From an uncultured Halorubrum sp. (GTDB lineage Archaea; Halobacteriota; Halobacteria; Halobacteriales; Haloferacaceae), in NCBI RefSeq assembly GCF_937146585.1, contig NZ_CAKZRO010000022.1:1-64000 (forward strand): a DNA stretch of 64,000 nt, written 5' to 3'. Position 1 is the stretch's first letter; every line of letters begins with the position of its first letter. Both the position numbers and the translations under genes were made by a program. Positions 1 to 64,000 of the stretch are shown here, piece by piece. The notes below the pieces were generated by a model, which was not told where the DNA came from, made no database searches, and worked only from the letters and a program-made list of their open reading frames with translations.

Positions 1-1
1 T

Positions 2-253
2 ACAACGTCGACGAATACGACGGACACCTCGTCGACGAACACGACGAATACAACGGACACCTCGTCGACGAACACGTCCGCCCAGAGCACGGATACAAAC
101 GAAACGACCGACAACATCGGTAGTGAGACCCTGGTTACACAGGCCGCTGCGGAAGCATCGAGAGACACCACCGCGCAGGATACAACGTCTGGTCGACCGA
201 CCCAGTCTGTACCGGCTCACCCGGAGATGAACTACTCTGGGAGACGAGTGTGA
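2..253 (+). CDS. C-terminal fragment of a Thr/Ser-rich protein, 5' end off the window
   Basis: This frame stays open from the left edge to a TGA at 251-253, giving 83 residues. The first 40 or so are almost all Thr, Ser, Asn and Asp, followed by a mixed tail ending SGRRV. Thr/Asn-rich stretches of this kind are common as O-glycosylated stalks in haloarchaeal surface proteins, but no anchor (PGF-CTERM or membrane segment) follows, so the role is unknown. A second frame is also open to base 123 and cannot be excluded, because the repeat reads through in more than one frame. I prefer this frame because it is longer and has the more typical haloarchaeal composition. Confidence 0.4.
   Translation, partial: TTSTNTTDTSSTNTTNTTDTSSTNTSAQSTDTNETTDNIGSETLVTQAAAEASRDTTAQDTTSGRPTQSVPAHPEMNYSGRRV
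11..76 (+). repeat. 33-bp tandem repeat, two copies, in frame
   Basis: Bases 11-43 and 44-76 are the same 33-bp unit with one A/G difference, encoding TNTTDTSSTNT twice. The array may continue off the left edge. It is a coding minisatellite, the usual origin of Thr-rich stalks. Confidence 0.75.
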
Positions 254-745
254 CGATCGGATAACTAGTTCTGCCCACCCGTTGAACTCTCCCACGGAAC
301 CGCAATCTCGGACCAGCCCAACCGACCGCGCGATGTACTCCGGCGGAAGTTAGACACTCCCTCGGACAGGTTGAGCGATACTGAACGCGCAGCTCGAGCC
401 GGTATCGATCCTGTCACCTCCCTACTGTGCCGAGTGGCGGCTGCTCGTGGTCGTCAGCAGCACTCTGGTGACGGCCGAAGGTAGTCTCGATCCAGTCTAG
501 TAACAACGCGACGTGTCTGAACGGAATACTAACTGTAACGAAGCCGCAGGACGGCTCGAATCTGGTAACGATCAGACTGGTATCGTTTTATCCGTCGTTC
601 CTGATGTATCTACCAGCGGCACCAAACATACGATAAAATAAATTATCAGGCTAACAATAATGGAGGTTTATATCGCCGCTGCGCGAAGAAGTAGATAGAA
701 CCTGTCAACCGAAATGGACAGACTACCGAAACGATAGTTGAACGT
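254..745. other. Intergenic region without a recognised gene
   Basis: About 490 bases with no convincing ORF on either strand and clearly lower GC than the rest of the window. Near its right end is an AT-rich stretch (about 630-675) with GATAA/TTATC arms at 632-636 and 643-647 and a TTTATAT box at about 666-672, a likely promoter for the gene at 746. Confidence 0.5.
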
Positions 746-1339
746 ATGAACCTACCATTCGTCAACGACAGAAACGACGGGGTAAGCGCGCGTGAGAGTG
801 AACTATCCCGGAACGATATCTTCGATCTGCTATCGAACCGACGGCGACGGTTCGTCCTCCACGCGCTCAAGCGAATGAAAGAACCGGTCGAGCTCGCTGA
901 GCTTTCCACGTACGTTGCCGCGTGGGAGACGGAAACGGAGCCAGAAGAGATCGACCGGGAGGACCGACGGAGCGTGTACGTGACGCTCAGACGCACACAC
1001 CTCCCAAAACTGGACGAGAAGAACGTAATCCAGTTCGACGAATCAGAAAACACCGTCCAGTCGACAGAACTATTGGACAATATTGAGGTACACACCGAGG
1101 TCCTCCACGAAAAAGAGATCTCCTGGAGCCTGTACTACCTCGGACTCGCGGGCGTCTGTGGATTACTACTGGTTGCCGTCATCACAGAAGCACCCCTATT
1201 CGATTTGTTCGAACCCATTCACGTCGGGTTGTTCGCTGCCGGGATATTTTTCGTCTCCGCCGCGGCCCACCATTTCGTAGAGCGACACAGCCGGTTCGGC
1301 GTGACGCAAAAGCCGCCCGAAATCCATCAGCAGCAGTAG
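746..1339 (+). CDS. DUF7344-type winged-helix membrane protein
   Basis: A 197-residue protein with an N-terminal winged-helix-like domain (about residues 25-110), beginning with the LSNRRRRFVLHAL signature typical of the haloarchaeal DUF7344 family. Two hydrophobic segments follow near residues 127-147 and 155-172, with a short polar tail. The layout suggests a DNA-binding domain tethered to the membrane. Such genes are often found in haloarchaeal accessory regions and their targets are unknown. Base composition is lower in GC than the genes after 1.7 kb, so the gene may belong to a transferred segment. The first ATG is used. Confidence 0.75.
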   Translation: MNLPFVNDRNDGVSARESELSRNDIFDLLSNRRRRFVLHALKRMKEPVELAELSTYVAAWETETEPEEIDREDRRSVYVTLRRTHLPKLDEKNVIQFDESENTVQSTELLDNIEVHTEVLHEKEISWSLYYLGLAGVCGLLLVAVITEAPLFDLFEPIHVGLFAAGIFFVSAAAHHFVERHSRFGVTQKPPEIHQQQ

Positions 1340-1709
1340 TTGGGTGCCCCCTGGGCAGAGATCTATCCCAATTCACCAGATCAGTATCGCAGATTCCATT
1401 TGTTCTCGAACAGGGCGGACAGATACCGACCAGTAGCGATGCGACTCGGATCGCCCAGAGAGAATGGATCAGCGCAACCGACACCTCTACACGAGTCGCG
1501 CTGACAAAACGTCTGACTGTCGGCAAAACACAAACCGTCAGGCCGGTCGCCGACACACGTGGCGATACGGGACCGAGCACGCGCCTCGATTGATTCCCGT
1601 TCGCACGCCGTTACCCTCCAATATTCGGAGCGAACGTCCCGTATGTGAATTGCGAATTCGGCGACACAAACGAGAGCGGTAACGAAGCCAGTCTCATGTG
1701 TGCCGTCTC
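1340..1709. other. Intergenic region without a recognised gene
   Basis: About 370 bases between convergent genes. Short open frames exist on both strands, but none resembles a known protein or has a clear promoter. Composition changes here from moderate GC on the left to the high GC of the rest of the window. Confidence 0.5.
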
Positions 1710-2960
1710 CTATACCTCGATCCGCTCCCCGATCGCCGGCGCGCTCGCCTCGAACCCGTCCGCCCGCAGGTCCGCCGCGAACGCCTCGCAGCGGTCGCCG
1801 TGGTTCACCAGCACGCGCGCTCCTCGATACGACTCCAGGAACGACTTCAGCCCGTCGCGGTCGGCGTGCGCGGAGAAGTCGTACTGCTCGACGCGAGCGC
1901 TCACGGGCATCACGCGCCCGTCGATCTCGGCGCGACCCGACTCCAGGAGGTCCCGTCCGGGCGTCCCCTCGACCTGATACCCGGTCATCGCGACCTTGTT
2001 CACCGGGTTGGCTCGGATGGCGGGGATGTACGTCATCGCGGGGCCGCCGGAGAGCATCCCGCTGGTGGTGACGATGGCCGCGTTGCCGTCGGCGATGCGC
2101 TCGCGCTGCCAGTCCCGGCCGGTGACGAAGCGCGCGTGCGACTTCGCGCGCCGGAGCGCCTCGGGGTCGCGGACGAAGTCGGGGTACCGCCGCAGCATCT
2201 CGGTGACCGACTTCCCCATCCCGTCGACGTAGCATGGGATGTCGTGGGCCGCACAGACTAACAACAGCTCCTGGGTGCGCCCGATGGCGAACGCCGGGAC
2301 GACGACCGTCCCGCCCTCCCAGAGCGTCGTCTCGACGCTCTCCGCGAACCGCCGCTCGACCTCGCTCCGGTCGTCGTGTTCCACGTCGCTGTACGTGCTC
2401 TCGCAGATCACCACGTCGGCGTCGGGCCGCGCCGTCGTCCCCGCGACCAGCCGCTGGTCGTCGGTGTGGAAGTCGCCGGTGTACAGCAAACGCGTCTCGC
2501 CGTCGTCAATGAGGACGTGCGCGGAGCCCGGGATGTGGCCCGCGGAGAACAGCGTCACCTCGTACCCGCCGCCGTCGATTCCGCCGGCGACCGGGAAGGG
2601 GTCGCCGTACCCGTGCCGCCGCTCGACCTCGCCCAGCCGCGCGACGTGTTCCCGGCCGAACGGACACAGCGGGCTGTTGCCGTGGAGCTTCAGCGTGTCC
2701 TCGGCGAGCGTCCGCGCGAGTTCGCCGGTCGGCGGCGTCCAGTGGATCGGCGGTCGCCGGTCGCCCTTCAGGAGCGCGGGGACCGCCCCGACGTGGTCGA
2801 GGTGGCCGTGCGAGACGACGACCGCCTCCGGCTCGGGGTCGCGGACCGGGTACTGCGGCGGCTCCGCGGCCATGAGTCCGTAGTCCACGAGCAGCGCGTC
2901 GTCGACGAGGAGCGCGCTCCGGCCGACCTCGCGGGCGCCGCCGAGGAACTCGACCTCCAT
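1710..2960 (-). CDS. Beta-CASP metallo-beta-lactamase ribonuclease, aCPSF2-like
   Basis: A 416-residue MBL-fold protein with the metal motif HGHLDH at residues 51-56, later metal-binding His/Asp residues (GHIPGSAHV, YTGDFHTD) and a central beta-CASP region containing FAIGRTQELL. A C-terminal RNA-MBL segment carries FSAHAD and LVNHG. Its opening, LGGAREVGRSALLV, is the form seen in archaeal CPSF2 homologues without N-terminal KH domains. That family cleaves RNA as endo- and/or exonuclease. The frame is open for another 247 codons upstream, but the ATG at 2960 begins the conserved beta-strand, so longer starts are rejected. An assignment as aRNase J is less likely given the N-terminus. Confidence 0.85.
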   Translation of the reverse strand: MEVEFLGGAREVGRSALLVDDALLVDYGLMAAEPPQYPVRDPEPEAVVVSHGHLDHVGAVPALLKGDRRPPIHWTPPTGELARTLAEDTLKLHGNSPLCPFGREHVARLGEVERRHGYGDPFPVAGGIDGGGYEVTLFSAGHIPGSAHVLIDDGETRLLYTGDFHTDDQRLVAGTTARPDADVVICESTYSDVEHDDRSEVERRFAESVETTLWEGGTVVVPAFAIGRTQELLLVCAAHDIPCYVDGMGKSVTEMLRRYPDFVRDPEALRRAKSHARFVTGRDWQRERIADGNAAIVTTSGMLSGGPAMTYIPAIRANPVNKVAMTGYQVEGTPGRDLLESGRAEIDGRVMPVSARVEQYDFSAHADRDGLKSFLESYRGARVLVNHGDRCEAFAADLRADGFEASAPAIGERIEV

Positions 2961-3066
2961 CGAGCACACGTAGCCGCCCGCGGCGTTAGTGTCCGTCGGT
3001 CGGCGGAGTGGCTCTCCGGTCTGACGAACGACTCCTCGGTCGAGCGAGCGACGCCGCCGACCGGCG

Positions 3067-4113
3067 TCAGTCGATCCGCTCGGCCGCGTCGCGCTGGACC
3101 AGCGGGTCGGCGTTCTCGACCGGGAGGGAGACGACGTCCTCGCTCGCGAGGTCGTACTCCCGCTCGTCGACGCCGAAGATCGCCCCCACGTCGCGGGTGA
3201 TCCGGACCGTCGCCCGGTCGACAGAACGGTCCGTTTCCGCCCCGCCGCCGGCCGTCGATTCCGGGATCGGGCCGCCGTCCGTCGTCGCCCCGGATTCCGT
3301 CCCGTCGCCCGCGTCGCGGTCGGCCGCCGCGCTATCGCTCTCCTCGCCCGCGTCGTCGACGCCGACCGCTCCCGGCGGAGCCGGTTCTGGCGGGACCGGC
3401 GTCGGGTCGTCTCCGCCGTCGCCCGCGGACCCGCCGGTCGGCTCCGGTGCGGCCGGCGTCGAGTCGTCACCGGTCGCGATCGCCGGCTCCTCGCTCGAGG
3501 GGGATTCCGCCTCGGTTCCGCCCATCGCTCCGGCCAAGGTGTCCGGGACTGCCGGTCCGTCGTCGGGGTCCGGCGGTCCGGCGTCCGCCTCGGTCGCGGT
3601 CGAATCGGTCGGCGTCGACTCGGCCGTGGTCGACTCGCCGCCGAGAGCGTCGGGGGCACGCGACGTAGCGGAGTCGTCGGACGTCGGAGCCTCGCCGTCA
3701 ATCTGGACAGCCTCCGTCGCCGGCGACTCGCCGGCGAGCACGTCGAGCACCTCCGACTTGTTCGCGGTGATGCGTTCGACGAGGTCGTCGAACAGCCGGC
3801 GCTCTTCGGTCGTCATCCCCTCCTCGTCGACCGACATGTCGGCCGCGGCGAAGGAGGCGAGCTTGACGACCTTCCCGACCCGGCGCTCGTAGAGCGCCTC
3901 GGCGACCTCCTCGGCGGTCTCAACCTCGTCGGAGAGCCGGCGGATGTCGTCGTCCGCGAACGGGTTCTCGACCTGCTCTGCGCGGCGGTCGCGCGCGGCG
4001 CGCAAGTCCGCGACGTACGCGCCCACGTCGTCGTAAAACGAGTCCCGCAGGTGCTGGAGGCTGTCCTTCCGGCGCTCCTTCGCCTGCGCGGACCGGAGTT
4101 CGTCGAGGTTCAT
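3067..4113 (-). CDS. GINS complex subunit, Gins51-type
   Basis: A 348-residue protein. The N-terminal helical A domain (about residues 1-125) and the short C-terminal B domain (about 290-348, ending LVQRDAAERID) frame a Ser/Thr/Asp/Glu/Pro-rich low-complexity linker of about 160 residues. GINS binds MCM helicase and GAN/Cdc45 in the archaeal replisome, and the A-then-B order is that of Gins51. It sits 10 bases after priS on the same strand, the common archaeal GINS-primase pairing, so the two are probably co-transcribed. The linker is much longer than in non-halophilic relatives and is likely disordered. Confidence 0.85.
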   Translation of the reverse strand: MNLDELRSAQAKERRKDSLQHLRDSFYDDVGAYVADLRAARDRRAEQVENPFADDDIRRLSDEVETAEEVAEALYERRVGKVVKLASFAAADMSVDEEGMTTEERRLFDDLVERITANKSEVLDVLAGESPATEAVQIDGEAPTSDDSATSRAPDALGGESTTAESTPTDSTATEADAGPPDPDDGPAVPDTLAGAMGGTEAESPSSEEPAIATGDDSTPAAPEPTGGSAGDGGDDPTPVPPEPAPPGAVGVDDAGEESDSAAADRDAGDGTESGATTDGGPIPESTAGGGAETDRSVDRATVRITRDVGAIFGVDEREYDLASEDVVSLPVENADPLVQRDAAERID

Positions 4114-4123
4114 CTGTCGTCGG

Positions 4124-5287
4124 TCATCGTTCGGGGGCTTTCCGCGCCTCGCCGCGGGCCATCAGGAAGGCTCCCGCGAACTCGGGCACGGTGTTTCTAC
4201 CGGATTCAACTCTGACGCGCTCGCCGTTTAATTCTACCGTCCGATCCGCATCGGTCTCGATCCGGATCTCGCGGCCGACGAACCGGTCCGGGACCGCGTC
4301 CCGGAGCGGGTCGAAGTCGGCGAGCTCGTCGCGGTCGAGCGGCGTGACGACGAGGGCGGAGCCGCCGTGGAGCGTCCCCGGCAGCCGGATGAGCCGCCGG
4401 GTGTCGGTCGTCACCGGCTCGTCGATCGGGGCCGCGTCCGCCGCGGTCACGCGCGAGGCGAGCGCGGAGACGAGCCGGCGGACGCCCGGCCCGCCGGCCT
4501 CGACGTTGCCCTCGCGCACCGCGGTCGGGTTCCGGTCGAACGCGCCGAGGATCGTCTCTGCGCGCCCCTCGCCGATCCCGTCGAGCTCCATCAGCTCTTC
4601 CCGGGCCGCGTCCTCGTCCATCTCGCGGAGGTTGTCGGCGTACCGCACAAGCTCGTCGTGGACGCGCGCGCCCCACCCGCCCTCGGTCCGGAGGACGCGC
4701 TTCGTCGTCCCGCGGTCGGAGACGGTGCGGATCAGGCCGTCGGTGTCGAGGTCGATGGCGCGCACGTAGTCGACGATCTCGCGGCGCGCGTCGCTGTCCA
4801 ACTCCCGGACGCTCTCGTCGCGGACGTGGACGTGGTAGCCGCGCCCGCCGGAGAAGACGACGGTCACCTCGTCGAACGAGAAGTCGTCGTCGACGAAGTC
4901 GAGCAGCCGCAGGAGCGCCTCCTTACACGCTTCGAGCATCTCCGGGTACGCGGTGGTCTCGGGGTCAACGCCGGGGAGGTGGTCGGCGTCTAAGTCGAAG
5001 ACGAGGTCGGCGTTCCGCCACCCCTTCTGCCCCATCGTCGCGGCCCCCGGACTGTCGTAGCGCGCGGCCGAGAAGTAGGCGTGCCGCGGCGCGTTGTCCG
5101 CGAAGAACGTGTCGACGTCGCCGAGGTCGTACAGCGACTGATGCCGAACCATCGTCGTCCCCGACCCGGGGGTCCACGGGATGTGGCCCCACTCGCGGAG
5201 GTTCGCGTCCGGCGGGAGCGACAGCGACACCGACCGGTAGTAGTCGCCGAACCGCCCCCGGAGGTACTCGCGGGTCCGGTCGTCCAT
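4124..5287 (-). CDS. priS: DNA primase small (catalytic) subunit PriS
   Basis: A 387-residue archaeo-eukaryotic primase. The metal-binding DLD triad is at residues 98-100 and [10 protein letters not shown] at about 146-155; the nucleotide-binding [12 protein letters not shown] lies in the last third. PriS makes RNA or DNA primers together with PriL, which is not in this window. The N-terminal [13 protein letters not shown] is typical, supporting the ATG at 5287. The gene is the first of a minus-strand pair with the GINS gene. A predicted helix-hairpin-helix-like stretch ([15 protein letters not shown]) occurs between the two halves of the catalytic fold. Confidence 0.95.
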
Positions 5288-5396
5288 TCGTCTCCTCTCG
5301 TACCCGCGGTCGACGTATCAACGTTACCGTTCGCGGACGACCGTCGGCAGTAGCGTTTTGTCCGGGAGCCCCGTTAGTCGCACACGGTTGGTCTCC

Positions 5397-5621
5397 ATGC
5401 TCGACGAGATCCTCGACGTGCTCATCGGTGAGCTAACCAAGCTGATCCCCGACGTCGTCTGGGGGACGATCTTCCTCCTGACGGGGCTCCTGACGGCGAT
5501 GATCGGCTTGACAACCCTCCTCGGCGTGGCGACGGTCGGCCTGTCGCCGCAGTTCGGCGGGATACTGACCGCCGTCGGCGCGCTGCTGGTGGGCGGCGTG
5601 TTAGTCTCCCGGTCCCGATGA
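5397..5621 (+). CDS. Small two-segment membrane protein
   Basis: A 74-residue protein starting MLDEILDVLIGE, with two hydrophobic segments (about residues 22-44 and 48-70) and an Arg-containing C-terminus. A TTG start 39 bases upstream is possible but adds an unlikely polar extension. It is divergent from priS and precedes another small gene on the same strand. The family was not recognised; similar short membrane proteins are common in haloarchaea. Confidence 0.65.
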   Translation: MLDEILDVLIGELTKLIPDVVWGTIFLLTGLLTAMIGLTTLLGVATVGLSPQFGGILTAVGALLVGGVLVSRSR

Positions 5622-5684
5622 CCCTCGAACCCGGCGACCGACCTCGGCCACAACACTATCCGGGACCGCGCCGTACCGCACGGT

Positions 5685-5831
5685 ATGCGCTCGGAAGAGG
5701 AGGTCAGAGAGCAGTACGAGTTCCTCCGCGAGCAGTTGGACGACGAGGAGATGAACCACCGCGGCGTCGAGGAGCTGTTCGCGCACTACAAGCGCGCGCT
5801 CGGCTGGGTGTTAGAAGAGGAACACATGTGA
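5685..5831 (+). CDS. 48-residue conserved-looking small protein
   Basis: ATG at 5685 to TGA at 5829 encodes MRSEEEVREQYEFLREQL and a further 30 residues ending VLEEEHM. It is Glu-rich, amphipathic and helical in character, with haloarchaeal codon bias (GC third positions) throughout. It lies 63 bases after the membrane-protein gene. Short acidic helical proteins of this kind are widespread in haloarchaea; no function is known to me. It is called on codon use and composition only. Confidence 0.65.
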   Translation: MRSEEEVREQYEFLREQLDDEEMNHRGVEELFAHYKRALGWVLEEEHM

Positions 5832-5875
5832 GCGGCGTACAACACGTTTATTACGCTCTACCCGCTATCGTCAGG

Positions 5876-5952
5876 TGACGCTTCGTCTGGAGGGCCGAAG
5901 CGTCAGCGGGGACCAATCGGCAGGCCCGACGCGGCTTTTTTCCGCGTCGGGC
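5876..5952. other. Two tandem perfect hairpins
   Basis: TGACGCTTCG (5876-5885) pairs with CGAAGCGTCA (5896-5905) across a 10-base loop. GCCCGACGCGG (5924-5934) pairs with CCGCGTCGGGC (5942-5952) across the loop CTTTTTT. Both stems are perfect, at 10 and 11 bp. They lie in the 405-base gap after the 48-residue gene. They could be a terminator region or part of a small RNA. The T-run is in the loop rather than after the stem, so this is not a canonical intrinsic terminator. Confidence 0.6.
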
Positions 5953-6236
5953 GTGCCTTCTTCGGACTCACGACCGCCAGCGATCGCTCTCGCTTCGGCC
6001 AGTCCCGGTCGCGCGAGCCGATCAGACGCGCACGGTCTGCGCCGTCGAACGCGACACATATCAGACGCTGAAAACGACGCCCGACCGGTGATGTGCGAAC
6101 TCGTCTCGTGTGAGAGTTACGGAGTTGACAGAACCGAGGTAGCCGTTTCGGGGCGGTAGGAGCCGGTGATAGGTCGTACGAGGACTGATATAACGGTATA
6201 TTTATTTATTCTCGGAGAGAATGTATACGCAGTTGT
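5953..6236. other. Intergenic region with a promoter at its right end
   Basis: No supported gene. The last 60 bases are AT-rich, with TATATTTATTTATT at about 6197-6210, a TATA box 27-40 bases before the PadR start at 6237. The transcript would be leaderless or nearly so. Confidence 0.55.
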
Positions 6237-6512
6237 ATGTACGACCTCACAGGTTTCCAGCGTGACCTGCTCTACGTGATCGCGGGACTCGACGAGCCAC
6301 ACGGGCTGGCGATCAAGGAGGAACTCGAAGAGTACTACGAGAAGGAGATCCACCACGGCCGCCTCTACCCGAACCTCGACACGCTCGTCGAGAAGGGGCT
6401 CGTCGAGAAGGGCCAGCGCGACCGCCGCACCAACTACTACACGCTGACCCGCCGCGGCCGCCGCGAGATCGAGGCCCGCACCGACTGGGAAGCCGAGTAC
6501 ATCGAGCACTGA
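6237..6512 (+). CDS. PadR-family transcriptional regulator
   Basis: A 91-residue winged-helix protein opening with LTGFQRDLLYVIAGLDEPHG. It continues with the recognition segment HHGRLYPNLDTLVEKGLVEK and the wing TNYYTLTRRGRREIEAR, all hallmarks of short PadR regulators. PadR proteins bind as dimers to palindromes and commonly repress neighbouring or distant genes. It stands alone behind its own TATA box, so its target is not visible from context. The length is complete for the single-domain haloarchaeal type. Confidence 0.9.
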   Translation: MYDLTGFQRDLLYVIAGLDEPHGLAIKEELEEYYEKEIHHGRLYPNLDTLVEKGLVEKGQRDRRTNYYTLTRRGRREIEARTDWEAEYIEH

Positions 6513-6779
6513 TCCGGCCGCCCGTCGCTCCCGCGGTCGACCGACGGCCGCCGTCGGCCGCCCGCGCCGACGCGCTCCTTTCTCGTCGAACGCTTCTATC
6601 ACTCCCTCCGCGTCGCGTCCCGTTCGCCGGCGATCCGTCTCGGTAGCCGGTAGACTCGTCCCGATAGCCGCGGGTCCGTCCCGACCGCCGCCCGCCCGTC
6701 CCGCTCGGCGCGCGTCGGACCGACCGGCGCGCGGCCGCGAACGGTTGGATTCAAGTCCGCCCCGGCGGAACCCGGTCGT

Positions 6780-8096
6780 ATGCAACCGGGAGATCGCGTC
6801 CGCGTCGAGCGCGGGGGCGTCACCAACGAGGGCGTACTGCTCCCCTCCACGACGCGCGACCACCTCGTCGTCAAGCTGGACGGCGGGTACAACGTCGGCA
6901 TCGACCGCGAGGCGGCCGACGTCGAGGTGTTGGAGTCCGGCGTCCGCGAGGTCGACCCCGCGGCCGAGACCGACGACGGCGACGCCACCTCGGAGATCAC
7001 CTTCGACGACGAGCTCCCCACCGTCTCGCTCATCTCCACCGGGGGGACGATCGCCTCCACCGTCGACTACCGGACGGGGGCGGTCACCGCGCAGTTCGAC
7101 GCGGAGGACGTCCTCCGCGCGGTCCCCGAACTCGCCGGGCGCGCGAACTACCGCGGGCGCGTCGTCGCGAACATCCTCTCGGAGAACATGGAGCCGTCCA
7201 TCTGGCGCGACCTCGCCGCGGCCGTCGCGGAGGAGATCGAGGCGGGCGCGGACGGCGTCGTCGTGATGCACGGGACCGACACGATGCAGTACTCCGCGTC
7301 CGCGCTCTCGTTCATGCTCGATTCGCCCGTTCCGGTCGTGTTCACGGGGAGCCAGCGCTCCGCGGACCGCCCCTCCTCGGACAACGTCATGAACGCGGTG
7401 TGCGCCGTCGAGGCCGCGAAGGCCGACCACGCGGAGACGCTGGTGTGTATGCACGCGACCCAGTCCGACGACGCCTGCGCGCTCCACCGCGGCACGCGCG
7501 TCCGCAAGAACCACACCTCCCGCCGGGACGCCTTCGAGACGGTCGGCGCCGCGCCGCTCGGCCTGATCGACTACGAGCGCGCCGCGGAGGCGGGCGCCGA
7601 GGGCGACGCGGCCGACGCCGCCGTCGAGTGGAACCGCGAGCCCCGCCCGCGGGGCGGAACCGACGGGAGCGACGCGGCCGACGACGGCGCGGTCGCGCTC
7701 GCGCCCGACCTCGACGGCGACGTCGAACTCGTCAAGTTCACGCCCGGGATGGACCCGGCCGCGTGGGCGTACCTCGACGACAAGGACGGCGTCGTGATCG
7801 AGGGGACCGGGCTCGGCCACGTCCACACCGACCTCATCCCGCGGATCGAGGAGTTGGTCAATGGCGGGACCGTCGTCGCGATGACGAGCCAATGCCTCGA
7901 CGGGCGGGTCTGCGACCGCGTGTACGACACCGGCCGGGATCTCCTGGACGCCGGCGTCGTCGAGGCGGGCGACACCCTCCCCGGCACCGCGAAGGTGAAG
8001 CTCATGTGGGCGCTCGCGAACCGCTCGGACCCCGCCGACGCGATGACGCGCGACCTCGCGGGCGAGCTGACCGAGGAGTCGCGGCCCTGGCGATGA
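6780..8096 (+). CDS. gatD: Glu-tRNA(Gln) amidotransferase subunit D
   Basis: A 438-residue protein of the archaeal GatDE amidotransferase, which converts Glu-tRNA(Gln) to Gln-tRNA(Gln). The short N-terminal barrel (about 1-60) is GatD-specific. The asparaginase-like domain carries TGGTIAS at 87-93 and HGTDTM at 164-169, the two threonine/aspartate active-site motifs that release ammonia. An acidic insert of about 30 residues (about 280-310) is a halophilic addition. GatE is not in the window, as is usual in archaea. The stop overlaps the start of the GNAT gene (ATGA), so the two are translationally coupled. Confidence 0.95.
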   Translation: MQPGDRVRVERGGVTNEGVLLPSTTRDHLVVKLDGGYNVGIDREAADVEVLESGVREVDPAAETDDGDATSEITFDDELPTVSLISTGGTIASTVDYRTGAVTAQFDAEDVLRAVPELAGRANYRGRVVANILSENMEPSIWRDLAAAVAEEIEAGADGVVVMHGTDTMQYSASALSFMLDSPVPVVFTGSQRSADRPSSDNVMNAVCAVEAAKADHAETLVCMHATQSDDACALHRGTRVRKNHTSRRDAFETVGAAPLGLIDYERAAEAGAEGDAADAAVEWNREPRPRGGTDGSDAADDGAVALAPDLDGDVELVKFTPGMDPAAWAYLDDKDGVVIEGTGLGHVHTDLIPRIEELVNGGTVVAMTSQCLDGRVCDRVYDTGRDLLDAGVVEAGDTLPGTAKVKLMWALANRSDPADAMTRDLAGELTEESRPWR

Positions 8097-9145
8097 GCGA
8101 GGCCGTCGACGGCGACGAGTCCGAATCGCCCGTCGTCGTCCGCGGGGCGCGGCCGGCCGACGCCGACGCCGTCGCGGCGTTCACCCGCGACACGTGGGGC
8201 GAGCGCCACGAGGACTACATCCCCCGCGTGTTCCCGGAGTGGGCCGAGTCCGACGACCCGGACCGCGGCACCTTCGTCGCGACGCTCCCCCCGGACGCCG
8301 CCGCGGCGGGCGACCTCGACGACCGGGAAGCAGGAGATACGCACGTCACGGGCGACGGCGACGGGGCCGCCGACGCGGGCGATCCCGAGGCCGTCGTCGG
8401 CTGTATCCAGGGCGCGCTCCTCGGTGAGTGGGAGGCGTGGGGGCAGGGGATCCGCGTCGACCCCGCCGCGCGCGGCCACGGCGTCGGGACCGCCCTCTCG
8501 GAGGCGGTGCTCGACTGGGCGCGCGGGCGCGGCGCGACCGTCTGCCGCAACATGGTGTTCTCGTGGAACGTCATGGGGCTCGGCCAGTCGCGCGCGGTCG
8601 GCTTCGACCCCGCGACGGAGTTCCGGTTCGCGGAGCCGGAGCCCGACCCGGACGCGCTCGACCGCGACGCTCCCGGGTTCGAACCGCTCGCCGACCCCGA
8701 CCCGAACGCGGCGTGGGCGTTCTGGAGCGACAGCGACGCCCGCGACCGGCTGCGCGGCCTCGCGCTCGACCCGGGCGAGTCGTGGGCCTGCTCGCGGCTC
8801 ACCCGCGAAGAGCTCGCGACCGCGGCCGCCGAGGACCGGTTGCTCGCGGTCGCCGACGCCGACGCGCTCGCCGGCTTCGCCGTTCGGACCCGCGTGACGG
8901 AGCGCGAGGTCGACGGCGAGACGACGCGGACCGCGGTCTACGGCGTCGCCGCGTGGCGCGACGTCGACGCGGCGGGCGCGCTGTACGACGCCGTCGCCGC
9001 CGACGCCGCGGCGGTCGCGGCCGACGACGCCCGCGTGCTGATCCCCGAGACGGTCGAGCACGTGAGCGACACCGGCGCGAACCGGGTCGCGGTCGCGGCG
9101 GAGCCGGACTTCGTGATGTGTGCCGACCTCACCGGCGGGCCGTGA
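8093..9145 (+). CDS. GNAT-family N-acetyltransferase
   Basis: A 350-residue protein with one clear GNAT acetyl-CoA-binding motif (IRVDPAARGHGVGTALSEAV, about residues 117-136) inside an N-terminal domain. A second, more diverged acyltransferase-like half occupies about residues 200-350. An acidic loop (about 65-95) interrupts the first domain. The substrate is unknown. It overlaps the end of gatD by 4 bases; coupling to gatD suggests shared expression rather than a proven functional link. Confidence 0.85.
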   Translation: MSEAVDGDESESPVVVRGARPADADAVAAFTRDTWGERHEDYIPRVFPEWAESDDPDRGTFVATLPPDAAAAGDLDDREAGDTHVTGDGDGAADAGDPEAVVGCIQGALLGEWEAWGQGIRVDPAARGHGVGTALSEAVLDWARGRGATVCRNMVFSWNVMGLGQSRAVGFDPATEFRFAEPEPDPDALDRDAPGFEPLADPDPNAAWAFWSDSDARDRLRGLALDPGESWACSRLTREELATAAAEDRLLAVADADALAGFAVRTRVTEREVDGETTRTAVYGVAAWRDVDAAGALYDAVAADAAAVAADDARVLIPETVEHVSDTGANRVAVAAEPDFVMCADLTGGP

Positions 9146-9223
9146 GCGGTCGCCGCCGCTGACCGGCGCGATGGCACCGCCGGGACCGACGACTTATCAC
9201 CGGCTCCGGCCGAACGTCACGCC

Positions 9224-9436
9224 ATGACGCTCTTCGGTCTCGCTCTCCCGTGGTCGCTCCCGCTCACGCTCGTGATCTACGGCGTCGTCGTCGCCGCCGC
9301 GGTGTGGATCTACCGCGACGCGAGGGCGCGCGGGAGCCGCTACGCGGTCGTCTGGGCCGCCTCGACGCTCCTCTTCACGATCGTCCCGGTGCTCGCGTAC
9401 CTGTACCTCCACCGCGCCGCCGGCCCGGCGCGCTGA
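9224..9436 (+). CDS. Small two-segment membrane protein
   Basis: A 70-residue protein with two hydrophobic helices (about 12-30 and 40-63) separated by a basic loop, YRDARARGSRYA. Haloarchaea carry many short membrane proteins with this RDARARGS-type loop. No function is known. It lies 78 bases after the GNAT gene on the same strand. Confidence 0.7.
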   Translation: MTLFGLALPWSLPLTLVIYGVVVAAAVWIYRDARARGSRYAVVWAASTLLFTIVPVLAYLYLHRAAGPAR

Positions 9437-9518
9437 GCCGGCCGCGGCACGGACCCGCCGCGCCCGCTCACCGCCGACCCCCGGTCGCTTATGTGCGCCG
9501 ACCCGGAACGACCGACGG

Positions 9519-10796
9519 ATGCCCTCCCACCGCCCGCCCGACGGGCTGCGCGCCCTCGCTCGCGGCCGCAGACCCCGCGCGCTCTCCGTCGCCGTCGCCA
9601 ACCTGCTCCCGCTCGTCGGCGTGGTCTCGCTCGGCTGGAACGCGGCCGCGCTGATGACGCTGTACTGGTTCGAACTCGGGGTCGCGTCGTTCTGGGCCGT
9701 CGTCCGCGCGCTGTTCGCCGGCCGGCCGTCCGAGCTCGACCGCGACGGGCTGATCGCCGGACCGCTCGCGCAGCGCCGAGTGGGGCTGTCGATCCCGCGG
9801 ACCCGCGTTCAGGTCCGGCTCTCGTCGCTGCTCGTGCTCCCGATAGCCGTCCCGATCCTCGCGGTCGTCTGGATGGTCGTCGGCACGCTCACGGTCGGCG
9901 TCGTCGTCGAGGAGGGGACCGTCTCGACCGTGGTCGACACGGTCGCGCTCGCGACGCTCGCCCTCTTCATCGCCGAGGGGGTCACGACGCTCGTCGAGTA
10001 CTTCGGTCGCGGCGAGCACCGGGATCACAGCGCGCAGACTGCGATCCAAGGCGTGTTCGCTCAGGGCGCGGCGATTTTCTTCGGCGCGCTGTTCACCGTC
10101 ACGATCGTCGGCGCGGGAACGCTGGAGGAGGACACACCGATCTCCGCGATCGATCCGGACGCGATCGGCATTCCCCTCCTGCTCGGCATCGTCGCGGTGA
10201 AGTTCGCTTTCGACCTCGCGAGCCTGTACGGCGACCGACTGGCCGCGTTCGACGAGTCGTCGGCACTCGATCTGGGATTCTCCTACGACCCGCCGGCGAC
10301 GGAGCCGGTCGACGGTTCGCTCGCGGGGGCGGTTCGGACCGTCCGCCAGCCGCGGCGGACGCGTATCGCTGGAGCGTTGACGACGCCGCTCGGCCACCCT
10401 GGACTGTGGTACTTGGCCGCCCTCCCCGCGCTCACCGCCGTGCTGTTCGCGATCGGCGGCAAGTGGAGGACCGTCGCCCTCCTCCTCGCGGCCGCGGTCG
10501 CGGTCCCGCTCGCGCTCGCCGCGCTCGACCACGAACTCCGGCACGGGCTCGTCGAGTACCGCGCCGGCGACGGCGCGCTCGTCGCGCGCGACCGCCTGTC
10601 CGGCGCGACGCTGTGGCGCGTCGAGCCGTGGGACGAGACGGATCTGCGGGTGGAGCGCCGACGGCTCGACCGGCGGCTCGGGACCGAGACCGTCGTGATC
10701 GAACTGCGCGACGACGAGTACCGGATCCCGGGCCTCGACGACCCGGAGCCGGTCCTCGACGTGTTCGATCGGCGGCCGGACCGACCGGACGGCTGA
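9519..10796 (+). CDS. DUF6498-type multi-pass membrane protein
   Basis: A 425-residue protein with about six to eight hydrophobic segments. The opening (ANLLPLVGVVSLGWNAAALM followed by LYWFELG) matches the haloarchaeal DUF6498 family. The C-terminal 100 residues are soluble and charged. The function of the family is unknown. It precedes the prepilin peptidase gene by about 60 bases on the same strand, but no functional tie is evident. Confidence 0.75.
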   Translation: MPSHRPPDGLRALARGRRPRALSVAVANLLPLVGVVSLGWNAAALMTLYWFELGVASFWAVVRALFAGRPSELDRDGLIAGPLAQRRVGLSIPRTRVQVRLSSLLVLPIAVPILAVVWMVVGTLTVGVVVEEGTVSTVVDTVALATLALFIAEGVTTLVEYFGRGEHRDHSAQTAIQGVFAQGAAIFFGALFTVTIVGAGTLEEDTPISAIDPDAIGIPLLLGIVAVKFAFDLASLYGDRLAAFDESSALDLGFSYDPPATEPVDGSLAGAVRTVRQPRRTRIAGALTTPLGHPGLWYLAALPALTAVLFAIGGKWRTVALLLAAAVAVPLALAALDHELRHGLVEYRAGDGALVARDRLSGATLWRVEPWDETDLRVERRRLDRRLGTETVVIELRDDEYRIPGLDDPEPVLDVFDRRPDRPDG

Positions 10797-10858
10797 CGGC
10801 TATCGATATCGATACGCGAACCCGAACGTCTAATTGGTCCCGTCTCGCCCGTGGAGAC

Positions 10859-11854
10859 ATGGTCGCGACGCTGCCGGACCTCCTCCGACTCGTCGTCGTC
10901 CCCGTGTTCGCGTGGGCGGCGATCCGGGACGTCCGGACCCGACGCCTCCCGAACCGGCTGTGGCCGCCGCTGTACCTGTTCGGCGCGCTGCTCCTGATCT
11001 GGGAGGCCGCCTCGCTGTGGCCGTTCGCGGGGTTCGACGGCCGGGTGTTCCTCCTGCGGGCCGCGATCAGCCTGCTATTCGTCGCGCCGCTCGGCTACGC
11101 GTTCTGGTATCTCGGCGCGTTCGGCGGGGCCGACGCGAAGGCGATGATCGCCTTGGCGGTGATATTCCCGACGTTCCCGGCCTACGAGCTGGGGTCGCTC
11201 GTCCTCCCGCTCGTCGACACCGACATCGGCGTGTTCTCGCTGACGGTCCTCACGAACACGGTGCTGCTCGGCCTCGCGTACCCGGTGGGGCTCGCGGTCC
11301 GCAACCTCGTCCGCGGGGAGGCCTCCTCCAGCATGTTCTTCGCGCGGCCGGTCGCGACGGACTCGCTGCCCGACCGGCACGGCCGCCTGTTCGAGGACCC
11401 GGAGGGGCCGACGCGGGGCGGCCTCGACTTGGACGCGCTCCGGATGTACCTCCGCTGGCGGGGCCTCACGCTCGCCGACCTCCGGAGCGAGCCGGGGCGG
11501 CTCCGCGACCCCGACTCGGTCGGGGAGACGTTCGCGCCGACGGACGGGGGGACCCACGTCGGCCCCCGGACCGACGGGGGGCGCGCGGTCGACGACGGGG
11601 CCGGGTCGGCCGACTCGCGTGCCGCCTTCGCGGACCCCTGGGCGGCCGAGCGGTTCCTCGACGAGATCGACCACGGCGCGTACGGCACGGACGCCGCGAC
11701 GCTCCGCGACGGCCTCGATGTCGTCGCCCGCGAGGACTCCGTGCTGGTCTCGCCGGGGATGCCGTTCGTCGTCCCGATGGCGGTCGGCCTCGTCGTCTCG
11801 CTGACGTACGGCGACGCGCTGTTCGCGGTGCTCGGCGCGGTCGGCCTGGTCTGA
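10859..11854 (+). CDS. A24-family prepilin/prearchaellin peptidase (PibD-like)
   Basis: A 331-residue membrane aspartic peptidase. The two catalytic aspartates of the A24 family are at D24 (AIRDVRTRRLPN) and D92 (GGADAKAM, the GxGD-type motif). Such enzymes cleave class III signal peptides of archaellins and type IV pilins at the cytoplasmic face. Between the N-terminal membrane core (about 1-155) and a final hydrophobic segment (about 303-325) lies a soluble region of about 145 residues, much larger than in minimal PibD. The ATG at 10859 places the first transmembrane segment at the N-terminus, so longer frames are rejected. Confidence 0.88.
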   Translation: MVATLPDLLRLVVVPVFAWAAIRDVRTRRLPNRLWPPLYLFGALLLIWEAASLWPFAGFDGRVFLLRAAISLLFVAPLGYAFWYLGAFGGADAKAMIALAVIFPTFPAYELGSLVLPLVDTDIGVFSLTVLTNTVLLGLAYPVGLAVRNLVRGEASSSMFFARPVATDSLPDRHGRLFEDPEGPTRGGLDLDALRMYLRWRGLTLADLRSEPGRLRDPDSVGETFAPTDGGTHVGPRTDGGRAVDDGAGSADSRAAFADPWAAERFLDEIDHGAYGTDAATLRDGLDVVAREDSVLVSPGMPFVVPMAVGLVVSLTYGDALFAVLGAVGLV

Positions 11855-11871
11855 CCTCGCCCGCCCGCCGC

Positions 11872-13497
11872 TCAGGCCCCGGCCCGCACGTCGGCGGCGG
11901 CGAGGACGCGCGTCCCGACCGGCCGCTTCACGAACTCGCCGAGGTCGCGACCGATCAGGTCGCCGACGCCGCGCTGCGCCGCCACGTCGAGGAGCCGCTG
12001 GTCGACGGTGCCGTCGACGACGACCGCCTGCGGCGCGGGGTCGGCGTCCTCGACCGCGTCGAACGCCTCGGCGGCGTCGACCTCGTCGAGGACGTCGAAC
12101 TCGTCGCCGAGGAGCCGCGCGTGGCCGGTCTCGCCGTCGACGACCGCGCTGACGTGCGCCGCGAGCGACCGCGGCTCGTCGGATCTTTCCGCGATCCCGT
12201 CGGCACTTTGGTCGGTCTCGTCGGCGACCTCGCCGGAGTCGTCCGCGGTTTCGTCGCTTCCGCCGTCCTCCTGGTCGGTAGTCGGCCCTGCGGCCGATTC
12301 GCTGACCGGCTCCGCGTCGCGCTCGCCGTCCGGCGGCGAACCGCTCGCTTCGTCCGCTCGCGAGTCGCGCTCCGCGGCGACAGCATCCACGTCGACGCCG
12401 GCGTCGGATTCGACGCTCACCGTTTTCCCGGCGTCGTCGGGCGGCTGATCGCCGGCGTCGTCGGGTTCGTCCGCCGACTCCTCGGTCGCTGATTCCGCGG
12501 GTTCTGCCTCCGTCTCGGAGTCGGGCGACGCGGTCGACTCGAGCGACGCGCCGGCCGCTCCGCCCCCCGACGGGTCGTTCGGCAGCGCGCCGCCGTCGCC
12601 GACGCGCGCGACCGATCCGGGGCGGTCGTCGCCCGTCGGGTCCCCGTCGTCGGTCGACTCCTCGTCGTCGGCGGCCGCGCGGAGGTCCGACGCGTCCGCG
12701 AGGCTCGCGTACGGGACCTTTCCCCGGAGCGCCTCGAAGACGGCGTCGCGGTCGAGGTCCTCGACGGACTCGCCCGGGGGCGCGAACGCGACGTAGTCGA
12801 CCTCGCCGACCTGCGCGAGCTCGCGGAGGATGAGCTCGCCGCCGCGGTCGCCGTCGAGGAACGCGGTGACCGTCCGGTCGGCGGTCAGGTCGGCGACCGC
12901 CTCGGGGACGTTCGTCCCCTCGACGGCGACGGCGTTCTTGATCCCGCAGTCGAGCAGCGTGAGCACGTCCGAGCGCCCCTCGACGACGATGACGGCGTCG
13001 GAGTCGCCCACCCGCGGCCCGGCCGGGAGCCCCCGGTAGTCGACGATGCCCTCGACGCGCGCGGCGTCGCGCACCTCGTCTAACACGTCGCTGCTCGCGA
13101 GGCTCGTCTCCTCGAAGCCGCCGGCGATCAGCTCCTTGGCGCGCTCGACGACCTCGCGGCGCTTGGCCGCCCGCACGTCCTCGATGCTCGTCACCTCCAC
13201 GGAGGCGTGACAGGGGCCGATGCGGTCGATCGTCTCCAGCGCGGCCGCCAGGATCGCGGTCTCGACCTTGTCGAGGCTCGACGCGACGGTGACCTCGCCG
13301 AACGACTGGCCGTTCTCGGACTCGACCGAGACGTCGATCCGGCCGACCCGCGAGGACTCCTGGAGGTCCCGGAGGTCGAGCTCGTCCCCGAGCAGTCCCT
13401 CGGTCTGGCCGAACACCGCGCCCACGACGTCGCTCCGCTCGACGACGCCGTCGGCCGCGATGGTGGCGTGTATCAGGTATTTCTCTGTGTCTTTCAT
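11872..13497 (-). CDS. dnaG: Archaeal DnaG-like primase
   Basis: A 541-residue TOPRIM protein beginning MKDTEKYLIHATIAADGVVE, the conserved archaeal start; this fixes the ATG at 13497 over a longer frame. The TOPRIM glutamate motif VEGRSD is at 172-177 and DGDRGG at 215-220. Residues about 290-430 are an acidic low-complexity linker, and a conserved C-terminal domain ends the protein (from about SLAAHVSAVVDGETGHARLL). Archaeal DnaG has primase activity in vitro and also associates with the exosome for poly(A)-dependent RNA decay. It is convergent with the prepilin peptidase gene. Confidence 0.95.
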   Translation of the reverse strand: MKDTEKYLIHATIAADGVVERSDVVGAVFGQTEGLLGDELDLRDLQESSRVGRIDVSVESENGQSFGEVTVASSLDKVETAILAAALETIDRIGPCHASVEVTSIEDVRAAKRREVVERAKELIAGGFEETSLASSDVLDEVRDAARVEGIVDYRGLPAGPRVGDSDAVIVVEGRSDVLTLLDCGIKNAVAVEGTNVPEAVADLTADRTVTAFLDGDRGGELILRELAQVGEVDYVAFAPPGESVEDLDRDAVFEALRGKVPYASLADASDLRAAADDEESTDDGDPTGDDRPGSVARVGDGGALPNDPSGGGAAGASLESTASPDSETEAEPAESATEESADEPDDAGDQPPDDAGKTVSVESDAGVDVDAVAAERDSRADEASGSPPDGERDAEPVSESAAGPTTDQEDGGSDETADDSGEVADETDQSADGIAERSDEPRSLAAHVSAVVDGETGHARLLGDEFDVLDEVDAAEAFDAVEDADPAPQAVVVDGTVDQRLLDVAAQRGVGDLIGRDLGEFVKRPVGTRVLAAADVRAGA

Positions 13498-13812
13498 GAG
13501 TGGTGAATGGTGATATCGGGCGTGAGGGCCCGTCCGTGTAACGTTGCGCTCCTCGCGGAAAATAGCTATCGTCACGTCCGTCCGCGGTTCGCCGCCAAAT
13601 TGCCGTCGCTCGCCTCGAAGGGGGCGGAGCGTCTCCGGGCCGGGGCCGTCGTCGCCTCGGTCCAGTGCGGTCCCGAACGACTCGGCCCCGTCTGCCGTCT
13701 CGTCGCAGCGGGCTCTCCACGGGCGACCGTCAACTCGGCCGCCGCCGGCGGCCCGTTCCCGCGGCGTCGAACGCGGCGAAAGTCAAAAGCCGGTCTACCC
13801 CCGATTACCGGT
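13498..13812. other. Divergent promoter region, no gene seen
   Basis: 315 bases between the starts of dnaG (minus) and the YqcI-type gene (plus). No protein or RNA gene was recognised. GTCAAAAG at about 13780 sits about 30 bases before the ATG at 13813 and is a candidate TATA element. Confidence 0.45.
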
Positions 13813-14682
13813 ATGAACGAGCCCGGTACCGAGGGCGTGCTGTTGGACCAGGAGACGCTCCACGGTCGGCTCGACGACGCGTCGCCGTGGCTTCAGGAAC
13901 ACTACCGGACCTTCCGGGAGTCGATGCTCGGCGAGCGCGACGAGTCCCCGTTCCCCTGCTACTTCGGCATCGAGGTCGAGCGCGAGGGCGACATGCTGTA
14001 CGCCGCCTGCGAGTCGACCACGGACCCGGCCGCGCTGTTGCGGCTGCGCGACGTCCTCTCGGAGTACCTCGACGCGTACCCGGACCACGCCGACCGCGCG
14101 CCGCTCGCGGTGTTCTTCAAGCCGCCCGCCGGCGACCGCGGCGAGGCGCACTATCACGAGCGGCTCTGGCACGTCCTGGAGTTCCTCCACGTCCACGACC
14201 CGGAGCCGTGGCCGGACGACATCCCGACCGACCCCGACACCCCGCGGTGGGAGTTCTGCTTCGGCGGGGAGGCGCTGTTCCCGACCTCGCGCGCCCCGTT
14301 CTACGACGACCGGAAGAGCCGGTACTCGCCGGTCGGCCTGGAGATCACGTTCCAGCCCCGCGCCGTCTTCGAGGGAATCACTGGCGACACCGAGGCGGGC
14401 GAGCGCGCCCGCGAGACGATTCGCGACCGGATGGGCGACTACGACGGGGTCTGCCCCCACGCCGACCTCGGCGACTGGGGCGCCGAGGGCGACCGCGAGT
14501 GGAAGCAGTACCTGTTCCGCGAGGACGACGACGCGAGCCCCGACGCCTGCCCGCTGGACCCGACGCGCGACCACCCGAAGGCCCCCGATGCGCTGCTCGA
14601 ACCCGGTGCGTGGCGGCGGTTCGCGGACGGGGCGGACGCCGACGCGGAGGTCCCCGGCGCCGCGGGGCTCGGCGATGACTGA
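13813..14682 (+). CDS. YqcI/YcgG family protein
   Basis: A 289-residue protein with the family features SPFPCYFG near residue 55, the central block [20 protein letters not shown] and a [10 protein letters not shown] segment. YqcI/YcgG proteins are found in bacteria and haloarchaea; their biochemical role is unsettled. The gene overlaps the downstream cysteine hydrolase gene by 8 bases, which implies co-expression and a joint role on a small amide or ester substrate (inference). Confidence 0.85.
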
Positions 14683-15232
14683 CGCCGATGACGCGGTCCT
14701 CCTCCTCGTCGACTTCCAGACCGGCTTCGACGAGCCGGACTGGGGCGAGCGCAACAACCCCGACGCGGAGGCCGCCGCGGCCGCCCTCCTCGACCGCTGG
14801 CGCGAGGCCGACCGTCCCGTCGCGCACGTCCGCCACGCCTCGACGGAGCCCGGCTCCCCGCTCCGCCCGGACGCCCCCGGGTTCGCGTGGAAACCGGCGA
14901 CCGCGCCGGTCGACGGCGAGCCGACGTTCGAGAAGTCGGTCAACGGCGCGTTCCTCGACTCCGGGCTCGACGAGTGGCTCCGCGAGGCGGGCCACGAGTC
15001 GCTCGTCGTCTGCGGGCTCACCACCGACCACTGCGTCTCGACTACCACGCGCGAGGCCGAGAACCGCGGTTACGACGTGCGCGTGGTCGCCGACGCGACC
15101 GCGGCGCACGCCCGCGAGGCCCCCGACGGCGAGCGGATCGGCCCCGAGACCTCCCACCGCGTCGCGCTCGCGCACCTGAACGGCGAGTTCGCGACGGTCG
15201 TCGAGAGCGAGGCCCTGCTCGCCGACCGCTGA
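14675..15232 (+). CDS. Isochorismatase-family cysteine hydrolase
   Basis: A 185-residue alpha/beta hydrolase with the family's catalytic triad: D13 (LVDFQTGF), K87 ([10 protein letters not shown]) and C120 (TTDHCVSTT). Relatives include nicotinamidase, isochorismatase and other amidohydrolases. Substrate cannot be told from sequence. The complete triad and full length indicate an active enzyme. It overlaps the YqcI/YcgG-type gene and ends 19 bases before the convergent MATE gene. Confidence 0.9.
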
Positions 15233-15251
15233 GCGACCCGCTCTCCCGCGG

Positions 15252-16727
15252 TCAGTCGTCGCCCGCGACCTCGGCGGCCTCCGCGTTGCCGCCGTCGCCG
15301 CTCGCCCGGTCGGCCGCGTTCGCGAACATCCCGCGCCGCGTCGTGTACAGGAAGTACGCGCCGAGGCCGAGGAAGCCGACGACGTTGGAGGCGGCGACCG
15401 CCCAGAAGACGGCCTCGACCCCCCACCCGAGGCCGGGCGTCACCGTGACGCCGAACGCGCCGACCGTCGCCCCGACGGGGACGGCCGCGACCGCGATGGG
15501 GAACCGGACCGCCCAGTACTTGACCAGGTCGGCGACGAAGGAGGTCCGGGTGCGGGAGGCCCCGTTGAACCCGGCGAGGAGGGTGTACGTCCCGCCGAGC
15601 GCCCAGTAGGAGGCGGCGAGGACCCGGAGGTACGTCACCGCGAGCCCCCGCCCGGTCGCGGTGAGGTCCGGCGCGAGCAGGTCCGCGATCCCGCCGGCGA
15701 AGGCGAACTGGACCGCGCCGAGCGCGAGGAAGCCGACGACGATCATCCCGGTGCCGACCGTCGTCGTCCGGCGCGCGCGCGCCGGGGCGGCGGCGCCGAG
15801 GTTCTGTCCGATCATCGACTGCGCGGCCTGCTGGAGCCCGAGCGCCGGCACGATCGCGAGCGTCGCGACCCTGGCCCCGACCGTGTACGCCGCGACGCCC
15901 GCCGCGCCGCCGGCGATCGCGACGAGGCCGACGACGAGCACCCTGACGAGCTCGCTCACGCCGCGCTGGCCGCCGAGCGGGAGGCCGACCGAGACGACCT
16001 CGCGGAGGGTCGTCGCGTCGACCGCGAACGCCTCTCGCGTGAGCCGGAAGGTGTCGCGGCCGATCCCCGCGGCGTACCCGAGGATCCACAGGAGGCCGAC
16101 GACGCTCGCGAGCGCGGTGCCGAGCGCGGCCCCGGCGACGCCGAACTCCGGGGCGGGGCCGACCCCGAAGATGAGCGTCGGGGCGGCGACGAGGTTGACG
16201 AGGACGCTGACGAGCGTCACGTGGAACACCGCGCGGGTGTCGCCGTACGCGGTGAAGCAGTTCTCGACCGTGTCGCCGACCGCGCCGACGGGCAGGACCG
16301 CGACCACGACGGCGAGGTAAGTGGCGGTCGTCCCGGCGAGCGCGGGGTCGGCGCCGAGCAGCCTCACCAGCCCCTCGGCGTAGCGGACCACGGGGAGCGC
16401 GACCGCCGCGGTGACGAGGAGCGCGACGAGCGCGCCGTTGACCGCGACGCGGCGCGCGCCGGACTCGTCCTCGTCGCCGGCCCGCTGGGAGACGAGGATC
16501 TGGGTGCCGACCGCGCCGATCACCACCGTCGCGCCGAGCAGCGACTGGATCGGGAGGCTGAGGCCGACGGCGGCGACCGCGTCCTCCCCGACCCGCCCGA
16601 GCCAGAACGTGTCGATCAGCGCGTTGGCGACGTACACGACGTTCTGCGCGACGAGCGGCGCGGCGAGGACGAGCAGCACTCGCCCGACCGGCCCGTCGGT
16701 GATCGCTTCGCGGTCGACGTCGAACAT
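15252..16727 (-). CDS. MATE-family efflux transporter
   Basis: A 491-residue protein with twelve predicted membrane segments in two similar halves, starting ITDGPVGRVLLVLAAPLVAQ and containing VENCFTAYGDTRAVF, as in MATE exporters of the DinF/NorM group. These use a Na+ or H+ gradient to expel cationic drugs or metabolites; haloarchaeal members probably use Na+ (inference). Alone on its strand with a free upstream region. Substrate unknown. Confidence 0.9.
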   Translation of the reverse strand: MFDVDREAITDGPVGRVLLVLAAPLVAQNVVYVANALIDTFWLGRVGEDAVAAVGLSLPIQSLLGATVVIGAVGTQILVSQRAGDEDESGARRVAVNGALVALLVTAAVALPVVRYAEGLVRLLGADPALAGTTATYLAVVVAVLPVGAVGDTVENCFTAYGDTRAVFHVTLVSVLVNLVAAPTLIFGVGPAPEFGVAGAALGTALASVVGLLWILGYAAGIGRDTFRLTREAFAVDATTLREVVSVGLPLGGQRGVSELVRVLVVGLVAIAGGAAGVAAYTVGARVATLAIVPALGLQQAAQSMIGQNLGAAAPARARRTTTVGTGMIVVGFLALGAVQFAFAGGIADLLAPDLTATGRGLAVTYLRVLAASYWALGGTYTLLAGFNGASRTRTSFVADLVKYWAVRFPIAVAAVPVGATVGAFGVTVTPGLGWGVEAVFWAVAASNVVGFLGLGAYFLYTTRRGMFANAADRASGDGGNAEAAEVAGDD

Positions 16728-16912
16728 CTAATCGTTCCGGTATTGGAAGGTGATAATAAAAGTGTGCTGGTCGTGAACACGACCCCTGTTCCGTGGCGTC
16801 GACCGCGTCGGCGACGAATCGGACGCACCGTCTCGGCGGTCTCGGTCCCCGTTTTTCGACCCGTTCTCTTGGCGCCGCTCCTCTTCGCGCCGGCGGCGAC
16901 GCCCGCGAAGGG

Positions 16913-16924
16913 AAACCTCTTAAT
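16913..16924 (+). promoter_or_regulatory. TATA-like box deciding the HEAT-protein start
   Basis: AAACCTCTTAAT ends 26 bases before the ATG at 16950. This spacing fits leaderless transcription from that ATG and argues against the in-frame ATG at 16923, which lies inside the box. Confidence 0.55.
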
Positions 16925-16949
16925 GGACTACACACGGAGTTCGTGGTAT

Positions 16950-18374
16950 ATGAGCAACGGCGACGACGACCCGGCCGACGCCTCCGAGGAGGTCGACGCC
17001 GCGGACGACGGCGGGGACGCCGGCGAGTCGGCGGAGACGGCCGCCCCGACGCTCCCCGACGACGCGACCGAGGAGTCCCTGACCGAGTACCTAGACGAGA
17101 TCGCCGACCGCCTCGAGGCCGCCGAGACGGAGGCCGACCTCGACGACGTCGAGGCCCTCTTAGACGACGCGGAGACCGGCATCGCGGAGGCGGACCTCCC
17201 CGAGCCGGACGAGGACGACGAGGACGCCGACGACCCCCGCGGCGACCTCGAAGACCGCGTGGCGGAGCTCCGCGACGGCGTCGCGGACGCCCGCGGCCCC
17301 TACGGCGAGGACGTCGTCGACGCGATCGAGACCGCCGCCGAGACGGTCGGAGACACCGAGTGGACCGCCGCCGGCCACGAGGACGTCGCGACCGCCGCGG
17401 AGTCGTTCGTCGACGCGGCCGCCGACGCGATCGACGACGCGCTGGACGCGGCCGACGAGGACCCCGAGGCCCTCCTCGACGACGCGCCCGACGAGGGGGA
17501 CGCCGCCGCGCCCCCGGTCGACCAGATCGTCGCCGCCCTCGACGCCGTCGCCGCCGCGGTCGCGGACGCCGACCTCGACGCGGACGACGACGCGGACGAC
17601 ATCGCGGCGCTGTTGACGGCGACCGACGACCTCGAGGCCGGCCTCGACGACGCCGAGGAGTGGGACGACTTGGAGACCCACGAGCAGCTCCGCGCGCAGG
17701 GGTACTACGACGTGCTCGGCCACTACAAGGACTTCCCCGTCGAGTGGGCCGCGCTGAAGGAGCACGAGGCCCGGGGCAACGTCGACATGATCCTCCTCGC
17801 GCTCGACTCGCTGCAGTCCGACTTCATGGAGCGCCACTGCCTGGAGGCGTTCGAGCGGATGGGCAAGCGCGGCAAGACCGATGCGTCGGTCGAGGAGATC
17901 CTCGGCCGCGCCGAGAAGCGCGACCAGCCCGCGATCCGGATCCTCGGGAAGATGGCGGCCGAGGAGGCGACCGACACCCTCGTCGAGTACGTCCCCGAGG
18001 ACTCGAACCCGCAGCTCCAGAAGGTCGTGTTCAAGTCGCTCGGCGAGATCGGCGCGGCCGAGGCGGTCCAGCCGCTCGCCGACCGGCTCGACCCCGACGG
18101 CGACGACGACGAGCTCGTCCGCCCCCACGCCGCCCGCGCGCTCGGCCTGATCGGCGACACCCGCGCCGTCGACCCGCTCGCCGACGCGCTCGAGGCGCAC
18201 CCGTCCGACGACGTCCGCGCGGCCGCCGGCTGGGCGCTCCGCCAGATCGGCACCCGCGAGGCGCTCGAGGCGGTCGCCGAGTACGCCGACGAGCACTCCT
18301 TCGTCGTCTCGACCGAGGGCGAGAAGGCGCGGGAGGCGCTCGACGACGGCGCGGAGCCCGCGCCGACGGCCTGA
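16950..18374 (+). CDS. Acidic HEAT-repeat protein
   Basis: A 474-residue soluble protein. The first 240 residues are very acidic and Ala-rich, probably extended or coiled. From about residue 245 (THEQLRAQGYYDVLGHYKDFPVEW) to the end there are HEAT/PBS-lyase-type repeats such as VFKSLGEIGAAEAVQPLADR and AARALGLIGDTRAVDPLADAL. HEAT repeats scaffold protein contacts; no enzyme motif is visible. It is unlike the chemotaxis HEAT protein at 44204 apart from the repeat type. It stands alone with its own promoter. Confidence 0.8.
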   Translation: MSNGDDDPADASEEVDAADDGGDAGESAETAAPTLPDDATEESLTEYLDEIADRLEAAETEADLDDVEALLDDAETGIAEADLPEPDEDDEDADDPRGDLEDRVAELRDGVADARGPYGEDVVDAIETAAETVGDTEWTAAGHEDVATAAESFVDAAADAIDDALDAADEDPEALLDDAPDEGDAAAPPVDQIVAALDAVAAAVADADLDADDDADDIAALLTATDDLEAGLDDAEEWDDLETHEQLRAQGYYDVLGHYKDFPVEWAALKEHEARGNVDMILLALDSLQSDFMERHCLEAFERMGKRGKTDASVEEILGRAEKRDQPAIRILGKMAAEEATDTLVEYVPEDSNPQLQKVVFKSLGEIGAAEAVQPLADRLDPDGDDDELVRPHAARALGLIGDTRAVDPLADALEAHPSDDVRAAAGWALRQIGTREALEAVAEYADEHSFVVSTEGEKAREALDDGAEPAPTA

Positions 18375-18483
18375 AACGGTCGAACCGCCGCGCTTCGACA
18401 CCTCGACATCTCGATACCTCGACTTCTCGATACCTCTTTCCGTACCGCGAACCCTTTTGCCCGATACCGGCGCCACGCTCGCC

Positions 18484-20181
18484 GTGTCACCGACTCGCCC
18501 GAGCCGCCGGTCCCGCGTCGCCGCGGTCGCCCTCCTCCTCGCCGCGACGAGCGTCGCCTGCGCTCTCCCGGCGGCGGCCGCACCGGTCGACGGGGTCGGG
18601 TCGGGGCCGGCCAACGGCTCCGCCGCCCCCGAGCCGCGGATCGTCGAGCTGTACCCGAACCCGACGACCCCCGAGAACCGCGGCGAGTACCTCGTCGTCG
18701 CGCTGCCGGAGCGCGGCAACTGGTCGCTCTCCGACGGCTACTACGACGCCGACCTCCCGGCGAACGCGAGCGGGACCGTGGCGCTGTCGATGGCGCCGAA
18801 CCGGACCGCGGCGATCCGCGGCGAGTCCGCGCGGCCCTCGCGGAGCGCGGAGGACGGCTCGACCGACGCGACCGAGATACGGCGGTTGACCGACCACTTC
18901 CCGCTGTCCGCCTCCGGCGATCGGATCGAACTCCGTCGGAACGGGAGCCCGGTCGACGTCGTCGCCTACGACCGCGCCCGCGAGGGGTACCGCTGGCGCG
19001 CCTCGTGGGGCGAGTGGCGGCCGCGCGGCTACGAGCCGCGCTCGCCGCGTCGGACCGCGGGCGCGAACGTGACGCCGTTCGTCCTCCCCGACAGCCCCGG
19101 CCTCCCGGTCGAACCGCTCCGCGACGCGGACGACCGCCTGTTCGTCGCGGGCTACACGCTGACCTCGGAGCGGGTGGCTGACGCGCTCGTCGCGGCCGCC
19201 GACCGCGGGGTTCGCGTCCGCGTCCTGCTGGAGGGGTCGCCGGTCGGCGGCTTCTCGGCGCGGAGCGCGCGGCTGCTCGACCGGCTGACGGCCGCCGGCG
19301 TCGCGGTCCGGATCCTCGACGGCGAGGTCGAGCGCTTCCGGTTCCACCACCCGAAGTACGCGGTCGCGGACGACCGCGCCGTCGTCCTCACGGAGAACTG
19401 GAAGCCCTCCGGCACGGGCGGGCGGAGCAACCGAGGGTGGGGCGTCGTCGCGGAGCCGTCCGCCCGCGCCGGGGCGACCGACGGGACCGTCGCGGACGAC
19501 CTGGCGGCGCTGTTCGCCGCCGACTTCGCCGCCCGCGACGCGCGCTCGTGGCGCGCCTTCCGCGCCGACACGGAGTTCCACGAGGGCGGCCGCGCGAACG
19601 GCTCGTACCCGGCGCGGTTCGACGCGCCGCCGGAGCCGACGGCGGCGGACGTCACCGTGCTCACCGCCCCGGGGAACGCCGCCGACCGGATCGTCGCGCG
19701 GATCGACGCCGCCGACGAGCGGGTCCTCGCGGTCGCCCCGCGGGTTGGCGGTCCCGACGACCGGATCGTCCGCGCGCTCCGGCGCGCGGCCCAGCGCGGG
19801 GTCGACGTCCACCTGCTGCTCTCGGACGCGTGGTACGACCGGGAGGCGAACCGCAACCTCTCGGAACGGCTCTCGGACGAGCCGATCGCGGTCGACCTCG
19901 CCGAGCCGCGCGGGCGGTTCGAAACGGTCCACGCGAAGGGGCTCGTCGTCGACGACGCGGCGGTCGTCGGCAGCCTCAACTGGAACCCGAGCGCGGAGAC
20001 GCGCAACCGGGAGGTGCTGCTCGCGGTCGAGGACGAGTCCGTGGCGGAGTTCTACGCCCGCGCCTACGCCGCCGACTGGCGCGGCGGCGGCGTCTTCCTC
20101 CCGGTCACGTTCGTCGGCGGGTTCGGGGTCGCGCTCGCGGGAGCCGTCGCCGTCGCTCGGCGCGAGGTCGCGTTCGGCTAA
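18484..20181 (+). CDS. Secreted phospholipase-D-like protein with lamin-tail-like domain
   Basis: A 565-residue protein with a Sec-type signal peptide (SRRSRVAAVALLLAATSVAC). An N-terminal lamin-tail-like domain follows (PRIVELYPNPTTPENRGEYL), then two PLD half-sites: HHPKYAVADD with TENW, and HAKGLVVDDAAVVGSLNWN. The pairing of two HxK motifs is typical of a PLD active site in one chain. A C-terminal hydrophobic helix (about 540-558) probably anchors it on the outer membrane face. The GTG at 18484 is chosen because CCCTTTTG at 18452-18459 lies 25-32 bases before it; a TTG start inside that box is rejected. Substrate unknown. Confidence 0.82.
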   Translation: MSPTRPSRRSRVAAVALLLAATSVACALPAAAAPVDGVGSGPANGSAAPEPRIVELYPNPTTPENRGEYLVVALPERGNWSLSDGYYDADLPANASGTVALSMAPNRTAAIRGESARPSRSAEDGSTDATEIRRLTDHFPLSASGDRIELRRNGSPVDVVAYDRAREGYRWRASWGEWRPRGYEPRSPRRTAGANVTPFVLPDSPGLPVEPLRDADDRLFVAGYTLTSERVADALVAAADRGVRVRVLLEGSPVGGFSARSARLLDRLTAAGVAVRILDGEVERFRFHHPKYAVADDRAVVLTENWKPSGTGGRSNRGWGVVAEPSARAGATDGTVADDLAALFAADFAARDARSWRAFRADTEFHEGGRANGSYPARFDAPPEPTAADVTVLTAPGNAADRIVARIDAADERVLAVAPRVGGPDDRIVRALRRAAQRGVDVHLLLSDAWYDREANRNLSERLSDEPIAVDLAEPRGRFETVHAKGLVVDDAAVVGSLNWNPSAETRNREVLLAVEDESVAEFYARAYAADWRGGGVFLPVTFVGGFGVALAGAVAVARREVAFG

Positions 20182-20211
20182 AAACCGCCGCCGCGTCCGA
20201 CTGCCGCCGTC

Positions 20212-22158
20212 TCAGTCGTCGAGCGCGATCGTCGACGAGAGCGCCTCGTCGATCTCCGCGCTCGCCATCTTCTCGACGAGCGCCTCGATAACCTCGCCGC
20301 GGCGGCCCTTCACGAACTTGATCGAGCCGACGACGAGGTGACCGCCGCCGGAGACGCCGGCCTCGGGCAGCTCCTCGTTCAGCTCGGTCACCATGTTCGG
20401 GATGTCGAGCCGGACCCCGTCCGAGCGGAGGACGCAGAAGTCGGGGCCGTAGCCGATGGTGATCACGGGGTCGCCGGTCTCCTTCACCCGCGCGTCGTGG
20501 AGTTCGCCGGTGGTCTTCCCCGGCGCGGGGTAGGTGAAGCGGTGGGCGTACTCGTCTAAGTCGATCCGGTAGAGGTGCGCGCCGGAGGCGAGCCGCTCGT
20601 GGTCGACGTGGTCGTCGACGGCGTCGAGCTGGCGCTCCACGTCGCGCTCGGCGCGCTCGGAGAGGAACTCGACGAGCTCCTCGTGGCGGGACTCGTCGTC
20701 GCAGCCGACGTTGAGCGCGTCGTTGACGAGGGTCTTGCCCTCGGAGTAGCGGAGCCAGTGCGCGGCGTAGTCGAGCGCCTCCCCGATGTCGAGGAGGTCG
20801 GACTCGTCGTACCCGGCGTCCTCGGCGAGCGCGACGTAGTCGTCCATCGCCTCCGCCTTCGAGCGGTCGGAGAGCCCGGCGACGGCCGGGACGTGTTCGA
20901 GCTCCTCGGTGAGCGAGGGGTCGACGAGGCGGGCGAGCTCGACGCACATCATCCCCGTGGTGACCCGGTAGTCCTCGCCGTGGAGGTACGGGTTCACGTG
21001 GGCGTCGAGCAGCGGGTCGACCGCCTCGGGGTCGGGGTGGTGGTGGTCGACGGCCGCGATGGGGATGTCGTAGTGCGCGAGGTTCTCGTAGGCCGGCACG
21101 TCCTCCTCGGTCGACCCGTTGTCGAGCATGAGGAGGAAGGGGAGCTTCTGCCCGTGGCGGGCGCGGCCCTCCAAGGCGAAGTTGAGGTCGCGGGTGACGT
21201 CCTCCATCTCGTAGTACGGGGCCTTGCTCGGGAGGCGCTTGAACAGGTGCCGGGACGCGTCGGGGTCCTCGTGGACCGCCTCGACGAAGTTCTCGACGGC
21301 GAGCTGGACCGGGATCGCGGCGCACATCCCGTCGCCGTCGGCGTGGTGGCGGACGCGGATCGGACGGCCGGCGAGGACGGTCCGCCGGATCAGCCGCGCG
21401 AGGTCGCGGAGGTCCTCGTGGATCGGCTCGAACGCCTCCCACTCGACGAGCGGGTCGACGTCGGCCGGCTCCGCGCGCTCGTCGAGCGCGGCCTCGAACC
21501 GCTCGCGCGCCTCGGCGGCGCGCTCGTCGGGCAGTCGCTTCAGCGAGTCGACCTCGAGCTGGAGCGCGTTCTCGCGGCTCTCGATCGTGCCCGAGACGTG
21601 GATCATGTCGCCGACCTCGACCTCGGGGTACGCCCGGACGCCGGCGGACTCGAAGGCGGCACAGGAGACGACGCCGGAGGCGTCCGCGACGGCGAAGATG
21701 GTGGGGCCGCCGGTCTGTTTCGCCTGGACGACCTCGCCCTCGACGGTCACCTCGTCGCCCGGGGCGAGGCCGCGGACCCGCGACACCGTCGGCTCGTGCG
21801 CGACGGTCTCGGTGCGGTAGTCGTCGGGGTCGACGTCGTCGAACGCGACGTCGCCGTTCTCCTTCACCTCGGTGAGCCGGACGATCAGTCGGTCGCCGAC
21901 CGCGTAGTCGTCGTCGAGGTTCGACTCGTGGACTAGCCCGCTCACGGCGTCCGAGAGGTCGACGAACACGCCGTAGTCGACGACGCCGTTGACCTCGGCG
22001 TGGTACAGCTCGTCGACCGCGGCGTCTCCGAGGGTACAGTCCGGCGCCAGATCGTAGACGACCGGGCGGCCGTCGGTCGCCCCCTCGGCCCCGTCGGCGT
22101 CGGGTTCGGGGCTCGAATCGCCCCGCGTGCCGGAATCCCCGGCGGTGTTTTCGCTCAT
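20212..22158 (-). CDS. DHH-family RecJ-like nuclease with S1 and OB domains
   Basis: A 648-residue protein. Order: acidic N-terminus, S1 RNA-binding domain (about 50-110, GVVDYGVFVDLSDAVSGLVH), OB-fold (about 125-200), then a DHH/DHHA1 phosphoesterase core with RHHADGDG, LDNGS and AVDHHHPD metal motifs and a C-terminal GGGHLVVGS. Haloarchaea have several RecJ/GAN-like proteins of this build that act as exonucleases on DNA or RNA. The S1 domain favours RNA or mixed substrates (inference). It is divergent from the JAMM gene across 114 bases. Confidence 0.85.
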   Translation of the reverse strand: MSENTAGDSGTRGDSSPEPDADGAEGATDGRPVVYDLAPDCTLGDAAVDELYHAEVNGVVDYGVFVDLSDAVSGLVHESNLDDDYAVGDRLIVRLTEVKENGDVAFDDVDPDDYRTETVAHEPTVSRVRGLAPGDEVTVEGEVVQAKQTGGPTIFAVADASGVVSCAAFESAGVRAYPEVEVGDMIHVSGTIESRENALQLEVDSLKRLPDERAAEARERFEAALDERAEPADVDPLVEWEAFEPIHEDLRDLARLIRRTVLAGRPIRVRHHADGDGMCAAIPVQLAVENFVEAVHEDPDASRHLFKRLPSKAPYYEMEDVTRDLNFALEGRARHGQKLPFLLMLDNGSTEEDVPAYENLAHYDIPIAAVDHHHPDPEAVDPLLDAHVNPYLHGEDYRVTTGMMCVELARLVDPSLTEELEHVPAVAGLSDRSKAEAMDDYVALAEDAGYDESDLLDIGEALDYAAHWLRYSEGKTLVNDALNVGCDDESRHEELVEFLSERAERDVERQLDAVDDHVDHERLASGAHLYRIDLDEYAHRFTYPAPGKTTGELHDARVKETGDPVITIGYGPDFCVLRSDGVRLDIPNMVTELNEELPEAGVSGGGHLVVGSIKFVKGRRGEVIEALVEKMASAEIDEALSSTIALDD

Positions 22159-22272
22159 AGACAGTTCTCGGGAACGGCCGATGTTAAGCCTGTTCTCTCG
22201 GGGCTCGACGGGGAGACGCCCCGCGTCGCGCGGTCCGGAACCCCTATGAGGCGACGGCGACTTGTCTCGTTC

Positions 22273-22788
22273 ATGCGACTGTTCCGCTCGGACGAGCTCC
22301 TCGGTATCGCCCGAGAGACCCTCGATTTCGTCCTCGAGGCGAGCGAGGAGACGCACCCCAACGAGTACATGGGGTTCCTCCGCGCGGACGACGCCCGGAA
22401 GCTCGACCTCGACCGGGACGGGCAGGTGATCACCGACGTCTTGGTCATCCCCGGGACGGAGTCGAGCCCGACGAGCGCCAGCGTCCGGACCCACATGAAG
22501 CCGAACGACATGCGCGCGGTCGGGTCGGTCCACTCCCACCCGAACGGCGCGCTGCGGCCGAGCGACGCCGACCTCGCGACGTTCGGGCAGGGGAAGGTCC
22601 ACATCATCGCGGGCGCCCCCTACGGCTGGGGCGACTGGAAGGCGTTCGACAACGAGGGGCGACAGACCACCCTCGACGTCCTCGACGTGGAGGTGCCCGA
22701 CGAGCACTTCTTCGATTTCACCCAGGAGGACATCGACCGAGAGCTCGACGAGCGCGACCGCGGCGGCTTCCTCTCGTGGTTCCGATGA
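22273..22788 (+). CDS. JAMM/MPN+ metalloprotease (desampylase-like)
   Basis: A 171-residue protein with a complete JAMM zinc site: E31, H87-S-H89, S97 and D100 ([14 protein letters not shown]). Archaeal JAMM proteins remove ubiquitin-like SAMP modifiers from targets; Haloferax volcanii has two, JAMM1 and JAMM2. The gene overlaps ribL by 4 bases, an order I recall for the JAMM2 locus, so this is the more likely orthologue. An in-frame ATG at 22246 would add nine basic residues. I prefer 22273, with CCCCTAT 25-32 bases upstream as the TATA element. Confidence 0.85.
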
Positions 22789-23237
22789 CGCGGGTCGTCG
22801 CGCAGGGGACGTTCGACCTGCTCCACCCCGGTCACGTCCACTACCTGGAGGACGCCGCGGCCCACGGCGACGAGCTCCACGCCATCGTCGCCCGCCGCAC
22901 CAACGTCACGCACAAGCCCGCGCCGGTGCTCTGCGCCCGCCAGCGACGCGACATGGTCGCGGCGCTCGACGCGGTCGACGAGGCGCACCTCGGCGACCCG
23001 GCGGACGTGTTCGTCCCCATCGAGCGCCTCGACCCGGACGTGATCGTGTTAGGGTTCGACCAGCACCACGACGAGGCCGACATCGCCGACGCGCTCGCGG
23101 ACCGCGGCATCGACTGCCGGGTCGAGCGCGCGTCCGGCCGCGAGCCGAAGTACGAGGACGAACTGCTCTCCAGCGGCGACATCGTCGACCGGATCCTCCG
23201 AGAGCGCGGCGGCGACGCGGACGCGACCCGGGACTGA
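22785..23237 (+). CDS. ribL: FAD synthase RibL
   Basis: A 150-residue nucleotidyltransferase of the cytidylyltransferase fold. [10 protein letters not shown] is at 8-17 and [19 protein letters not shown] lies near the end (ISSTxI-like position). Archaeal RibL transfers AMP from ATP to FMN to make FAD and pyrophosphate. The start overlaps the JAMM gene stop (ATGA), so the two are translated together. Confidence 0.92.
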
Positions 23238-23342
23238 CCGCCCCCGCCCGGCGACCGCTCGGGCTCGCGTCTTCCCCCCGCGCTCGCCCCCGTTTTGTCG
23301 AAGCGCGGAACATATATGGGTCCGATTCGTAATCCACGCCAC

Positions 23343-24746
23343 GTGACGCTCCCAGACAGATTCCCCGCGGTGTTGGCCGCGGCCGCGATGGGCGTGTACC
23401 TCCTCGTCGTCGTCGGCGCGACCACCTCCCTCACGGAGGCGGCGTCGGCGTGCGGCGGGTGGCCCGCCTGCGGCGCCGGCGCGGCCCTCCCGACGGCGAC
23501 CGAGGGGTGGATCGCCCTCGGCCACCGCGCCCTCGCGGTCGTCGTCGGCCTCCTCGTCGCCCTCTCCGCCGCGCTCGCGTGGCGCGACGGCGCCGACCGC
23601 CGGGTCCGAGTCGCGCTCGCCGCCGCGCTCGTCGTCTATCCGGCGCAGGCCGGCGTCGGCGCGCTCGTCGCGCTCGGCGACCTGCCGGCCGCGCTCGGCT
23701 CCGCGCACCTCCTCCTCGGCATCGGGATCTTCGGCGCCGTCCTCGCGGCGCTCGCCTGGTGGCTGGAGGCGGAGACCGGCGACCCGGACGACGCGCCCGA
23801 CGAGTTCGAGCCCGGGACCGACGACCTGCCGCCGGTCGAGGAGGCCCCCGACCCGGAGATCCCGTCCGCGACGCTCCCGCGGCTGAAGGCGACCGCGGCC
23901 GCGTACTTCCGGCTGATGAAGCCGCGCCTGATGTGGCTGCTCTGCCTCGTCGCCGCCGCCGCGATGGCGCTGGCGGGCGGCGTCGGTTTCACGCCGCCCG
24001 TCGTGGCGGCGACGCTCGCCGGCGGCGCCCTCTCGATCGGCGCGTCCGGGACGTTCAACCACGTCCTCGAGCGCGACGTCGACAAGCGGATGCAACGCAC
24101 CAGCGACCGGCCGCTCGCGACGGACCTCGTCCCGGTCTCCCACGCCCTCGCGTTCGGCGGCCTGCTGACGGTCGTCTCGCTCGGGCTGTTCTGGACGGTG
24201 AACGCGCTGACGGCCGCCCTCGGCCTCGTCGCGATCCTGTTCTACAGCGTCGTCTACACGCTCGTCCTCAAGCCGAACACGGTCCAGAACACCGTCATCG
24301 GCGGCGCGGCCGGCGCGCTCCCCGCGCTCATCGGGTGGGCCGCGGTCACCGGCGAGGTCGGCGGCGGCGGGCTGCTGCTCGCCGCGGTCATCTTCCTGTG
24401 GACGCCCGCGCACTTCTACAACCTCGCGCTGGCGTACAAGGACGACTACGAGCGCGGCGGCTTCCCGATGATGCCCGTCGTCCGCGGGGAGACCGCGACG
24501 CGCCGGCACATCCTCTGGTACCTCGGCGCGACGCTGATCGCCGCGGTCGCGCTCGCCGCGGCCGCCGACCCGCTCGGCGTCCTGTACGCGGTCGTCGGCG
24601 TCGGGGTCGGCGGGCTCTTCCTCTGGATGGTCGTCCGGCTCCACTACGAGCAGACCGAGGGGGCCGCGTTCCGCGCGTTCCACGCCTCGAACGCCTACCT
24701 CGGCCTGCTCCTCTTCGCCGTCGTCTTCGACGCGCTGGTCGTCTGA
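23343..24746 (+). CDS. ctaB: Heme O synthase (CtaB) fused to a CtaA-like N-terminal half
   Basis: A 467-residue membrane protein. Residues about 1-140 hold four membrane segments resembling half of heme A synthase CtaA/COX15 (VVVGATTSLTEAASACGGWP, then GHRALAVVVG). Residues about 170-467 are the UbiA-type farnesyltransferase CtaB, with ERDVDKRMQRTSDRPL as the prenyl-diphosphate site. CtaB turns protoheme into heme O for terminal oxidases, consistent with the oxidase genes 4 kb downstream. The GTG at 23343 is chosen because CATATATG (about 23309-23318) lies about 25-34 bases upstream; the ATG at 23316 lies within that box. Confidence 0.88.
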   Translation: MTLPDRFPAVLAAAAMGVYLLVVVGATTSLTEAASACGGWPACGAGAALPTATEGWIALGHRALAVVVGLLVALSAALAWRDGADRRVRVALAAALVVYPAQAGVGALVALGDLPAALGSAHLLLGIGIFGAVLAALAWWLEAETGDPDDAPDEFEPGTDDLPPVEEAPDPEIPSATLPRLKATAAAYFRLMKPRLMWLLCLVAAAAMALAGGVGFTPPVVAATLAGGALSIGASGTFNHVLERDVDKRMQRTSDRPLATDLVPVSHALAFGGLLTVVSLGLFWTVNALTAALGLVAILFYSVVYTLVLKPNTVQNTVIGGAAGALPALIGWAAVTGEVGGGGLLLAAVIFLWTPAHFYNLALAYKDDYERGGFPMMPVVRGETATRRHILWYLGATLIAAVALAAAADPLGVLYAVVGVGVGGLFLWMVVRLHYEQTEGAAFRAFHASNAYLGLLLFAVVFDALVV

Positions 24747-24821
24747 CCGCGGCGCTCGCCCGTCGGATCGGACGGGTCGCCGACCCGCCATTTTAATCCG
24801 GTCCGCCGCGTACCGCGGCCC

Positions 24822-25064
24822 ATGACACGAGTCGAAGTCGAGTACTGCGTCCCGTGCGGCATGTTGAACCGCGCTCGAGACGTCTCCGAGGCGATCCTCA
24901 AGCAGTTCGGCGAGGCCGTCGACGAGGTCGCGCTGGTGACCGGCGACGACGGCGTCTTCGTCGTCCGCGCCGACGACGAGGTCGTCTTCGACAAGACCGA
25001 AGACGAGTACGACGTCGACGCCATCGTCCGCGCGGTCAAGCCGCACGTCGGCGCGACGGCGTAA
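24822..25064 (+). CDS. SelT/SelW/SelH (Rdx) family thioredoxin-like protein
   Basis: An 80-residue protein with the redox motif CVPC at residues 9-12 after the first beta-strand (MTRVEVEY) and the Rdx-type C-terminal VKPHVG. Rdx proteins are small thioredoxin-fold oxidoreductases; this one uses Cys rather than selenocysteine. The position between heme synthesis and the copper ATPase/oxidase genes hints at a role in cysteine or copper redox handling (inference). A CATTTTAATCC box lies about 25-34 bases upstream. Confidence 0.88.
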   Translation: MTRVEVEYCVPCGMLNRARDVSEAILKQFGEAVDEVALVTGDDGVFVVRADDEVVFDKTEDEYDVDAIVRAVKPHVGATA

Positions 25065-25169
25065 CTCCCCTCACCGGACTGCGGGCCCGTCGGTTCCCCT
25101 CCCCGAGCGACGGCTATCCACGTTACCACGCCGCAAGCTAATTATTTCTCACCGACAATCGCTCCGACG

Positions 25170-25271
25170 ATGGCCGACTCGTCGGAACGGACGCGGACCG
25201 AGACCGCCGCTCCCGCCGAGCGACGGCGGGGAGACGAGCGGCAGCGGTTCCGGAAGCGGCGACGGTTCTAG
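25170..25271 (+). CDS. Possible 33-residue basic microprotein
   Basis: ATG at 25170 to TAG at 25269 encodes an Arg-rich peptide beginning MADSSERTRTETAAPAERRR. CTAATTATTT at 25138-25147 is a good TATA box 23-32 bases upstream, so something is probably transcribed here. The very basic composition is odd for a haloarchaeon and the ORF may be incidental to a short RNA. It ends 53 bases before the end of the copper ATPase gene, on the opposite strand. Confidence 0.25.
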   Translation: MADSSERTRTETAAPAERRRGDERQRFRKRRRF

Positions 25272-25324
25272 GGGCGGCGACGGTTCCGCGGGCGGCGAGG
25301 GGTGACGCTCCGCCGCGCGCCGGC

Positions 25325-27754
25325 TCAGTCGGGGTCGAACACCGCCCGCGCGGAGTTCGTCACCACGAGGATGCTGCTCGACGCCATCGCGAGCGCGGCC
25401 AACAGCGGGTTGAGGACACCGGACAGCGCCAGCGGGATCGCGACCGCGTTGTAGACGAACGCCCAGCCGAGGTTCTGTTTCAGCCGCCGGTTCGTCCCAC
25501 GCGTGACGGCGAACAGCTCGGGGACCGCCGAGAGCCGGTCCTCTAAGAGGACGGCGTCGGCCGCGTCCGCGGCGAGGTCCGTCCCCGAGGCGATCGAGAC
25601 GCCGAGGTCGGCCGCGGCGAGCGCCGGCGCGTCGTTGCTCCCGTCGCCGACCATCGCGACCGAGCTGTCGGCCCCGAGCCGCCTGACCGTCTCGGCTTTG
25701 GCCTCCGGGGGAACCTCGGCGAACACCTCGTCGATCGCGGGGTGGTCCGCGAACCGCCTCGCGGCCGCGGGCGCGTCGCCGGTGAGCACGACCACGCGGC
25801 GGCCGTCCGCGTCGAGGTCGGCGACCACGTCCTCCCACCCGTCGCGGACCTCGTCGCCGACGGCGAGGACGCCGCGCACGCGCCCGCCCCAGCCGACGTA
25901 GACGGGGACGTTCCCGCGGTCGTGGGCGGCGGTCCCCGCCTCGCGCAGCCGGTCCGAGGCCGGCCAGCCGCGCTCGTCGAACAGGTCCGGGTGGCCGACG
26001 ACCACCTCGTCGCCGTCGACGCGGCCGGCGACCCCGCGGTCGAAGACGTCCACGTCGGTCGCGGCCGCGTCGCCGAGCGCGTCGACTCCGGCGAGTCCGC
26101 CCTCCGGCGAGTCCGCCGCGGTCGCGCCGCCGTCGGCCGCCGGTCGCCCGTCGGTCGAGTCGTCCTCCTCGCCCAACACCCCCGCGACGATCGCCTCCGC
26201 GACCGGGTGGACCGAGGCGCGCTCGACGGCGGCCGCGCGCTCCCGGACGCGCTCGACCGGGGTGTCAGACTCGGCGGTCGCGTCGAGCAGCCGCATCTCG
26301 CCGTCGGTGAGCGTCCCGGTCTTGTCGAGGACGACGGTGTCGATGTCGGCGGCCGCCTCGAACACCGCGTCGGAGACGACGACGATGCCGCGCTCGGCGG
26401 CGTCGCGGATCCCGGCGGCGACCGCGAGCGGCGTCGCCAGCCCGAGCGCGCACGGACAGGAGACGATCAGCACCGTCAGCCCGACGAGCGCGGCGTCCAC
26501 CGGGGCCGACCCGAGCGCCAGGGTCGCGGTCGCCCCGATGGCCGCGACCACGACGACGAGGGGGACGAACACGGTCGCCAGCCGGTCGACGAGCCGTTGG
26601 ATCCCCGACCGGGAGCTCTGTATCTCCCACAGGAGGCGGACGAGCGTGTCGAGGGTGTTCGCCGCGTCCTCGCCGACCTCGACGACGACGGGCGAGTCGG
26701 TGACGACGGTCCCCCCGCGGACCGCGTCCCCCTCGCGCTTCGTGGCCGGCAGCGACTCGCCGGTGACGAGCGCCTCGTCGACCGCGGCGGTCCCCTCGGC
26801 GACGGCCCCGTCGAAGGGCACGCGCTCGCCGGGCCGGACGAGGAGGCGGTCGCCGGGGGCCACCTCGTCGGCCGCGACGGTCTCGCCCGCCTCCGTCCGG
26901 ACGGTGCGGTCCTCGGTCGTCGTCAGGTCGGCGAGCATCCCGGTCGCCCGCCGCTTGATGATCGACTCGTAGTGGTTGCCGGCGGTAACGACCAAGATGA
27001 CGGCGATGGTCACGTCGAAGTAGAGGTCGGTCCGGCCGACGAACAGCGCGAGCGTGCTGTACGCGTACGAGCTCGTCGCCGCGAGCGACACGAGGAGGTC
27101 CATGTTCGGCTGTCGCGCCCGGAGGCTCACGTACGCGCCCCGCAGGATCGGATACCCGGTATAGAACAGCACGATCGAAGAGAACAGCCAGATCTGCGCG
27201 AAGAGGTATGTCCCCGAGACGCCGCCGAGGTCGAGGATCGGCTCGTAGCCGAAGTAGGTCGGGTACAGGAAGACGACGTACCACAGCATCGCCATCATCC
27301 CGAAGAAGCCGCCGCCGATCAGGAACCGGACGACCGCGTCGTCGTCGTCCGTCTCCGGGTCCGCGCGGTCGCTCGCCGAGTAGCCCGCGACGGAGAGCCG
27401 GTCGGGCAGCTCGTCCGGGCTCACGGCGTCGGGGTCGTAGTCGACCCGGATGGTGTCCGTTGCGTAGCTCGCCTCGGCGGCCGCGACCCCCTCCTGGTCG
27501 CCGGCCGTCATCTCGAGGAACGACTCGCAGGTCGCGCAGTGCATCCCGTCGACGTGGAGGAACGTCGTCTCGCCGTCGAACTCGTCGGCGGGGGTCGCGT
27601 CCGGCCGCCGCTCGTCGAGGTCGTCGAGGTCCTCCACGTCGTCGAGCGAGCGCGCGACCGTCAGGCACCCGCGGCAGCAGAACTCGCCGTCGACGTCGGG
27701 CGCGGTGTGCGGGTCGTCCCCCGTCGGGAGGTCACAGAGCGTACAGCCTGTCAT
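25325..27754 (-). CDS. Copper-type P1B ATPase, CcoI/FixI-like
   Basis: An 809-residue heavy-metal P-type ATPase. An N-terminal Cys cluster (C4, C7, C26, C27, C30) is the extra metal-binding domain of CcoI/FixI-type pumps. It is followed by an HMA domain with CATC at 73-76, membrane segments, the CPC metal site at 433-435, the phosphorylated D477 in DKTGT, and GDGSNDAPAL near the end. CcoI-type pumps supply copper for heme-copper oxidase assembly, which matches the adjacent ba3-type oxidase genes. It is followed on the same strand, upstream, by a 66-residue membrane protein gene 48 bases away. Confidence 0.92.
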   Translation of the reverse strand: MTGCTLCDLPTGDDPHTAPDVDGEFCCRGCLTVARSLDDVEDLDDLDERRPDATPADEFDGETTFLHVDGMHCATCESFLEMTAGDQEGVAAAEASYATDTIRVDYDPDAVSPDELPDRLSVAGYSASDRADPETDDDDAVVRFLIGGGFFGMMAMLWYVVFLYPTYFGYEPILDLGGVSGTYLFAQIWLFSSIVLFYTGYPILRGAYVSLRARQPNMDLLVSLAATSSYAYSTLALFVGRTDLYFDVTIAVILVVTAGNHYESIIKRRATGMLADLTTTEDRTVRTEAGETVAADEVAPGDRLLVRPGERVPFDGAVAEGTAAVDEALVTGESLPATKREGDAVRGGTVVTDSPVVVEVGEDAANTLDTLVRLLWEIQSSRSGIQRLVDRLATVFVPLVVVVAAIGATATLALGSAPVDAALVGLTVLIVSCPCALGLATPLAVAAGIRDAAERGIVVVSDAVFEAAADIDTVVLDKTGTLTDGEMRLLDATAESDTPVERVRERAAAVERASVHPVAEAIVAGVLGEEDDSTDGRPAADGGATAADSPEGGLAGVDALGDAAATDVDVFDRGVAGRVDGDEVVVGHPDLFDERGWPASDRLREAGTAAHDRGNVPVYVGWGGRVRGVLAVGDEVRDGWEDVVADLDADGRRVVVLTGDAPAAARRFADHPAIDEVFAEVPPEAKAETVRRLGADSSVAMVGDGSNDAPALAAADLGVSIASGTDLAADAADAVLLEDRLSAVPELFAVTRGTNRRLKQNLGWAFVYNAVAIPLALSGVLNPLLAALAMASSSILVVTNSARAVFDPD

Positions 27755-27802
27755 TGGTGGTCCGTTCGCGGTCGCGTGGGCGGCCCCCGCGGTTCGGGTC
27801 GG

Positions 27803-28003
27803 TTACGCGTGTTCGGAGTCGGCCGAGTCGCCGGCGAACCCCGGGAGGCTCCCGCCGGTCGCGATCCGGAGGCTCCCCCAGATGAGGAGCACGTTCACCA
27901 GCGTGACGAGCACGACGAACTCCGCCCGATCGGCGATGAACACCACCGCGGGGATCAGTCCGCCGAGCACGAGGAGCACGGCCCGTTGTAACGAGAAGTC
28001 CAT
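27803..28003 (-). CDS. Small oxidase-associated membrane protein
   Basis: A 66-residue protein starting MDFSLQRAVLLVLGGLIPAV, with two hydrophobic segments (about 8-24 and 28-48) and an acidic tail ending DSEHA. It is encoded divergently from the oxidase operon and 48 bases upstream of the copper ATPase, with which it is probably co-transcribed. Short proteins like this recur beside haloarchaeal ba3 oxidase genes. Function unknown. The longer frame upstream crosses the promoter and is rejected. Confidence 0.7.
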   Translation of the reverse strand: MDFSLQRAVLLVLGGLIPAVVFIADRAEFVVLVTLVNVLLIWGSLRIATGGSLPGFAGDSADSEHA

Positions 28004-28100
28004 GTCGTAGTCAAGCGCTCGCCGGAAATATATAACACCCGTGTTTTCATGGTGCGAGAACGGATAGATCTTATATGCCTCTCTGTTGTTAAGGCCGTCT
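28004..28100. promoter_or_regulatory. Divergent promoter of the ba3 oxidase and copper-ATPase units
   Basis: On the plus strand TTATATG (28071-28077) lies 24-30 bases before the ATG at 28101. On the minus strand a TTATATATTTCC box (28023-28034) lies 20-31 bases before the start at 28003. Both transcripts would be leaderless. Between the boxes is a short palindrome, AACAC-CC-GTGTT (28034-28045), a possible operator touching the minus-strand box. Confidence 0.65.
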
Positions 28101-28277
28101 ATGGGCCAAAGTGAGGCAGTTAACGCTCCGACGGACGACGTCGGCGGTGAGGGAGAGGAGTTCGACCCGATCGGCACGCTCACGCTCATCGGGATCTACT
28201 TCGCCATTCTGGTGCTCGCGTGGGTGTACATCTACTTCGTCGAGTTCCTCGGCCGAGACCTCGTCGTGGTGGGGTGA
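28101..28277 (+). CDS. Single-pass small subunit of the ba3-type oxidase
   Basis: A 58-residue protein with a soluble acidic N-terminus (MGQSEAVNAPTDDVG) and one membrane helix (about 28-47, LTLIGIYFAILVLAWVYIYF). The position directly before subunit II matches the small CbaD/subunit-IIa-type proteins of ba3 oxidases. It is the first gene of the operon, with the TATA box placing transcription start at the ATG. A TTG start 15 bases upstream is rejected. Confidence 0.7.
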   Translation: MGQSEAVNAPTDDVGGEGEEFDPIGTLTLIGIYFAILVLAWVYIYFVEFLGRDLVVVG

Positions 28278-28283
28278 TCAGAC

Positions 28284-28793
28284 GTGCACATCCACGCCTA
28301 CGAGAAGCTCTGGCTGGCGCTGTCCATCGTGCTGATCCTCGCGCTCATCGGCACCGTGACGTACGGCGCCGTCGGCCCGGGAGTGGCGATGGTCGCCGAC
28401 TCGCAGTCGACGGTCGACCCCGGGGCGCTCGACGAGGACGATCGGTTCTCCGAGCCCCGGGTCGAGCAGGTCGGCGAAAACGAGTACGAGGCGTACGTCG
28501 TCGCCTACCAGTTCGGCTTCGAACCCACCCCGATCGTCGTGCCGGCGAACAGCACCGTGACGTTACACATCACCTCTCGCGACGTGATACACGGCTTCGG
28601 GGTGGCCGGCACGAGCGCGAACGCGATGGCAGTCCCCGGTGAGGTCTCTGAGATCACGGTCGAGACCGACGAGCCGACCGAGTACGGAATCGTCTGTAAC
28701 GAGTACTGCGGGGCCGGCCACCACGTCATGGAAGGGAAGATCAACGTCGTGAGCCAGTCCGAGTTCGAGGACCGCGGAGGTGACTCCGAATGA
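28284..28793 (+). CDS. ba3-type cytochrome oxidase subunit II (CuA)
   Basis: A 169-residue protein with one N-terminal membrane helix (about 9-30) and a cupredoxin domain facing outward. All CuA ligands are present: H103 (RDVIHGF), C138, E140, C142, H146 and M149 within CNEYCGAGHHVM. One helix rather than two is the ba3 pattern. It accepts electrons from a blue copper protein such as halocyanin and passes them to subunit I (family knowledge). Starts with GTG, 6 bases after the previous gene, and overlaps subunit I by 4 bases. Confidence 0.92.
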   Translation: MHIHAYEKLWLALSIVLILALIGTVTYGAVGPGVAMVADSQSTVDPGALDEDDRFSEPRVEQVGENEYEAYVVAYQFGFEPTPIVVPANSTVTLHITSRDVIHGFGVAGTSANAMAVPGEVSEITVETDEPTEYGIVCNEYCGAGHHVMEGKINVVSQSEFEDRGGDSE

Positions 28794-30580
28794 GCGCCGC
28801 GATCGAGTCCGAGCCGACGTTCGTCGACAAGTTCCCGGACGAGGCCCGGGTGGTCCGCGCGGCCTTCATGAGTTCTTTCTTCGCCCTGTTGCTCGGCGCG
28901 ATCTTCGGGATCATCCAGACGCTCCACCGGACCGACGTCGCGCGGATCATCCCCTCGACCGACTACTACACCGTGCTCACCGCGCACGGCGTGTTCATGG
29001 TCATCAGCTTCACGATCTTCTTCCTCGTCGGGCTGTTCACCTGGGCGTTGACGCGCAGTCTTGACCGCCCGCTCCTGAACATCAAGATCACCTGGACGTG
29101 GTACGGGCTGATGGCGGCCGGCATGACGCTCACCGGGATCTCGATCCTCGCCGGGTTCGTCGACTCCATCGATATGAGCGCGGACGTGTTGTACACCTTC
29201 TACGCCCCGCTCCAGGCCCACCCGCTGTTCTACGCCGGGCTCACCGTGTTCATCGTCGGCACGTGGATCGCCGGCGCGGACTGGTTCCGGACGTTCCTCG
29301 CGTGGCGGAGCGAGCACCCCGACGAGCGGATCCCGCTGCAGACGTTCATGGTGCTGACGACGATGACGATGTGGTACATCGCCTCGTCCGCCGTCGCCGC
29401 CTCCGTCCTGCTGTTCCTGCTCCCGTGGTCGCTCGGCTTCATCGACCAGGTGAACCCGACGCTCACCCGGACGCTGTTCTGGTTCTTCGGCCACCCGGTC
29501 GTCTACTTCTGGCTCATGCCGGCGTACATGCTCTGGTACACCGTCTTGCCGAAGATCGCTGGCGGCCGCCTCTTCAGCGACCCGCTGGCGCGGGTCGTGT
29601 TCGTGCTGTTCGTCCTCCTCTCGACGCCGGTCGGAATTCACCACCAGTACCTCGACCCGGGGATCGCCGAGGGGTTCAAGTTCATCTCGATGACGAACAC
29701 GATGTTCCTCCTGTTGCCCAGCCTGCTCACTGCGTTCACCGTGGTCGCGAGCGTCGAGTACGGCGCTCGTCAGCGCGGCGGCACCGGACTGCTGGGCTGG
29801 CTCACGAACCTCCCGTGGCGGAAGCCGGAGTTCACCGGCATGATGCTCGCCGGACTCATGTTCGCGGCCGGCGGCTTCTCCGGGATGGTCAACGCCGGGA
29901 TGAACATCAACTACCTCATCCACAACACGCTGTGGGTGCCCGGCCACTTCCACCTCACCGTCGGGACCGCGGTCGCGCTGACGATGATGGCTGGGACCTA
30001 CTGGATCTGGCCGCAGATCAGTAACAAGCCGATATTCAGCAGCCAGATCGGACTGTTCCAGGTCGTACTCTGGTTCATCGGCATGGCGCTGATGTCGAAC
30101 GCGATGCACGCGCAGGGGCTGCTCGGCGTCCCGCGACGCACCGCCGAGCCGGAGTACTCCGGCTTCGACTACCCGACCATGTTCGGCGGCTTCGAGGAGC
30201 TCAACATCCAGATCGCGATCGGCGGGACCCTGCTCTTCGTCTCGACGATCCTCTTCCTCGGGAACCTCGCGCTGACGATGGGGAACCCGACGGTGTCCGG
30301 GCTCGCGGAGCCGCTCCCCAGTCCGGTCTCCGGCGCGGAGGACGCCCCGAAGGTGCTCGACAACCTCCGCCTGTGGGTCGGCATCGCGCTCACGCTCGTC
30401 GTCCTCGCGTACGCGCTCCCGATCGCGGCGATCATCAACCGCGGCGGGCTGCTCGGGCCGGGCGTCGGCACGTACCCGGTGTGGGTCGCGCCGCTGTTCG
30501 ACGCGCTGGCCGACGCGGCGACGCCGCTCCTCGCCGCCATCACCGACGCGTCCGGATCGCTCCTCGAGGTGGTCAGATGA
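28790..30580 (+). CDS. ba3-type cytochrome oxidase subunit I
   Basis: A 596-residue heme-copper oxidase core with at least twelve membrane segments. Visible metal ligands: the low-spin heme His in LTAHGVFMV, the CuB/Tyr segment FWFFGHPVVYFWLMPAY, the CuB pair GIHHQYLD, and the heme ligands WVPGHFHLT. The FGHPVVYFW sequence and short subunit II place it in the B-type (ba3) group rather than aa3. It reduces oxygen and pumps protons across the cell membrane. It overlaps both neighbours by 4 bases. Confidence 0.95.
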   Translation: MSAAIESEPTFVDKFPDEARVVRAAFMSSFFALLLGAIFGIIQTLHRTDVARIIPSTDYYTVLTAHGVFMVISFTIFFLVGLFTWALTRSLDRPLLNIKITWTWYGLMAAGMTLTGISILAGFVDSIDMSADVLYTFYAPLQAHPLFYAGLTVFIVGTWIAGADWFRTFLAWRSEHPDERIPLQTFMVLTTMTMWYIASSAVAASVLLFLLPWSLGFIDQVNPTLTRTLFWFFGHPVVYFWLMPAYMLWYTVLPKIAGGRLFSDPLARVVFVLFVLLSTPVGIHHQYLDPGIAEGFKFISMTNTMFLLLPSLLTAFTVVASVEYGARQRGGTGLLGWLTNLPWRKPEFTGMMLAGLMFAAGGFSGMVNAGMNINYLIHNTLWVPGHFHLTVGTAVALTMMAGTYWIWPQISNKPIFSSQIGLFQVVLWFIGMALMSNAMHAQGLLGVPRRTAEPEYSGFDYPTMFGGFEELNIQIAIGGTLLFVSTILFLGNLALTMGNPTVSGLAEPLPSPVSGAEDAPKVLDNLRLWVGIALTLVVLAYALPIAAIINRGGLLGPGVGTYPVWVAPLFDALADAATPLLAAITDASGSLLEVVR

Positions 30581-30792
30581 GCGTCGACATCTCCCGCGGC
30601 GGGCTGCTCGTGGCGCTCGCCATCTTCGGAGTGATCATCTACGAGATGCGGACGGTGCTCGACTTCGTCGGCGTCGAGCTGCCGATCATCCCGTACATGG
30701 GCGCCGTCTTCGCCCTCGCCGGGCTCTCGATCTGGTACATCACGCTGAAGGGCGGGTGGCGGACCGAACCCGAACCCGACGAGCCGGCGTAA
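30577..30792 (+). CDS. Small membrane protein of the oxidase operon
   Basis: A 71-residue protein with two hydrophobic segments (about 8-22 and 35-57) and a soluble tail, GGWRTEPEPDEPA. The ATGA overlap with subunit I shows it is translated with the oxidase. It probably is an accessory or structural subunit of the CbaE kind; the exact family was not recognised. Confidence 0.7.
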   Translation: MSVDISRGGLLVALAIFGVIIYEMRTVLDFVGVELPIIPYMGAVFALAGLSIWYITLKGGWRTEPEPDEPA

Positions 30793-30892
30793 CGGCCTCG
30801 GCGTCCCGCTCGGCCCGACGGTCGCGGCTCTTCTCTGCGTCCGAGTTCGCTTCGACCGCGGTAGTTATGTTTTCTCGGCACAAGATACCTGT

Positions 30893-31144
30893 ATGAACGG
30901 CACGCGCGTGACGGTCCGGTGTCGCGACTGTACGCTCGCGACGGCCCACGAGACCCTCCGCGACGCCCGGGTCGCCCTGAACGACCACGAGTCGTCGACG
31001 GACCACCGGGTCGACTGGACCATCGAATCGGTCGATTCGGGCGTCTCGCAGGCCGGCGCCGACGCCGGCGTCTGCGGCCGACCAGAGTGCGCGAACGAGG
31101 ACTCCCCGCTCGTCGACCCCGCTCCGCCGGCGTCGGACTCGTAG
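30893..31144 (+). CDS. Small Cys-containing haloarchaeal protein (DUF7542-like)
   Basis: An 83-residue soluble protein with CRDC at residues 10-13 and a later CGRPEC, spacing that could bind zinc. Its opening, TVRCRDCTLATAHETLRDAR, resembles short haloarchaeal zinc-finger-like proteins. A TTATGTTTTC box lies about 25-34 bases before the ATG, so it has its own promoter and is not part of the oxidase operon. Function unknown. Confidence 0.65.
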   Translation: MNGTRVTVRCRDCTLATAHETLRDARVALNDHESSTDHRVDWTIESVDSGVSQAGADAGVCGRPECANEDSPLVDPAPPASDS

Positions 31145-31242
31145 CGCCTCCCGGGGCCGGCGCGACCGTCCGCGTCGCCGCGGAAGCGGTCGCAGCGCGC
31201 GCGACGGGGGCCTCGTATATATAGCCTCGCACGGAATACCAG

Positions 31243-31267
31243 AATATTGGGATTGACAACCAATATT
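31243..31267. promoter_or_regulatory. Perfect inverted repeat over the sulfur-operon promoter
   Basis: AATATTGG (31243-31250) and CCAATATT (31260-31267) are perfect 8-bp arms around a 9-base spacer. The right arm merges with AATATTATC, the likely TATA box 31-39 bases before the ATG at 31301. An upstream GTATATATAG (31215-31224) may be a second promoter, whose start would fall inside the repeat. A dimeric repressor here would block either promoter. Regulator unknown. Confidence 0.6.
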
Positions 31268-31300
31268 ATCTCCGCGGCGGTCGAACGATCGCCCGTACCC

Positions 31301-31543
31301 ATGTCAGCAATCGATATCGAACCCACCGACACGGTCGACGCCCGCGGGGCGGCCTGCCCCGGACCGTTGATGGACCTCATCGGCCGCGTACGGTCGGCGT
31401 CCCCGGGGGACGTCGTCCTCCTGTTGAGCGACAGCGACCGGTCGATGACCGACGTCCCGGAGTGGGTCGACGAGACCGACAACGAACTGGTCGCGGTCGA
31501 CGAGTCGGGCGACGACTACGGCTTCTACGTGGAGGTCGCGTGA
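31301..31543 (+). CDS. TusA/SirA-like sulfur carrier protein
   Basis: An 80-residue protein with the CPGP motif (ARGAACPGPLMDLI, Cys near residue 20) of the TusA/SirA fold. The Cys carries persulfide sulfur between donors and acceptors. It starts an operon with the flavoprotein 1 base downstream, the DUF1641 gene and probably thioredoxin. This points to sulfide or sulfane-sulfur handling rather than tRNA thiolation (inference from neighbours). Confidence 0.88.
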   Translation: MSAIDIEPTDTVDARGAACPGPLMDLIGRVRSASPGDVVLLLSDSDRSMTDVPEWVDETDNELVAVDESGDDYGFYVEVA

Positions 31544-31544
31544 G

Positions 31545-32690
31545 ATGACGCACAGGATCGCGATCCTCGGGGGCGGCACGGGCGGCACGGTGCTCGCGAA
31601 CGACCTCGCCGAGCGGCTCGCGCCCGAGATCGACGCCGGCGACGTCGAGGTCGCGCTGATCAACGACGACCCGGACCACGTGTACAAGCCCGTGTGGCTG
31701 TACGTCGCGTTCGGGCAGCGCGAGCCCGCGGACGGGCGTCGGCCGCTCGACGAACTGGTCGACGACCGGGTCGACCTCGTGATCGACCGGGTGACCGAGA
31801 TCGACACGGACGACAAGGCGCTCGGGCTCCGCGACGCCGGCGGCCCCCTCGCCTACGACCACCTCGTCGTGGCGACCGGCTCGACGCTCGCCGCCGACGA
31901 GGTGTCGGGGCTCAGCGAGGGGAGCCACGACTACTACTCCGAGTCCGGCGCGCTGGCGCTCAGGGACGAACTGCTCTCGATGACGGAGGGCCACCTCGTG
32001 CTCAGCGTCGTCGGGACGCCGCACATGTGCCCCGCCGCGCCGCTGGAGTTCGTGTTCATGGCCGACGACTGGCTCCGCGAGCGCGGGCTCCGCGAGGACG
32101 TCGACATCACCTACACGTACCCGATCAACCGCGTCCACGGCAACCCCCACATCGCCGAGTGGGCGGAGCCGATCATGAGCGACCGCGACATCGGGGTCGA
32201 GACGTTCTTCAACGCCGACTCGGTCGACCCGGACGCGAAGACGCTCACCTCGATGGAGGGGACGGAGATCGACTACGACCTGCTGGCGGCGATCCCGCCG
32301 CACCGCGGCGTCGACGTGGTCGAGGAGGCCGGGCTCGGCGACCGCGGCTGGGTCGACGTCGACAAGCACACCCTGGCGGCCGAGCGCGCCGAGGACGTGT
32401 ACGCGCTCGGCGACGCCGCGACGACCGGCGTCCCGAAGGCGGGCAGCGTCGCGCACTACCAGGCCGGCGTCGTGGCGCAGCGGCTCGCGAGCGAGGTCCG
32501 CGACCGCCCCGCGACCGCGACCTACGACGGGAAGACGCTCTGCTTCATCGAGACCGGCACGGACGCCGCCTCGTTCGTCGAGTTCGACTACGAGAGTCCG
32601 CCGTCGCCCGCGCCGCCCTCGGAGAAGCTCCACTGGTCGAAGCTGGCGTACAACGAGTCCTACTGGCTCACCGCACGGGGGTTGCTCTGA
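31545..32690 (+). CDS. Sulfide:quinone reductase-like FAD oxidoreductase
   Basis: A 381-residue flavoprotein with an N-terminal FAD-binding motif (ILGGGTGGTVLANDLAERL), ATGS near residue 110 and a second FAD site (YALGDAAT) near residue 290. Two cysteines remain, C162 (PHMCPAAP) and C333 (TLCFIE), at positions of the redox-active pair of sulfide:quinone reductases; the third Cys of some family members is absent. The C-terminal aromatic tail suits membrane contact. It likely oxidises sulfide and passes electrons to menaquinone. Neighbours TusA and DUF1641 support sulfur metabolism. Confidence 0.85.
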   Translation: MTHRIAILGGGTGGTVLANDLAERLAPEIDAGDVEVALINDDPDHVYKPVWLYVAFGQREPADGRRPLDELVDDRVDLVIDRVTEIDTDDKALGLRDAGGPLAYDHLVVATGSTLAADEVSGLSEGSHDYYSESGALALRDELLSMTEGHLVLSVVGTPHMCPAAPLEFVFMADDWLRERGLREDVDITYTYPINRVHGNPHIAEWAEPIMSDRDIGVETFFNADSVDPDAKTLTSMEGTEIDYDLLAAIPPHRGVDVVEEAGLGDRGWVDVDKHTLAAERAEDVYALGDAATTGVPKAGSVAHYQAGVVAQRLASEVRDRPATATYDGKTLCFIETGTDAASFVEFDYESPPSPAPPSEKLHWSKLAYNESYWLTARGLL

Positions 32691-32691
32691 G

Positions 32692-33384
32692 ATGTCGGGC
32701 GACGACGCGGCCGCGGGCGAGCCCGAGGCCGACGGCGCGGGAGCCGAGGCTTCGAGCGACGCCCGGCCCGACGAGTTCGACCGCGACGACCTCGAAGCGG
32801 TCGTCGCAGAGAACCCGGAGGCGGTCGCCGCCTTCGTCGATCGGCTCGACGCGGTCAACGAGCTGCTCGACGTGATCTCGCTCGGCGAGAGCGCGCTCAC
32901 CGACGAGATGGCCGTCGAGCTCGCCGGCACCGCCTCCACGCTCGCGGAGTCGGCGGACGGCATCGCGACCGACGAGACGGTTCGGCTCGCCGCCTCGGTC
33001 GGCGAGAACGGTGACGAGCTCCGCGAGGCGATGGAGACGCTCGTCGAGCTCCAGCGGAGCGGCACGCTCGACGAGCTCGCGGAGCTGGGCGGCGTCGGCT
33101 CGCTCGCGGCCGCGGCGCTCGACGACGAGATGGTCCGCTCGCTCGCCGCAACCGGCTCGTCGCTGGGCGAGGTGGCCGACACCGCCGCGGACGACGACAC
33201 CCGCGAGGGGCTGACGACGCTGCTCCAGGGCGTCGGCGCGGCCCAGCGGAGCGAGCCGCAGCCGGTCGGCGCGGTCGGGCTCGCGCGCAGCGTCCGCGAC
33301 CCCGAGGTCAAGCACGGGCTCGGTTACCTGCTCACGGTCGCCAAGGCCATTGGTCGCGAACGCGGCGCGGCCGCCGAGGAGTGA
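32692..33384 (+). CDS. DUF1641 protein
   Basis: A 230-residue acidic helical protein. The C-terminal block VGLARSVRDPEVKHGLGYLL is the DUF1641 signature. Family members sit next to SQR-like flavoproteins or formate dehydrogenase-type genes in many archaea and bacteria; the biochemical role is not known. It starts 1 base after the flavoprotein stop, so the pair is one transcript. Confidence 0.85.
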   Translation: MSGDDAAAGEPEADGAGAEASSDARPDEFDRDDLEAVVAENPEAVAAFVDRLDAVNELLDVISLGESALTDEMAVELAGTASTLAESADGIATDETVRLAASVGENGDELREAMETLVELQRSGTLDELAELGGVGSLAAAALDDEMVRSLAATGSSLGEVADTAADDDTREGLTTLLQGVGAAQRSEPQPVGAVGLARSVRDPEVKHGLGYLLTVAKAIGRERGAAAEE

Positions 33385-33464
33385 GGTCGGCGGCCGGTCC
33401 GCGGCCCGGCTCGGGACGCTCCGGCGACGCGAGTGCTTATCAGTCTTCGGCGACAATAGTGCGT

Positions 33465-33860
33465 ATGACAGCCAATACTACTTCGGAGGGCGCGGACGGC
33501 TCCGACGCCCCGAGCGGCGAGGACGCGGCGGCGGCGCGGCCGACGTCCCTGGCCGACGAAGACGACCTGGACGCCTTCCTCGCCGACGCGGACGCCGCGC
33601 TCGTTGAGTTCTACACCGACGGCTGCGGCATCTGCGCGAGCATGGAGCCGGTGATCGGGAACGTCGCCCGCGGCGTCGAGGCCGACTTGGCCGTCGGGCT
33701 GGTGAACCCCCGCGACGACCCGCCCTTAGTCGAGCGGTTCGACGTGCGGAGCGTCCCGCTGTTCGTCCTCTTCGTCGACGGCGAGCCCGTCGCGCGGCGC
33801 GCTGAGGGGTTCATTCCGGGCGAGGACCTCGCGGCGTGGGTCGACGAACACGCGGCGTAA
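33465..33860 (+). CDS. Thioredoxin-like protein with CGIC site
   Basis: A 131-residue thioredoxin fold with the active site CGIC (FYTDGCGICASMEP), cis-Pro in VRSVPLFVLF, and an acidic N-terminal extension of about 30 residues. CGIC differs from the standard CGPC and usually changes redox potential. It lies 80 bases after the DUF1641 gene with a TTATCAG box upstream, so it may have its own promoter while still belonging to the sulfur block. Confidence 0.88.
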   Translation: MTANTTSEGADGSDAPSGEDAAAARPTSLADEDDLDAFLADADAALVEFYTDGCGICASMEPVIGNVARGVEADLAVGLVNPRDDPPLVERFDVRSVPLFVLFVDGEPVARRAEGFIPGEDLAAWVDEHAA

Positions 33861-33955
33861 CGCGGCCCCGCTCCCGCGGTGAACCGTCACCGATTACGGT
33901 CGGCGTTCGGACCGACGGAACCCTTTTGAGCCGCACCGGCCTACTCAGAGCCAGT

Positions 33956-34381
33956 ATGGGACTGGGCTCGGACATGTACCGACAGCAGATCCTCGACCAC
34001 TACAAGAACCCGCGCAACTACGGGGAACTCGAGGATCCGGACTTCACGCACGTCGGCGAGAACCCCTCCTGCGGGGACACCATCCAGATGGAGGTCCGAC
34101 TCGACGACGCCGGCGAGACCGTCGAGGCGGTGCGGTTCACCGGCGACGGCTGCGCCATCTCGATGGCCTCCGCGAGCATGCTCTCCGAGCGGCTCCACGG
34201 GATGGCCGTCGACGAGCTCGACGCGCTCGACACCGACGACGTCACCGAGATGCTCGGGGTCGACATCTCGCCGATGCGCGTGAAGTGCGCGGTGCTGGGG
34301 CGACAGGTCGCACAGGACGGCGCGAAGATCCACCGCGGCGAGCTCGATCCGGACGAGGACCGCACGGTCACCGAGGAGTAG
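33956..34381 (+). CDS. sufU: SufU/IscU-type Fe-S cluster scaffold
   Basis: A 141-residue scaffold with three conserved Cys: NPSCGD, GDGCAIS and RVKCAVLG, and the opening MYRQQILDHYKNPRNYG of the SufU/NifU family. It holds nascent Fe-S clusters or accepts persulfide from SufS. The spacing between the first two Cys motifs suggests the SufU form (inference). CCCTTTTG lies 26-34 bases before the ATG, supporting the start and a separate promoter. Confidence 0.9.
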   Translation: MGLGSDMYRQQILDHYKNPRNYGELEDPDFTHVGENPSCGDTIQMEVRLDDAGETVEAVRFTGDGCAISMASASMLSERLHGMAVDELDALDTDDVTEMLGVDISPMRVKCAVLGRQVAQDGAKIHRGELDPDEDRTVTEE

Positions 34382-34463
34382 TCGCTCGGCTCTCGTTGCG
34401 GCCGGCTCGCACGCCCGTCCCGAGCCCACCGGACTTTTGCCCGCGAACCACGTTCGTCCGCCC

Positions 34464-35159
34464 ATGAGCGACGGCTTCGACAAGGAGGCGGAACGAGAGA
34501 AGCTCCGCGAGAAGTACGCGGACGACGAGCAGAAGCGCGAGCACACACAGCGGATGTCCGAGCTCCTCCTGAAGGGCGCGACGATGACGAACCGCCACTG
34601 CGAGGAGTGCGGCGACCCCATCTTCCGCCACGACGGCCGCGAGTTCTGCCCCACCTGCGGGAGCGCGGCGGGCGGCGACGTGGGATCGGGGTCGACCGGC
34701 GCGGAGGCGGCCGGTGCGGACGAGGCCGCGGACGCCGCGGCCCCGACCGCGGAGAGCGGCGTCGACGCCGCGGCCGAGAACGGAGTCGCCGGTTCCGGGA
34801 CGGCCGACTCCGGAGCGGCCGAAGGTCGGCAGCCGGAGTCGCCGCCGTCGGCGACCGTACCGCCCCGGGGCTCGTCGCCGCAGGAGCCGCGGTCGCCGCA
34901 GGAGTCGCCTCCGCAGGCGTCGGATTCGACGCGCGACTCCGCCCCGCAGCGGTCCGGGCGCGAGGCCGCCGAGTCCCCACAGTCGAACCCGTCGCGGTCG
35001 GCGACCGACGCCGACGGCCTCGGAGCCGCCCGCGCGTCGCTGACGCGCACGCTGACGCGGTTCGCCCGCGCGGCCGAGGAAACCGACGACCCCCGGCGCG
35101 CCCGCGACCACCTCGAAGCGGCCCGCGAAGCGGCCGAGGCCCTCGCGGCGCTGGACTGA
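34464..35159 (+). CDS. Sjogren's/scleroderma autoantigen 1 (AutoAg p27) family protein
   Basis: A 231-residue protein. The N-terminal 75 residues hold the family core: a charged helix, MSELLLKGATMTNRHCEECGDPIF, and a zinc ribbon of two CxxC pairs (CEEC, CPTC). A Ser/Pro/Ala/Glu-rich linker of about 100 residues leads to a C-terminal helical segment (about 185-231). The family is shared by archaea and eukaryotes; its function is unclear. GACTTTTG at 34433-34440 provides a TATA element. Confidence 0.85.
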   Translation: MSDGFDKEAEREKLREKYADDEQKREHTQRMSELLLKGATMTNRHCEECGDPIFRHDGREFCPTCGSAAGGDVGSGSTGAEAAGADEAADAAAPTAESGVDAAAENGVAGSGTADSGAAEGRQPESPPSATVPPRGSSPQEPRSPQESPPQASDSTRDSAPQRSGREAAESPQSNPSRSATDADGLGAARASLTRTLTRFARAAEETDDPRRARDHLEAAREAAEALAALD

Positions 35160-35219
35160 TACCACGTAGTCGTCCGGTTTCGCGCGGTGGCGGTATCAGC
35201 GTCCTCGCTGTCTATTCAT

Positions 35220-35428
35220 GACCCGCTGCGAGCGGATCGGCGGTGAACAACGCCAAAACCCCAGTCGCGAGGCCCGCCCCGCACAGTGCCTCGCGCCTCC
35301 CCAGCCTCGTCGGCCTCCCCCCGGTCGGCCGACTCCAGCGAGAATCGAAGATTCGCTGGCAGCCGGCGCGTAGCGCCGGCGACCCCGCGCGTGCTTCTCA
35401 CGCCCTTCGGGCGTTCGAAGGCACGCGC
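35220..35428. repeat. Element of serial palindromes, possible interspersed repeat
   Basis: At least five hairpins follow one another. GACCCGCT/AGCGGATC at 35220-35238 has one mismatch. CGCGAGGC/GCCTCGCG are at 35266-35273 and 35288-35295. CCAGCGA/TCGCTGG lies within 35335-35359. GCCGGCGC-GTA-GCGCCGGC spans 35362-35380. A long stem at 35387-35428 has GCGCGTGCTTC pairing with GAAGGCACGCGC (one bulge) and inner ACGCCC-TTC-GGGCGT. The element fills the convergent gap between the autoantigen-family gene and glmM. No coding assignment is supported. Confidence 0.65.
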
Positions 35429-35460
35429 CACGGCAGTTCTCCTCGTGAAATAGACCGCCG

Positions 35461-36825
35461 TTATCGCCCGCTCTCGACGGCGACGCGCATGTCCTTCGCC
35501 AGCCGCTCGGCGCGGTCGGCGTCGGCGGACTCGGCGTAGATCCGGATCTTCGGCTCGGTGCCCGACGGGCGGACGAGCACCCACGCGTCGCCGTAGTCGA
35601 GCCGGTAGCCGTCGGTCGTGTTCGGCTCCGCGTCGGCGGTCTCGACGTAGGCGCGGGCGGCCGAGAGCAGCTCGTCGCGCTCGTCGTCGTCCTCGTACTC
35701 GACGTTCACCCGCACGAAGTGGTAGTCGCTGTACGGGGCGACGATCTCGCTGACCGGGGCGCCGTCCGCGGCCGCGAGCAGTTCGAGGAACCGCGCGCCG
35801 ATGTACGCGCCGTCCCGGGAGAGCCGGTACGGCGGGAAGAACACCCCGCCGTTCCCCTCGCCCGCGACGGGGACGTTCGTCCCCGCCTCGTGGAGCTCGC
35901 GCGTCCGGGTGATGATGTTCGTCGCGCCGATGGGCGTGAGCTCGAGGTCGGCGTCGTTGGCGGCGCAGACGTCGACGAGCCGCTGGGAGACGTTGACCGC
36001 GCTGACGACGGCGTCGTCCGGCTCGAGGCAGGCGTCCGCCAGCGCCGCGAAGGAGGTGTCGCCGTCGACGAAGGCCCCCTCCTCGTCGACGAAGACGGCC
36101 CGGTCCGCGTCGCCGTCGTGCGCGATCCCCACGTCGGCGTCGGAGGTCGCGACCAGCCGCGAGAGGTCCGCGAGGTTCTCGGGGACCGGCTCGGAGTCGC
36201 GGCCGGGGAAGTGGCCGTCGGGCGTCGCGTTCACGGTCAGCACCTCGCAGCCGAGCTCGCGGTAGATCCGCGGCGAGGCCACCGAGGCCGCGCCGTGGCC
36301 GGGGTCGACCGCGACCGTGAGGTCCGCGTCCGCGACCGCCTCGCGGTCGACGGCGGCGGTCAGCTGGTCGACGTAGTCGTCGACGGCCCCCTCGATCGGC
36401 GTCGTCGCACCGGCCGACCGCCAGTCGGCGTGGTCGTACTCGTCGTCGAGGACGCGGCGCTCGATCCGCTCTAGCACGTCGACGGAGAGCTCCACGCCGT
36501 CGTCGCCGACGAGCTTGATCCCGTTGAACTCGGGCGGGTTGTGGGACGCGGTGACGAGGACGGCCGGGACCTCGGCCGCCTCGCAGTAGCTGCCGACCGC
36601 CGGGGTGGGGACGACCCCGAGGCGGTCGACGTCGCAGCCGACCGCGGCGAGCCCGCTCGCGGCCGCGTTCGCGAACAGCTCGCCGGTCGTTCGCGTGTCG
36701 CGGGCGACGGCGACGCGGTCGGCGTCCCACACCGTCCCGGCCGCCTTCGCGATGTCGAGGACGAGCGCGGGCGTGAGGTACCGCAGCGCGACCCCGCGAA
36801 TACCGCTCGATCCGAACAGCTCCAT
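35461..36825 (-). CDS. glmM: Phosphoglucosamine mutase-type phosphohexomutase
   Basis: A 454-residue alpha-D-phosphohexomutase. Family sites are all present: catalytic phosphoserine loop TASHNPP (near residue 93), metal loop DGDADR (near 235), sugar loop EGNGG (near 322) and phosphate loop RPSGTEPK near the end. The start MELFGSSGIRGV is typical of archaeal GlmM/phosphomannomutase. It converts glucosamine 6-phosphate to glucosamine 1-phosphate, or mannose/glucose phosphates; the family overlaps in specificity, so the symbol is tentative. Confidence 0.85.
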   Translation of the reverse strand: MELFGSSGIRGVALRYLTPALVLDIAKAAGTVWDADRVAVARDTRTTGELFANAAASGLAAVGCDVDRLGVVPTPAVGSYCEAAEVPAVLVTASHNPPEFNGIKLVGDDGVELSVDVLERIERRVLDDEYDHADWRSAGATTPIEGAVDDYVDQLTAAVDREAVADADLTVAVDPGHGAASVASPRIYRELGCEVLTVNATPDGHFPGRDSEPVPENLADLSRLVATSDADVGIAHDGDADRAVFVDEEGAFVDGDTSFAALADACLEPDDAVVSAVNVSQRLVDVCAANDADLELTPIGATNIITRTRELHEAGTNVPVAGEGNGGVFFPPYRLSRDGAYIGARFLELLAAADGAPVSEIVAPYSDYHFVRVNVEYEDDDERDELLSAARAYVETADAEPNTTDGYRLDYGDAWVLVRPSGTEPKIRIYAESADADRAERLAKDMRVAVESGR

Positions 36826-36961
36826 GCGAGGCCATGCGCCGGCCGAGGGGAAATCGGTTCCGAACCGCCGCTGCCGCGGCGTCCGCCGAACGCGGCGAGT
36901 CCGGTGCTCGCCCGCCGCGACGACGCGTGCGGTTCATGCCGGTGGCGTCCGTTCGTCCCGT

Positions 36962-37552
36962 ATGGACTTCACGCGACGCGACGCGCTCGCCGGGAGCGCG
37001 CTCGCCCTGTCAGTCGCCGCGGCTGGCTGTCTCGACTTCGCGGCGGGCGACGGGCCGCAGGGCCCCGAGGGGACGCCCGCGACGCTGACCTGCGACGACG
37101 ACGCGTTCGTTCGCCTCGACCAGCCGTTCGAGGCGCCGGTCGCCGGCACGCCGGTCGAGACGGACCGGACCTCGTTGGAGCTCGCCGTCGAGGGGACCGC
37201 CGAGACGTACGGCCAGTCGCTCCGGCTCGTCCTCCGGAACACCGGCGACGCCCCGGCGGTCACCCTCGGCGAGCCCGCGTACTCGATCCAGCGCGAGACC
37301 GAGTCGGGCTGGCTGGACGTCCGCGGCTCGACTACCGGCGAGGCGGTCGAGCTACCCCGAAGCGAGTCGTCGCTCGACACGAGCACGGCGTACTCGTGGG
37401 ACCTCACGCTGACGGAGCGCGGCCTCGCGGAGGCGGTCGACGGGGTCGACCTCGACGTCTGTCCCCCGCTCGGGGCGGGGCCCCACCGCTTCGTCTACTG
37501 GGGGCTCGTCGACGGGCCGCCGGTCGGCGTCGAGTTCGAACTGATCGGGTGA
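36962..37552 (+). CDS. Tat-exported lipoprotein
   Basis: A 196-residue protein with a Tat signal (FTRRDALAGS) running into a lipobox AAGC at about residue 23, so it should be lipid-anchored outside the cell. The mature part has a beta-rich domain with LVLRNTGDAPAVTLGEPAYS and ESGWLDVRG. The same layout occurs at the C-terminus of the lipoprotein at 50086-51276, so the two are paralogues. Function unknown. Confidence 0.8.
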   Translation: MDFTRRDALAGSALALSVAAAGCLDFAAGDGPQGPEGTPATLTCDDDAFVRLDQPFEAPVAGTPVETDRTSLELAVEGTAETYGQSLRLVLRNTGDAPAVTLGEPAYSIQRETESGWLDVRGSTTGEAVELPRSESSLDTSTAYSWDLTLTERGLAEAVDGVDLDVCPPLGAGPHRFVYWGLVDGPPVGVEFELIG

Positions 37553-37580
37553 AAGCGCCAGCGCCCGTCGTGGGCTCCGG

Positions 37581-38189
37581 TCAGAAGGACTGCCAGTCGG
37601 ACGGTTGCCCGACGCGACCGCGGACGCGGAACTCCCGCGCGTCGTCTTCGACGCGCGTCTCGACGACGACCTCGAACGGCTCGTGGAGCGTGTGGACGAC
37701 CTGCTCGTCGTGGGCGGTCGAGCCGACGACGCCGACGAACGGCCACCCCTCGCCGGAGGTCTGCGAGGTCATCACCCGCGTGAACCGGTAGATACGCTCC
37801 GGGTCCCAGTACATCAACAGCTGGGAGAGCGAGTAGATCCCGACGGCGCGGTCGCGGCCAGCGGAGGACTCCACGACGTCGGTGAACTTGATCCCGATGT
37901 CGGTGAGGTTGCCCGCGCTGGCGACGTACTTCGTCGTGGGCGTGTCGTCGCGCTTGTCGCCCTGCTCGTGGGTGACGCAGTCGATGACGACCACGTCGTC
38001 GCCGTCCGCCTCCGTCAGCTCCTCGTAGTCGCCGCGGACCTTCTCCGCGGTCCGTCCCGTCGATATCACGACGGGCCCGTCGGACCACGACGCGAGCAGC
38101 TTGTTGAACAGGTCGTACTTCCCGCTCATCGGCGGACCGCTGATGAGGACGCTGCCGGCACCGCGGACAGCGTCGGGAAGCACAGTCAT
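37581..38189 (-). CDS. RecA/KaiC-like protein, DUF7504 type
   Basis: A 202-residue protein with a Walker A-like loop (LISGPPMSGKYDLF, about 15-28) and a Walker B-like strand VVVIDCVTH. It resembles the haloarchaeal DUF7504 group of RAD55/KaiC relatives. It is the last of three minus-strand genes with a fuller RAD55-type ATPase. The role is probably regulatory or signalling (inference from the family). It lies 43 bases from the preceding gene. Confidence 0.75.
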   Translation of the reverse strand: MTVLPDAVRGAGSVLISGPPMSGKYDLFNKLLASWSDGPVVISTGRTAEKVRGDYEELTEADGDDVVVIDCVTHEQGDKRDDTPTTKYVASAGNLTDIGIKFTDVVESSAGRDRAVGIYSLSQLLMYWDPERIYRFTRVMTSQTSGEGWPFVGVVGSTAHDEQVVHTLHEPFEVVVETRVEDDAREFRVRGRVGQPSDWQSF

Positions 38190-38232
38190 TTGATGAACGT
38201 GAGAGAGTGTTCGGTAAAACCCTTCCGAGGGA

Positions 38233-38625
38233 TCACTTTCGGAGCATCGAGGGGATGTCGAGCGAGGACGGCGGGCCCTCTCGCGGCTCGTCGGTGAGTG
38301 TCAGTTCACGTATCGCACCGGGGAGCGCGGCGGAGACCGGCGCCTCGCGCGGCGCTCCCGCGCCGTCGACGAGCGACTCCCAGACGTCCTCGTCGTCTGG
38401 GTCGTCCTCCTCCGCTCTCGCCTCCAGCGCCTTCGTCCGCCCCTCGTCGTACGCCAGCTCCACGATGCTCCGGTCGTAGCTGCCCGGGAACGCCGCCAGC
38501 ACCCGGTCTAACTCCTCCGGGCGGGGGCTGTCCATCCCGGCTGCGACGCCGAGCGCGAACGCGCGCTCGATCGCCTCTTCGCGGGAGATGTCGTCCCACT
38601 CCGTGCCGAACGTGCGATCGTACAT
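38233..38625 (-). CDS. Uncharacterised acidic protein between two KaiC-like genes
   Basis: A 130-residue protein starting MYDRTFGTEWDDISREEAIERAFALGVAAG, with no domain I recognise. The N-terminal 75 residues look helical and conserved; the tail is Pro/Glu-rich and ends SLDIPSMLRK. Its ATG overlaps the stop of the upstream RAD55-type gene by one base, so it is translated with it and likely a partner of that ATPase. Confidence 0.7.
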   Translation of the reverse strand: MYDRTFGTEWDDISREEAIERAFALGVAAGMDSPRPEELDRVLAAFPGSYDRSIVELAYDEGRTKALEARAEEDDPDDEDVWESLVDGAGAPREAPVSAALPGAIRELTLTDEPREGPPSSLDIPSMLRK

Positions 38626-39320
38626 CAGTGGGTCACCGTCGCCGCCGGGCCGACGCGGAGCCCGCCGTCGGTGAACTCCACGTCTTGGATGTCCGTGTCG
38701 ACGTCTGTCCCCCGCATCTTCAGCACCTGGACCCCGCGACGCATCCCTTCGTCTTCGAGGTAGTTGTGCATGAAGACGACCCCGTGGGCGAGGTAGTGCT
38801 CCTCGGAGTAGGCGCTCGGGTCGGTCATCTCGGAGATCAGGAGCGTGGTGGCGTCGGTCCGCTTCAGCGAGGAGAGCAGCTGGATCATCGTGTCCTCGTC
38901 GTCGTCCAAGAGGAACCGCAACAGCATCGTCGAGTCGAAGACGACGCGGTCGATGTCGCGGGAGTTGATGAACCCGGTGAGCCGGTTGGTGACGCCGGAC
39001 CGGTCGCGGCGGTCGCCGGGCAGGCCGAAGAAGCGCCGGCCGTCCGACGAGAAGGAGTCGAGGAAGGTGACGCGGTCGGAGTCGAGCGCGCGGTCGAACC
39101 CGAAGTCGTAGCCGCTCATGTCCTCGCGGATCCCCGCCTTCGTCTCGTGCATGCTGATGTACAGGACGTCCTCGCCGTTGCGGGCTCCCTGGGCCGCGAA
39201 CTGCGAACAGAACGTCGTTTTACCGCTCCCGGGCGGACCGCTCACCACGTAGAGACGCTCCCCGGGGAACCCACCGTCGACGACATCGTCGAACCCCGGA
39301 ACGCCGCTTGAGACGCGCAT
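38625..39320 (-). CDS. RAD55/KaiC-like ATPase
   Basis: A 231-residue single-domain RecA-fold ATPase. It opens SSGVPGFDDVVDGGFPGERL, as in KaiC and RAD55 proteins, with Walker A at about 28-36 (GPPGSGKTT), a Walker B-like DRVVFDST, and a C-terminal beta-strand region. Family members act in signalling, motility (ArlH) or circadian-like control. This is not ArlH by sequence. It heads a three-gene unit just before cheW, transcribed on the same strand, which suggests a link to taxis (inference). Confidence 0.85.
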   Translation of the reverse strand: MRVSSGVPGFDDVVDGGFPGERLYVVSGPPGSGKTTFCSQFAAQGARNGEDVLYISMHETKAGIREDMSGYDFGFDRALDSDRVTFLDSFSSDGRRFFGLPGDRRDRSGVTNRLTGFINSRDIDRVVFDSTMLLRFLLDDDEDTMIQLLSSLKRTDATTLLISEMTDPSAYSEEHYLAHGVVFMHNYLEDEGMRRGVQVLKMRGTDVDTDIQDVEFTDGGLRVGPAATVTH

Positions 39321-39431
39321 ACGTAAGGACCCGTTGGGCGGCTGATAAGCGTTGGCTCCCGGTTCTCACGGGTGAGAACCGATCGCCGAACGACGCCGAC
39401 GCGGTCGCCCGACCGTCGGTCGATCCTCTCG

Positions 39432-39905
39432 TTACGCTTCCGCGGCGTCGACGTCGTCGACGTCGGCGGCGAGCGCGTCGTCGACGTCCGGCGAGACCCA
39501 CACGACGAACCGGTCGTCGGACTTGACGATCCCGCGGACGCCCTCGTCCTCGACGGTCGTGCTCTGGTCGACGTCCTCCGGCGAGACGTCGCGGACCTGG
39601 AACACCTCGTCGACCATCCAGCCGACGGTCCCGCCCTCGTCGATCTCGTCGTCGTCGAACACGACGATCCGCTCGCGCGGGCCGTCCTCGTCGATGTCGT
39701 ACAGCGTCTTCGGGTCGACGATCGTCGTCGTCCGGCCCCGGAGGTCCATCACGCCCTCGACGTGGTCCGGCGAGTTGGGGATCCGCGTGAGTTCGCCAGC
39801 GTCGACGATCTCGTCGATGACGCCGATGTCAAGACAGTACGTCCCGTCGCCCAGGCCGAACTCCAACACCTTGGTCGGCTCGGCTTCCGCCTCTGTGGCT
39901 GCCAT
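39432..39905 (-). CDS. cheW: Chemotaxis adaptor CheW
   Basis: A 157-residue CheW-fold protein (VLEFGLGDGTYCLDIGVIDEIV, then GVMDLRGRTTTIVD). It couples receptors to CheA. The ATG at 39905 is preferred over a TTG start 24 bases upstream. It is divergent from cheB, with an AT-rich gap of about 100 bases serving as a shared promoter region. Confidence 0.92.
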   Translation of the reverse strand: MAATEAEAEPTKVLEFGLGDGTYCLDIGVIDEIVDAGELTRIPNSPDHVEGVMDLRGRTTTIVDPKTLYDIDEDGPRERIVVFDDDEIDEGGTVGWMVDEVFQVRDVSPEDVDQSTTVEDEGVRGIVKSDDRFVVWVSPDVDDALAADVDDVDAAEA

Positions 39906-40006
39906 ACCTCTGCTGCGGTCAACTGACAAATAATCGTGTCCCCTGAATTATCAGGGGTGATTCCTGGGTCCGTGGATTTATGCTGATTCTGGGCGCGCTC
40001 TGGTAC

Positions 40007-41101
40007 ATGAGCAGGACGACGGATCGGCGCGGCGGTCGGGACGGGTCGCCGCGGGTTGTGGTCGTCGACGACTCCCCGTTCATGCGGGGACTGATAAGCG
40101 ACCTCTTGAGCGACGCCGGGGTCGCGGTCGTCGGCGAGGCGGGGGACGGAGAAGAGGCGCTCTCGGTGGTGGCCGAGACGCGCCCCGACGTCGTGACGAT
40201 GGACGTCGAGATGCCCGGAATGGGCGGGCTCGAAGCCGTCGAGCGACTGATGGAGGAGACGCCGACGCCGGTGTTGATGCTGTCCGCGCACACGGACGAG
40301 GGCGCGGAGGTCACGTTCGAGGCGCTGGACCGCGGGGCGGTCGACTTCTTCGCGAAGCCCGGCGGCGAGGTGTCGACGGGCGTCTCGCGGGAGTCCGACC
40401 GGCTCGTCGAGGCGGTGCGCTCGGTCGCGGACGCCGACCTCGACGCCGCGACCCGCGAGCGAGACGACCCGAGCGCCCCGGCGGGGCGCTCGCCCGACGC
40501 CGGGACCGACGCGGACGCGGCCGACGTCGACGGGCCGCTGACCGTGGTGATCGCGGCCTCGACCGGCGGGCCGAACGCCGTCGAGCGCGTGCTGTCGGCG
40601 CTCCCGATGGCGGACTGCCGCGTGGTGATCGTCCAGCACATGCCGGAGGCGTTCACCTCGCGGTTCGCGGACCGGCTCGACGCCGCCTCCGCGTACGACG
40701 TGCGGGAGGCCAGCGACGGCGCGCGGATCGGGGCCGGCGAGGCGCTGGTCGCCCGCGGCGGCAGCCACACGCTCGTCGACAGCTACCGCTCGGGGCGGCT
40801 CCGGGTGAAGCTCGACGAGGACGACGACTCGCACACGGTCACCCCCGCGGCGGACGTGACGATGCGCTCCGCGGCCGAGGTGGTCGACGACCCGCTCGTC
40901 GGCGTCGTGCTGACCGGGATGGGCTCGGACGCCGCCGAGGGCATCCGCGCGATGGCCGACGTCGGGGCGCGGACGCTGGCGCAGAGCGAGGACACCTGCG
41001 TCATCTACGGCATGCCGAAGCGCGCGGTCGAGACGGGGGGGGTCGACGCGGTGTACGACCTCGACGACGTCGCCGGCGCGATCGTGGGGGGTGATGCCTG
41101 A
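40007..41101 (+). CDS. cheB: Chemotaxis methylesterase/deamidase CheB
   Basis: A 364-residue protein with an N-terminal receiver domain (DD at 21-22, phosphoacceptor D66) and a C-terminal methylesterase with S185 (AASTGGP), H211 (QHMPE) and D308 (GMGSD). It removes methyl groups from receptor glutamates for adaptation. ATG 40007 is chosen because GATTTATG, about 26-33 bases upstream, looks like its TATA box and contains the alternative ATG at 39980. It shares one base with cheA. Confidence 0.95.
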   Translation: MSRTTDRRGGRDGSPRVVVVDDSPFMRGLISDLLSDAGVAVVGEAGDGEEALSVVAETRPDVVTMDVEMPGMGGLEAVERLMEETPTPVLMLSAHTDEGAEVTFEALDRGAVDFFAKPGGEVSTGVSRESDRLVEAVRSVADADLDAATRERDDPSAPAGRSPDAGTDADAADVDGPLTVVIAASTGGPNAVERVLSALPMADCRVVIVQHMPEAFTSRFADRLDAASAYDVREASDGARIGAGEALVARGGSHTLVDSYRSGRLRVKLDEDDDSHTVTPAADVTMRSAAEVVDDPLVGVVLTGMGSDAAEGIRAMADVGARTLAQSEDTCVIYGMPKRAVETGGVDAVYDLDDVAGAIVGGDA

Positions 41102-43389
41102 TGGACTCCCACCGCGCCGCGTTCGTCGCCGAGGCCGAAGACGGGATCACCGACCTCAACAACGCCCTGCTCGCGCTCGAGGCGGACCCCGAGGACGCCG
41201 AGGCGATGGACGACGTGTTCCGCGTCGCCCACACCCTGAAGGGGAACGCCGCGGCGATGGGGTACGAGGACGTCTCCGACTTCGGGCACGCCCTCGAGGA
41301 CCTGCTCGACGCGGTCCGGCAGGGCGACCGCGAGGTGACGCCCGAGCTGATGGACCTCCTCTTCGAGGGGGTCGACGCCGTCGAGGCGATGGTCTCGGAG
41401 ATCGCTGACACCGGCGACGTGTCGACCGACCCCTCCGACCTCGAGTCGCGCCTGCGGGAGATGGAGGAGCACGGCACCGTCGGCGGCGACGCCGACGGGG
41501 ACGACGCCGGAGCCGACGACTCGGCCGACCCGGAGGCCGCCGCCGAAGACGACGCCGACGACGGAGCCGAGTCCGACGCAGACGAGGAGGTTCCGGACGT
41601 CTCGGTGCCGGAGCCGCCCGCGGCCGCGGCGGACCTCCCGGACCCGGTCGCGTACGCTGACGTGACGATCGGGGACGCCCAGATGCCGGGCGTCGACGCC
41701 GCGCTCGTCCTCCAGGCGCTCGACGAGCAGTTCGACGGGCACGTCACCGACCCCGCGCCCGAGGCGCTGGAGGACGGCGAGTACGACGAGTCGTTCGACG
41801 CCTTCGTCGGCGGCGACGACCCCGAGGTCGTCGCCGAGGGGCTCCGAGCCCTCACGCAGGTCGAGGCCGCCACCGCGGTCGCGGTCGGCGGCGACGACGC
41901 GACTGAATCGGCCGATTCGGACGCCGAATCCGCCGACGCAGACGCAGAAGCGGAAGCCCTCGAGCCCGCCGACGCCGATTCGGTCGAGGACGACGCCGAA
42001 GACGCGCCGGAGCCCGCCGCGACTGACGCGGACGAGGAGACCGAGCCGTCCGACGACGGCGGCGACGCAGAGCAGTCCGACGACGCCGAGTCGCCGTCGG
42101 ACGACTCCGGGTCCTCGGGCGGGTCCGACTCGAAGTCCGGCGACGAGATCAAGTCGATCCGGGTCGACGTCGACCAGGTCGACGAGCTGTACGGGCTCGT
42201 CGAGCAGCTGGTGACGAGCCGGATCAAGCTCCGCCGCGAGATCGAGGGGACCGACGCCGAGTCGGACGCCTTAGACGAGCTCGACAAGCTCGCCTCCAGC
42301 CTCCAGGACACGGCGATGGACATGCGGCTCATCCCGTTCTCGCAGGTGTCCGACTCGTTCCCGCGGCTCGTGCGCGACATCTCGCGGGACCTCGACAAGC
42401 GGATCGACTTCGAGATCGAGGGCGACGACGTCGAGCTGGACCGCACGATCCTCACGGAGATGCGCGACCCGCTCGTCCACGTCCTGCGGAACGCGGTCGA
42501 CCACGGGATCGAGTCGCCCGCGGAGCGCGAGGCGGCCGGGAAGGACCCGACCGGCCACGTGTCGCTCACGGCGGAGCGCGAGCGCGACCACGTGATCATC
42601 GAGGTGTCGGACGACGGCGGCGGGCTCGACCCCGACCAGCTCCGCGAGAAGGCGGTCGACGAGGACGTCAAGAGCCGCGAGGCGGTCGAGGCGATGGAGG
42701 ACGACGAGGTGTACGACCTCGTCTTCCACCCCGGCTTCTCCACCGCGGAGGAGGTCACCGACGTCTCCGGCCGCGGCGTCGGGATGGACGTGGTCCGGAC
42801 GACCGCGCGCGACCTCGACGGCTCCGTCTCGATCGAGAGCGAGCCCGGCGAGGGGAGCACGGTCCGGTTCCGGCTCCCGGTCACCGTCGCGATCGTGAAG
42901 GTGATGTTCGTCGACGTGGGCGGCACGGAGTACGGCATCCCGATCAAGTCGATCGCGGAGGTCGCCCGCGCCGACGACGTCGAGGAGGTCCACGGCGACG
43001 AGGTCGTCAGGCACGAGGACGACCTCTACCCGGTCGTCCGGCTGAACGAGCGCCTCGGCGAGATCGACCCGACCGCGGCGGAGCCGCCGACCGAGACGCC
43101 CGCCGCCGACGGCGGCGTCGCGGCCGACGAGCCCGGCGACGACGGGTTCGTCCCGGCAGATCCGACGGCGACCGACGGCTCAGGCGAGGGGCAGACCGAC
43201 GCCGGAATGCTCGTCCGCATCCGCGAGGAGACGCGGCAGGTCGCGCTCCACTGCGACGCGGTGTTAGACCAGGAGGAGGTCGTCGTCAAACCCCTCGACG
43301 GGCCGCTCTCGGGGACGCCGGGCCTCAGCGGCACGGCGGTCCTCGGTGACGGGGACGTCGTGGCCGTGCTCGACGTGGTGAGCCTATGA
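41101..43389 (+). CDS. cheA: Chemotaxis histidine kinase CheA
   Basis: A 762-residue kinase. Order: Hpt domain with phosphorylated H44 (RVAHTLKGN), a diverged P2-like region (about 175-260), a long Asp/Glu/Ser-rich linker (about 260-345), the dimerisation helices, the ATPase domain (HVLRNAVDHGIES, then SGRGVGMDVV) and a C-terminal CheW-like domain interrupted by a Pro/Asp-rich insert (about 660-695). It phosphorylates CheY and CheB in response to receptors. It overlaps cheB by 1 base and cheR by 4 bases. Confidence 0.95.
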   Translation: MDSHRAAFVAEAEDGITDLNNALLALEADPEDAEAMDDVFRVAHTLKGNAAAMGYEDVSDFGHALEDLLDAVRQGDREVTPELMDLLFEGVDAVEAMVSEIADTGDVSTDPSDLESRLREMEEHGTVGGDADGDDAGADDSADPEAAAEDDADDGAESDADEEVPDVSVPEPPAAAADLPDPVAYADVTIGDAQMPGVDAALVLQALDEQFDGHVTDPAPEALEDGEYDESFDAFVGGDDPEVVAEGLRALTQVEAATAVAVGGDDATESADSDAESADADAEAEALEPADADSVEDDAEDAPEPAATDADEETEPSDDGGDAEQSDDAESPSDDSGSSGGSDSKSGDEIKSIRVDVDQVDELYGLVEQLVTSRIKLRREIEGTDAESDALDELDKLASSLQDTAMDMRLIPFSQVSDSFPRLVRDISRDLDKRIDFEIEGDDVELDRTILTEMRDPLVHVLRNAVDHGIESPAEREAAGKDPTGHVSLTAERERDHVIIEVSDDGGGLDPDQLREKAVDEDVKSREAVEAMEDDEVYDLVFHPGFSTAEEVTDVSGRGVGMDVVRTTARDLDGSVSIESEPGEGSTVRFRLPVTVAIVKVMFVDVGGTEYGIPIKSIAEVARADDVEEVHGDEVVRHEDDLYPVVRLNERLGEIDPTAAEPPTETPAADGGVAADEPGDDGFVPADPTATDGSGEGQTDAGMLVRIREETRQVALHCDAVLDQEEVVVKPLDGPLSGTPGLSGTAVLGDGDVVAVLDVVSL

Positions 43390-44204
43390 GCCGCCGGAGA
43401 GACGACGCCGAGACGGCGTTCGAAGGCGTCCTCCGACAGATCGACGACACGGTGCCGTTCGAGCCGGGGTACTACAACGAGTCGTACCTCGACCGCCGGA
43501 TCACCGCGCGGATGCGCCGGCGCGACACCGAGTCGCACGCCGAGTACGAGCGCATCCTCCGCGAGGACGCCGACGAGCGGCAGGCGCTGATGGACGCGCT
43601 CACGATCAACGTGACCGAGTTCTTCCGGAACCCGGAGATGTGGGACGTCCTCCGCGACGTGTTGCGCGAGCGGACCGCGAACCAGCGGCGCGTCCGCGTC
43701 TGGTCCGCGCCCTCGGCCGACGGCCGGGAGCCGTACTCCGTCGCGATGCTGGCCTGCGACGACCCGGATATCGACGAGTCGCGCGTCGAGGTTCTCGGCT
43801 CCGACATCAGCGAGGAGGCGCTCGAGAACGCCCGCGAGGGCGTCTACCACACGACGCGCACGACGGACATCGCCGAGGAGCTGGAGCCGCTCTCCGACCC
43901 CGACGCGTACGTCGAGCGCGACGAGGACACGTTCCGGGTGCGCCCGGCGGTCCAGCGGCTCGTCGACTTCGAGACGCACGACCTGATCCGCGACGGCGCT
44001 CGCGACCCGTTCGACGTGGTGTTGTGCCGGAATCTGCTGATCTACATCGACGTCGACCACAAGGCCGCGCTGTTCGACACGCTGGAGGCGTCGCTGGCGG
44101 ATGACGGCGTCCTCGTGTTGGGGATGACTGAGAGCGTCCCCCCGGACCGGAGCGACCGCTACGAACCGATCGACAAGCGGCGGCGGGTGTTCGGGAGGCG
44201 CTGA
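43386..44204 (+). CDS. cheR: Chemotaxis methyltransferase CheR
   Basis: A 272-residue enzyme with the helical CheR N-terminal domain and a SAM-dependent methyltransferase core (RVWSAPSADGREPYSVAM, LGSDIS, VVLCRNLLIYID). It methylates receptor glutamates, opposing CheB. It overlaps cheA by 4 bases and the HEAT gene by 1 base, so the operon is very compact. Confidence 0.95.
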   Translation: MSRRRDDAETAFEGVLRQIDDTVPFEPGYYNESYLDRRITARMRRRDTESHAEYERILREDADERQALMDALTINVTEFFRNPEMWDVLRDVLRERTANQRRVRVWSAPSADGREPYSVAMLACDDPDIDESRVEVLGSDISEEALENAREGVYHTTRTTDIAEELEPLSDPDAYVERDEDTFRVRPAVQRLVDFETHDLIRDGARDPFDVVLCRNLLIYIDVDHKAALFDTLEASLADDGVLVLGMTESVPPDRSDRYEPIDKRRRVFGRR

Positions 44205-45418
44205 TGTCGCTGTACCAGCACGCCCGGGACGGGAACGCGGAGCGCCTCCGGGACGCGCTCGGTAGCGACAGCGCGGCCGTCAGGCGGCGCGCGGCGGAGT
44301 TCCTCGGCGAGGTCGGCGAGGAGAGCGACCAGGCGACCGTCGAGGGGCTGCTCCGCACCGCGACCACCGACGACGACCCCGAGGTCCGGGGCGCGGCGGT
44401 CGACGCGCTCGACGCGCTCGGCGAGGGGGCGCTCCAGCAGCTCCTCGAGGAGCTCACCGGCGGCGGTAGCGACGCGGAGGCCGAGTGGGTGACCGCGCGC
44501 AAGTTCGCGCGCGCCCTCGAGGCCGACCGCCCGGAGCTCCGGATGGCGGCGGCGAACGCGCTCGGGCGGCTCGACGACGCGAGCGGCCTCCAGCCGCTGG
44601 TCGGGGCGCTCGACGACGAGGACCCCCGCGTCCGGCTCCGCGCGGCGCAGGCCTGCGGGACCTTCGCCGACGCGCGGGCGGTCCCCGGCCTCCGCGAGCG
44701 GCTGGAGGACGAGGAGCCGCGCGTCCGCCGGGCCGCGGCCAACGCGCTGGGGGCGATCGGCACCGACGAGGCGCTGTCCCCGCTGCTGGAGCTGCTCGAC
44801 GACGGCGACGAGTCGATCCGCCGGATCGCGGCGGGCGCGCTCGGCAAGGCGAGCACGCCGGAGCCGGTCGAGCCGCTCGCCCGCGCGCTCGGCGACGAGA
44901 GCGCGGTCGTGCGCAACGCGGCGGTGTACTCGGTGATCGAACTCCTCTCGAACGTGCCGACGCAGCAGAGCCACGCGGTCCGCGACCAGGTGGTCTCGGA
45001 GCTGAAGGCGGCCGACGACGCGACCGTCGTCGAGCCGCTCGTCGAGATCCTCGCCGACGGTCAGCAGTCGCGCCAGCGGCGGAACGCGGCGTGGATCCTC
45101 GGCCGCGTGGCGGACCCGGACACGTCGACCGCCGTGGAGGCGCTGGCGGACGCGCTCGCGGACGAGGACCCGCAGACCGCGCAGTTCGCGGCCACGAGCC
45201 TCAAGAGCCTCGGCGGGCCGGTCGTCGAGGACCGCCTGCTCGACAAGCTCGGCCCGGAACACCCGGAGGACGCCCGCGCGAAGGCGGTGTTCGTCCTCGG
45301 ACAGATCGGCGGGCAGGAGACGCTCAACCGCTTGGAAGAGTACGCCGACGACGACAGTCAGGCCGTCAGGAAGCGCGTGTTCTCGGCGGTCTCGAAGCTC
45401 CGCGCGGGGGGTCCCTAA
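44204..45418 (+). CDS. HEAT-repeat protein of the chemotaxis cluster
   Basis: A 404-residue protein built almost entirely of HEAT/PBS-lyase repeats of about 31 residues, e.g. ANALGRLDDASGLQPLVGAL and AANALGAIGTDEALSPLLEL. In Halobacterium salinarum a HEAT protein of this kind (OE2401F) sits beside CheF proteins and interacts with them and with Che proteins. Position between cheR and cheF here fits an orthologue. Its stop is immediately followed by the cheF ATG. Confidence 0.85.
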   Translation: MSLYQHARDGNAERLRDALGSDSAAVRRRAAEFLGEVGEESDQATVEGLLRTATTDDDPEVRGAAVDALDALGEGALQQLLEELTGGGSDAEAEWVTARKFARALEADRPELRMAAANALGRLDDASGLQPLVGALDDEDPRVRLRAAQACGTFADARAVPGLRERLEDEEPRVRRAAANALGAIGTDEALSPLLELLDDGDESIRRIAAGALGKASTPEPVEPLARALGDESAVVRNAAVYSVIELLSNVPTQQSHAVRDQVVSELKAADDATVVEPLVEILADGQQSRQRRNAAWILGRVADPDTSTAVEALADALADEDPQTAQFAATSLKSLGGPVVEDRLLDKLGPEHPEDARAKAVFVLGQIGGQETLNRLEEYADDDSQAVRKRVFSAVSKLRAGGP

Positions 45419-46291
45419 ATGGCGCAGCAGGGCGACGAGTACAAGATCACCGACACGCAGGCGAAGTTCGCGGTCGCGGTCCGCGAGGGGCGCAAGGTGA
45501 GCGACGTCTCGTGGACGCCGGGGCGCGTCCTCCTCTCGAACCGGCGGCTGATCCTGGCCGGCAACGACGGGAAGCGGACCGTTCCGCTTTCGAAGCTGGA
45601 GCGGCTCGGCGGCCGCCACGACGCGAACCAGTCGGTCGCGCGCGTCTCCAACTACGTGAGCTTCGACCTGGGCGAGCAGGTGCTGCTCGTCGCCGCCTCG
45701 GACCACGAGCCGTTCGAGCGCGACGTCTACCGCGCGCTGCTCGACCAGAAGACGGTGATGGCGAAACACCCCGCCATCGAGGGCGGCGTCGTCCAGGACA
45801 CCGAGTGGGAGCAGGCCCGCGTGAAGATCGACGACAACGGGCTCAACGCCGCCTTGGAGCGCGGCGCGTTCGTGAAGTTCGACCTCGACGACATCAGCGG
45901 GCTCGACGCGGCGAAGCGCACGGTGAACGGCGAGAAGAAGCCCGTCATCGAGGTGTCGCACACCGACGACGAGGGGACGAGCATCGAGACCCACGTCGCG
46001 GGCGACCCGAACCGGATGCGGTTCGTCGAGTCGTGGCTCCGCAAGGGCGAAGAGCGGAGTTCGACCAACGTCGACCTCTCCAGCCGCGACCGCGAGGTGC
46101 TGATGGCGCTGTACTCGGGGGTCTCGCCGTTCGAGATCCCCTCGTTCCTCGGGATGGACGTCGACGACGTCGAGGAGACGTTCGAGCGGCTGGTCGAGCT
46201 CGAGGTCGTCGAGGAGGTGCGGATCCGCCGCGAGGTCGCGCTCAACTCCCGCGGTCGCAACATCGCCAGCGAGGCGATGAACGAGCAGTAG
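45419..46291 (+). CDS. cheF: Archaeal chemotaxis-archaellum adaptor CheF
   Basis: A 290-residue protein of the archaea-specific CheF family (formerly DUF439). Its N-terminal domain starts YKITDTQAKFAVAVREGRKV, and a C-terminal helical/winged region (from about SSRDREVLMALYSGVSPFEI) follows. CheF connects phosphorylated CheY to the archaellum motor. It starts directly after the HEAT gene stop and ends the operon. Only one cheF is in the window. Confidence 0.92.
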   Translation: MAQQGDEYKITDTQAKFAVAVREGRKVSDVSWTPGRVLLSNRRLILAGNDGKRTVPLSKLERLGGRHDANQSVARVSNYVSFDLGEQVLLVAASDHEPFERDVYRALLDQKTVMAKHPAIEGGVVQDTEWEQARVKIDDNGLNAALERGAFVKFDLDDISGLDAAKRTVNGEKKPVIEVSHTDDEGTSIETHVAGDPNRMRFVESWLRKGEERSSTNVDLSSRDREVLMALYSGVSPFEIPSFLGMDVDDVEETFERLVELEVVEEVRIRREVALNSRGRNIASEAMNEQ

Positions 46292-46376
46292 CGGCGCGCC
46301 CGTCGCCCCGCACTCCAGACCGCCCCTTCTCGTCGCGTCGAATCACGCTTAAGTCGGTGCCGCGTCGAGTCGGTCC

Positions 46377-47090
46377 ATGAGCTACGAGGCGGTGCTCTTC
46401 GACCTCGACAACACGCTGTACCCGTACGCCCCGTGTAACGAGGCGGGCAAGCGGGCCGCGCTCGACGCCCTCCGCGAGCGCGGGTACGACCTCGACCGCG
46501 CGGCGTTCGACGACCTGTACGAGGCCGGTCGGCGGGCGACCAAGCGCGAGACGCGCACCACCGCCGCCTCCCACGACCGCCACGTCTACTTCAAGCGCGG
46601 GCTGTCCCGCTCCGTCGGCACGTCCGACCCCGCGAGCGCGCTGGCGGCCGGCGACGCCTACTGGAACGGCTACCTCGGGGCGATGTCGCTGTGCGACGGC
46701 GTCGAGGCGGTCTTCGACGCCCTCGACGCGGCGGGAACCGACGTCGCGGTCGTGACGAACCTCACGACGCGGGTCCAGCTGCGGAAGCTCGTGCGCCTCG
46801 GGGTCGACGACCGGATCGACCTGCTCGTCACGTCAGAGGAGGTGGGCCGCGAGAAGCCGAGCGCGCTCCCGTTCACGAGCGCCCTCGCCGCGTTCGACTG
46901 CTCCCCGAGCGAGGCGCTCGCCGTCGGCGACAACGTCGAGACGGACGTGGCCGGCGCGAACGCCCTCGGGATCGACTCGGCGCTGTTCGTCGCCGACGGC
47001 GACGCGCCCCCGGAGGCGGACCTGACCGCGGGGCAGCGCCCGGACCACCGCCTCGACGCGCTCGCCGACCTGACGGGGGTGGCGACGTGA
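46377..47090 (+). CDS. HAD-family phosphatase, candidate ribulose-1,5-bisphosphate phosphatase
   Basis: A 237-residue HAD hydrolase: DLDNT at 9-13 with the nucleophile D9, [12 protein letters not shown] and GDNVETD. Alone it would be a generic phosphatase. Its stop overlaps the start of the class II aldolase and the next two genes are ribose-1,5-bisphosphate isomerase and a PfkB kinase. This matches the haloarchaeal non-carboxylating pentose bisphosphate pathway, where a HAD enzyme dephosphorylates ribulose 1,5-bisphosphate to ribulose 1-phosphate. The specificity is inferred from context. CTTAAG at about 46348 is a likely promoter element. Confidence 0.82.
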
Positions 47091-47779
47091 CCCGCGACGG
47101 CTCCGACGCGGGCGCCGATCCGGAGGCGAACCCCGACCTCCTGCGTGAGGCGCGGGCGGCGGTCGTCGAACACGCGCCGGCGCTCGCCGAGCTGACGCCC
47201 GGGCGGACCGGCAACCTGAGCGTCCGCGACGGCGACCGGGTGGCGGTCACGCCCACCGGCGTCCCCTACGACTCCTTCGACGCGGCGGACGTGCCGGTGG
47301 TGTCGCTGGACGGTGAGCGGCTCGCCGGCCGCATGGCGCCGTCGAGCGAGGTGCCGATGCACACGGGCATCTACGGGCACGACCGGCCGGGAGCGATCGT
47401 CCACACGCACTCGCCGTGGGCGACGACGATGGCGACGCTCGGCCGGAAGCTCCCGCCGGTCCACTACATGATCGCCGCGGTCGGCCGGGAGGTCCCCCTC
47501 GCCGACTACGCCCCGTACGGGACCGAGGAGCTGGCCGCGAACGTCGTCGCCGCGATGGCCGAGGCCGGCTCCGACGCCGCGATCCTCGCGAACCACGGCC
47601 TCGTCGTCACCGGGCCGGACGTCGAGACGGCGGTCGAGAACACCCGCCACGTCGAGGACATCTGCCGGCTCTACCTGCGCGCGTCGGCCGTCGGCGAGCC
47701 GCACGTCCTCACCGACGAGCAGATGGCGACGGTCGAGGAGCGGTTCGAGAGCTACGGCCAGCAGCCGAACGCGGAGTAG
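47087..47779 (+). CDS. Class II aldolase, candidate ribulose-1-phosphate aldolase
   Basis: A 230-residue FucA/AraD-type aldolase. [21 protein letters not shown] is the phosphate-binding start, SSEVPMH holds the catalytic Glu, and HTHSPW plus the later ANHGLV supply the zinc His ligands. The family splits ketose 1-phosphates into DHAP and an aldehyde. In this cluster the likely substrate is ribulose 1-phosphate, giving DHAP and glycolaldehyde. GTG start overlaps the HAD stop (GTGA). Confidence 0.85.
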
Positions 47780-47803
47780 CGCAGGCCGCCGACAGTCGGC
47801 CGG

Positions 47804-47814
47804 TTTTATAAATA
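47804..47814 (+). promoter_or_regulatory. TATA box of the ribose-bisphosphate isomerase/kinase pair
   Basis: TTTTATAAATA lies 23-33 bases before the ATG at 47837, so this pair has a strong leaderless promoter separate from that of the HAD/aldolase pair. Confidence 0.7.
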
Positions 47815-47836
47815 CACGGGCGGCTACCGGATCGAT

Positions 47837-48808
47837 ATGACAGACACGGAGCCGGCACCGGCGGTCGGCGACACCGCCGAGTCGATCGCGACGATGGAGA
47901 TCCGCGGGGCGGCGACCATCGCCTCCGCGGCCGCCGAGGCGCTCGCCGAGCAGGCGGAGGCGGCGGCCGAGGCGGACGCGACCGCGACCGACCCCGCGGC
48001 GTTCCGCGCCTCGATGCGCGCCGCGGCCCGGACCCTCCGCGAGACGCGCCCGACGGCGGTGTCCCTGCCGAACGCGCTCCGATACGTGCTCCAGCGGATG
48101 GAGGGCGACTCGGTCGACCGGCTCCGCCGGAGCGTCGTCGACGCGAGCGAGGCGTTCGTCCGACAGCTCGACCGCGCCCAGGAGGACCTCGGGCGGGTCG
48201 GGGCGAACCGCCTCGCCGACGGCGACACGGTGATGACTCACTGCCACTCCACGGACGCGCTCGCGTGTATCGAGGCGGCAGTCGAGCAGGGGAAGTCGAT
48301 CTCGGCGGTCGTCAAGGAGACGCGCCCGCGCCAGCAGGGCCACATCACCGCCGAGCAGCTCCGCGACGCGGGCGTCCCCGTGACGCTCATCGTCGACTCC
48401 GCGGCGCGACGGTACCTCGACGAGGTCGACCACGTCGTCGTCGGCGCGGACTCGATCGCCGCCGACGGCGGCGTGATAAACAAGATCGGCACGTCGGGGC
48501 TCGCGGTCAACGCCCGCGAGCGCGGCGTCCCGATCATGACCGCGGCCCAGACGATCAAGCTCCACCCGGAGACGCTGACGGGTCACACCGTCGAGATCGA
48601 GATGCGCGACGAGGCCGAGGTGATCGCGCCCGAGAGCCGCGACGAGATCGGCGAGATCGCGGTGGAAAACCCCGCGTTCGACGTGACGCCGCCGCGGTAC
48701 ATGGACGCGATCGTCACCGAGCAGGGTCAGTTCCCGCCGGAGAGCATCGTGACGCTGATGCGTGAGCTGTTCGGCGAGGGCGCCGCCGAGCCGTGGGCGG
48801 AACCATGA
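47837..48808 (+). CDS. Ribose-1,5-bisphosphate isomerase
   Basis: A 323-residue protein of the eIF2B/MtnA-like isomerase family. The catalytic residues of the archaeal enzyme are visible as C136 (THCHSTDAL) and D205 (VVGADSIAADGGV), each three residues on from the positions I recall for the Thermococcus enzyme (C133, D202). It converts ribose 1,5-bisphosphate to ribulose 1,5-bisphosphate in AMP/nucleoside salvage. It overlaps the PfkB kinase gene by 4 bases. No RuBisCO gene is in the window. Confidence 0.92.
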   Translation: MTDTEPAPAVGDTAESIATMEIRGAATIASAAAEALAEQAEAAAEADATATDPAAFRASMRAAARTLRETRPTAVSLPNALRYVLQRMEGDSVDRLRRSVVDASEAFVRQLDRAQEDLGRVGANRLADGDTVMTHCHSTDALACIEAAVEQGKSISAVVKETRPRQQGHITAEQLRDAGVPVTLIVDSAARRYLDEVDHVVVGADSIAADGGVINKIGTSGLAVNARERGVPIMTAAQTIKLHPETLTGHTVEIEMRDEAEVIAPESRDEIGEIAVENPAFDVTPPRYMDAIVTEQGQFPPESIVTLMRELFGEGAAEPWAEP

Positions 48809-50055
48809 GCGGGGGCGGCGACCCCGCGGGCGGCTCCGGCGCTCCCGACGAGGGGGGAGCGGACGGCTCGGGCGCCGCCTCGGACGACGGCCCGGTCGAC
48901 GACTGGGACGAGACCGTCGCGGAGTGGGACCGCGAGGTCGACGAGTGGGAGGGCGACGCGCCCGCCGACGCGAGCGCCGGGAACGCCGCGGACTCCCCCG
49001 AGACCGGAGACGCCGCGGGCGCCGCCGACGGGGGCTCCGAAGGCGACGGCGTGGACCCCGCGGTCGACCGCGACCCCGACCTCGGCCCCGACGACGACGC
49101 CCGCGTGCCGAAGGTCGTCGCCGCGGGCCACATCAACTGGGACGTGACGATCCACGTCGACCGGCTCCCCGAACCGGACGGCGAGACGCGGATCGACCGG
49201 CTCGAACAGTCCGGCGGGGGCAGCGCCGCCAACGTCGCGGTCGGGCTCGTCGACCTGGGCGGCCAGTCGGTCGTCTACGGGAGCGTCGGCGGCGACGAGT
49301 CGGGTGCGCTGGCGCTGCGCGAGCTCGCCAGCGCCGGCGTCGACCCCGGGCAGGTGCTCGTCGACGCCGCCGAGCCGACCTCGGTGAAGTACGTCATCGT
49401 CGACGGCGACGGCGAGCTGCTCATGCTCGCGAACGACGGCGCGAACGAGTCGTTCTCCGCTGCCGGGCTCGACCGCGACACGCTCGCGGCCGCCGACCAC
49501 CTCCACCTCACCGGGCAGCAGCCCGAGACCGCGGCGGCGCTCGCGACCGCGGCCGCCGAGGCGGGCGCGACCCGGAGCTTCGACCCCGGACGGCGCGTCG
49601 CCGACCGCGAGTTCGACGCCGCGCTCCACGCCAGCGACGTGCTCTTCTTAAACGACCGGGAGGCCGACGCGCTCGCGGCGGCGACCGACGTGGACCCGTG
49701 GGAGCCGGACGACCGCGTCGTCGCGATCAAGCTGGGCGACGAGGGCGCGACGGTGCGGACGCCGCACGGCAGCGTCTCGCACCCGGGGTTCGACGTCGAC
49801 CCCGTCGACACGACCGGCGCGGGCGACGCCTTCGCCGCCGGGTTCCTCGGAGCCGCGCTCAGGGAGCCCGAGATCACCGGCGACGGGTTCTCGCACGACC
49901 CGCGCGACTACCAGGTGCCGATACTGGTCGGCAACGCCTGCGGCGCGGTCGCGACCGAGTCCGTGACGGCGCGCACCGACCTCTCGTGGGACCGCGTTCG
50001 GGAGACGATGGGCGAGTCGCCGGAGACCGACCTCCTCATCGAGGTCCGCGGCTGA
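48805..50055 (+). CDS. PfkB-family kinase, candidate ribose-1-phosphate kinase
   Basis: A 416-residue protein. Residues about 108-416 form a PfkB/ribokinase domain with the sugar site (GGGSAANVAVGLVDLGG) and the anion-hole/catalytic motif DTTGAGDAFAAGFL. The first 107 residues are an acidic, low-complexity extension unusual for the family. The ATGA overlap with the ribose-1,5-bisphosphate isomerase suggests that it makes that enzyme's substrate from ribose 1-phosphate. Substrate is inferred from context. Confidence 0.85.
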   Translation: MSGGGDPAGGSGAPDEGGADGSGAASDDGPVDDWDETVAEWDREVDEWEGDAPADASAGNAADSPETGDAAGAADGGSEGDGVDPAVDRDPDLGPDDDARVPKVVAAGHINWDVTIHVDRLPEPDGETRIDRLEQSGGGSAANVAVGLVDLGGQSVVYGSVGGDESGALALRELASAGVDPGQVLVDAAEPTSVKYVIVDGDGELLMLANDGANESFSAAGLDRDTLAAADHLHLTGQQPETAAALATAAAEAGATRSFDPGRRVADREFDAALHASDVLFLNDREADALAAATDVDPWEPDDRVVAIKLGDEGATVRTPHGSVSHPGFDVDPVDTTGAGDAFAAGFLGAALREPEITGDGFSHDPRDYQVPILVGNACGAVATESVTARTDLSWDRVRETMGESPETDLLIEVRG

Positions 50056-50085
50056 GACGCCGGCGGTCCGACGCCGACCGCTGCG

Positions 50086-51276
50086 TCAGTCCTCGTAGTC
50101 GAACGCGACCGCGAGGTCGGCCGCACCGAAGAAGACGAACCGGTACCGACCGGGGACGAGGCCCGGGCAGACCCGGAAGGCGTCCGCGCGCGGGCCGTCC
50201 TCGACGAGCCCCGTCTCGGTCATCTCGAACTCCCACTCCAGCGTCCCGCCCGGCGGGACGCCGATCGCCAGGTCGTTGTAGCCGACGGTGGGGTCGCCGT
50301 CGGTGCCGCGGAGCTCGGTCCAGCCGCTCTCGGTGCGGACCTCTAGGTTGTACTTCGCCTGGCTCCCGACGGACGCCGGCTCGCCGGAGACGTTGGTCAG
50401 CTCGATCCGGAACTGGGTACCCCGACCGATCGCGAGCGGGTCGGACCCGGGCGCGTCGTCGCCGGGGATCACGACGCGGAGCGCGAGCGGGCCGTCGCCC
50501 CCAGCGTCGCTGCCGGCGCCGCCCCCGCCGCCCCAGTTGACCTCGCCGTCGTACACCTGCGGGTGGCGAGCGAAGCCGTCGGCGTCGCACTCGAAGGCGG
50601 GGGGGACGTTCGCCGGGTCGTGTTCGGGACGGACCTCGCCCGCGAGACTCTCCGGGTCGCGGACCCAGTCGTCGCTCCGCACCGCGCCCGTCTCGCCCCA
50701 GCCGTCGGTGACGGAGAGCTCCGCCGCGTCCGGGAGCGGGTCGCTCGTGACGCGGAGCAGCGCGGCCGGGTAGGTGATCGCCTCGCCGCAGGCCACCTCC
50801 TCGTCTTGCGCCCCCGAGACCGTCGCGTCCGCGACGAGGGTCCCCTCATCGACCTCGATGCCCTCGAACGCGATCTCGTCGTGGCAGGTGGTCGGGCCGA
50901 CGGACTCGGCGTAGACGAGGGCCGACGCCGCGAAGTCTGTCTCCTCGACGAACGCGACGGTCTCCGCCGGCGCGTCGCGGAGCAGCCACGCGGCGTCGTC
51001 CTCATCGGTGAGGAGGGCACAGAAGCCGCGGCGCTCGGTCCGGCTCCACGCCGGCCCGGACAGCGCCGCGCCGACCTGATGGACGTCGGTCTCTGGGTCG
51101 GCGTCGCTCCCGCCGTCGCCGTCGGTTCCGTCGGTTCCGTCGCCGTCGGTTCCGTCTCCGCCGTCCGTGCCGTCGCCGCCCGGAACCGGATCGCCGGTAC
51201 CGGTACACCCCGCGAGTGCGGCGGCGCTACCGGTCGCGATGCCGTAGAGGGCCCTCCGTCGCGTGAGGTCGGTCAT
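50086..51276 (-). CDS. Tat-exported lipoprotein with C-terminal domain shared with 36962-37552
   Basis: A 396-residue protein with a Tat signal (LTRRRALYGIATG), a lipobox LAGC at about 21-24, and a Gly/Asp/Thr linker of (DGTDG)n type. A Cys-containing central domain follows, then a C-terminal beta domain (ELTNVSGEPASVGSQAKYN, ESGWTELRG) like that of the lipoprotein at 36962. It should be anchored on the cell surface. Function unknown; the four Cys in the middle could form disulfides. Confidence 0.8.
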   Translation of the reverse strand: MTDLTRRRALYGIATGSAAALAGCTGTGDPVPGGDGTDGGDGTDGDGTDGTDGDGGSDADPETDVHQVGAALSGPAWSRTERRGFCALLTDEDDAAWLLRDAPAETVAFVEETDFAASALVYAESVGPTTCHDEIAFEGIEVDEGTLVADATVSGAQDEEVACGEAITYPAALLRVTSDPLPDAAELSVTDGWGETGAVRSDDWVRDPESLAGEVRPEHDPANVPPAFECDADGFARHPQVYDGEVNWGGGGGAGSDAGGDGPLALRVVIPGDDAPGSDPLAIGRGTQFRIELTNVSGEPASVGSQAKYNLEVRTESGWTELRGTDGDPTVGYNDLAIGVPPGGTLEWEFEMTETGLVEDGPRADAFRVCPGLVPGRYRFVFFGAADLAVAFDYED

Positions 51277-51374
51277 ACCACCGGATTGGCGACCGATACA
51301 TAAGGACTTCGTGTAGACGTAAACGCGCGTCTCACCTATCGGGTCGGGCGATCCCGGTCGGTCGCCGCGACCGA

Positions 51375-52460
51375 CTACGCCGGCTCGAACAGCGCCTCGA
51401 TCTCCCCGCCGCCGGGGGCGCCGTCGAGGTCGGCGGCGAGGCCGAGCGCGAGCGCGACGCGCGCCTTCGCGGCCGGGAGGTCGCCGGCGAACGTCACGCC
51501 GCGGTCCGCGAGCGTGACCGCGCCGCCGCGGGTGCCGTACACCGGCTCCGTCGGCCCCGCCGGCGGACGCCCGGCGACGACGACGGGCACGGCGTCGACC
51601 GCCTCGCCGAGCGCGTCGCCGAGCGCGCCGGTGACGTTCCCGAGGCCGGTCCCCTCGACGACGACTCCGCCGACGCCCGCGTCGAGCGCGCGTTCGAGGG
51701 CACCCACCCCGACGCCAGTCCCGGAGTGGACCACCGGGACCTCGGGCACGTCCGCGGGGCCTTCGATCGCGTCCGCGAGCGGGTCGACCGCGACGCCGCG
51801 TTCGGGTGCGCGGACGAGGCGCGAGGCGGCGCGGGTGAACGTCGCGACCGGTCCCGTCCCGGGGGAAGTCATCGTCGACAGCGCGTTGCTGTGGCCCTTC
51901 ACCACGTCGCGGGCGGCGTGGAGCTCGTCGTCGAACGCGACGTGGACGCCCGGCGCGAACCGGTCGTCCGCGGCCGCCCGGACCGCGAGCGCGAGGTTCG
52001 CGGGCACGTCGCTGGCGGGCTCGTCGAGCCGGCGCTGCGCCCCCGTGACGACGACCGGCGCGTCGAGGTCAGTGAGCAGGTCCAGCGCGAACGCGGTGTC
52101 CGCGAGGGTGTCCGTCCCGTGCGTGACGACGACGCCGTCCGCGGGCTCGCCGTCCGCCCCGCCGACCGCCTCGCGCGCGGCGGTCGCGGTCGCGAGCACG
52201 TCCCGCCACCGGACGTCGAACCCGGGCCGTGAACACACCTCCCTGGTCGTCACCCGCGCGTGGTCGGAGACGGCCGGCACCGCCGCCACGAGGTCGTCGC
52301 CGGTCTTCTCCGGGGCCGCGCCGCCGTCGCTCGGCTCCGAGGCGATGGTGCCGCCGCAGGCGACGACCGCCACCCGCGGGCGGCCGCCGTCGGCGCGTGC
52401 GGCGAGACGGTCGCGGTCGCTTCGGTCCCCGCGTCGGTCGCGGCTGTCGGTGTCGGTCAT
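51375..52460 (-). CDS. L-asparaginase-type amidohydrolase
   Basis: A 361-residue asparaginase with both active-site threonine motifs: ACGGTIAS (about 34-41) and VVTHGTDTLADTA (about 110-122). It lacks the N-terminal barrel of GatD, so it is a true asparaginase-type hydrolase, converting asparagine to aspartate and ammonia. The ATG at 52460 is preferred over a TTG 27 bases upstream. It stands alone on its strand. Confidence 0.9.
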   Translation of the reverse strand: MTDTDSRDRRGDRSDRDRLAARADGGRPRVAVVACGGTIASEPSDGGAAPEKTGDDLVAAVPAVSDHARVTTREVCSRPGFDVRWRDVLATATAAREAVGGADGEPADGVVVTHGTDTLADTAFALDLLTDLDAPVVVTGAQRRLDEPASDVPANLALAVRAAADDRFAPGVHVAFDDELHAARDVVKGHSNALSTMTSPGTGPVATFTRAASRLVRAPERGVAVDPLADAIEGPADVPEVPVVHSGTGVGVGALERALDAGVGGVVVEGTGLGNVTGALGDALGEAVDAVPVVVAGRPPAGPTEPVYGTRGGAVTLADRGVTFAGDLPAAKARVALALGLAADLDGAPGGGEIEALFEPA

Positions 52461-52605
52461 GGTCCCACTTCTCCCCCCGACGGACAAAGCGGTTGGTGCC
52501 GCGGCAGTCGCTCGACCCCGGGTTCGCCGCGCCCCGGCGGCCGGACCGCGCCGAAACCGGTCGATCAGGCGGAATTCCGAAGCAAAGTGTTAGCTGCGCC
52601 GATAA

Positions 52606-52618
52606 ACGGTTAAACCGT
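52606..52618. promoter_or_regulatory. 13-bp palindrome upstream of a small membrane protein gene
   Basis: ACGGTT-A-AACCGT is a perfect palindrome 105 bases before the ATG at 52723, in an AT-richer gap between divergent genes. It may be an operator or a promoter element; no regulator is known. Confidence 0.35.
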
Positions 52619-52722
52619 CTCTGCGGCGTTTGTAAAACGACCCGGACGGGCGAGAAACGCCGTGAAATTCGCCGAACCCTCGTCGGGCTATATGTGGTCC
52701 CCTGCTCTACGGAAAGGTGTCC

Positions 52723-52944
52723 ATGTCAACCCCCGCTCCCACGCAGATCGCCTCCGGCGAACGACTCGCCGGGCTGATGACCGGCACCGTCAAAGCCGCC
52801 GCCTTCTGGGCGGCCATCGCCATCCCGGCCACGTACCCCGTCCTGCTGTACTCGGGGCTCGACGGCGGCACCGGGCAGCTGTTCGTCGCCCTCCTGTTCG
52901 CGAACGCGCTCGCGCTCGCGCTGGGGCACGACCACAAGCGCTGA
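52723..52944 (+). CDS. Small two-segment membrane protein
   Basis: A 73-residue protein with hydrophobic segments at about 24-42 and 50-66 and a polar tail GHDHKR. GGAAAGGTG just before the start is a possible ribosome-binding site, and TATATG lies about 32-37 bases upstream. The GTG 6 bases earlier is a less likely start. Family not recognised. Confidence 0.65.
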   Translation: MSTPAPTQIASGERLAGLMTGTVKAAAFWAAIAIPATYPVLLYSGLDGGTGQLFVALLFANALALALGHDHKR

Positions 52945-53146
52945 GACCGAACCGGACCCGACCGCTCGCCGACCACCGAGGCGTCGCGTGGACACCGACG
53001 CCGCGCCCTCCCGCCCTCCTCCGACCCGTTTTCGCGCGCCCTCCCGCCCTCCTCCGGGCCGTCTTCAGGCCGTTCTTCCGGCCCGTTCTCGAACCGCTCC
53101 GTTCCGCTCTCGAAGCGCTTACCCCCGCCCCGGACCGACGACGGGT

Positions 53147-54805
53147 ATGAGCGACGAGACCCGCGTCGAGTGGCGCGACTGGGGCCCGGCGGCGTTCGCC
53201 GAGGCCGACGAGCGCGACCGCCCGGTGCTGCTCTCGCTGTCGGCCACCTGGTGCGAGGGCTGTCACGAGATGGACGCGATCACCTACGCGGAGCCGCGCA
53301 TCGCCGCCAACGTCAACGAGGGGTTCGTCCCCGTCCGCGTCGACGTCGACCGCCACCCGCGGGTGCGCGAGCGGTACAACATGGGCGGGTTCCCGACCAC
53401 CGCCTTCCTCGCCCCCGACGGGACGCTGCTGACGGGCGCGGGCTACCTCGACGTCGACGGGATGCGGCAGGTCCTCGAATCGGTCCGCGAGATGTGGGCC
53501 GACAAGGGTCGCGACGCCGGGCGCGTGCCCCGCGCGCTCGACGCCGACCTGCCGCCCCGCGGCGAGCTGACCGACGAGATAGCGAGCCACCTGGCCGGGC
53601 AGTTGGAGGTGAAGTACGACGCCGAGCACGCCGGCTGGGGGACGGACGCGAAGTTCCCCCTGCCCCGCACCGTCGAGTTCGCGCTGAAGCGCGACCGGAA
53701 CCGCGCGCTCCGGACGCTCGACGCGGTCCGCGACCACCTCACCGACGACGTCGACGGCGGCTTCTTCCGCTACGCGGGCACCCGCGACTGGGGGGACGTC
53801 GCCTACGAGAAGCCGCTCGACACGAACGCCGCCGTGACCCGCGCGTTCGCGAACGCCTTCCTCTACACCGGCGACGAGGCGTACCTCGACCCCGCGCTCG
53901 ACGCCGTCGGCTTCCTCACCGGCGACCTCTGGACCGGCTACGGCGTCGGCGGCAGCCTCGGCCCCGGGCTCGGCCGCGCCTACTACGCCGCGCCCGCCGC
54001 GGACCGCGCGGACCTCGACGAGCCCCGCCGCGACCTGACGGTGTTCGCCGGCGGCAACGCGCTCGCCGCGGACGCGCTGCTCGCGGTGGCCGCCTACACC
54101 GACGACGAGGGGGCCCGCGAGTACGCGGACCGAATCCTCGACGGCCTCGAACGCGACCTGATCGACACCGAGAGCGGCGCGGTGACTCACTACCGCGGCA
54201 GCGACGACGCCGGCGAGACCGACCTGCTGGAGGACGCCGCCCGCGTCGTCGGGGCGTACGTCCGCGCCGCCGGCGTCCGCGGCGAGGGCGTCGACGTCGC
54301 CCGCGCGGTCGCGGACCGGGCGATCGATCGGCTCCACGTCGACGGCTCGTTCGTCGACGGCCCGCGCTCGGGCCCGGGGCTGCTCGACCGGTCGTTCCGC
54401 CCGCTCGACGCCAACGTCGAGATGGCGACGGCGCTCCTCGACCTCGCGGCGCTCACCGGCGAGGACCGCTACCGCGAGGTCGCGCGGAAGACGGCCGAGG
54501 CGTTCGCCGGCGCGACCGAGCGGCTCGGCGTCCAGGTCGCCGCCTACGGGAGCCTGGTCGGCCGGCTCCGGCGGGACGCGACCGTCATCGCGGTCGGGAC
54601 CGCGCCCGGCAGCGACCTCCACCGCGCCGCGTGGCGCGTTGCCGACCACGAGAAGGTGGTCGCGCCGAACGCCCACGAGGCCGACGCGCCCGCCCCGCGG
54701 ACGGTCCCCGAGGGCGCCGCCGTCGTCCTCGCGGGCGACGGGGCCTCCGCCCCGGCGGAAACGCCCGCCGAGTTGATGGATCGGGTCGGCGACGCGCTGT
54801 CGTAG
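53147..54805 (+). CDS. DUF255 thioredoxin-fold/six-hairpin protein (YyaL/spermatogenesis-associated 20 type)
   Basis: A 552-residue protein. The N-terminal thioredoxin-like domain has CEGCHEMD (near residues 35-42) and the cis-Pro segment GGFPTTAFLAPDG. The rest (about 150-552) is the alpha/alpha-barrel typical of DUF255 proteins, though shorter than the usual 650-700 residues. The family's substrate is not known; roles in redox folding or glycan handling have been suggested. A CTTACCCC box lies about 25-31 bases upstream of the ATG, excluding longer frames. Confidence 0.85.
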   Translation: MSDETRVEWRDWGPAAFAEADERDRPVLLSLSATWCEGCHEMDAITYAEPRIAANVNEGFVPVRVDVDRHPRVRERYNMGGFPTTAFLAPDGTLLTGAGYLDVDGMRQVLESVREMWADKGRDAGRVPRALDADLPPRGELTDEIASHLAGQLEVKYDAEHAGWGTDAKFPLPRTVEFALKRDRNRALRTLDAVRDHLTDDVDGGFFRYAGTRDWGDVAYEKPLDTNAAVTRAFANAFLYTGDEAYLDPALDAVGFLTGDLWTGYGVGGSLGPGLGRAYYAAPAADRADLDEPRRDLTVFAGGNALAADALLAVAAYTDDEGAREYADRILDGLERDLIDTESGAVTHYRGSDDAGETDLLEDAARVVGAYVRAAGVRGEGVDVARAVADRAIDRLHVDGSFVDGPRSGPGLLDRSFRPLDANVEMATALLDLAALTGEDRYREVARKTAEAFAGATERLGVQVAAYGSLVGRLRRDATVIAVGTAPGSDLHRAAWRVADHEKVVAPNAHEADAPAPRTVPEGAAVVLAGDGASAPAETPAELMDRVGDALS

Positions 54806-54930
54806 GGGCGGCGAGGGCGCTCAGTCGACCCTTCGGGGGATTCGTCGTCGGACGGCCCGCCGCCCGACGCGCGCTCGTCCGCGTCGTAAACGGACGACGC
54901 GTTTATACCGGTGCCGGGGCATCCCCGTGT

Positions 54931-55737
54931 ATGGCATCTCTCCGCGACCTGGGACTCTCCGAGTACGAGGCCCGGGCGTACCGCGCGCTCCTCCGGACCG
55001 GCCCGACGACGGCCAAGGACCTCTCGCGGGCCAGCGAGGTCCCGATGGGCCGGATCTACGACGTGCTCAACAGCTTAGAACAGCACAACCTCGTCCGCAG
55101 TCAGGCCGCCAGCCGGCCGAAGAAGTACGTCGCGGTCGAGCCGGACGCCGCGCTCGACCGCCTGCTCGACGAGAAGAAACAGGAGCTCCAGACGCAGGCC
55201 GAGCAGTACGAGTCGGTGGTCGACGAGCTGTCGTCCGAACTCGACGCCGGCGAGCCCGTCGACGGCCAGTTCTGGACCGCGGCGGTCGGCGCGGAGGAGG
55301 CGACGGACCTCCTCTTGGAGCGCATCGCCGCGGCGGAGCGCCGGGTGGTCGTGGTCGCGGGCGCGCCGGCGACCGGCTTCGACCTCGGGACGATCGGCGA
55401 GCGCGTGACCGCCGAGCTGGAGTCCGCGCTCGAGCGCGGCGTGGAGATCCGGGTGTTGCTGTCGCCGGCGACGGTCGACGAGCTCCCGCGGAGCGTCGGC
55501 CGCCGGTACACCGCGGAGCTGGCCGAGGTGGACGGGTTCGAGGTCCGCACGTCGCCGGGCGTCGACGGGACGTTCAACGTGTTCGACGAGATCGAGGTGT
55601 GCATCGAGGTCCCGCACCCGCTGTCGGCCGACGAGCCGTTCGCGATGATCGACGTGAAAGACGTCGAGTTCGCGACGAGCGTGAAAGAGCAGTTCGAGCC
55701 GCGGTGGACCGAGGCGGAACCGTTGACGTTCGGATAG
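54931..55737 (+). CDS. TrmB-family transcriptional regulator
   Basis: A 268-residue protein with an N-terminal winged helix (LGLSEYEARAYRALLRTGPT then MGRIYDVLNSLE), a coiled segment (about 80-110) and a C-terminal PLD-like effector domain. TrmB proteins control sugar or central metabolism; haloarchaeal members are many and no ligand can be named. GTTTATACC lies about 22-30 bases before the ATG. It is convergent with mptA. Confidence 0.9.
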   Translation: MASLRDLGLSEYEARAYRALLRTGPTTAKDLSRASEVPMGRIYDVLNSLEQHNLVRSQAASRPKKYVAVEPDAALDRLLDEKKQELQTQAEQYESVVDELSSELDAGEPVDGQFWTAAVGAEEATDLLLERIAAAERRVVVVAGAPATGFDLGTIGERVTAELESALERGVEIRVLLSPATVDELPRSVGRRYTAELAEVDGFEVRTSPGVDGTFNVFDEIEVCIEVPHPLSADEPFAMIDVKDVEFATSVKEQFEPRWTEAEPLTFG

Positions 55738-55773
55738 CCGGGGGGAAACGCGAGTCGCCCGCGGCCTCGGCGC

Positions 55774-56700
55774 CTATCGGTGGAGCTCGTCGCGGAGGTC
55801 GCCCATCGTGACCTCGCGCTCCGCGTGGGCGTTGTGCTGGTGGATCGACTCGTCGTTCGACTGTTTCATGTGGATCACGGCCTCGTCCGAGAGGTGGCCG
55901 AACTCCGTGACGGTCCCCTCGGCGAGCGCGCGGACGCAGTCCTCGACGAACTTCGCGTCGGCGTGGGCCTCGTAGGTCATGTGGTCCTCGTCGGGCCGCT
56001 TCGCCATGTTGTAGATGCGCGCGCTCATCGAGTCGCGGGCGACGTCGATCACGTCCCTGAGGTCGACGTCCGGGTGCCCGTCGGTCGTGATCGTCAGCGT
56101 CGCGTGGCCGCGCTGGGAGTGACCCGGCTGCGGGACGGCGTCCAGGAACTCCTCGGTCGTCTCCTCGTCGACGCCGAGCTCGGCGAGCTTGTCGCGGGCC
56201 CGCGACTCGCTCATCCCCTGCGAGCAGGGGCAGACGGTCATGCCGGTGACCTCGGCGCCGATCTCCTCGCGCGTGCCGTCCTCGGTGGCGGTCGCGCTGG
56301 CGACGATGGTCGCCGTGCTCTGCGTCTCGATGTCCGACGCCGGCGTGTTCTCGCGGGTGACGAGCTCCGCCGTCATCGACACCTCGGCGGTGGTCGTGTA
56401 GTCGTGCTTCTCCAAGAGGCGCTCGGCGGCGTCGCCGCAGACGTCCTCGACGCGGTACGCCTCCTCGCGGGTGATGTCTTCGAGAATCTCGTCGACCGTC
56501 GCGAGGTTCCGCGACATGTCGATCCCCTTGCGGCCGCTCGGGAGGTCGACGAACACCTCGAACTCCGCCATGAGGACGATGGGTCGCTTGTCGCCGCGCG
56601 CGAGCTTCACGAGTTTCTCCACGCCGGTGACGCCGACCTGCGAGAGCCCGACCGTGACGTCGGGGGACGACGCCTGTACGTCCGGCAGCTGATGACTCAT
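55774..56700 (-). CDS. mptA: GTP cyclohydrolase MptA
   Basis: A 308-residue archaeal GTP cyclohydrolase. Metal and catalytic features include TVCPCSQG (Cys near residue 151), GHSQRGH and [19 protein letters not shown] near the end. MptA makes 7,8-dihydroneopterin 2',3'-cyclic phosphate, the first step to tetrahydrofolate or methanopterin-type cofactors, and can feed archaeosine synthesis in haloarchaea. The MSHQLPDVQ start at 56700 is the conserved one; a longer frame runs through the promoter and is rejected. Confidence 0.93.
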
Positions 56701-56886
56701 TACGAATATGATAGGGACTCCCGGGATTAGCCCTTTCGGAAGGGGGAGGTGCTTCTTGTACTCGCGCGTGCGCCCCGTCGCGCGTGTGAGCCGGGCGCGC
56801 CGCCGGTTCCCGCGTGTGAGACGCCCACGTCCCGCGGGTCGTAACGCACGATTTATAACGGCGGCAGCGGAAGGTGTCCCAAGACC

Positions 56887-57180
56887 ATGCCGAGTTCCAA
56901 TGGGCCACAGAAGGCGACTCGCGACAAGCTCTCGAACAAACCCCGCAACCGCGGCACCTCCCCGCCGCAGCGAGCGATCCAGGAGTTCGACGAGGGGTCG
57001 CAGGTCCACCTCAAGATCGACCCGAGCGTCCCCAAGGGCCGCTTCCACCCGCGCTTCGACGGCCGGACGGGCACCGTCGTCGGCAAGCAGGGCTCCGCGT
57101 TCAAAGTCGAGATCCCGGACGGCGGCAAGACGAAGACCCTCATCGTCACCGCCGCCCACATGCGGGCCCAGCAGAACTGA
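56887..57180 (+). CDS. rpl21e: Ribosomal protein L21e
   Basis: A 97-residue large-subunit protein ([20 protein letters not shown], then [18 protein letters not shown]). It is a universal archaeal/eukaryal component of the 50S subunit. TTTATAA at 56852-56858 is its TATA box, 29-35 bases upstream, and GGAAGGTG at about 56869 is a possible ribosome-binding site. It is separated from rpoF by one base. Confidence 0.97.
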
Positions 57181-57181
57181 G

Positions 57182-57538
57182 ATGACGATCTTCAAAGAGA
57201 AGCTCGACGAGGAGTACGTCACCACCTCCGAGGCGAAGGAGATCCTCGTGGAGATCGAAGACGAGCGCGCGGCCGACGAGGAGCGCGATCTCCGCTACGA
57301 GCTGGCCCGCGCGATCGAGCACGTCAACCGCTTCGCGGAGCTCGACGCCGACGAGTCCCGCGAGCTCGTCGAGGAGCTGACCGAGCTCGACCAGGTCGAC
57401 GTGCCGACCGCGGTGAAGATCACCGACCTGCTCCCCGAGGACCGCACGGAGCTCCGCTCCGTGTTCGCCCAGGAGCGCTACTCGCTCGACGGCGAGGAGC
57501 TCGACGAGATCCTCGACGTCGTCGCGAAGTACGCCTGA
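57182..57538 (+). CDS. rpoF: RNA polymerase subunit F (Rpb4)
   Basis: A 118-residue RpoF/Rpb4 protein ([20 protein letters not shown], ending [12 protein letters not shown]). With RpoE it forms the stalk of archaeal RNA polymerase. It starts one base after the L21e gene stop. In most archaea the DUF655 gene follows directly; here it is 2.3 kb away. Confidence 0.95.
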
Positions 57539-57612
57539 CCGCGGGTCTCGCCCGGCCCGACGGGGCATTCCCCGACACGTTTTTTCAGATTTCCGCCCGT
57601 AGATCGCCCCGC

Positions 57613-58047
57613 ATGTACCGGACCACCCTCGTACCGACCGGCGAGGGCGACGCCGCCCTCGACGCGGTCGACGACGCGATCGACGTCACGGCGGCGGAGG
57701 GGACGGTCCACGTCCTCGGCGTCGTCGAGGAGTTACCGATGTACGACCGCTCCGGCAGGCCGGAGAAGTTCGACGACGACGACCCCGAGCGCCGCGAGCG
57801 GCTGGAGGCGGCGGTCGACCGGGTCGCGACGGCCGTCGCGGAGGCCGGCATCGACCCCGAGACCGCGGTCGAGGCCGGGGTCCCGGCCCACGAGATCGCC
57901 GCGTACGCCGACGATATCGGCGCGGACGCGGTCGTGATGGGGAAGCGCGGCCTCGACGCGGCCGCCGACGACCTGCTCGGTAGCACGACCGAACGCGTCA
58001 TCCGGAACGCCGACACGACGGTCGTCTCGGTCCCCGTCTCCGGGTGA
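57613..58047 (+). CDS. UspA-family universal stress protein
   Basis: A 144-residue single UspA domain with the ATP-binding signature GADAVVMGKRGLDAAADDLLG and GSTTERVIRNADTTVVSVP at the end. Usp proteins bind ATP or AMP under stress; the exact role varies. ACGTTTTTTCAG about 26-35 bases upstream of the ATG is a likely TATA element. It is the first gene of the insertion between rpoF and DUF655. Confidence 0.92.
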   Translation: MYRTTLVPTGEGDAALDAVDDAIDVTAAEGTVHVLGVVEELPMYDRSGRPEKFDDDDPERRERLEAAVDRVATAVAEAGIDPETAVEAGVPAHEIAAYADDIGADAVVMGKRGLDAAADDLLGSTTERVIRNADTTVVSVPVSG

Positions 58048-58108
58048 CCGCCGGCCGGCGCCGCGCCGTTCGCCGGCCTCCCCGACGCTCACCGGCCCGC
58101 CGCGACGC

Positions 58109-58819
58109 TCACCCGTCTCGACCGGCCTCGACGGCGATCGTCCCGAAGAGGTGCTGCTGTCGCTCGCGGACGGCCGCGCGGTCGTCGAGCGCACGCCGCG
58201 CGGCGTCGGTCCGCTCGGCGAGCCGCCCGAGCGGGTCGTCGCCGCCCGCGTCGAAGAGCCGGCCGTTCAGCGCCACGAACGCCCGCAGCGCGACGTTCGC
58301 CGCCCGGTTTCCCTCCGGGACGAACGCCGCGACGACGACGGTGTCGCTCAGCTCGCACCAGCGGCTCACGACCGCGTACGGGTCGGGGAACAGCGACGTG
58401 ACGAACGTCGCGAGGACGCCGTCCGCGGCCGCGACCGGCGGTCGCTCGGCGTCCGCGAGCGCGAGCGAGACGTTCGCCCACCCGCGCCGCTCCACGAGCC
58501 CCGCCGCGCGGTCGAGCATCCGGGGCGAGACGTCGACGCCGACGACGCGGCCGGTCGGTCCCACGGCCCCGCGGAGGACCGGGAAGTTCACGCCGGGCCC
58601 GCAGCCGAACTCGACGACGGTGTCGCCCGGCGAGAGGTCCAGCGCGCGGACGCAGGCGCTCCGGACGCCGCCGACGGACGCGGTGGCCCGCGCGAACCAG
58701 TCGTAGACCCGCGCCCACGCGTCGTAGCCGCGGCGGATCCGACGCAGCCGACGCGGGGCGGCCGCCGCGGAGCCGCTCCCGTCCGCCGCCGCGGGGCCGC
58801 CGTCGTCGTCCCGGGTCAC
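58109..58819 (-). CDS. Class I SAM-dependent methyltransferase, UbiE-like
   Basis: A 236-residue methyltransferase with motif I VVEFGCGPGVNFPVL, motif II VVGVDVSPRMLD and motif III LALADAERPPVA. Closest in style to UbiE/COQ5-type or small-molecule methyltransferases; substrate unknown. The GTG start overlaps the stop of the upstream Cys-rich gene by 4 bases (GTGA), showing coupled translation with it. Confidence 0.85.
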   Translation of the reverse strand: MTRDDDGGPAAADGSGSAAAAPRRLRRIRRGYDAWARVYDWFARATASVGGVRSACVRALDLSPGDTVVEFGCGPGVNFPVLRGAVGPTGRVVGVDVSPRMLDRAAGLVERRGWANVSLALADAERPPVAAADGVLATFVTSLFPDPYAVVSRWCELSDTVVVAAFVPEGNRAANVALRAFVALNGRLFDAGGDDPLGRLAERTDAARRALDDRAAVRERQQHLFGTIAVEAGRDG

Positions 58820-59715
58820 GAGTCGACGCCGACGGCCGCCGGCGGGGTCTTCGGCCACCACCGCTCCGGCCCGTCGCGGGCGACCGTCGAGCGACACTGC
58901 TCCGAGTCCGTACAGCCCCGCGGCCGCTGGTAGGCGATCCCCCGCTCGGCGAGGTACGACACGTACCCGTCGTCGACGCGGTCCAGCTTCTCGTGACACA
59001 CCCACCGGTCGCCGCACGTCCCGGCGGCGACGTTCCGGTACGGGCAGGTGAACGTCGTCTCCTCGATGCCCGCCTCGGACGCGGTCTCGTCGATCCGCAC
59101 GCCGACGGAGCGATACGCCAGCCGAAGCCGGCGGACGACCGCGCTCGGCGACGACGCGCCGAGGAACAGCCCGTGTGCGAGCGCGTACCCGAAGTCGTGG
59201 AGCAGCCGCTCGGTCCGCGTCAGCGACGCCCGATCCCCCTCCAGCCGAGACCGGAGGGTGCCGTACCACTCCGCGACCTCGCGGACGTCGTCGCGCAGCG
59301 CCGTCGCCTCCGCGAGCGCCTCCCGCCGTTCGGTCAGGAGCGTCGGGCCGTCCGAGAGGCGGAACGACGGCACCGCCTCGACGTGTTCGAGCACGCGCTC
59401 GCGGAGGCAGTCGCCGTCGGCGTGCGCCGCGGCGCGCCGGCGGAGCTCGGGGTACCAGTCCCGCGTCAGCGCGCCGTACGCGCCGTCGAGGAGCTCGTCG
59501 ACCCGCCCGAGGTCCGTCACTTCCTCTGTCTCGTCGCGATCCGATCCGTTCGCCCCGCCACGGCCCGCGTCCCTCGCCTCGCCGCGGTCCGCCCCACTCG
59601 CTCTCCCGCGGTCCGCCCCACTCGCTCTCCCGCGTTCCGCCCCGCGCGTCTCGGCGGTCGCTCCCGGGAACGCCTCGACGAGTCGCATAACCTCCGCCGG
59701 CTCCGGTCTTGCCAT
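58816..59715 (-). CDS. Uncharacterised protein with Cys-rich C-terminus
   Basis: A 299-residue protein, not recognised. It has an N-terminal Arg/Asp/Gly-rich repeat region (about 25-60), a helical middle (about 70-200) and a C-terminal 90 residues with CX9C, CX5C and CX5C spacing (CPYRNVAAGTC, CGDRWVC, CTDSEQC). These could bind an Fe-S cluster or zinc. It is translationally coupled to a methyltransferase and inserted with it between rpoF and DUF655. The ATG at 59715 begins MARPEPAEVMRLVEAFPG; the upstream open frame is rejected. Confidence 0.7.
   Translation of the reverse strand: MARPEPAEVMRLVEAFPGATAETRGAERGRASGADRGRASGADRGEARDAGRGGANGSDRDETEEVTDLGRVDELLDGAYGALTRDWYPELRRRAAAHADGDCLRERVLEHVEAVPSFRLSDGPTLLTERREALAEATALRDDVREVAEWYGTLRSRLEGDRASLTRTERLLHDFGYALAHGLFLGASSPSAVVRRLRLAYRSVGVRIDETASEAGIEETTFTCPYRNVAAGTCGDRWVCHEKLDRVDDGYVSYLAERGIAYQRPRGCTDSEQCRSTVARDGPERWWPKTPPAAVGVDS
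59583..59630. repeat. Perfect 24-bp tandem duplication inside a coding region
   Basis: Bases 59583-59606 and 59607-59630 are identical 24-bp units in frame, doubling an eight-residue Arg/Gly/Ala/Ser/Asp unit in the N-terminal region of the Cys-rich protein. Partial copies flank it. This is replication slippage in a low-complexity linker. Confidence 0.8.
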
Positions 59716-59817
59716 GGTACAACGTGACACTCGACGCTCTTGAATCCGCCCGTCGACGGTCTCGGTCGCCTCGGCTTCGCCAGCGGTTTTTTCACCGCTC
59801 GGAGCGTTAAACGATAC

Positions 59818-60468
59818 ATGAACCACGCCGACGGCGACGGGACGCCGGAGGACGACCGAACGGGCGGTGACGACGCCGCAGACGCCGGGGAGACGCCGGA
59901 CGAAGGCGCCGGCGGCGAAGCCGACGACGGGCCGACCGCCGTCCTGCTCGACGTGTTGGTCAACGGCCGCCCCGACGACGACCGCCCGCAGTCCCGCAAG
60001 TCGCCGGTGGCGTACGGGCTCGGCGCCGAATCCTTCGCGCTGTACGAGCTGATGCTCGCCGACGACGCGGACGTCTCGGTCGGCGACCGGATCGGGCTGG
60101 ACGGGCCCGACGTCGGCCGGTACCGCGAGGTGTCGTTCGACGATCTCACCCGGAACGCGGCCGCGGAGATCGAGTACGCGGCCGAGGCGATCGTCGAGGC
60201 CGACGAGGAGCGGTTCGTCGACTTCTACAACGAGGCGGGGCCGATCACCCTCCGGCTCCACCAGCTGAACCTGCTGCCGGGGATCGGCAAGAAGCTGCGG
60301 AACGACCTGTTAGACGAGCGGAAGCGCGGGCCGTTCGAGAGCTTCGCCGACGTCGAGGAGCGCATCGCCGGGCTCCACCGCCCCCGAGAGGTAATCCTCG
60401 AACGGATCGTCGAGGAGATCCGCGAGTCCGACCTGAAGTACCGGACGTTCGTCGGCCGCGAGGACTGA
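59818..60468 (+). CDS. DUF655 RNA-binding-type protein
   Basis: A 216-residue protein of the archaeal DUF655 family, with a degenerate OB-like first half and a helix-hairpin-helix (LNLLPGIGKKLRNDLLDERKR, about 151-171). It is found in nearly all archaea between rpoF and ksgA, suggesting a role in ribosome assembly or RNA handling (context). A short acidic N-terminal extension (about 35 residues) is a halophilic addition. GCGTTAAACG lies about 13-22 bases upstream. Confidence 0.88.
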   Translation: MNHADGDGTPEDDRTGGDDAADAGETPDEGAGGEADDGPTAVLLDVLVNGRPDDDRPQSRKSPVAYGLGAESFALYELMLADDADVSVGDRIGLDGPDVGRYREVSFDDLTRNAAAEIEYAAEAIVEADEERFVDFYNEAGPITLRLHQLNLLPGIGKKLRNDLLDERKRGPFESFADVEERIAGLHRPREVILERIVEEIRESDLKYRTFVGRED

Positions 60469-60561
60469 GCGGCGGCCGGGCCGTCGCCCCTCGCGACCGG
60501 CGCTTCGCCGCCGACGCCCCCGAAACGAGACTTTTACCCGAACACCGCGTGTATCCCGGCC

Positions 60562-61461
60562 ATGACCGACTCACCGACGGGCGAAGCCGCCGGCTACGGG
60601 AGCCGCGATCCCGACGCGCTCGCGCGGCGGGCCGGCGCGCGCGCGGACCCCGACCGCGACCAGCACTTCCTCGTCGACGACCGGGTCCTCGACCGGATTC
60701 CCGGCTACCTCCCGGCCGACGCCGACGGGAGCCACCTCCTCGAGATCGGCGGCGGCGCGGGCGCGCTCACGGACCGCCTGCTGGCGGCGGCGACGGCCGA
60801 CTCGGCCGCGGACCCCGGCCGCGTCACCGTGATCGAGCGCGACGGGACCTTCGCCGACTTCCTCCGCGAGGAGTTCGCCGCCGCGGTCGACGGCGGCCGC
60901 CTCGACGTGGTCGAGGGCGACGCGCTCGACGTCGACCTCCCGCCGTTCTCGGCGTGCGTCGCCAACCTCCCCTACGGCGTCTCCTCGGAGATCGCCTTCC
61001 GCCTGCTCCCCGAGAAGAAGCCGCTCGTGTTGATGTTCCAGGCGGAGTTCGCCGACCGGATGGTGGCGTCGGCGGGCGAGTCCGAGTACGGCCGCCTCTC
61101 GGTGTCGGCGCAGCACTACGCAGACGTGGAGGTCGTCGAGCGCGTCCCGAAGGAGGCGTTCGACCCGCAGCCGGCCGTCGAGAGCGCCGTCGTGCGCTGT
61201 ACGCCGCGCGACCCCGACTACGTCGTCGGCGACGAGGCCTTCTTCCTCCGGTTCGTGAAGGCGCTGTTCACACAGCGGCGGAAGACGGTACGGAACGCGG
61301 TGCGGAACACGGCGCACATCTCCGGGCTCGACGAGCCGGAGGCCGTCGTCGACGCGGCCGACGAGGAGCTGCTGCGTAGCCGCCCGGGGACCCTGGACCC
61401 GGCGGCGTTCGCCGCGCTGGCGGAGCTGGCCCGCGAGCGCGGCTCCCCCACGGAGGCGTGA
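60562..61461 (+). CDS. ksgA: 16S rRNA dimethyladenosine transferase KsgA
   Basis: A 299-residue enzyme with SAM motif HLLEIGGGAGALTDRLL, VIERDGTF, GDALDVDLP and the catalytic NLPYGVSS. The motif QHFLVDDRVLDRI near residue 35 is the KsgA N-terminus. It dimethylates two adjacent adenines near the 3' end of 16S rRNA. CTTTTACCC lies about 23-31 bases before the ATG. It is followed by mscS and hemK. Confidence 0.95.
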   Translation: MTDSPTGEAAGYGSRDPDALARRAGARADPDRDQHFLVDDRVLDRIPGYLPADADGSHLLEIGGGAGALTDRLLAAATADSAADPGRVTVIERDGTFADFLREEFAAAVDGGRLDVVEGDALDVDLPPFSACVANLPYGVSSEIAFRLLPEKKPLVLMFQAEFADRMVASAGESEYGRLSVSAQHYADVEVVERVPKEAFDPQPAVESAVVRCTPRDPDYVVGDEAFFLRFVKALFTQRRKTVRNAVRNTAHISGLDEPEAVVDAADEELLRSRPGTLDPAAFAALAELARERGSPTEA

Positions 61462-61463
61462 CG

Positions 61464-62663
61464 ATGACGGGGTGGATCGGCCTCGTGGCGGCGGTTCAGC
61501 GCGCGCTCACGGGCAACGCGGAGCGGTTCGCCGCCTCCGCGGGCGTCGTCGCGGCCGTGCTGCTCGTCCGGTACCTCACGCGGCGGCTGCGCCACGGCGA
61601 CCGGGACCTGTCCTCCACCCAGCGGCTCCTGCTGTCGGCGGGAGTCGGCGTCGCCACCGCCGCGGGGGCGATCACGCTGATCGCGGTGTGGGACCGGAGC
61701 GGCGCGCTCTTCGAGACGGCGCAGTCGGCGCTCAGCGCCGACCAGGTGTCGAACGTCGTCCTCACCGTGATCCTCTTAGCGATCGCGTACGCGCTCACCG
61801 ACTTCCTCGGGGGCGTCATCCGCGAGATCGGCGCCGAGAGCGCGTCGATCTCCCAACACCAGCAGGAGGTGATACTGCGGATCACGCAGCTGACCGTCTA
61901 CACGTCGGCGGTCCTCGCGGTCGTCGGGCTGTTCACCGACAACGTCGGCAGCCTCCTCGTCGGCGCGGGGTTCCTCGGGATCGTGGTCGGCATGGCGGCC
62001 CGGCAGACGCTCGGCGCGATACTGGCCGGGTTCGTGCTGATGTTCTCCCGGCCGTTCGAGGTCGGCGACTGGGTCGAGGTCGGCGACCACGAGGGGACGG
62101 TGACCGAGATATCGATCATGAGCACGCGCCTGCGGTCGTTCGACGGCGAGGTGATCACGATGCCGAACGACGAGGTCCGCTCGGGGTCGATCGTCGACCG
62201 CTCGCGGCGGAACCGGCTGCGGGTCGAGGTGGAGGTCGGCGTCGACTACGACACCGACGTCGAGCGCGCGGCCGCGGTCCTCGAGGCGGCCGCCGCGGGC
62301 GTCGAGGACGTCGCCGAGATGCCCGAGCCGAACGCCGTGACGAAGCGCTTCGACGACTCCGCGGTCGTGCTTGGGCTGCGGTACTGGATCCGCAACCCGA
62401 GCATGCGGAAGCGCTGGCGGACCCGGACCGCCGCGATGAACGCGATGAAGGGCGCGCTCGAGGACGAGGGGATCGTCATCCCGTTCCCGCAGCAGACGCT
62501 CTCCGCCCGCGCCGAGGGGGCCTCCGGGCCGCAGTTGGACGCGTCGGTCGAGGGCCGGGCGGCGACGCGGTCCGGCTCCGTCGACGCGGACGGCGGCGGT
62601 GAGCCGTCGATCGACGGGTCCGGCGACGGCGACGCGGGCGACGCGGAGGAGGCCGACCGATGA
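61464..62663 (+). CDS. MscS-family mechanosensitive channel
   Basis: A 399-residue protein with about four N-terminal membrane segments and the MscS pore/beta domain (GMAARQTLGAILAGFVLMFS, then RPFEVGDWVEVGDHEGTV). The C-terminal 50 residues are disordered and acidic. These channels release solutes on osmotic downshock. The ATG at 61464 is chosen because GGAGG at 61452-61456 is well spaced; the GTG at 61458 is too close to it. It overlaps hemK by 4 bases. Confidence 0.9.
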   Translation: MTGWIGLVAAVQRALTGNAERFAASAGVVAAVLLVRYLTRRLRHGDRDLSSTQRLLLSAGVGVATAAGAITLIAVWDRSGALFETAQSALSADQVSNVVLTVILLAIAYALTDFLGGVIREIGAESASISQHQQEVILRITQLTVYTSAVLAVVGLFTDNVGSLLVGAGFLGIVVGMAARQTLGAILAGFVLMFSRPFEVGDWVEVGDHEGTVTEISIMSTRLRSFDGEVITMPNDEVRSGSIVDRSRRNRLRVEVEVGVDYDTDVERAAAVLEAAAAGVEDVAEMPEPNAVTKRFDDSAVVLGLRYWIRNPSMRKRWRTRTAAMNAMKGALEDEGIVIPFPQQTLSARAEGASGPQLDASVEGRAATRSGSVDADGGGEPSIDGSGDGDAGDAEEADR

Positions 62664-63253
62664 CCGGCGACGCGAGCGAGAGCGACCTCGCGGCGCGCCG
62701 CGGCCTCGACGACGCCGTCGTCTACCAGCCGGCCGAGGACTCCGGGCTGCTCGCGGAGGCGGCGGTCGCGGAGGCGCACGGGCGCGTGCTGGAGGTCGGC
62801 ACGGGGTCGGGGTGGGTCGCCGCGCGGGTGGGCACCGAGCGCGACCTCGACGTGGTCGGCAGCGACCTCAACCCCCACGCCGCGCGGCAGGCGCGCGACC
62901 GCGGCGTCGAGGCCGCGGTCGCCGACCTCCTCTCGCCGTTCCGCGCGGACGCGTTCGACACGGTGTGTTTCAACCCGCCGTACCTGCCGACCGACCCCGA
63001 CAACGAGTGGGGCGACTGGATGGAGCACGCGCTCTCGGGCGGCGAGTCCGGCCGGGCGCTCATCGAGCCGTTCCTCGCCGACGTCGGTCGCGTCCTCGCG
63101 CCCGACGGGGTCGTCCTCCTGCTCGTCTCCTCGCTCACCGGGTACGACGAGGTCCTCGAACTGATCGACGAGGCCGGCTTCGCGGCCGCCCCCGTCGTCG
63201 AGGAGTCGTTCCCCTTCGAGACGCTCACGGTACTGGCGCTGCGCCGGGCGTAG
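62660..63253 (+). CDS. HemK2/PrmC-type protein methyltransferase
   Basis: A 197-residue methyltransferase with VYQPAEDSGLL near the start, motif I LEVGTGSGWVA and the catalytic FNPPYLP. It belongs to the archaeal/eukaryal HemK2 group, which methylates the GGQ glutamine of release factor aRF1 (family knowledge). It overlaps mscS by 4 bases and ends the ksgA-containing operon. Confidence 0.9.
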   Translation: MTGDASESDLAARRGLDDAVVYQPAEDSGLLAEAAVAEAHGRVLEVGTGSGWVAARVGTERDLDVVGSDLNPHAARQARDRGVEAAVADLLSPFRADAFDTVCFNPPYLPTDPDNEWGDWMEHALSGGESGRALIEPFLADVGRVLAPDGVVLLLVSSLTGYDEVLELIDEAGFAAAPVVEESFPFETLTVLALRRA

Positions 63254-63300
63254 CGAGGGCTCTCGGCGAGAGATTACCACAGAGCATGGAAAGCATTAGC

Positions 63301-63310
63301 AAATATTATA
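63301..63310 (+). promoter_or_regulatory. TATA box of the methionine synthase gene
   Basis: AAATATTATA lies 25-34 bases before the ATG at 63335, within a lower-GC gap of about 80 bases. A near-direct repeat AGCATGG/AGCATTAG (about 63281-63298) sits just upstream and might be a regulatory site. Confidence 0.6.
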
Positions 63311-63334
63311 CGACGGCATATCTTACGGACGGTG

Positions 63335-64000
63335 ATGACCGAACGTGTCGCGGCGACGCCGGGGCTGTATCCGCTCCCGGACCGGGCGAAAGAGACGCTC
63401 TCGGACCTGAAGGGCCACCAGAAGGGGGACCTCCTGAGCGGCGACGAGAGCGAGGCGATCGTGGCAGCGTACGACGAGGTGCGCGCCGAGTACGTCGACG
63501 ACCAGCTGGACGCCGGCTTCGACCTGATCACCGAGGGGCAGGGCCGCTGGGACGACATGATCGCGCACCCGCTGACCGTCAGCGACGCCGTCGAGACCGG
63601 CGGCATCGTCCGGTACTACGACAACAACAACTTCTACCGCGACCCGCGGGTCGTCGACGACCTCGGCTTCTCCGGCGACGTGGCGGACGAGCTGGCGGAC
63701 GCGACCGACCTGCTCGCCGACGCCGACGGGGGCGACGACGCCTCGCTCGCGGCGACGCTCCCGGGGCCCTACTCCCTCGCCGACCTCGCGACGGACGAGC
63801 ACTACGGCGACGCGGCCGAGTTCCAGGCCGCCATCGCCGAGTTCCTCGCGGGCGAGGTCGAGGCGTTCCCCGAACACGAGACGCTGTTCCTGCTCGAACC
63901 GTCGCTCGTCACGAACCCGCCCGCCGAGGGCGACGAGTCGACCGCGACGGACGCGATCGCGACCGTGGCCGACGCGACCGACGCCGACGTGGTCGTCCAG
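63335..64000 (+). CDS. Cobalamin-independent methionine synthase-type protein, 3' part off the window
   Basis: The first 222 residues are present and open to the window edge. TPGLYPLPDRAKETLSDLKG followed by EGQGRWDDMIAHPL and LPGPYSLADLA fits the haloarchaeal MetE-type (UROD/MetE-fold) proteins. These are encoded as two short genes rather than one long one, so a second MetE gene is expected just downstream. They transfer a methyl group from a folate-type donor to homocysteine. The zinc-binding residues would lie beyond the window. Confidence 0.85.
   Translation, partial: MTERVAATPGLYPLPDRAKETLSDLKGHQKGDLLSGDESEAIVAAYDEVRAEYVDDQLDAGFDLITEGQGRWDDMIAHPLTVSDAVETGGIVRYYDNNNFYRDPRVVDDLGFSGDVADELADATDLLADADGGDDASLAATLPGPYSLADLATDEHYGDAAEFQAAIAEFLAGEVEAFPEHETLFLLEPSLVTNPPAEGDESTATDAIATVADATDADVVVQ

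Follow-up and report, generated by a model that had tools for sequence, protein, structure and literature searches.

The window analysed here, a stretch of 64,000 nucleotides of Halorubrum DNA, contains a run of serial hairpins at 35233-35435, with a gene for a p27-like zinc-ribbon protein (Auto_anti-p27, PF06677; 34464-35159, plus strand) on its left and a convergent gene for a glmM-like phosphohexomutase (PF02878-PF02880 and PF00408; 35461-36825, minus strand) on its right, their stop codons lying 74 bp and 26 bp from the element, respectively. The loci nearest to this glmM belong to Halorubrum (97% for Halorubrum coriense). On the plus strand, the element begins with a head, GCGGATCGGCGGTGAACAACGCCAAAACCCCAG (35233-35264), that is common to copies at tens of sites, followed by a residual part of the hairpin A left arm (35263-35273), recognized by alignment with the orthologue in H. 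coriense (L063), which retains the whole of this hairpin; the remainder is missing from the window copy, with the deletion junction falling between GCGAGGC and CCGCCCC. A C-rich linker ending in CCTCGCGCCTCCCCAGCCTCG (35274-35308, plus strand), the most conserved part of the family, leads to hairpin B, GTCGGCC/GGCCGAC (35309-35333), the stem sequence of which varies among copies. The optional hairpin chain (module B', 35335-35383) here comprises two serial hairpins, CCAGCGAGAATC-GAA-GATTCGCTGG (35335-35359) and GCCGGCGC-GTA-GCGCCGGC (35362-35380), and six-hairpin versions are found at other sites. In hairpin C (35387-35428), the arms of which covary among copies, the stem counts 8 + 3 + 6 = 17 pairs; the TC/TC internal loop occupies 35398-35399 and 35415-35416, and the hairpin is capped by a TTC triloop, in full agreement with the description given by an earlier sequence-only reading of this DNA. 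The element closes with CACGGCA (35429-35435, plus strand; family consensus CACCGCA), where similarity between copies ends. Outside the element, the stop codon of the p27-like gene forms part of a perfect 8-bp inverted repeat, CTGATACC/GGTATCAG, at 35156-35199.

The serial hairpins between convergent genes reported by the sequence-only reading fold better than shuffled sequence. As RNA, the plus strand of 35216-35440 reaches -109.4 kcal/mol vs -91.9 +/- 4.2 kcal/mol for dinucleotide shuffles (z -4.2), beating 200 of 200, and the minus strand (z -3.2) beats all shuffles but one. The limits originally proposed, 35216-35430, are better drawn at 35233-35435, as 35216 is merely the end of a long antisense open reading frame. 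This frame (35216-36937, minus strand) does exist as a mechanical ORF, as had been claimed, but it crosses the coding sequence of glmM in a different frame, arises from the GC-rich composition of the DNA, and does not count as evidence of coding. The view that the structure is more than a simple terminator was borne out, as there is no T-run terminator in 35150-35500, and membership in the intrinsic terminator class, in which a T-run follows the hairpin, is rejected. A known Rfam RNA is likewise rejected, the covariance models giving no match for the window element at E up to 1.

The sequence-only reading had offered a short interspersed palindromic repeat as one identity for this DNA and had named the lack of any second copy as grounds for abandoning the idea; searches of the window's own genome and of other Halorubrum genomes recovered many, and this identity is supported. 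The window's genome (G000) yields at least 63 matches with the window copy and at least 57 with a full copy as query, which merge into at least 41 distinct sites; this assembly consists of 2.70 Mb in 173 contigs and is 92% complete. In 2.4 Mb of a nearly complete congener (G016), there are 118 copies, all intergenic, 95 of which are at least 200 bp long, amounting to 28.9 kb in total, or approximately one copy per 20 kb. All 17 of the other Halorubrum genomes of the first screen have at least 25 matches each, and an order-wide screen with a threshold of E<1e-10 found matches, mostly to hairpin A, in 12 of 48 genera. Plasmid and phage collections gave no match with the window copy; with a full copy, a few haloarchaeal plasmids were matched, including those of Halobaculum and Halorubrum salinarum, and the phage collection again gave none. 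Copies at different sites reach a full-length identity of at most ~87% in G016 and ~83% in G000. To our knowledge, few families of extragenic palindromes have been described in Archaea, and no prior description of this one was found in the open-access literature searched.

A full copy of approximately 200-300 bp has the order head, hairpin A, C-rich linker, hairpin B, optional hairpin chain, and hairpin C. The family head is GAACACC(G/T)CC(A/G)AAGCCCCAG, hairpin A spans about 95-105 bp (AGCCGCGAGG...CCTCGCGGCT), the linker runs from CCCCTTTGAGTCCCGCCCCGCAC to CCTCACGCCTCCCCAGCCTCG, and the right end, beyond which copies lose similarity, is GGCACGCGCCACCGCA. Heads in other copies are repeated in tandem with TTATAAA motifs. 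In one locus (L066), the spacer between thioredoxin-like and NifU genes holds six near-identical 63-bp head units with TTATAAA, an array that is a recent tandem expansion. Promoter repeats of the HF2 virus were considered as a source of the TTATAAA heads and set aside, as the motifs quoted in the available part of the source differ and the phage collection gave no match. The hairpin chains follow a grammar of CAG-stem-loop-stem-CGAC/GGG, of which the window chain is the two-unit form. Near-identical chains of six different perfect hairpins lie between hairpins B and C at three places in G016 (L182:15837-15967, L240:9551-9681, and L261:490-620), and the longest chain in a shuffled genome control was two. 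At two sites in G000 (C124:9261 and C135:8880), the interior of hairpin A is inverted relative to its arms, as expected from recombination between the arms. CAG...CGAC hairpin arrays also occur in frame inside two predicted genes of G016 (L263:11285-11464 and L266:6577-6622), the translations of which contain a histidine-kinase N-box, and produce repeats such as NSVEHGSTSSRTESGDSVEHG there; invasion of coding sequence by palindromic units is also possible.

The stems vary in sequence among copies, and folding is retained through two-sided changes. The three pairs above the outer stem of hairpin C occur as TCC/GGA, GAC/GTC, GGT/ACC, and TAC/GTA, among others, and these triplet arms are fully paired in 62% of 71 copies vs 21% when the arms are re-dealt (maximum 38% in 2000 rounds). 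Across 52 full copies, two-sided changes are found at 25 of 46 consensus pairs and leave 95.8% paired, although the copies are related and the counts are not independent. At the glmM site itself, the second serial hairpin differs on both arms between the window, GCCGGCGC/GCGCCGGC, and H. coriense, GTCGGGC/GCCCGAC. Compensatory changes, the absence of which had been named beforehand as decisive against the original proposal, were thus found in the hairpin C arms, at the consensus pairs, and in the coriense orthologue.

The sites of the family are conserved between species. Of the sites of the window's genome, 33 can be paired with G016 by collinearity of both flanks (about 74-97% identical), and 28 of these, including the glmM site (G016 1581166), are occupied there, vs a background occupancy of 8.1% of G016 spacers (P about 4e-26); the element has the expected orientation at 26 of the 28 (P about 1.5e-6). 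The content of these sites follows a different pattern. Copies at the same site are no closer to each other than copies at different sites: over the 13 pairs that could be measured, the mean percentile among all comparisons is 0.46, and in none of them do the first 9 nt of hairpin B agree. Within G016, patches of 60 nt or longer with an identity of at least 96% are common to 121 pairs drawn from 80 copies, almost never including the flanks, although the longest few pairs are split halves of one site and are to be discounted. At one pair of sites, the B-C cores are 99% identical and the heads and hairpins A differ considerably.

Presence at individual sites also turns over. In ezzemoulense, Atlit-26R, californiense, yunnanense, and others, the copy in the glmM spacer has the same orientation and different hairpins, and the spacer lacks a copy in several species, including alkaliphilum (17 bp) and sodomense (162 bp); in rubrum and captivus, the frame of the adjacent gene made the called spacer short, and there is a weak match immediately outside it. 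Six glmM spacers from several Halorubrum species (L066, L067, L076, L079, L093, and L096) contain an extra conserved, coding-like stretch (TCCATCT..GCCCAGCTCGG..) that is missing from the window. At two further spacers, X and Y, the element is present in some species and absent in others, and the insert at Y also differs in orientation between species. There, the whole insert of L081 (about 1699-2254) is flipped relative to the flanking genes in comparison with L073 and L080, and is bounded by GATAGCGGGAGTG / CACTCCCGC; these outer inverted repeats are not part of the family, as they are absent from the first 800 kb of G016. Between-species comparison of the glmM, X, and Y spacers revealed no precise empty site with a clean junction.

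The overwriting of a resident slot from other copies is the simplest account of these observations, given that the sites are conserved, same-site content is no closer, and patches are shared between sites. We think it probable, if far from certain, that this is an old, genus-wide, non-coding composite palindromic repeat family occupying vertically inherited intergenic slots, the content of which is overwritten by ectopic gene conversion. The slots would pass vertically, and exchange via the conserved linkers and joints would overwrite or recombine their content. Haloarchaea have been documented to be polyploid, with active gene conversion (PMC8223754, PMC4056108). As judged from sequence comparisons, gene conversion between copies may be the cause of the mosaic copies, and we propose that it also led to module loss, such as that of hairpin A in the window, and to growth of the hairpin chains. 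Two alternatives could account for the same-site divergence as well: new insertions landing repeatedly in old copies, or strong constraint combined with saturation. Several points weigh against the reading of inherited slots and conversion: the percentile test includes only 13 pairs, genes were predicted with a home-made caller, there is turnover at glmM, X, and Y, and the insert at Y is flipped. A bolder claim is that there are ~120-150 genus-wide, fixed-orientation addresses that always hold a multi-hairpin element, with reshuffled content and tagged hairpin units gained and lost, and that this constitutes a domesticated, concertedly evolving chromosomal element of a kind not described before; we advance this tentatively, as something possible rather than probable.

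A rival explanation is that the element is a selected two-way transcription end or mRNA 3' stabilizer, with the serial hairpins limiting read-through from either side, especially between convergent genes. Its location lends this some credence. None of the 118 copies in G016 overlaps a gene predicted by a simple home-made codon-based caller (82% coding), and by spacer type, 36 are convergent, 61 tandem, and 18 divergent, compared with 156, 845, and 373, respectively, among reference spacers of 60-1500 bp. Convergent spacers are thus enriched 3.6-fold (36/115 vs 156/1374, odds 3.6, p 5e-8) and divergent spacers depleted (odds 0.5, p 0.006), the right end of the element is a median of 32 nt from the stop of a gene that it faces, and structure is kept on both strands. 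In Haloferax volcanii, hairpins lie upstream of 503 RNA 3' ends, and a hairpin tested in vivo terminated 59% of transcripts (PMC7237163). However, about half of the copies lie between genes in tandem, with no clear preference for either orientation (37 vs 24, p 0.12), 18 are in divergent spacers, most convergent gene pairs lack a copy, and no T-run follows the hairpins; depletion on the promoter side would also follow from purifying selection against a mildly harmful insert. We therefore regard this explanation as doubtful, and any present role in transcript ends would be one suggested by position and folding. Within the preferred reading of inherited, overwritten slots, the most tentative step is that a two-way folded spacer downstream of genes may now be tolerated or useful, for example in ending or trimming transcripts from both sides.

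The sequence-only reading had also raised the possibility of a miniature mobile element, and in its strongest form, this rival holds that the repeat is an active non-autonomous single-stranded-DNA transposon, a Halorubrum PATE or REP, mobilized in trans by an IS200/IS605-type tyrosine transposase that recognizes subterminal hairpins. There are hairpins near both ends without terminal inverted repeats or target duplications, and a target-like motif, TTTATA/TTATAA, follows the right end at a distance of 4-15 nt in 23% of copies (14 of 61) vs 1.7% of control intergenic windows. Smaller hairpin modules are nested within the element, as in the Haloquadratum PATEs attacked by SMRs (PMC3119063), and 41 of 52 Halorubrum genomes encode a Y1 transposase. 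However, no Y1 transposase (PF01797) is present in G000, G016, G002, G004, or G005, all of which carry the family, 30 Y1 and 30 TnpB loci sampled within Halorubrum have ends unlike those of the element, copies at different sites are at best ~87% (G016) or ~83% (G000) identical over their full length, and the sites are conserved between species. We accordingly consider present mobility unlikely: the element keeps its sites and orientation between species, its flanks show no target duplication (longest flank repeat 6.97 vs 6.85 +/- 0.13 for shuffled pairs), and the search for a transposase with ends like its own was negative. The mismatched ends also lead us to reject the sampled Y1 and TnpB loci as parents of the repeat, and the absence of terminal inverted repeats and target duplication to reject a MITE. 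A mobile ancestry remains plausible, and the family might have descended from a PATE-like or REP-like element that moved as single-stranded DNA, a step to which we attach less weight than to slot inheritance and conversion.

PATEs, or palindrome-associated transposable elements, were described in Haloquadratum walsbyi (Dyall-Smith et al. 2011, PMC3119063), and one has been reported in Halorubrum lacusprofundi and the virus HRTV-DL1 (PMC10544981). Like PATEs, the present family is haloarchaeal, non-coding, and a few hundred bp long, with many divergent copies, internal deletions, and invasion by smaller palindromic modules; at 200-300 bp, it is too short for a transposase gene, it has palindromes near both termini (hairpins A and C) with a head and tail that are not inverted copies, and it lacks target duplication. 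The TTTATA/TTATAA motif near the right end of 23% of copies, at a variable spacing, recalls the terminal target oligonucleotide of PATEs (PMC3119063). Unlike PATEs, it has no match in the phage collection, its ends do not resemble IS605-type transposon ends (as judged from the 30 Y1 and 30 TnpB loci), its sites and orientation are conserved, and its interior is modular, with several hairpins, linkers, and mosaic exchange. High copy number, extragenic location, composite palindrome arrays, and recurring joint motifs are shared with REP/BIME elements (PMC2817692, PMC3733652), but the joints, by sequence reading, are CAG...CGAC/GGG rather than GTAG or CGTC tags, there is no RAYT-type/Y1 transposase (PF01797 is absent from G000 and G016), and the units have a fixed order within a longer element. 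The small modules nested in hairpin A or adjoining hairpin C resemble the SMR-A repeats that invade PATE palindromes (PMC3119063), although, as read from the sequence, they are hairpin chains rather than 110-bp units with terminal inverted repeats. The family therefore resembles both PATEs and BIMEs yet fails a defining test of each.

It is very improbable that the repeat acts in trans as a structured non-coding RNA transcribed from one strand. The minus-strand consensus does fold somewhat better than the plus strand (-68 vs -58 kcal/mol), and hairpin C mismatches lean, by wobble counting, to those that form G-U pairs on the minus strand, but the other hairpins have no such lean, there is neither an Rfam match nor a consistent promoter, and modules are freely lost and gained among more than 100 divergent copies. 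A structured RNA at the 3' end of glmM would not be specific to that gene, as copies adjoin numerous genes and in either orientation. An origin as chance hairpins, in which GC-rich DNA abounds (1523 perfect ones in a shuffled 2.4 Mb), or as an ordinary intrinsic terminator can be dismissed, refuted by the existence of dispersed homologous copies, and opposed further by the shuffle tests, the covariation, and the lack of a T-run.

The family is a high-copy modular palindromic repeat of the PATE/BIME kind that occupies roughly 1% of a Halorubrum chromosome (28.9 kb of 2.4 Mb), and what is surprising about it is that a stable address is separated from shuffled content. Staying at a site and keeping a sequence are usually confounded, and this family separates the two. 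It also provides a natural setting in which to test ectopic gene conversion among polyploid archaea and to ask if spacers with multiple hairpins influence the transcript ends of convergent genes.
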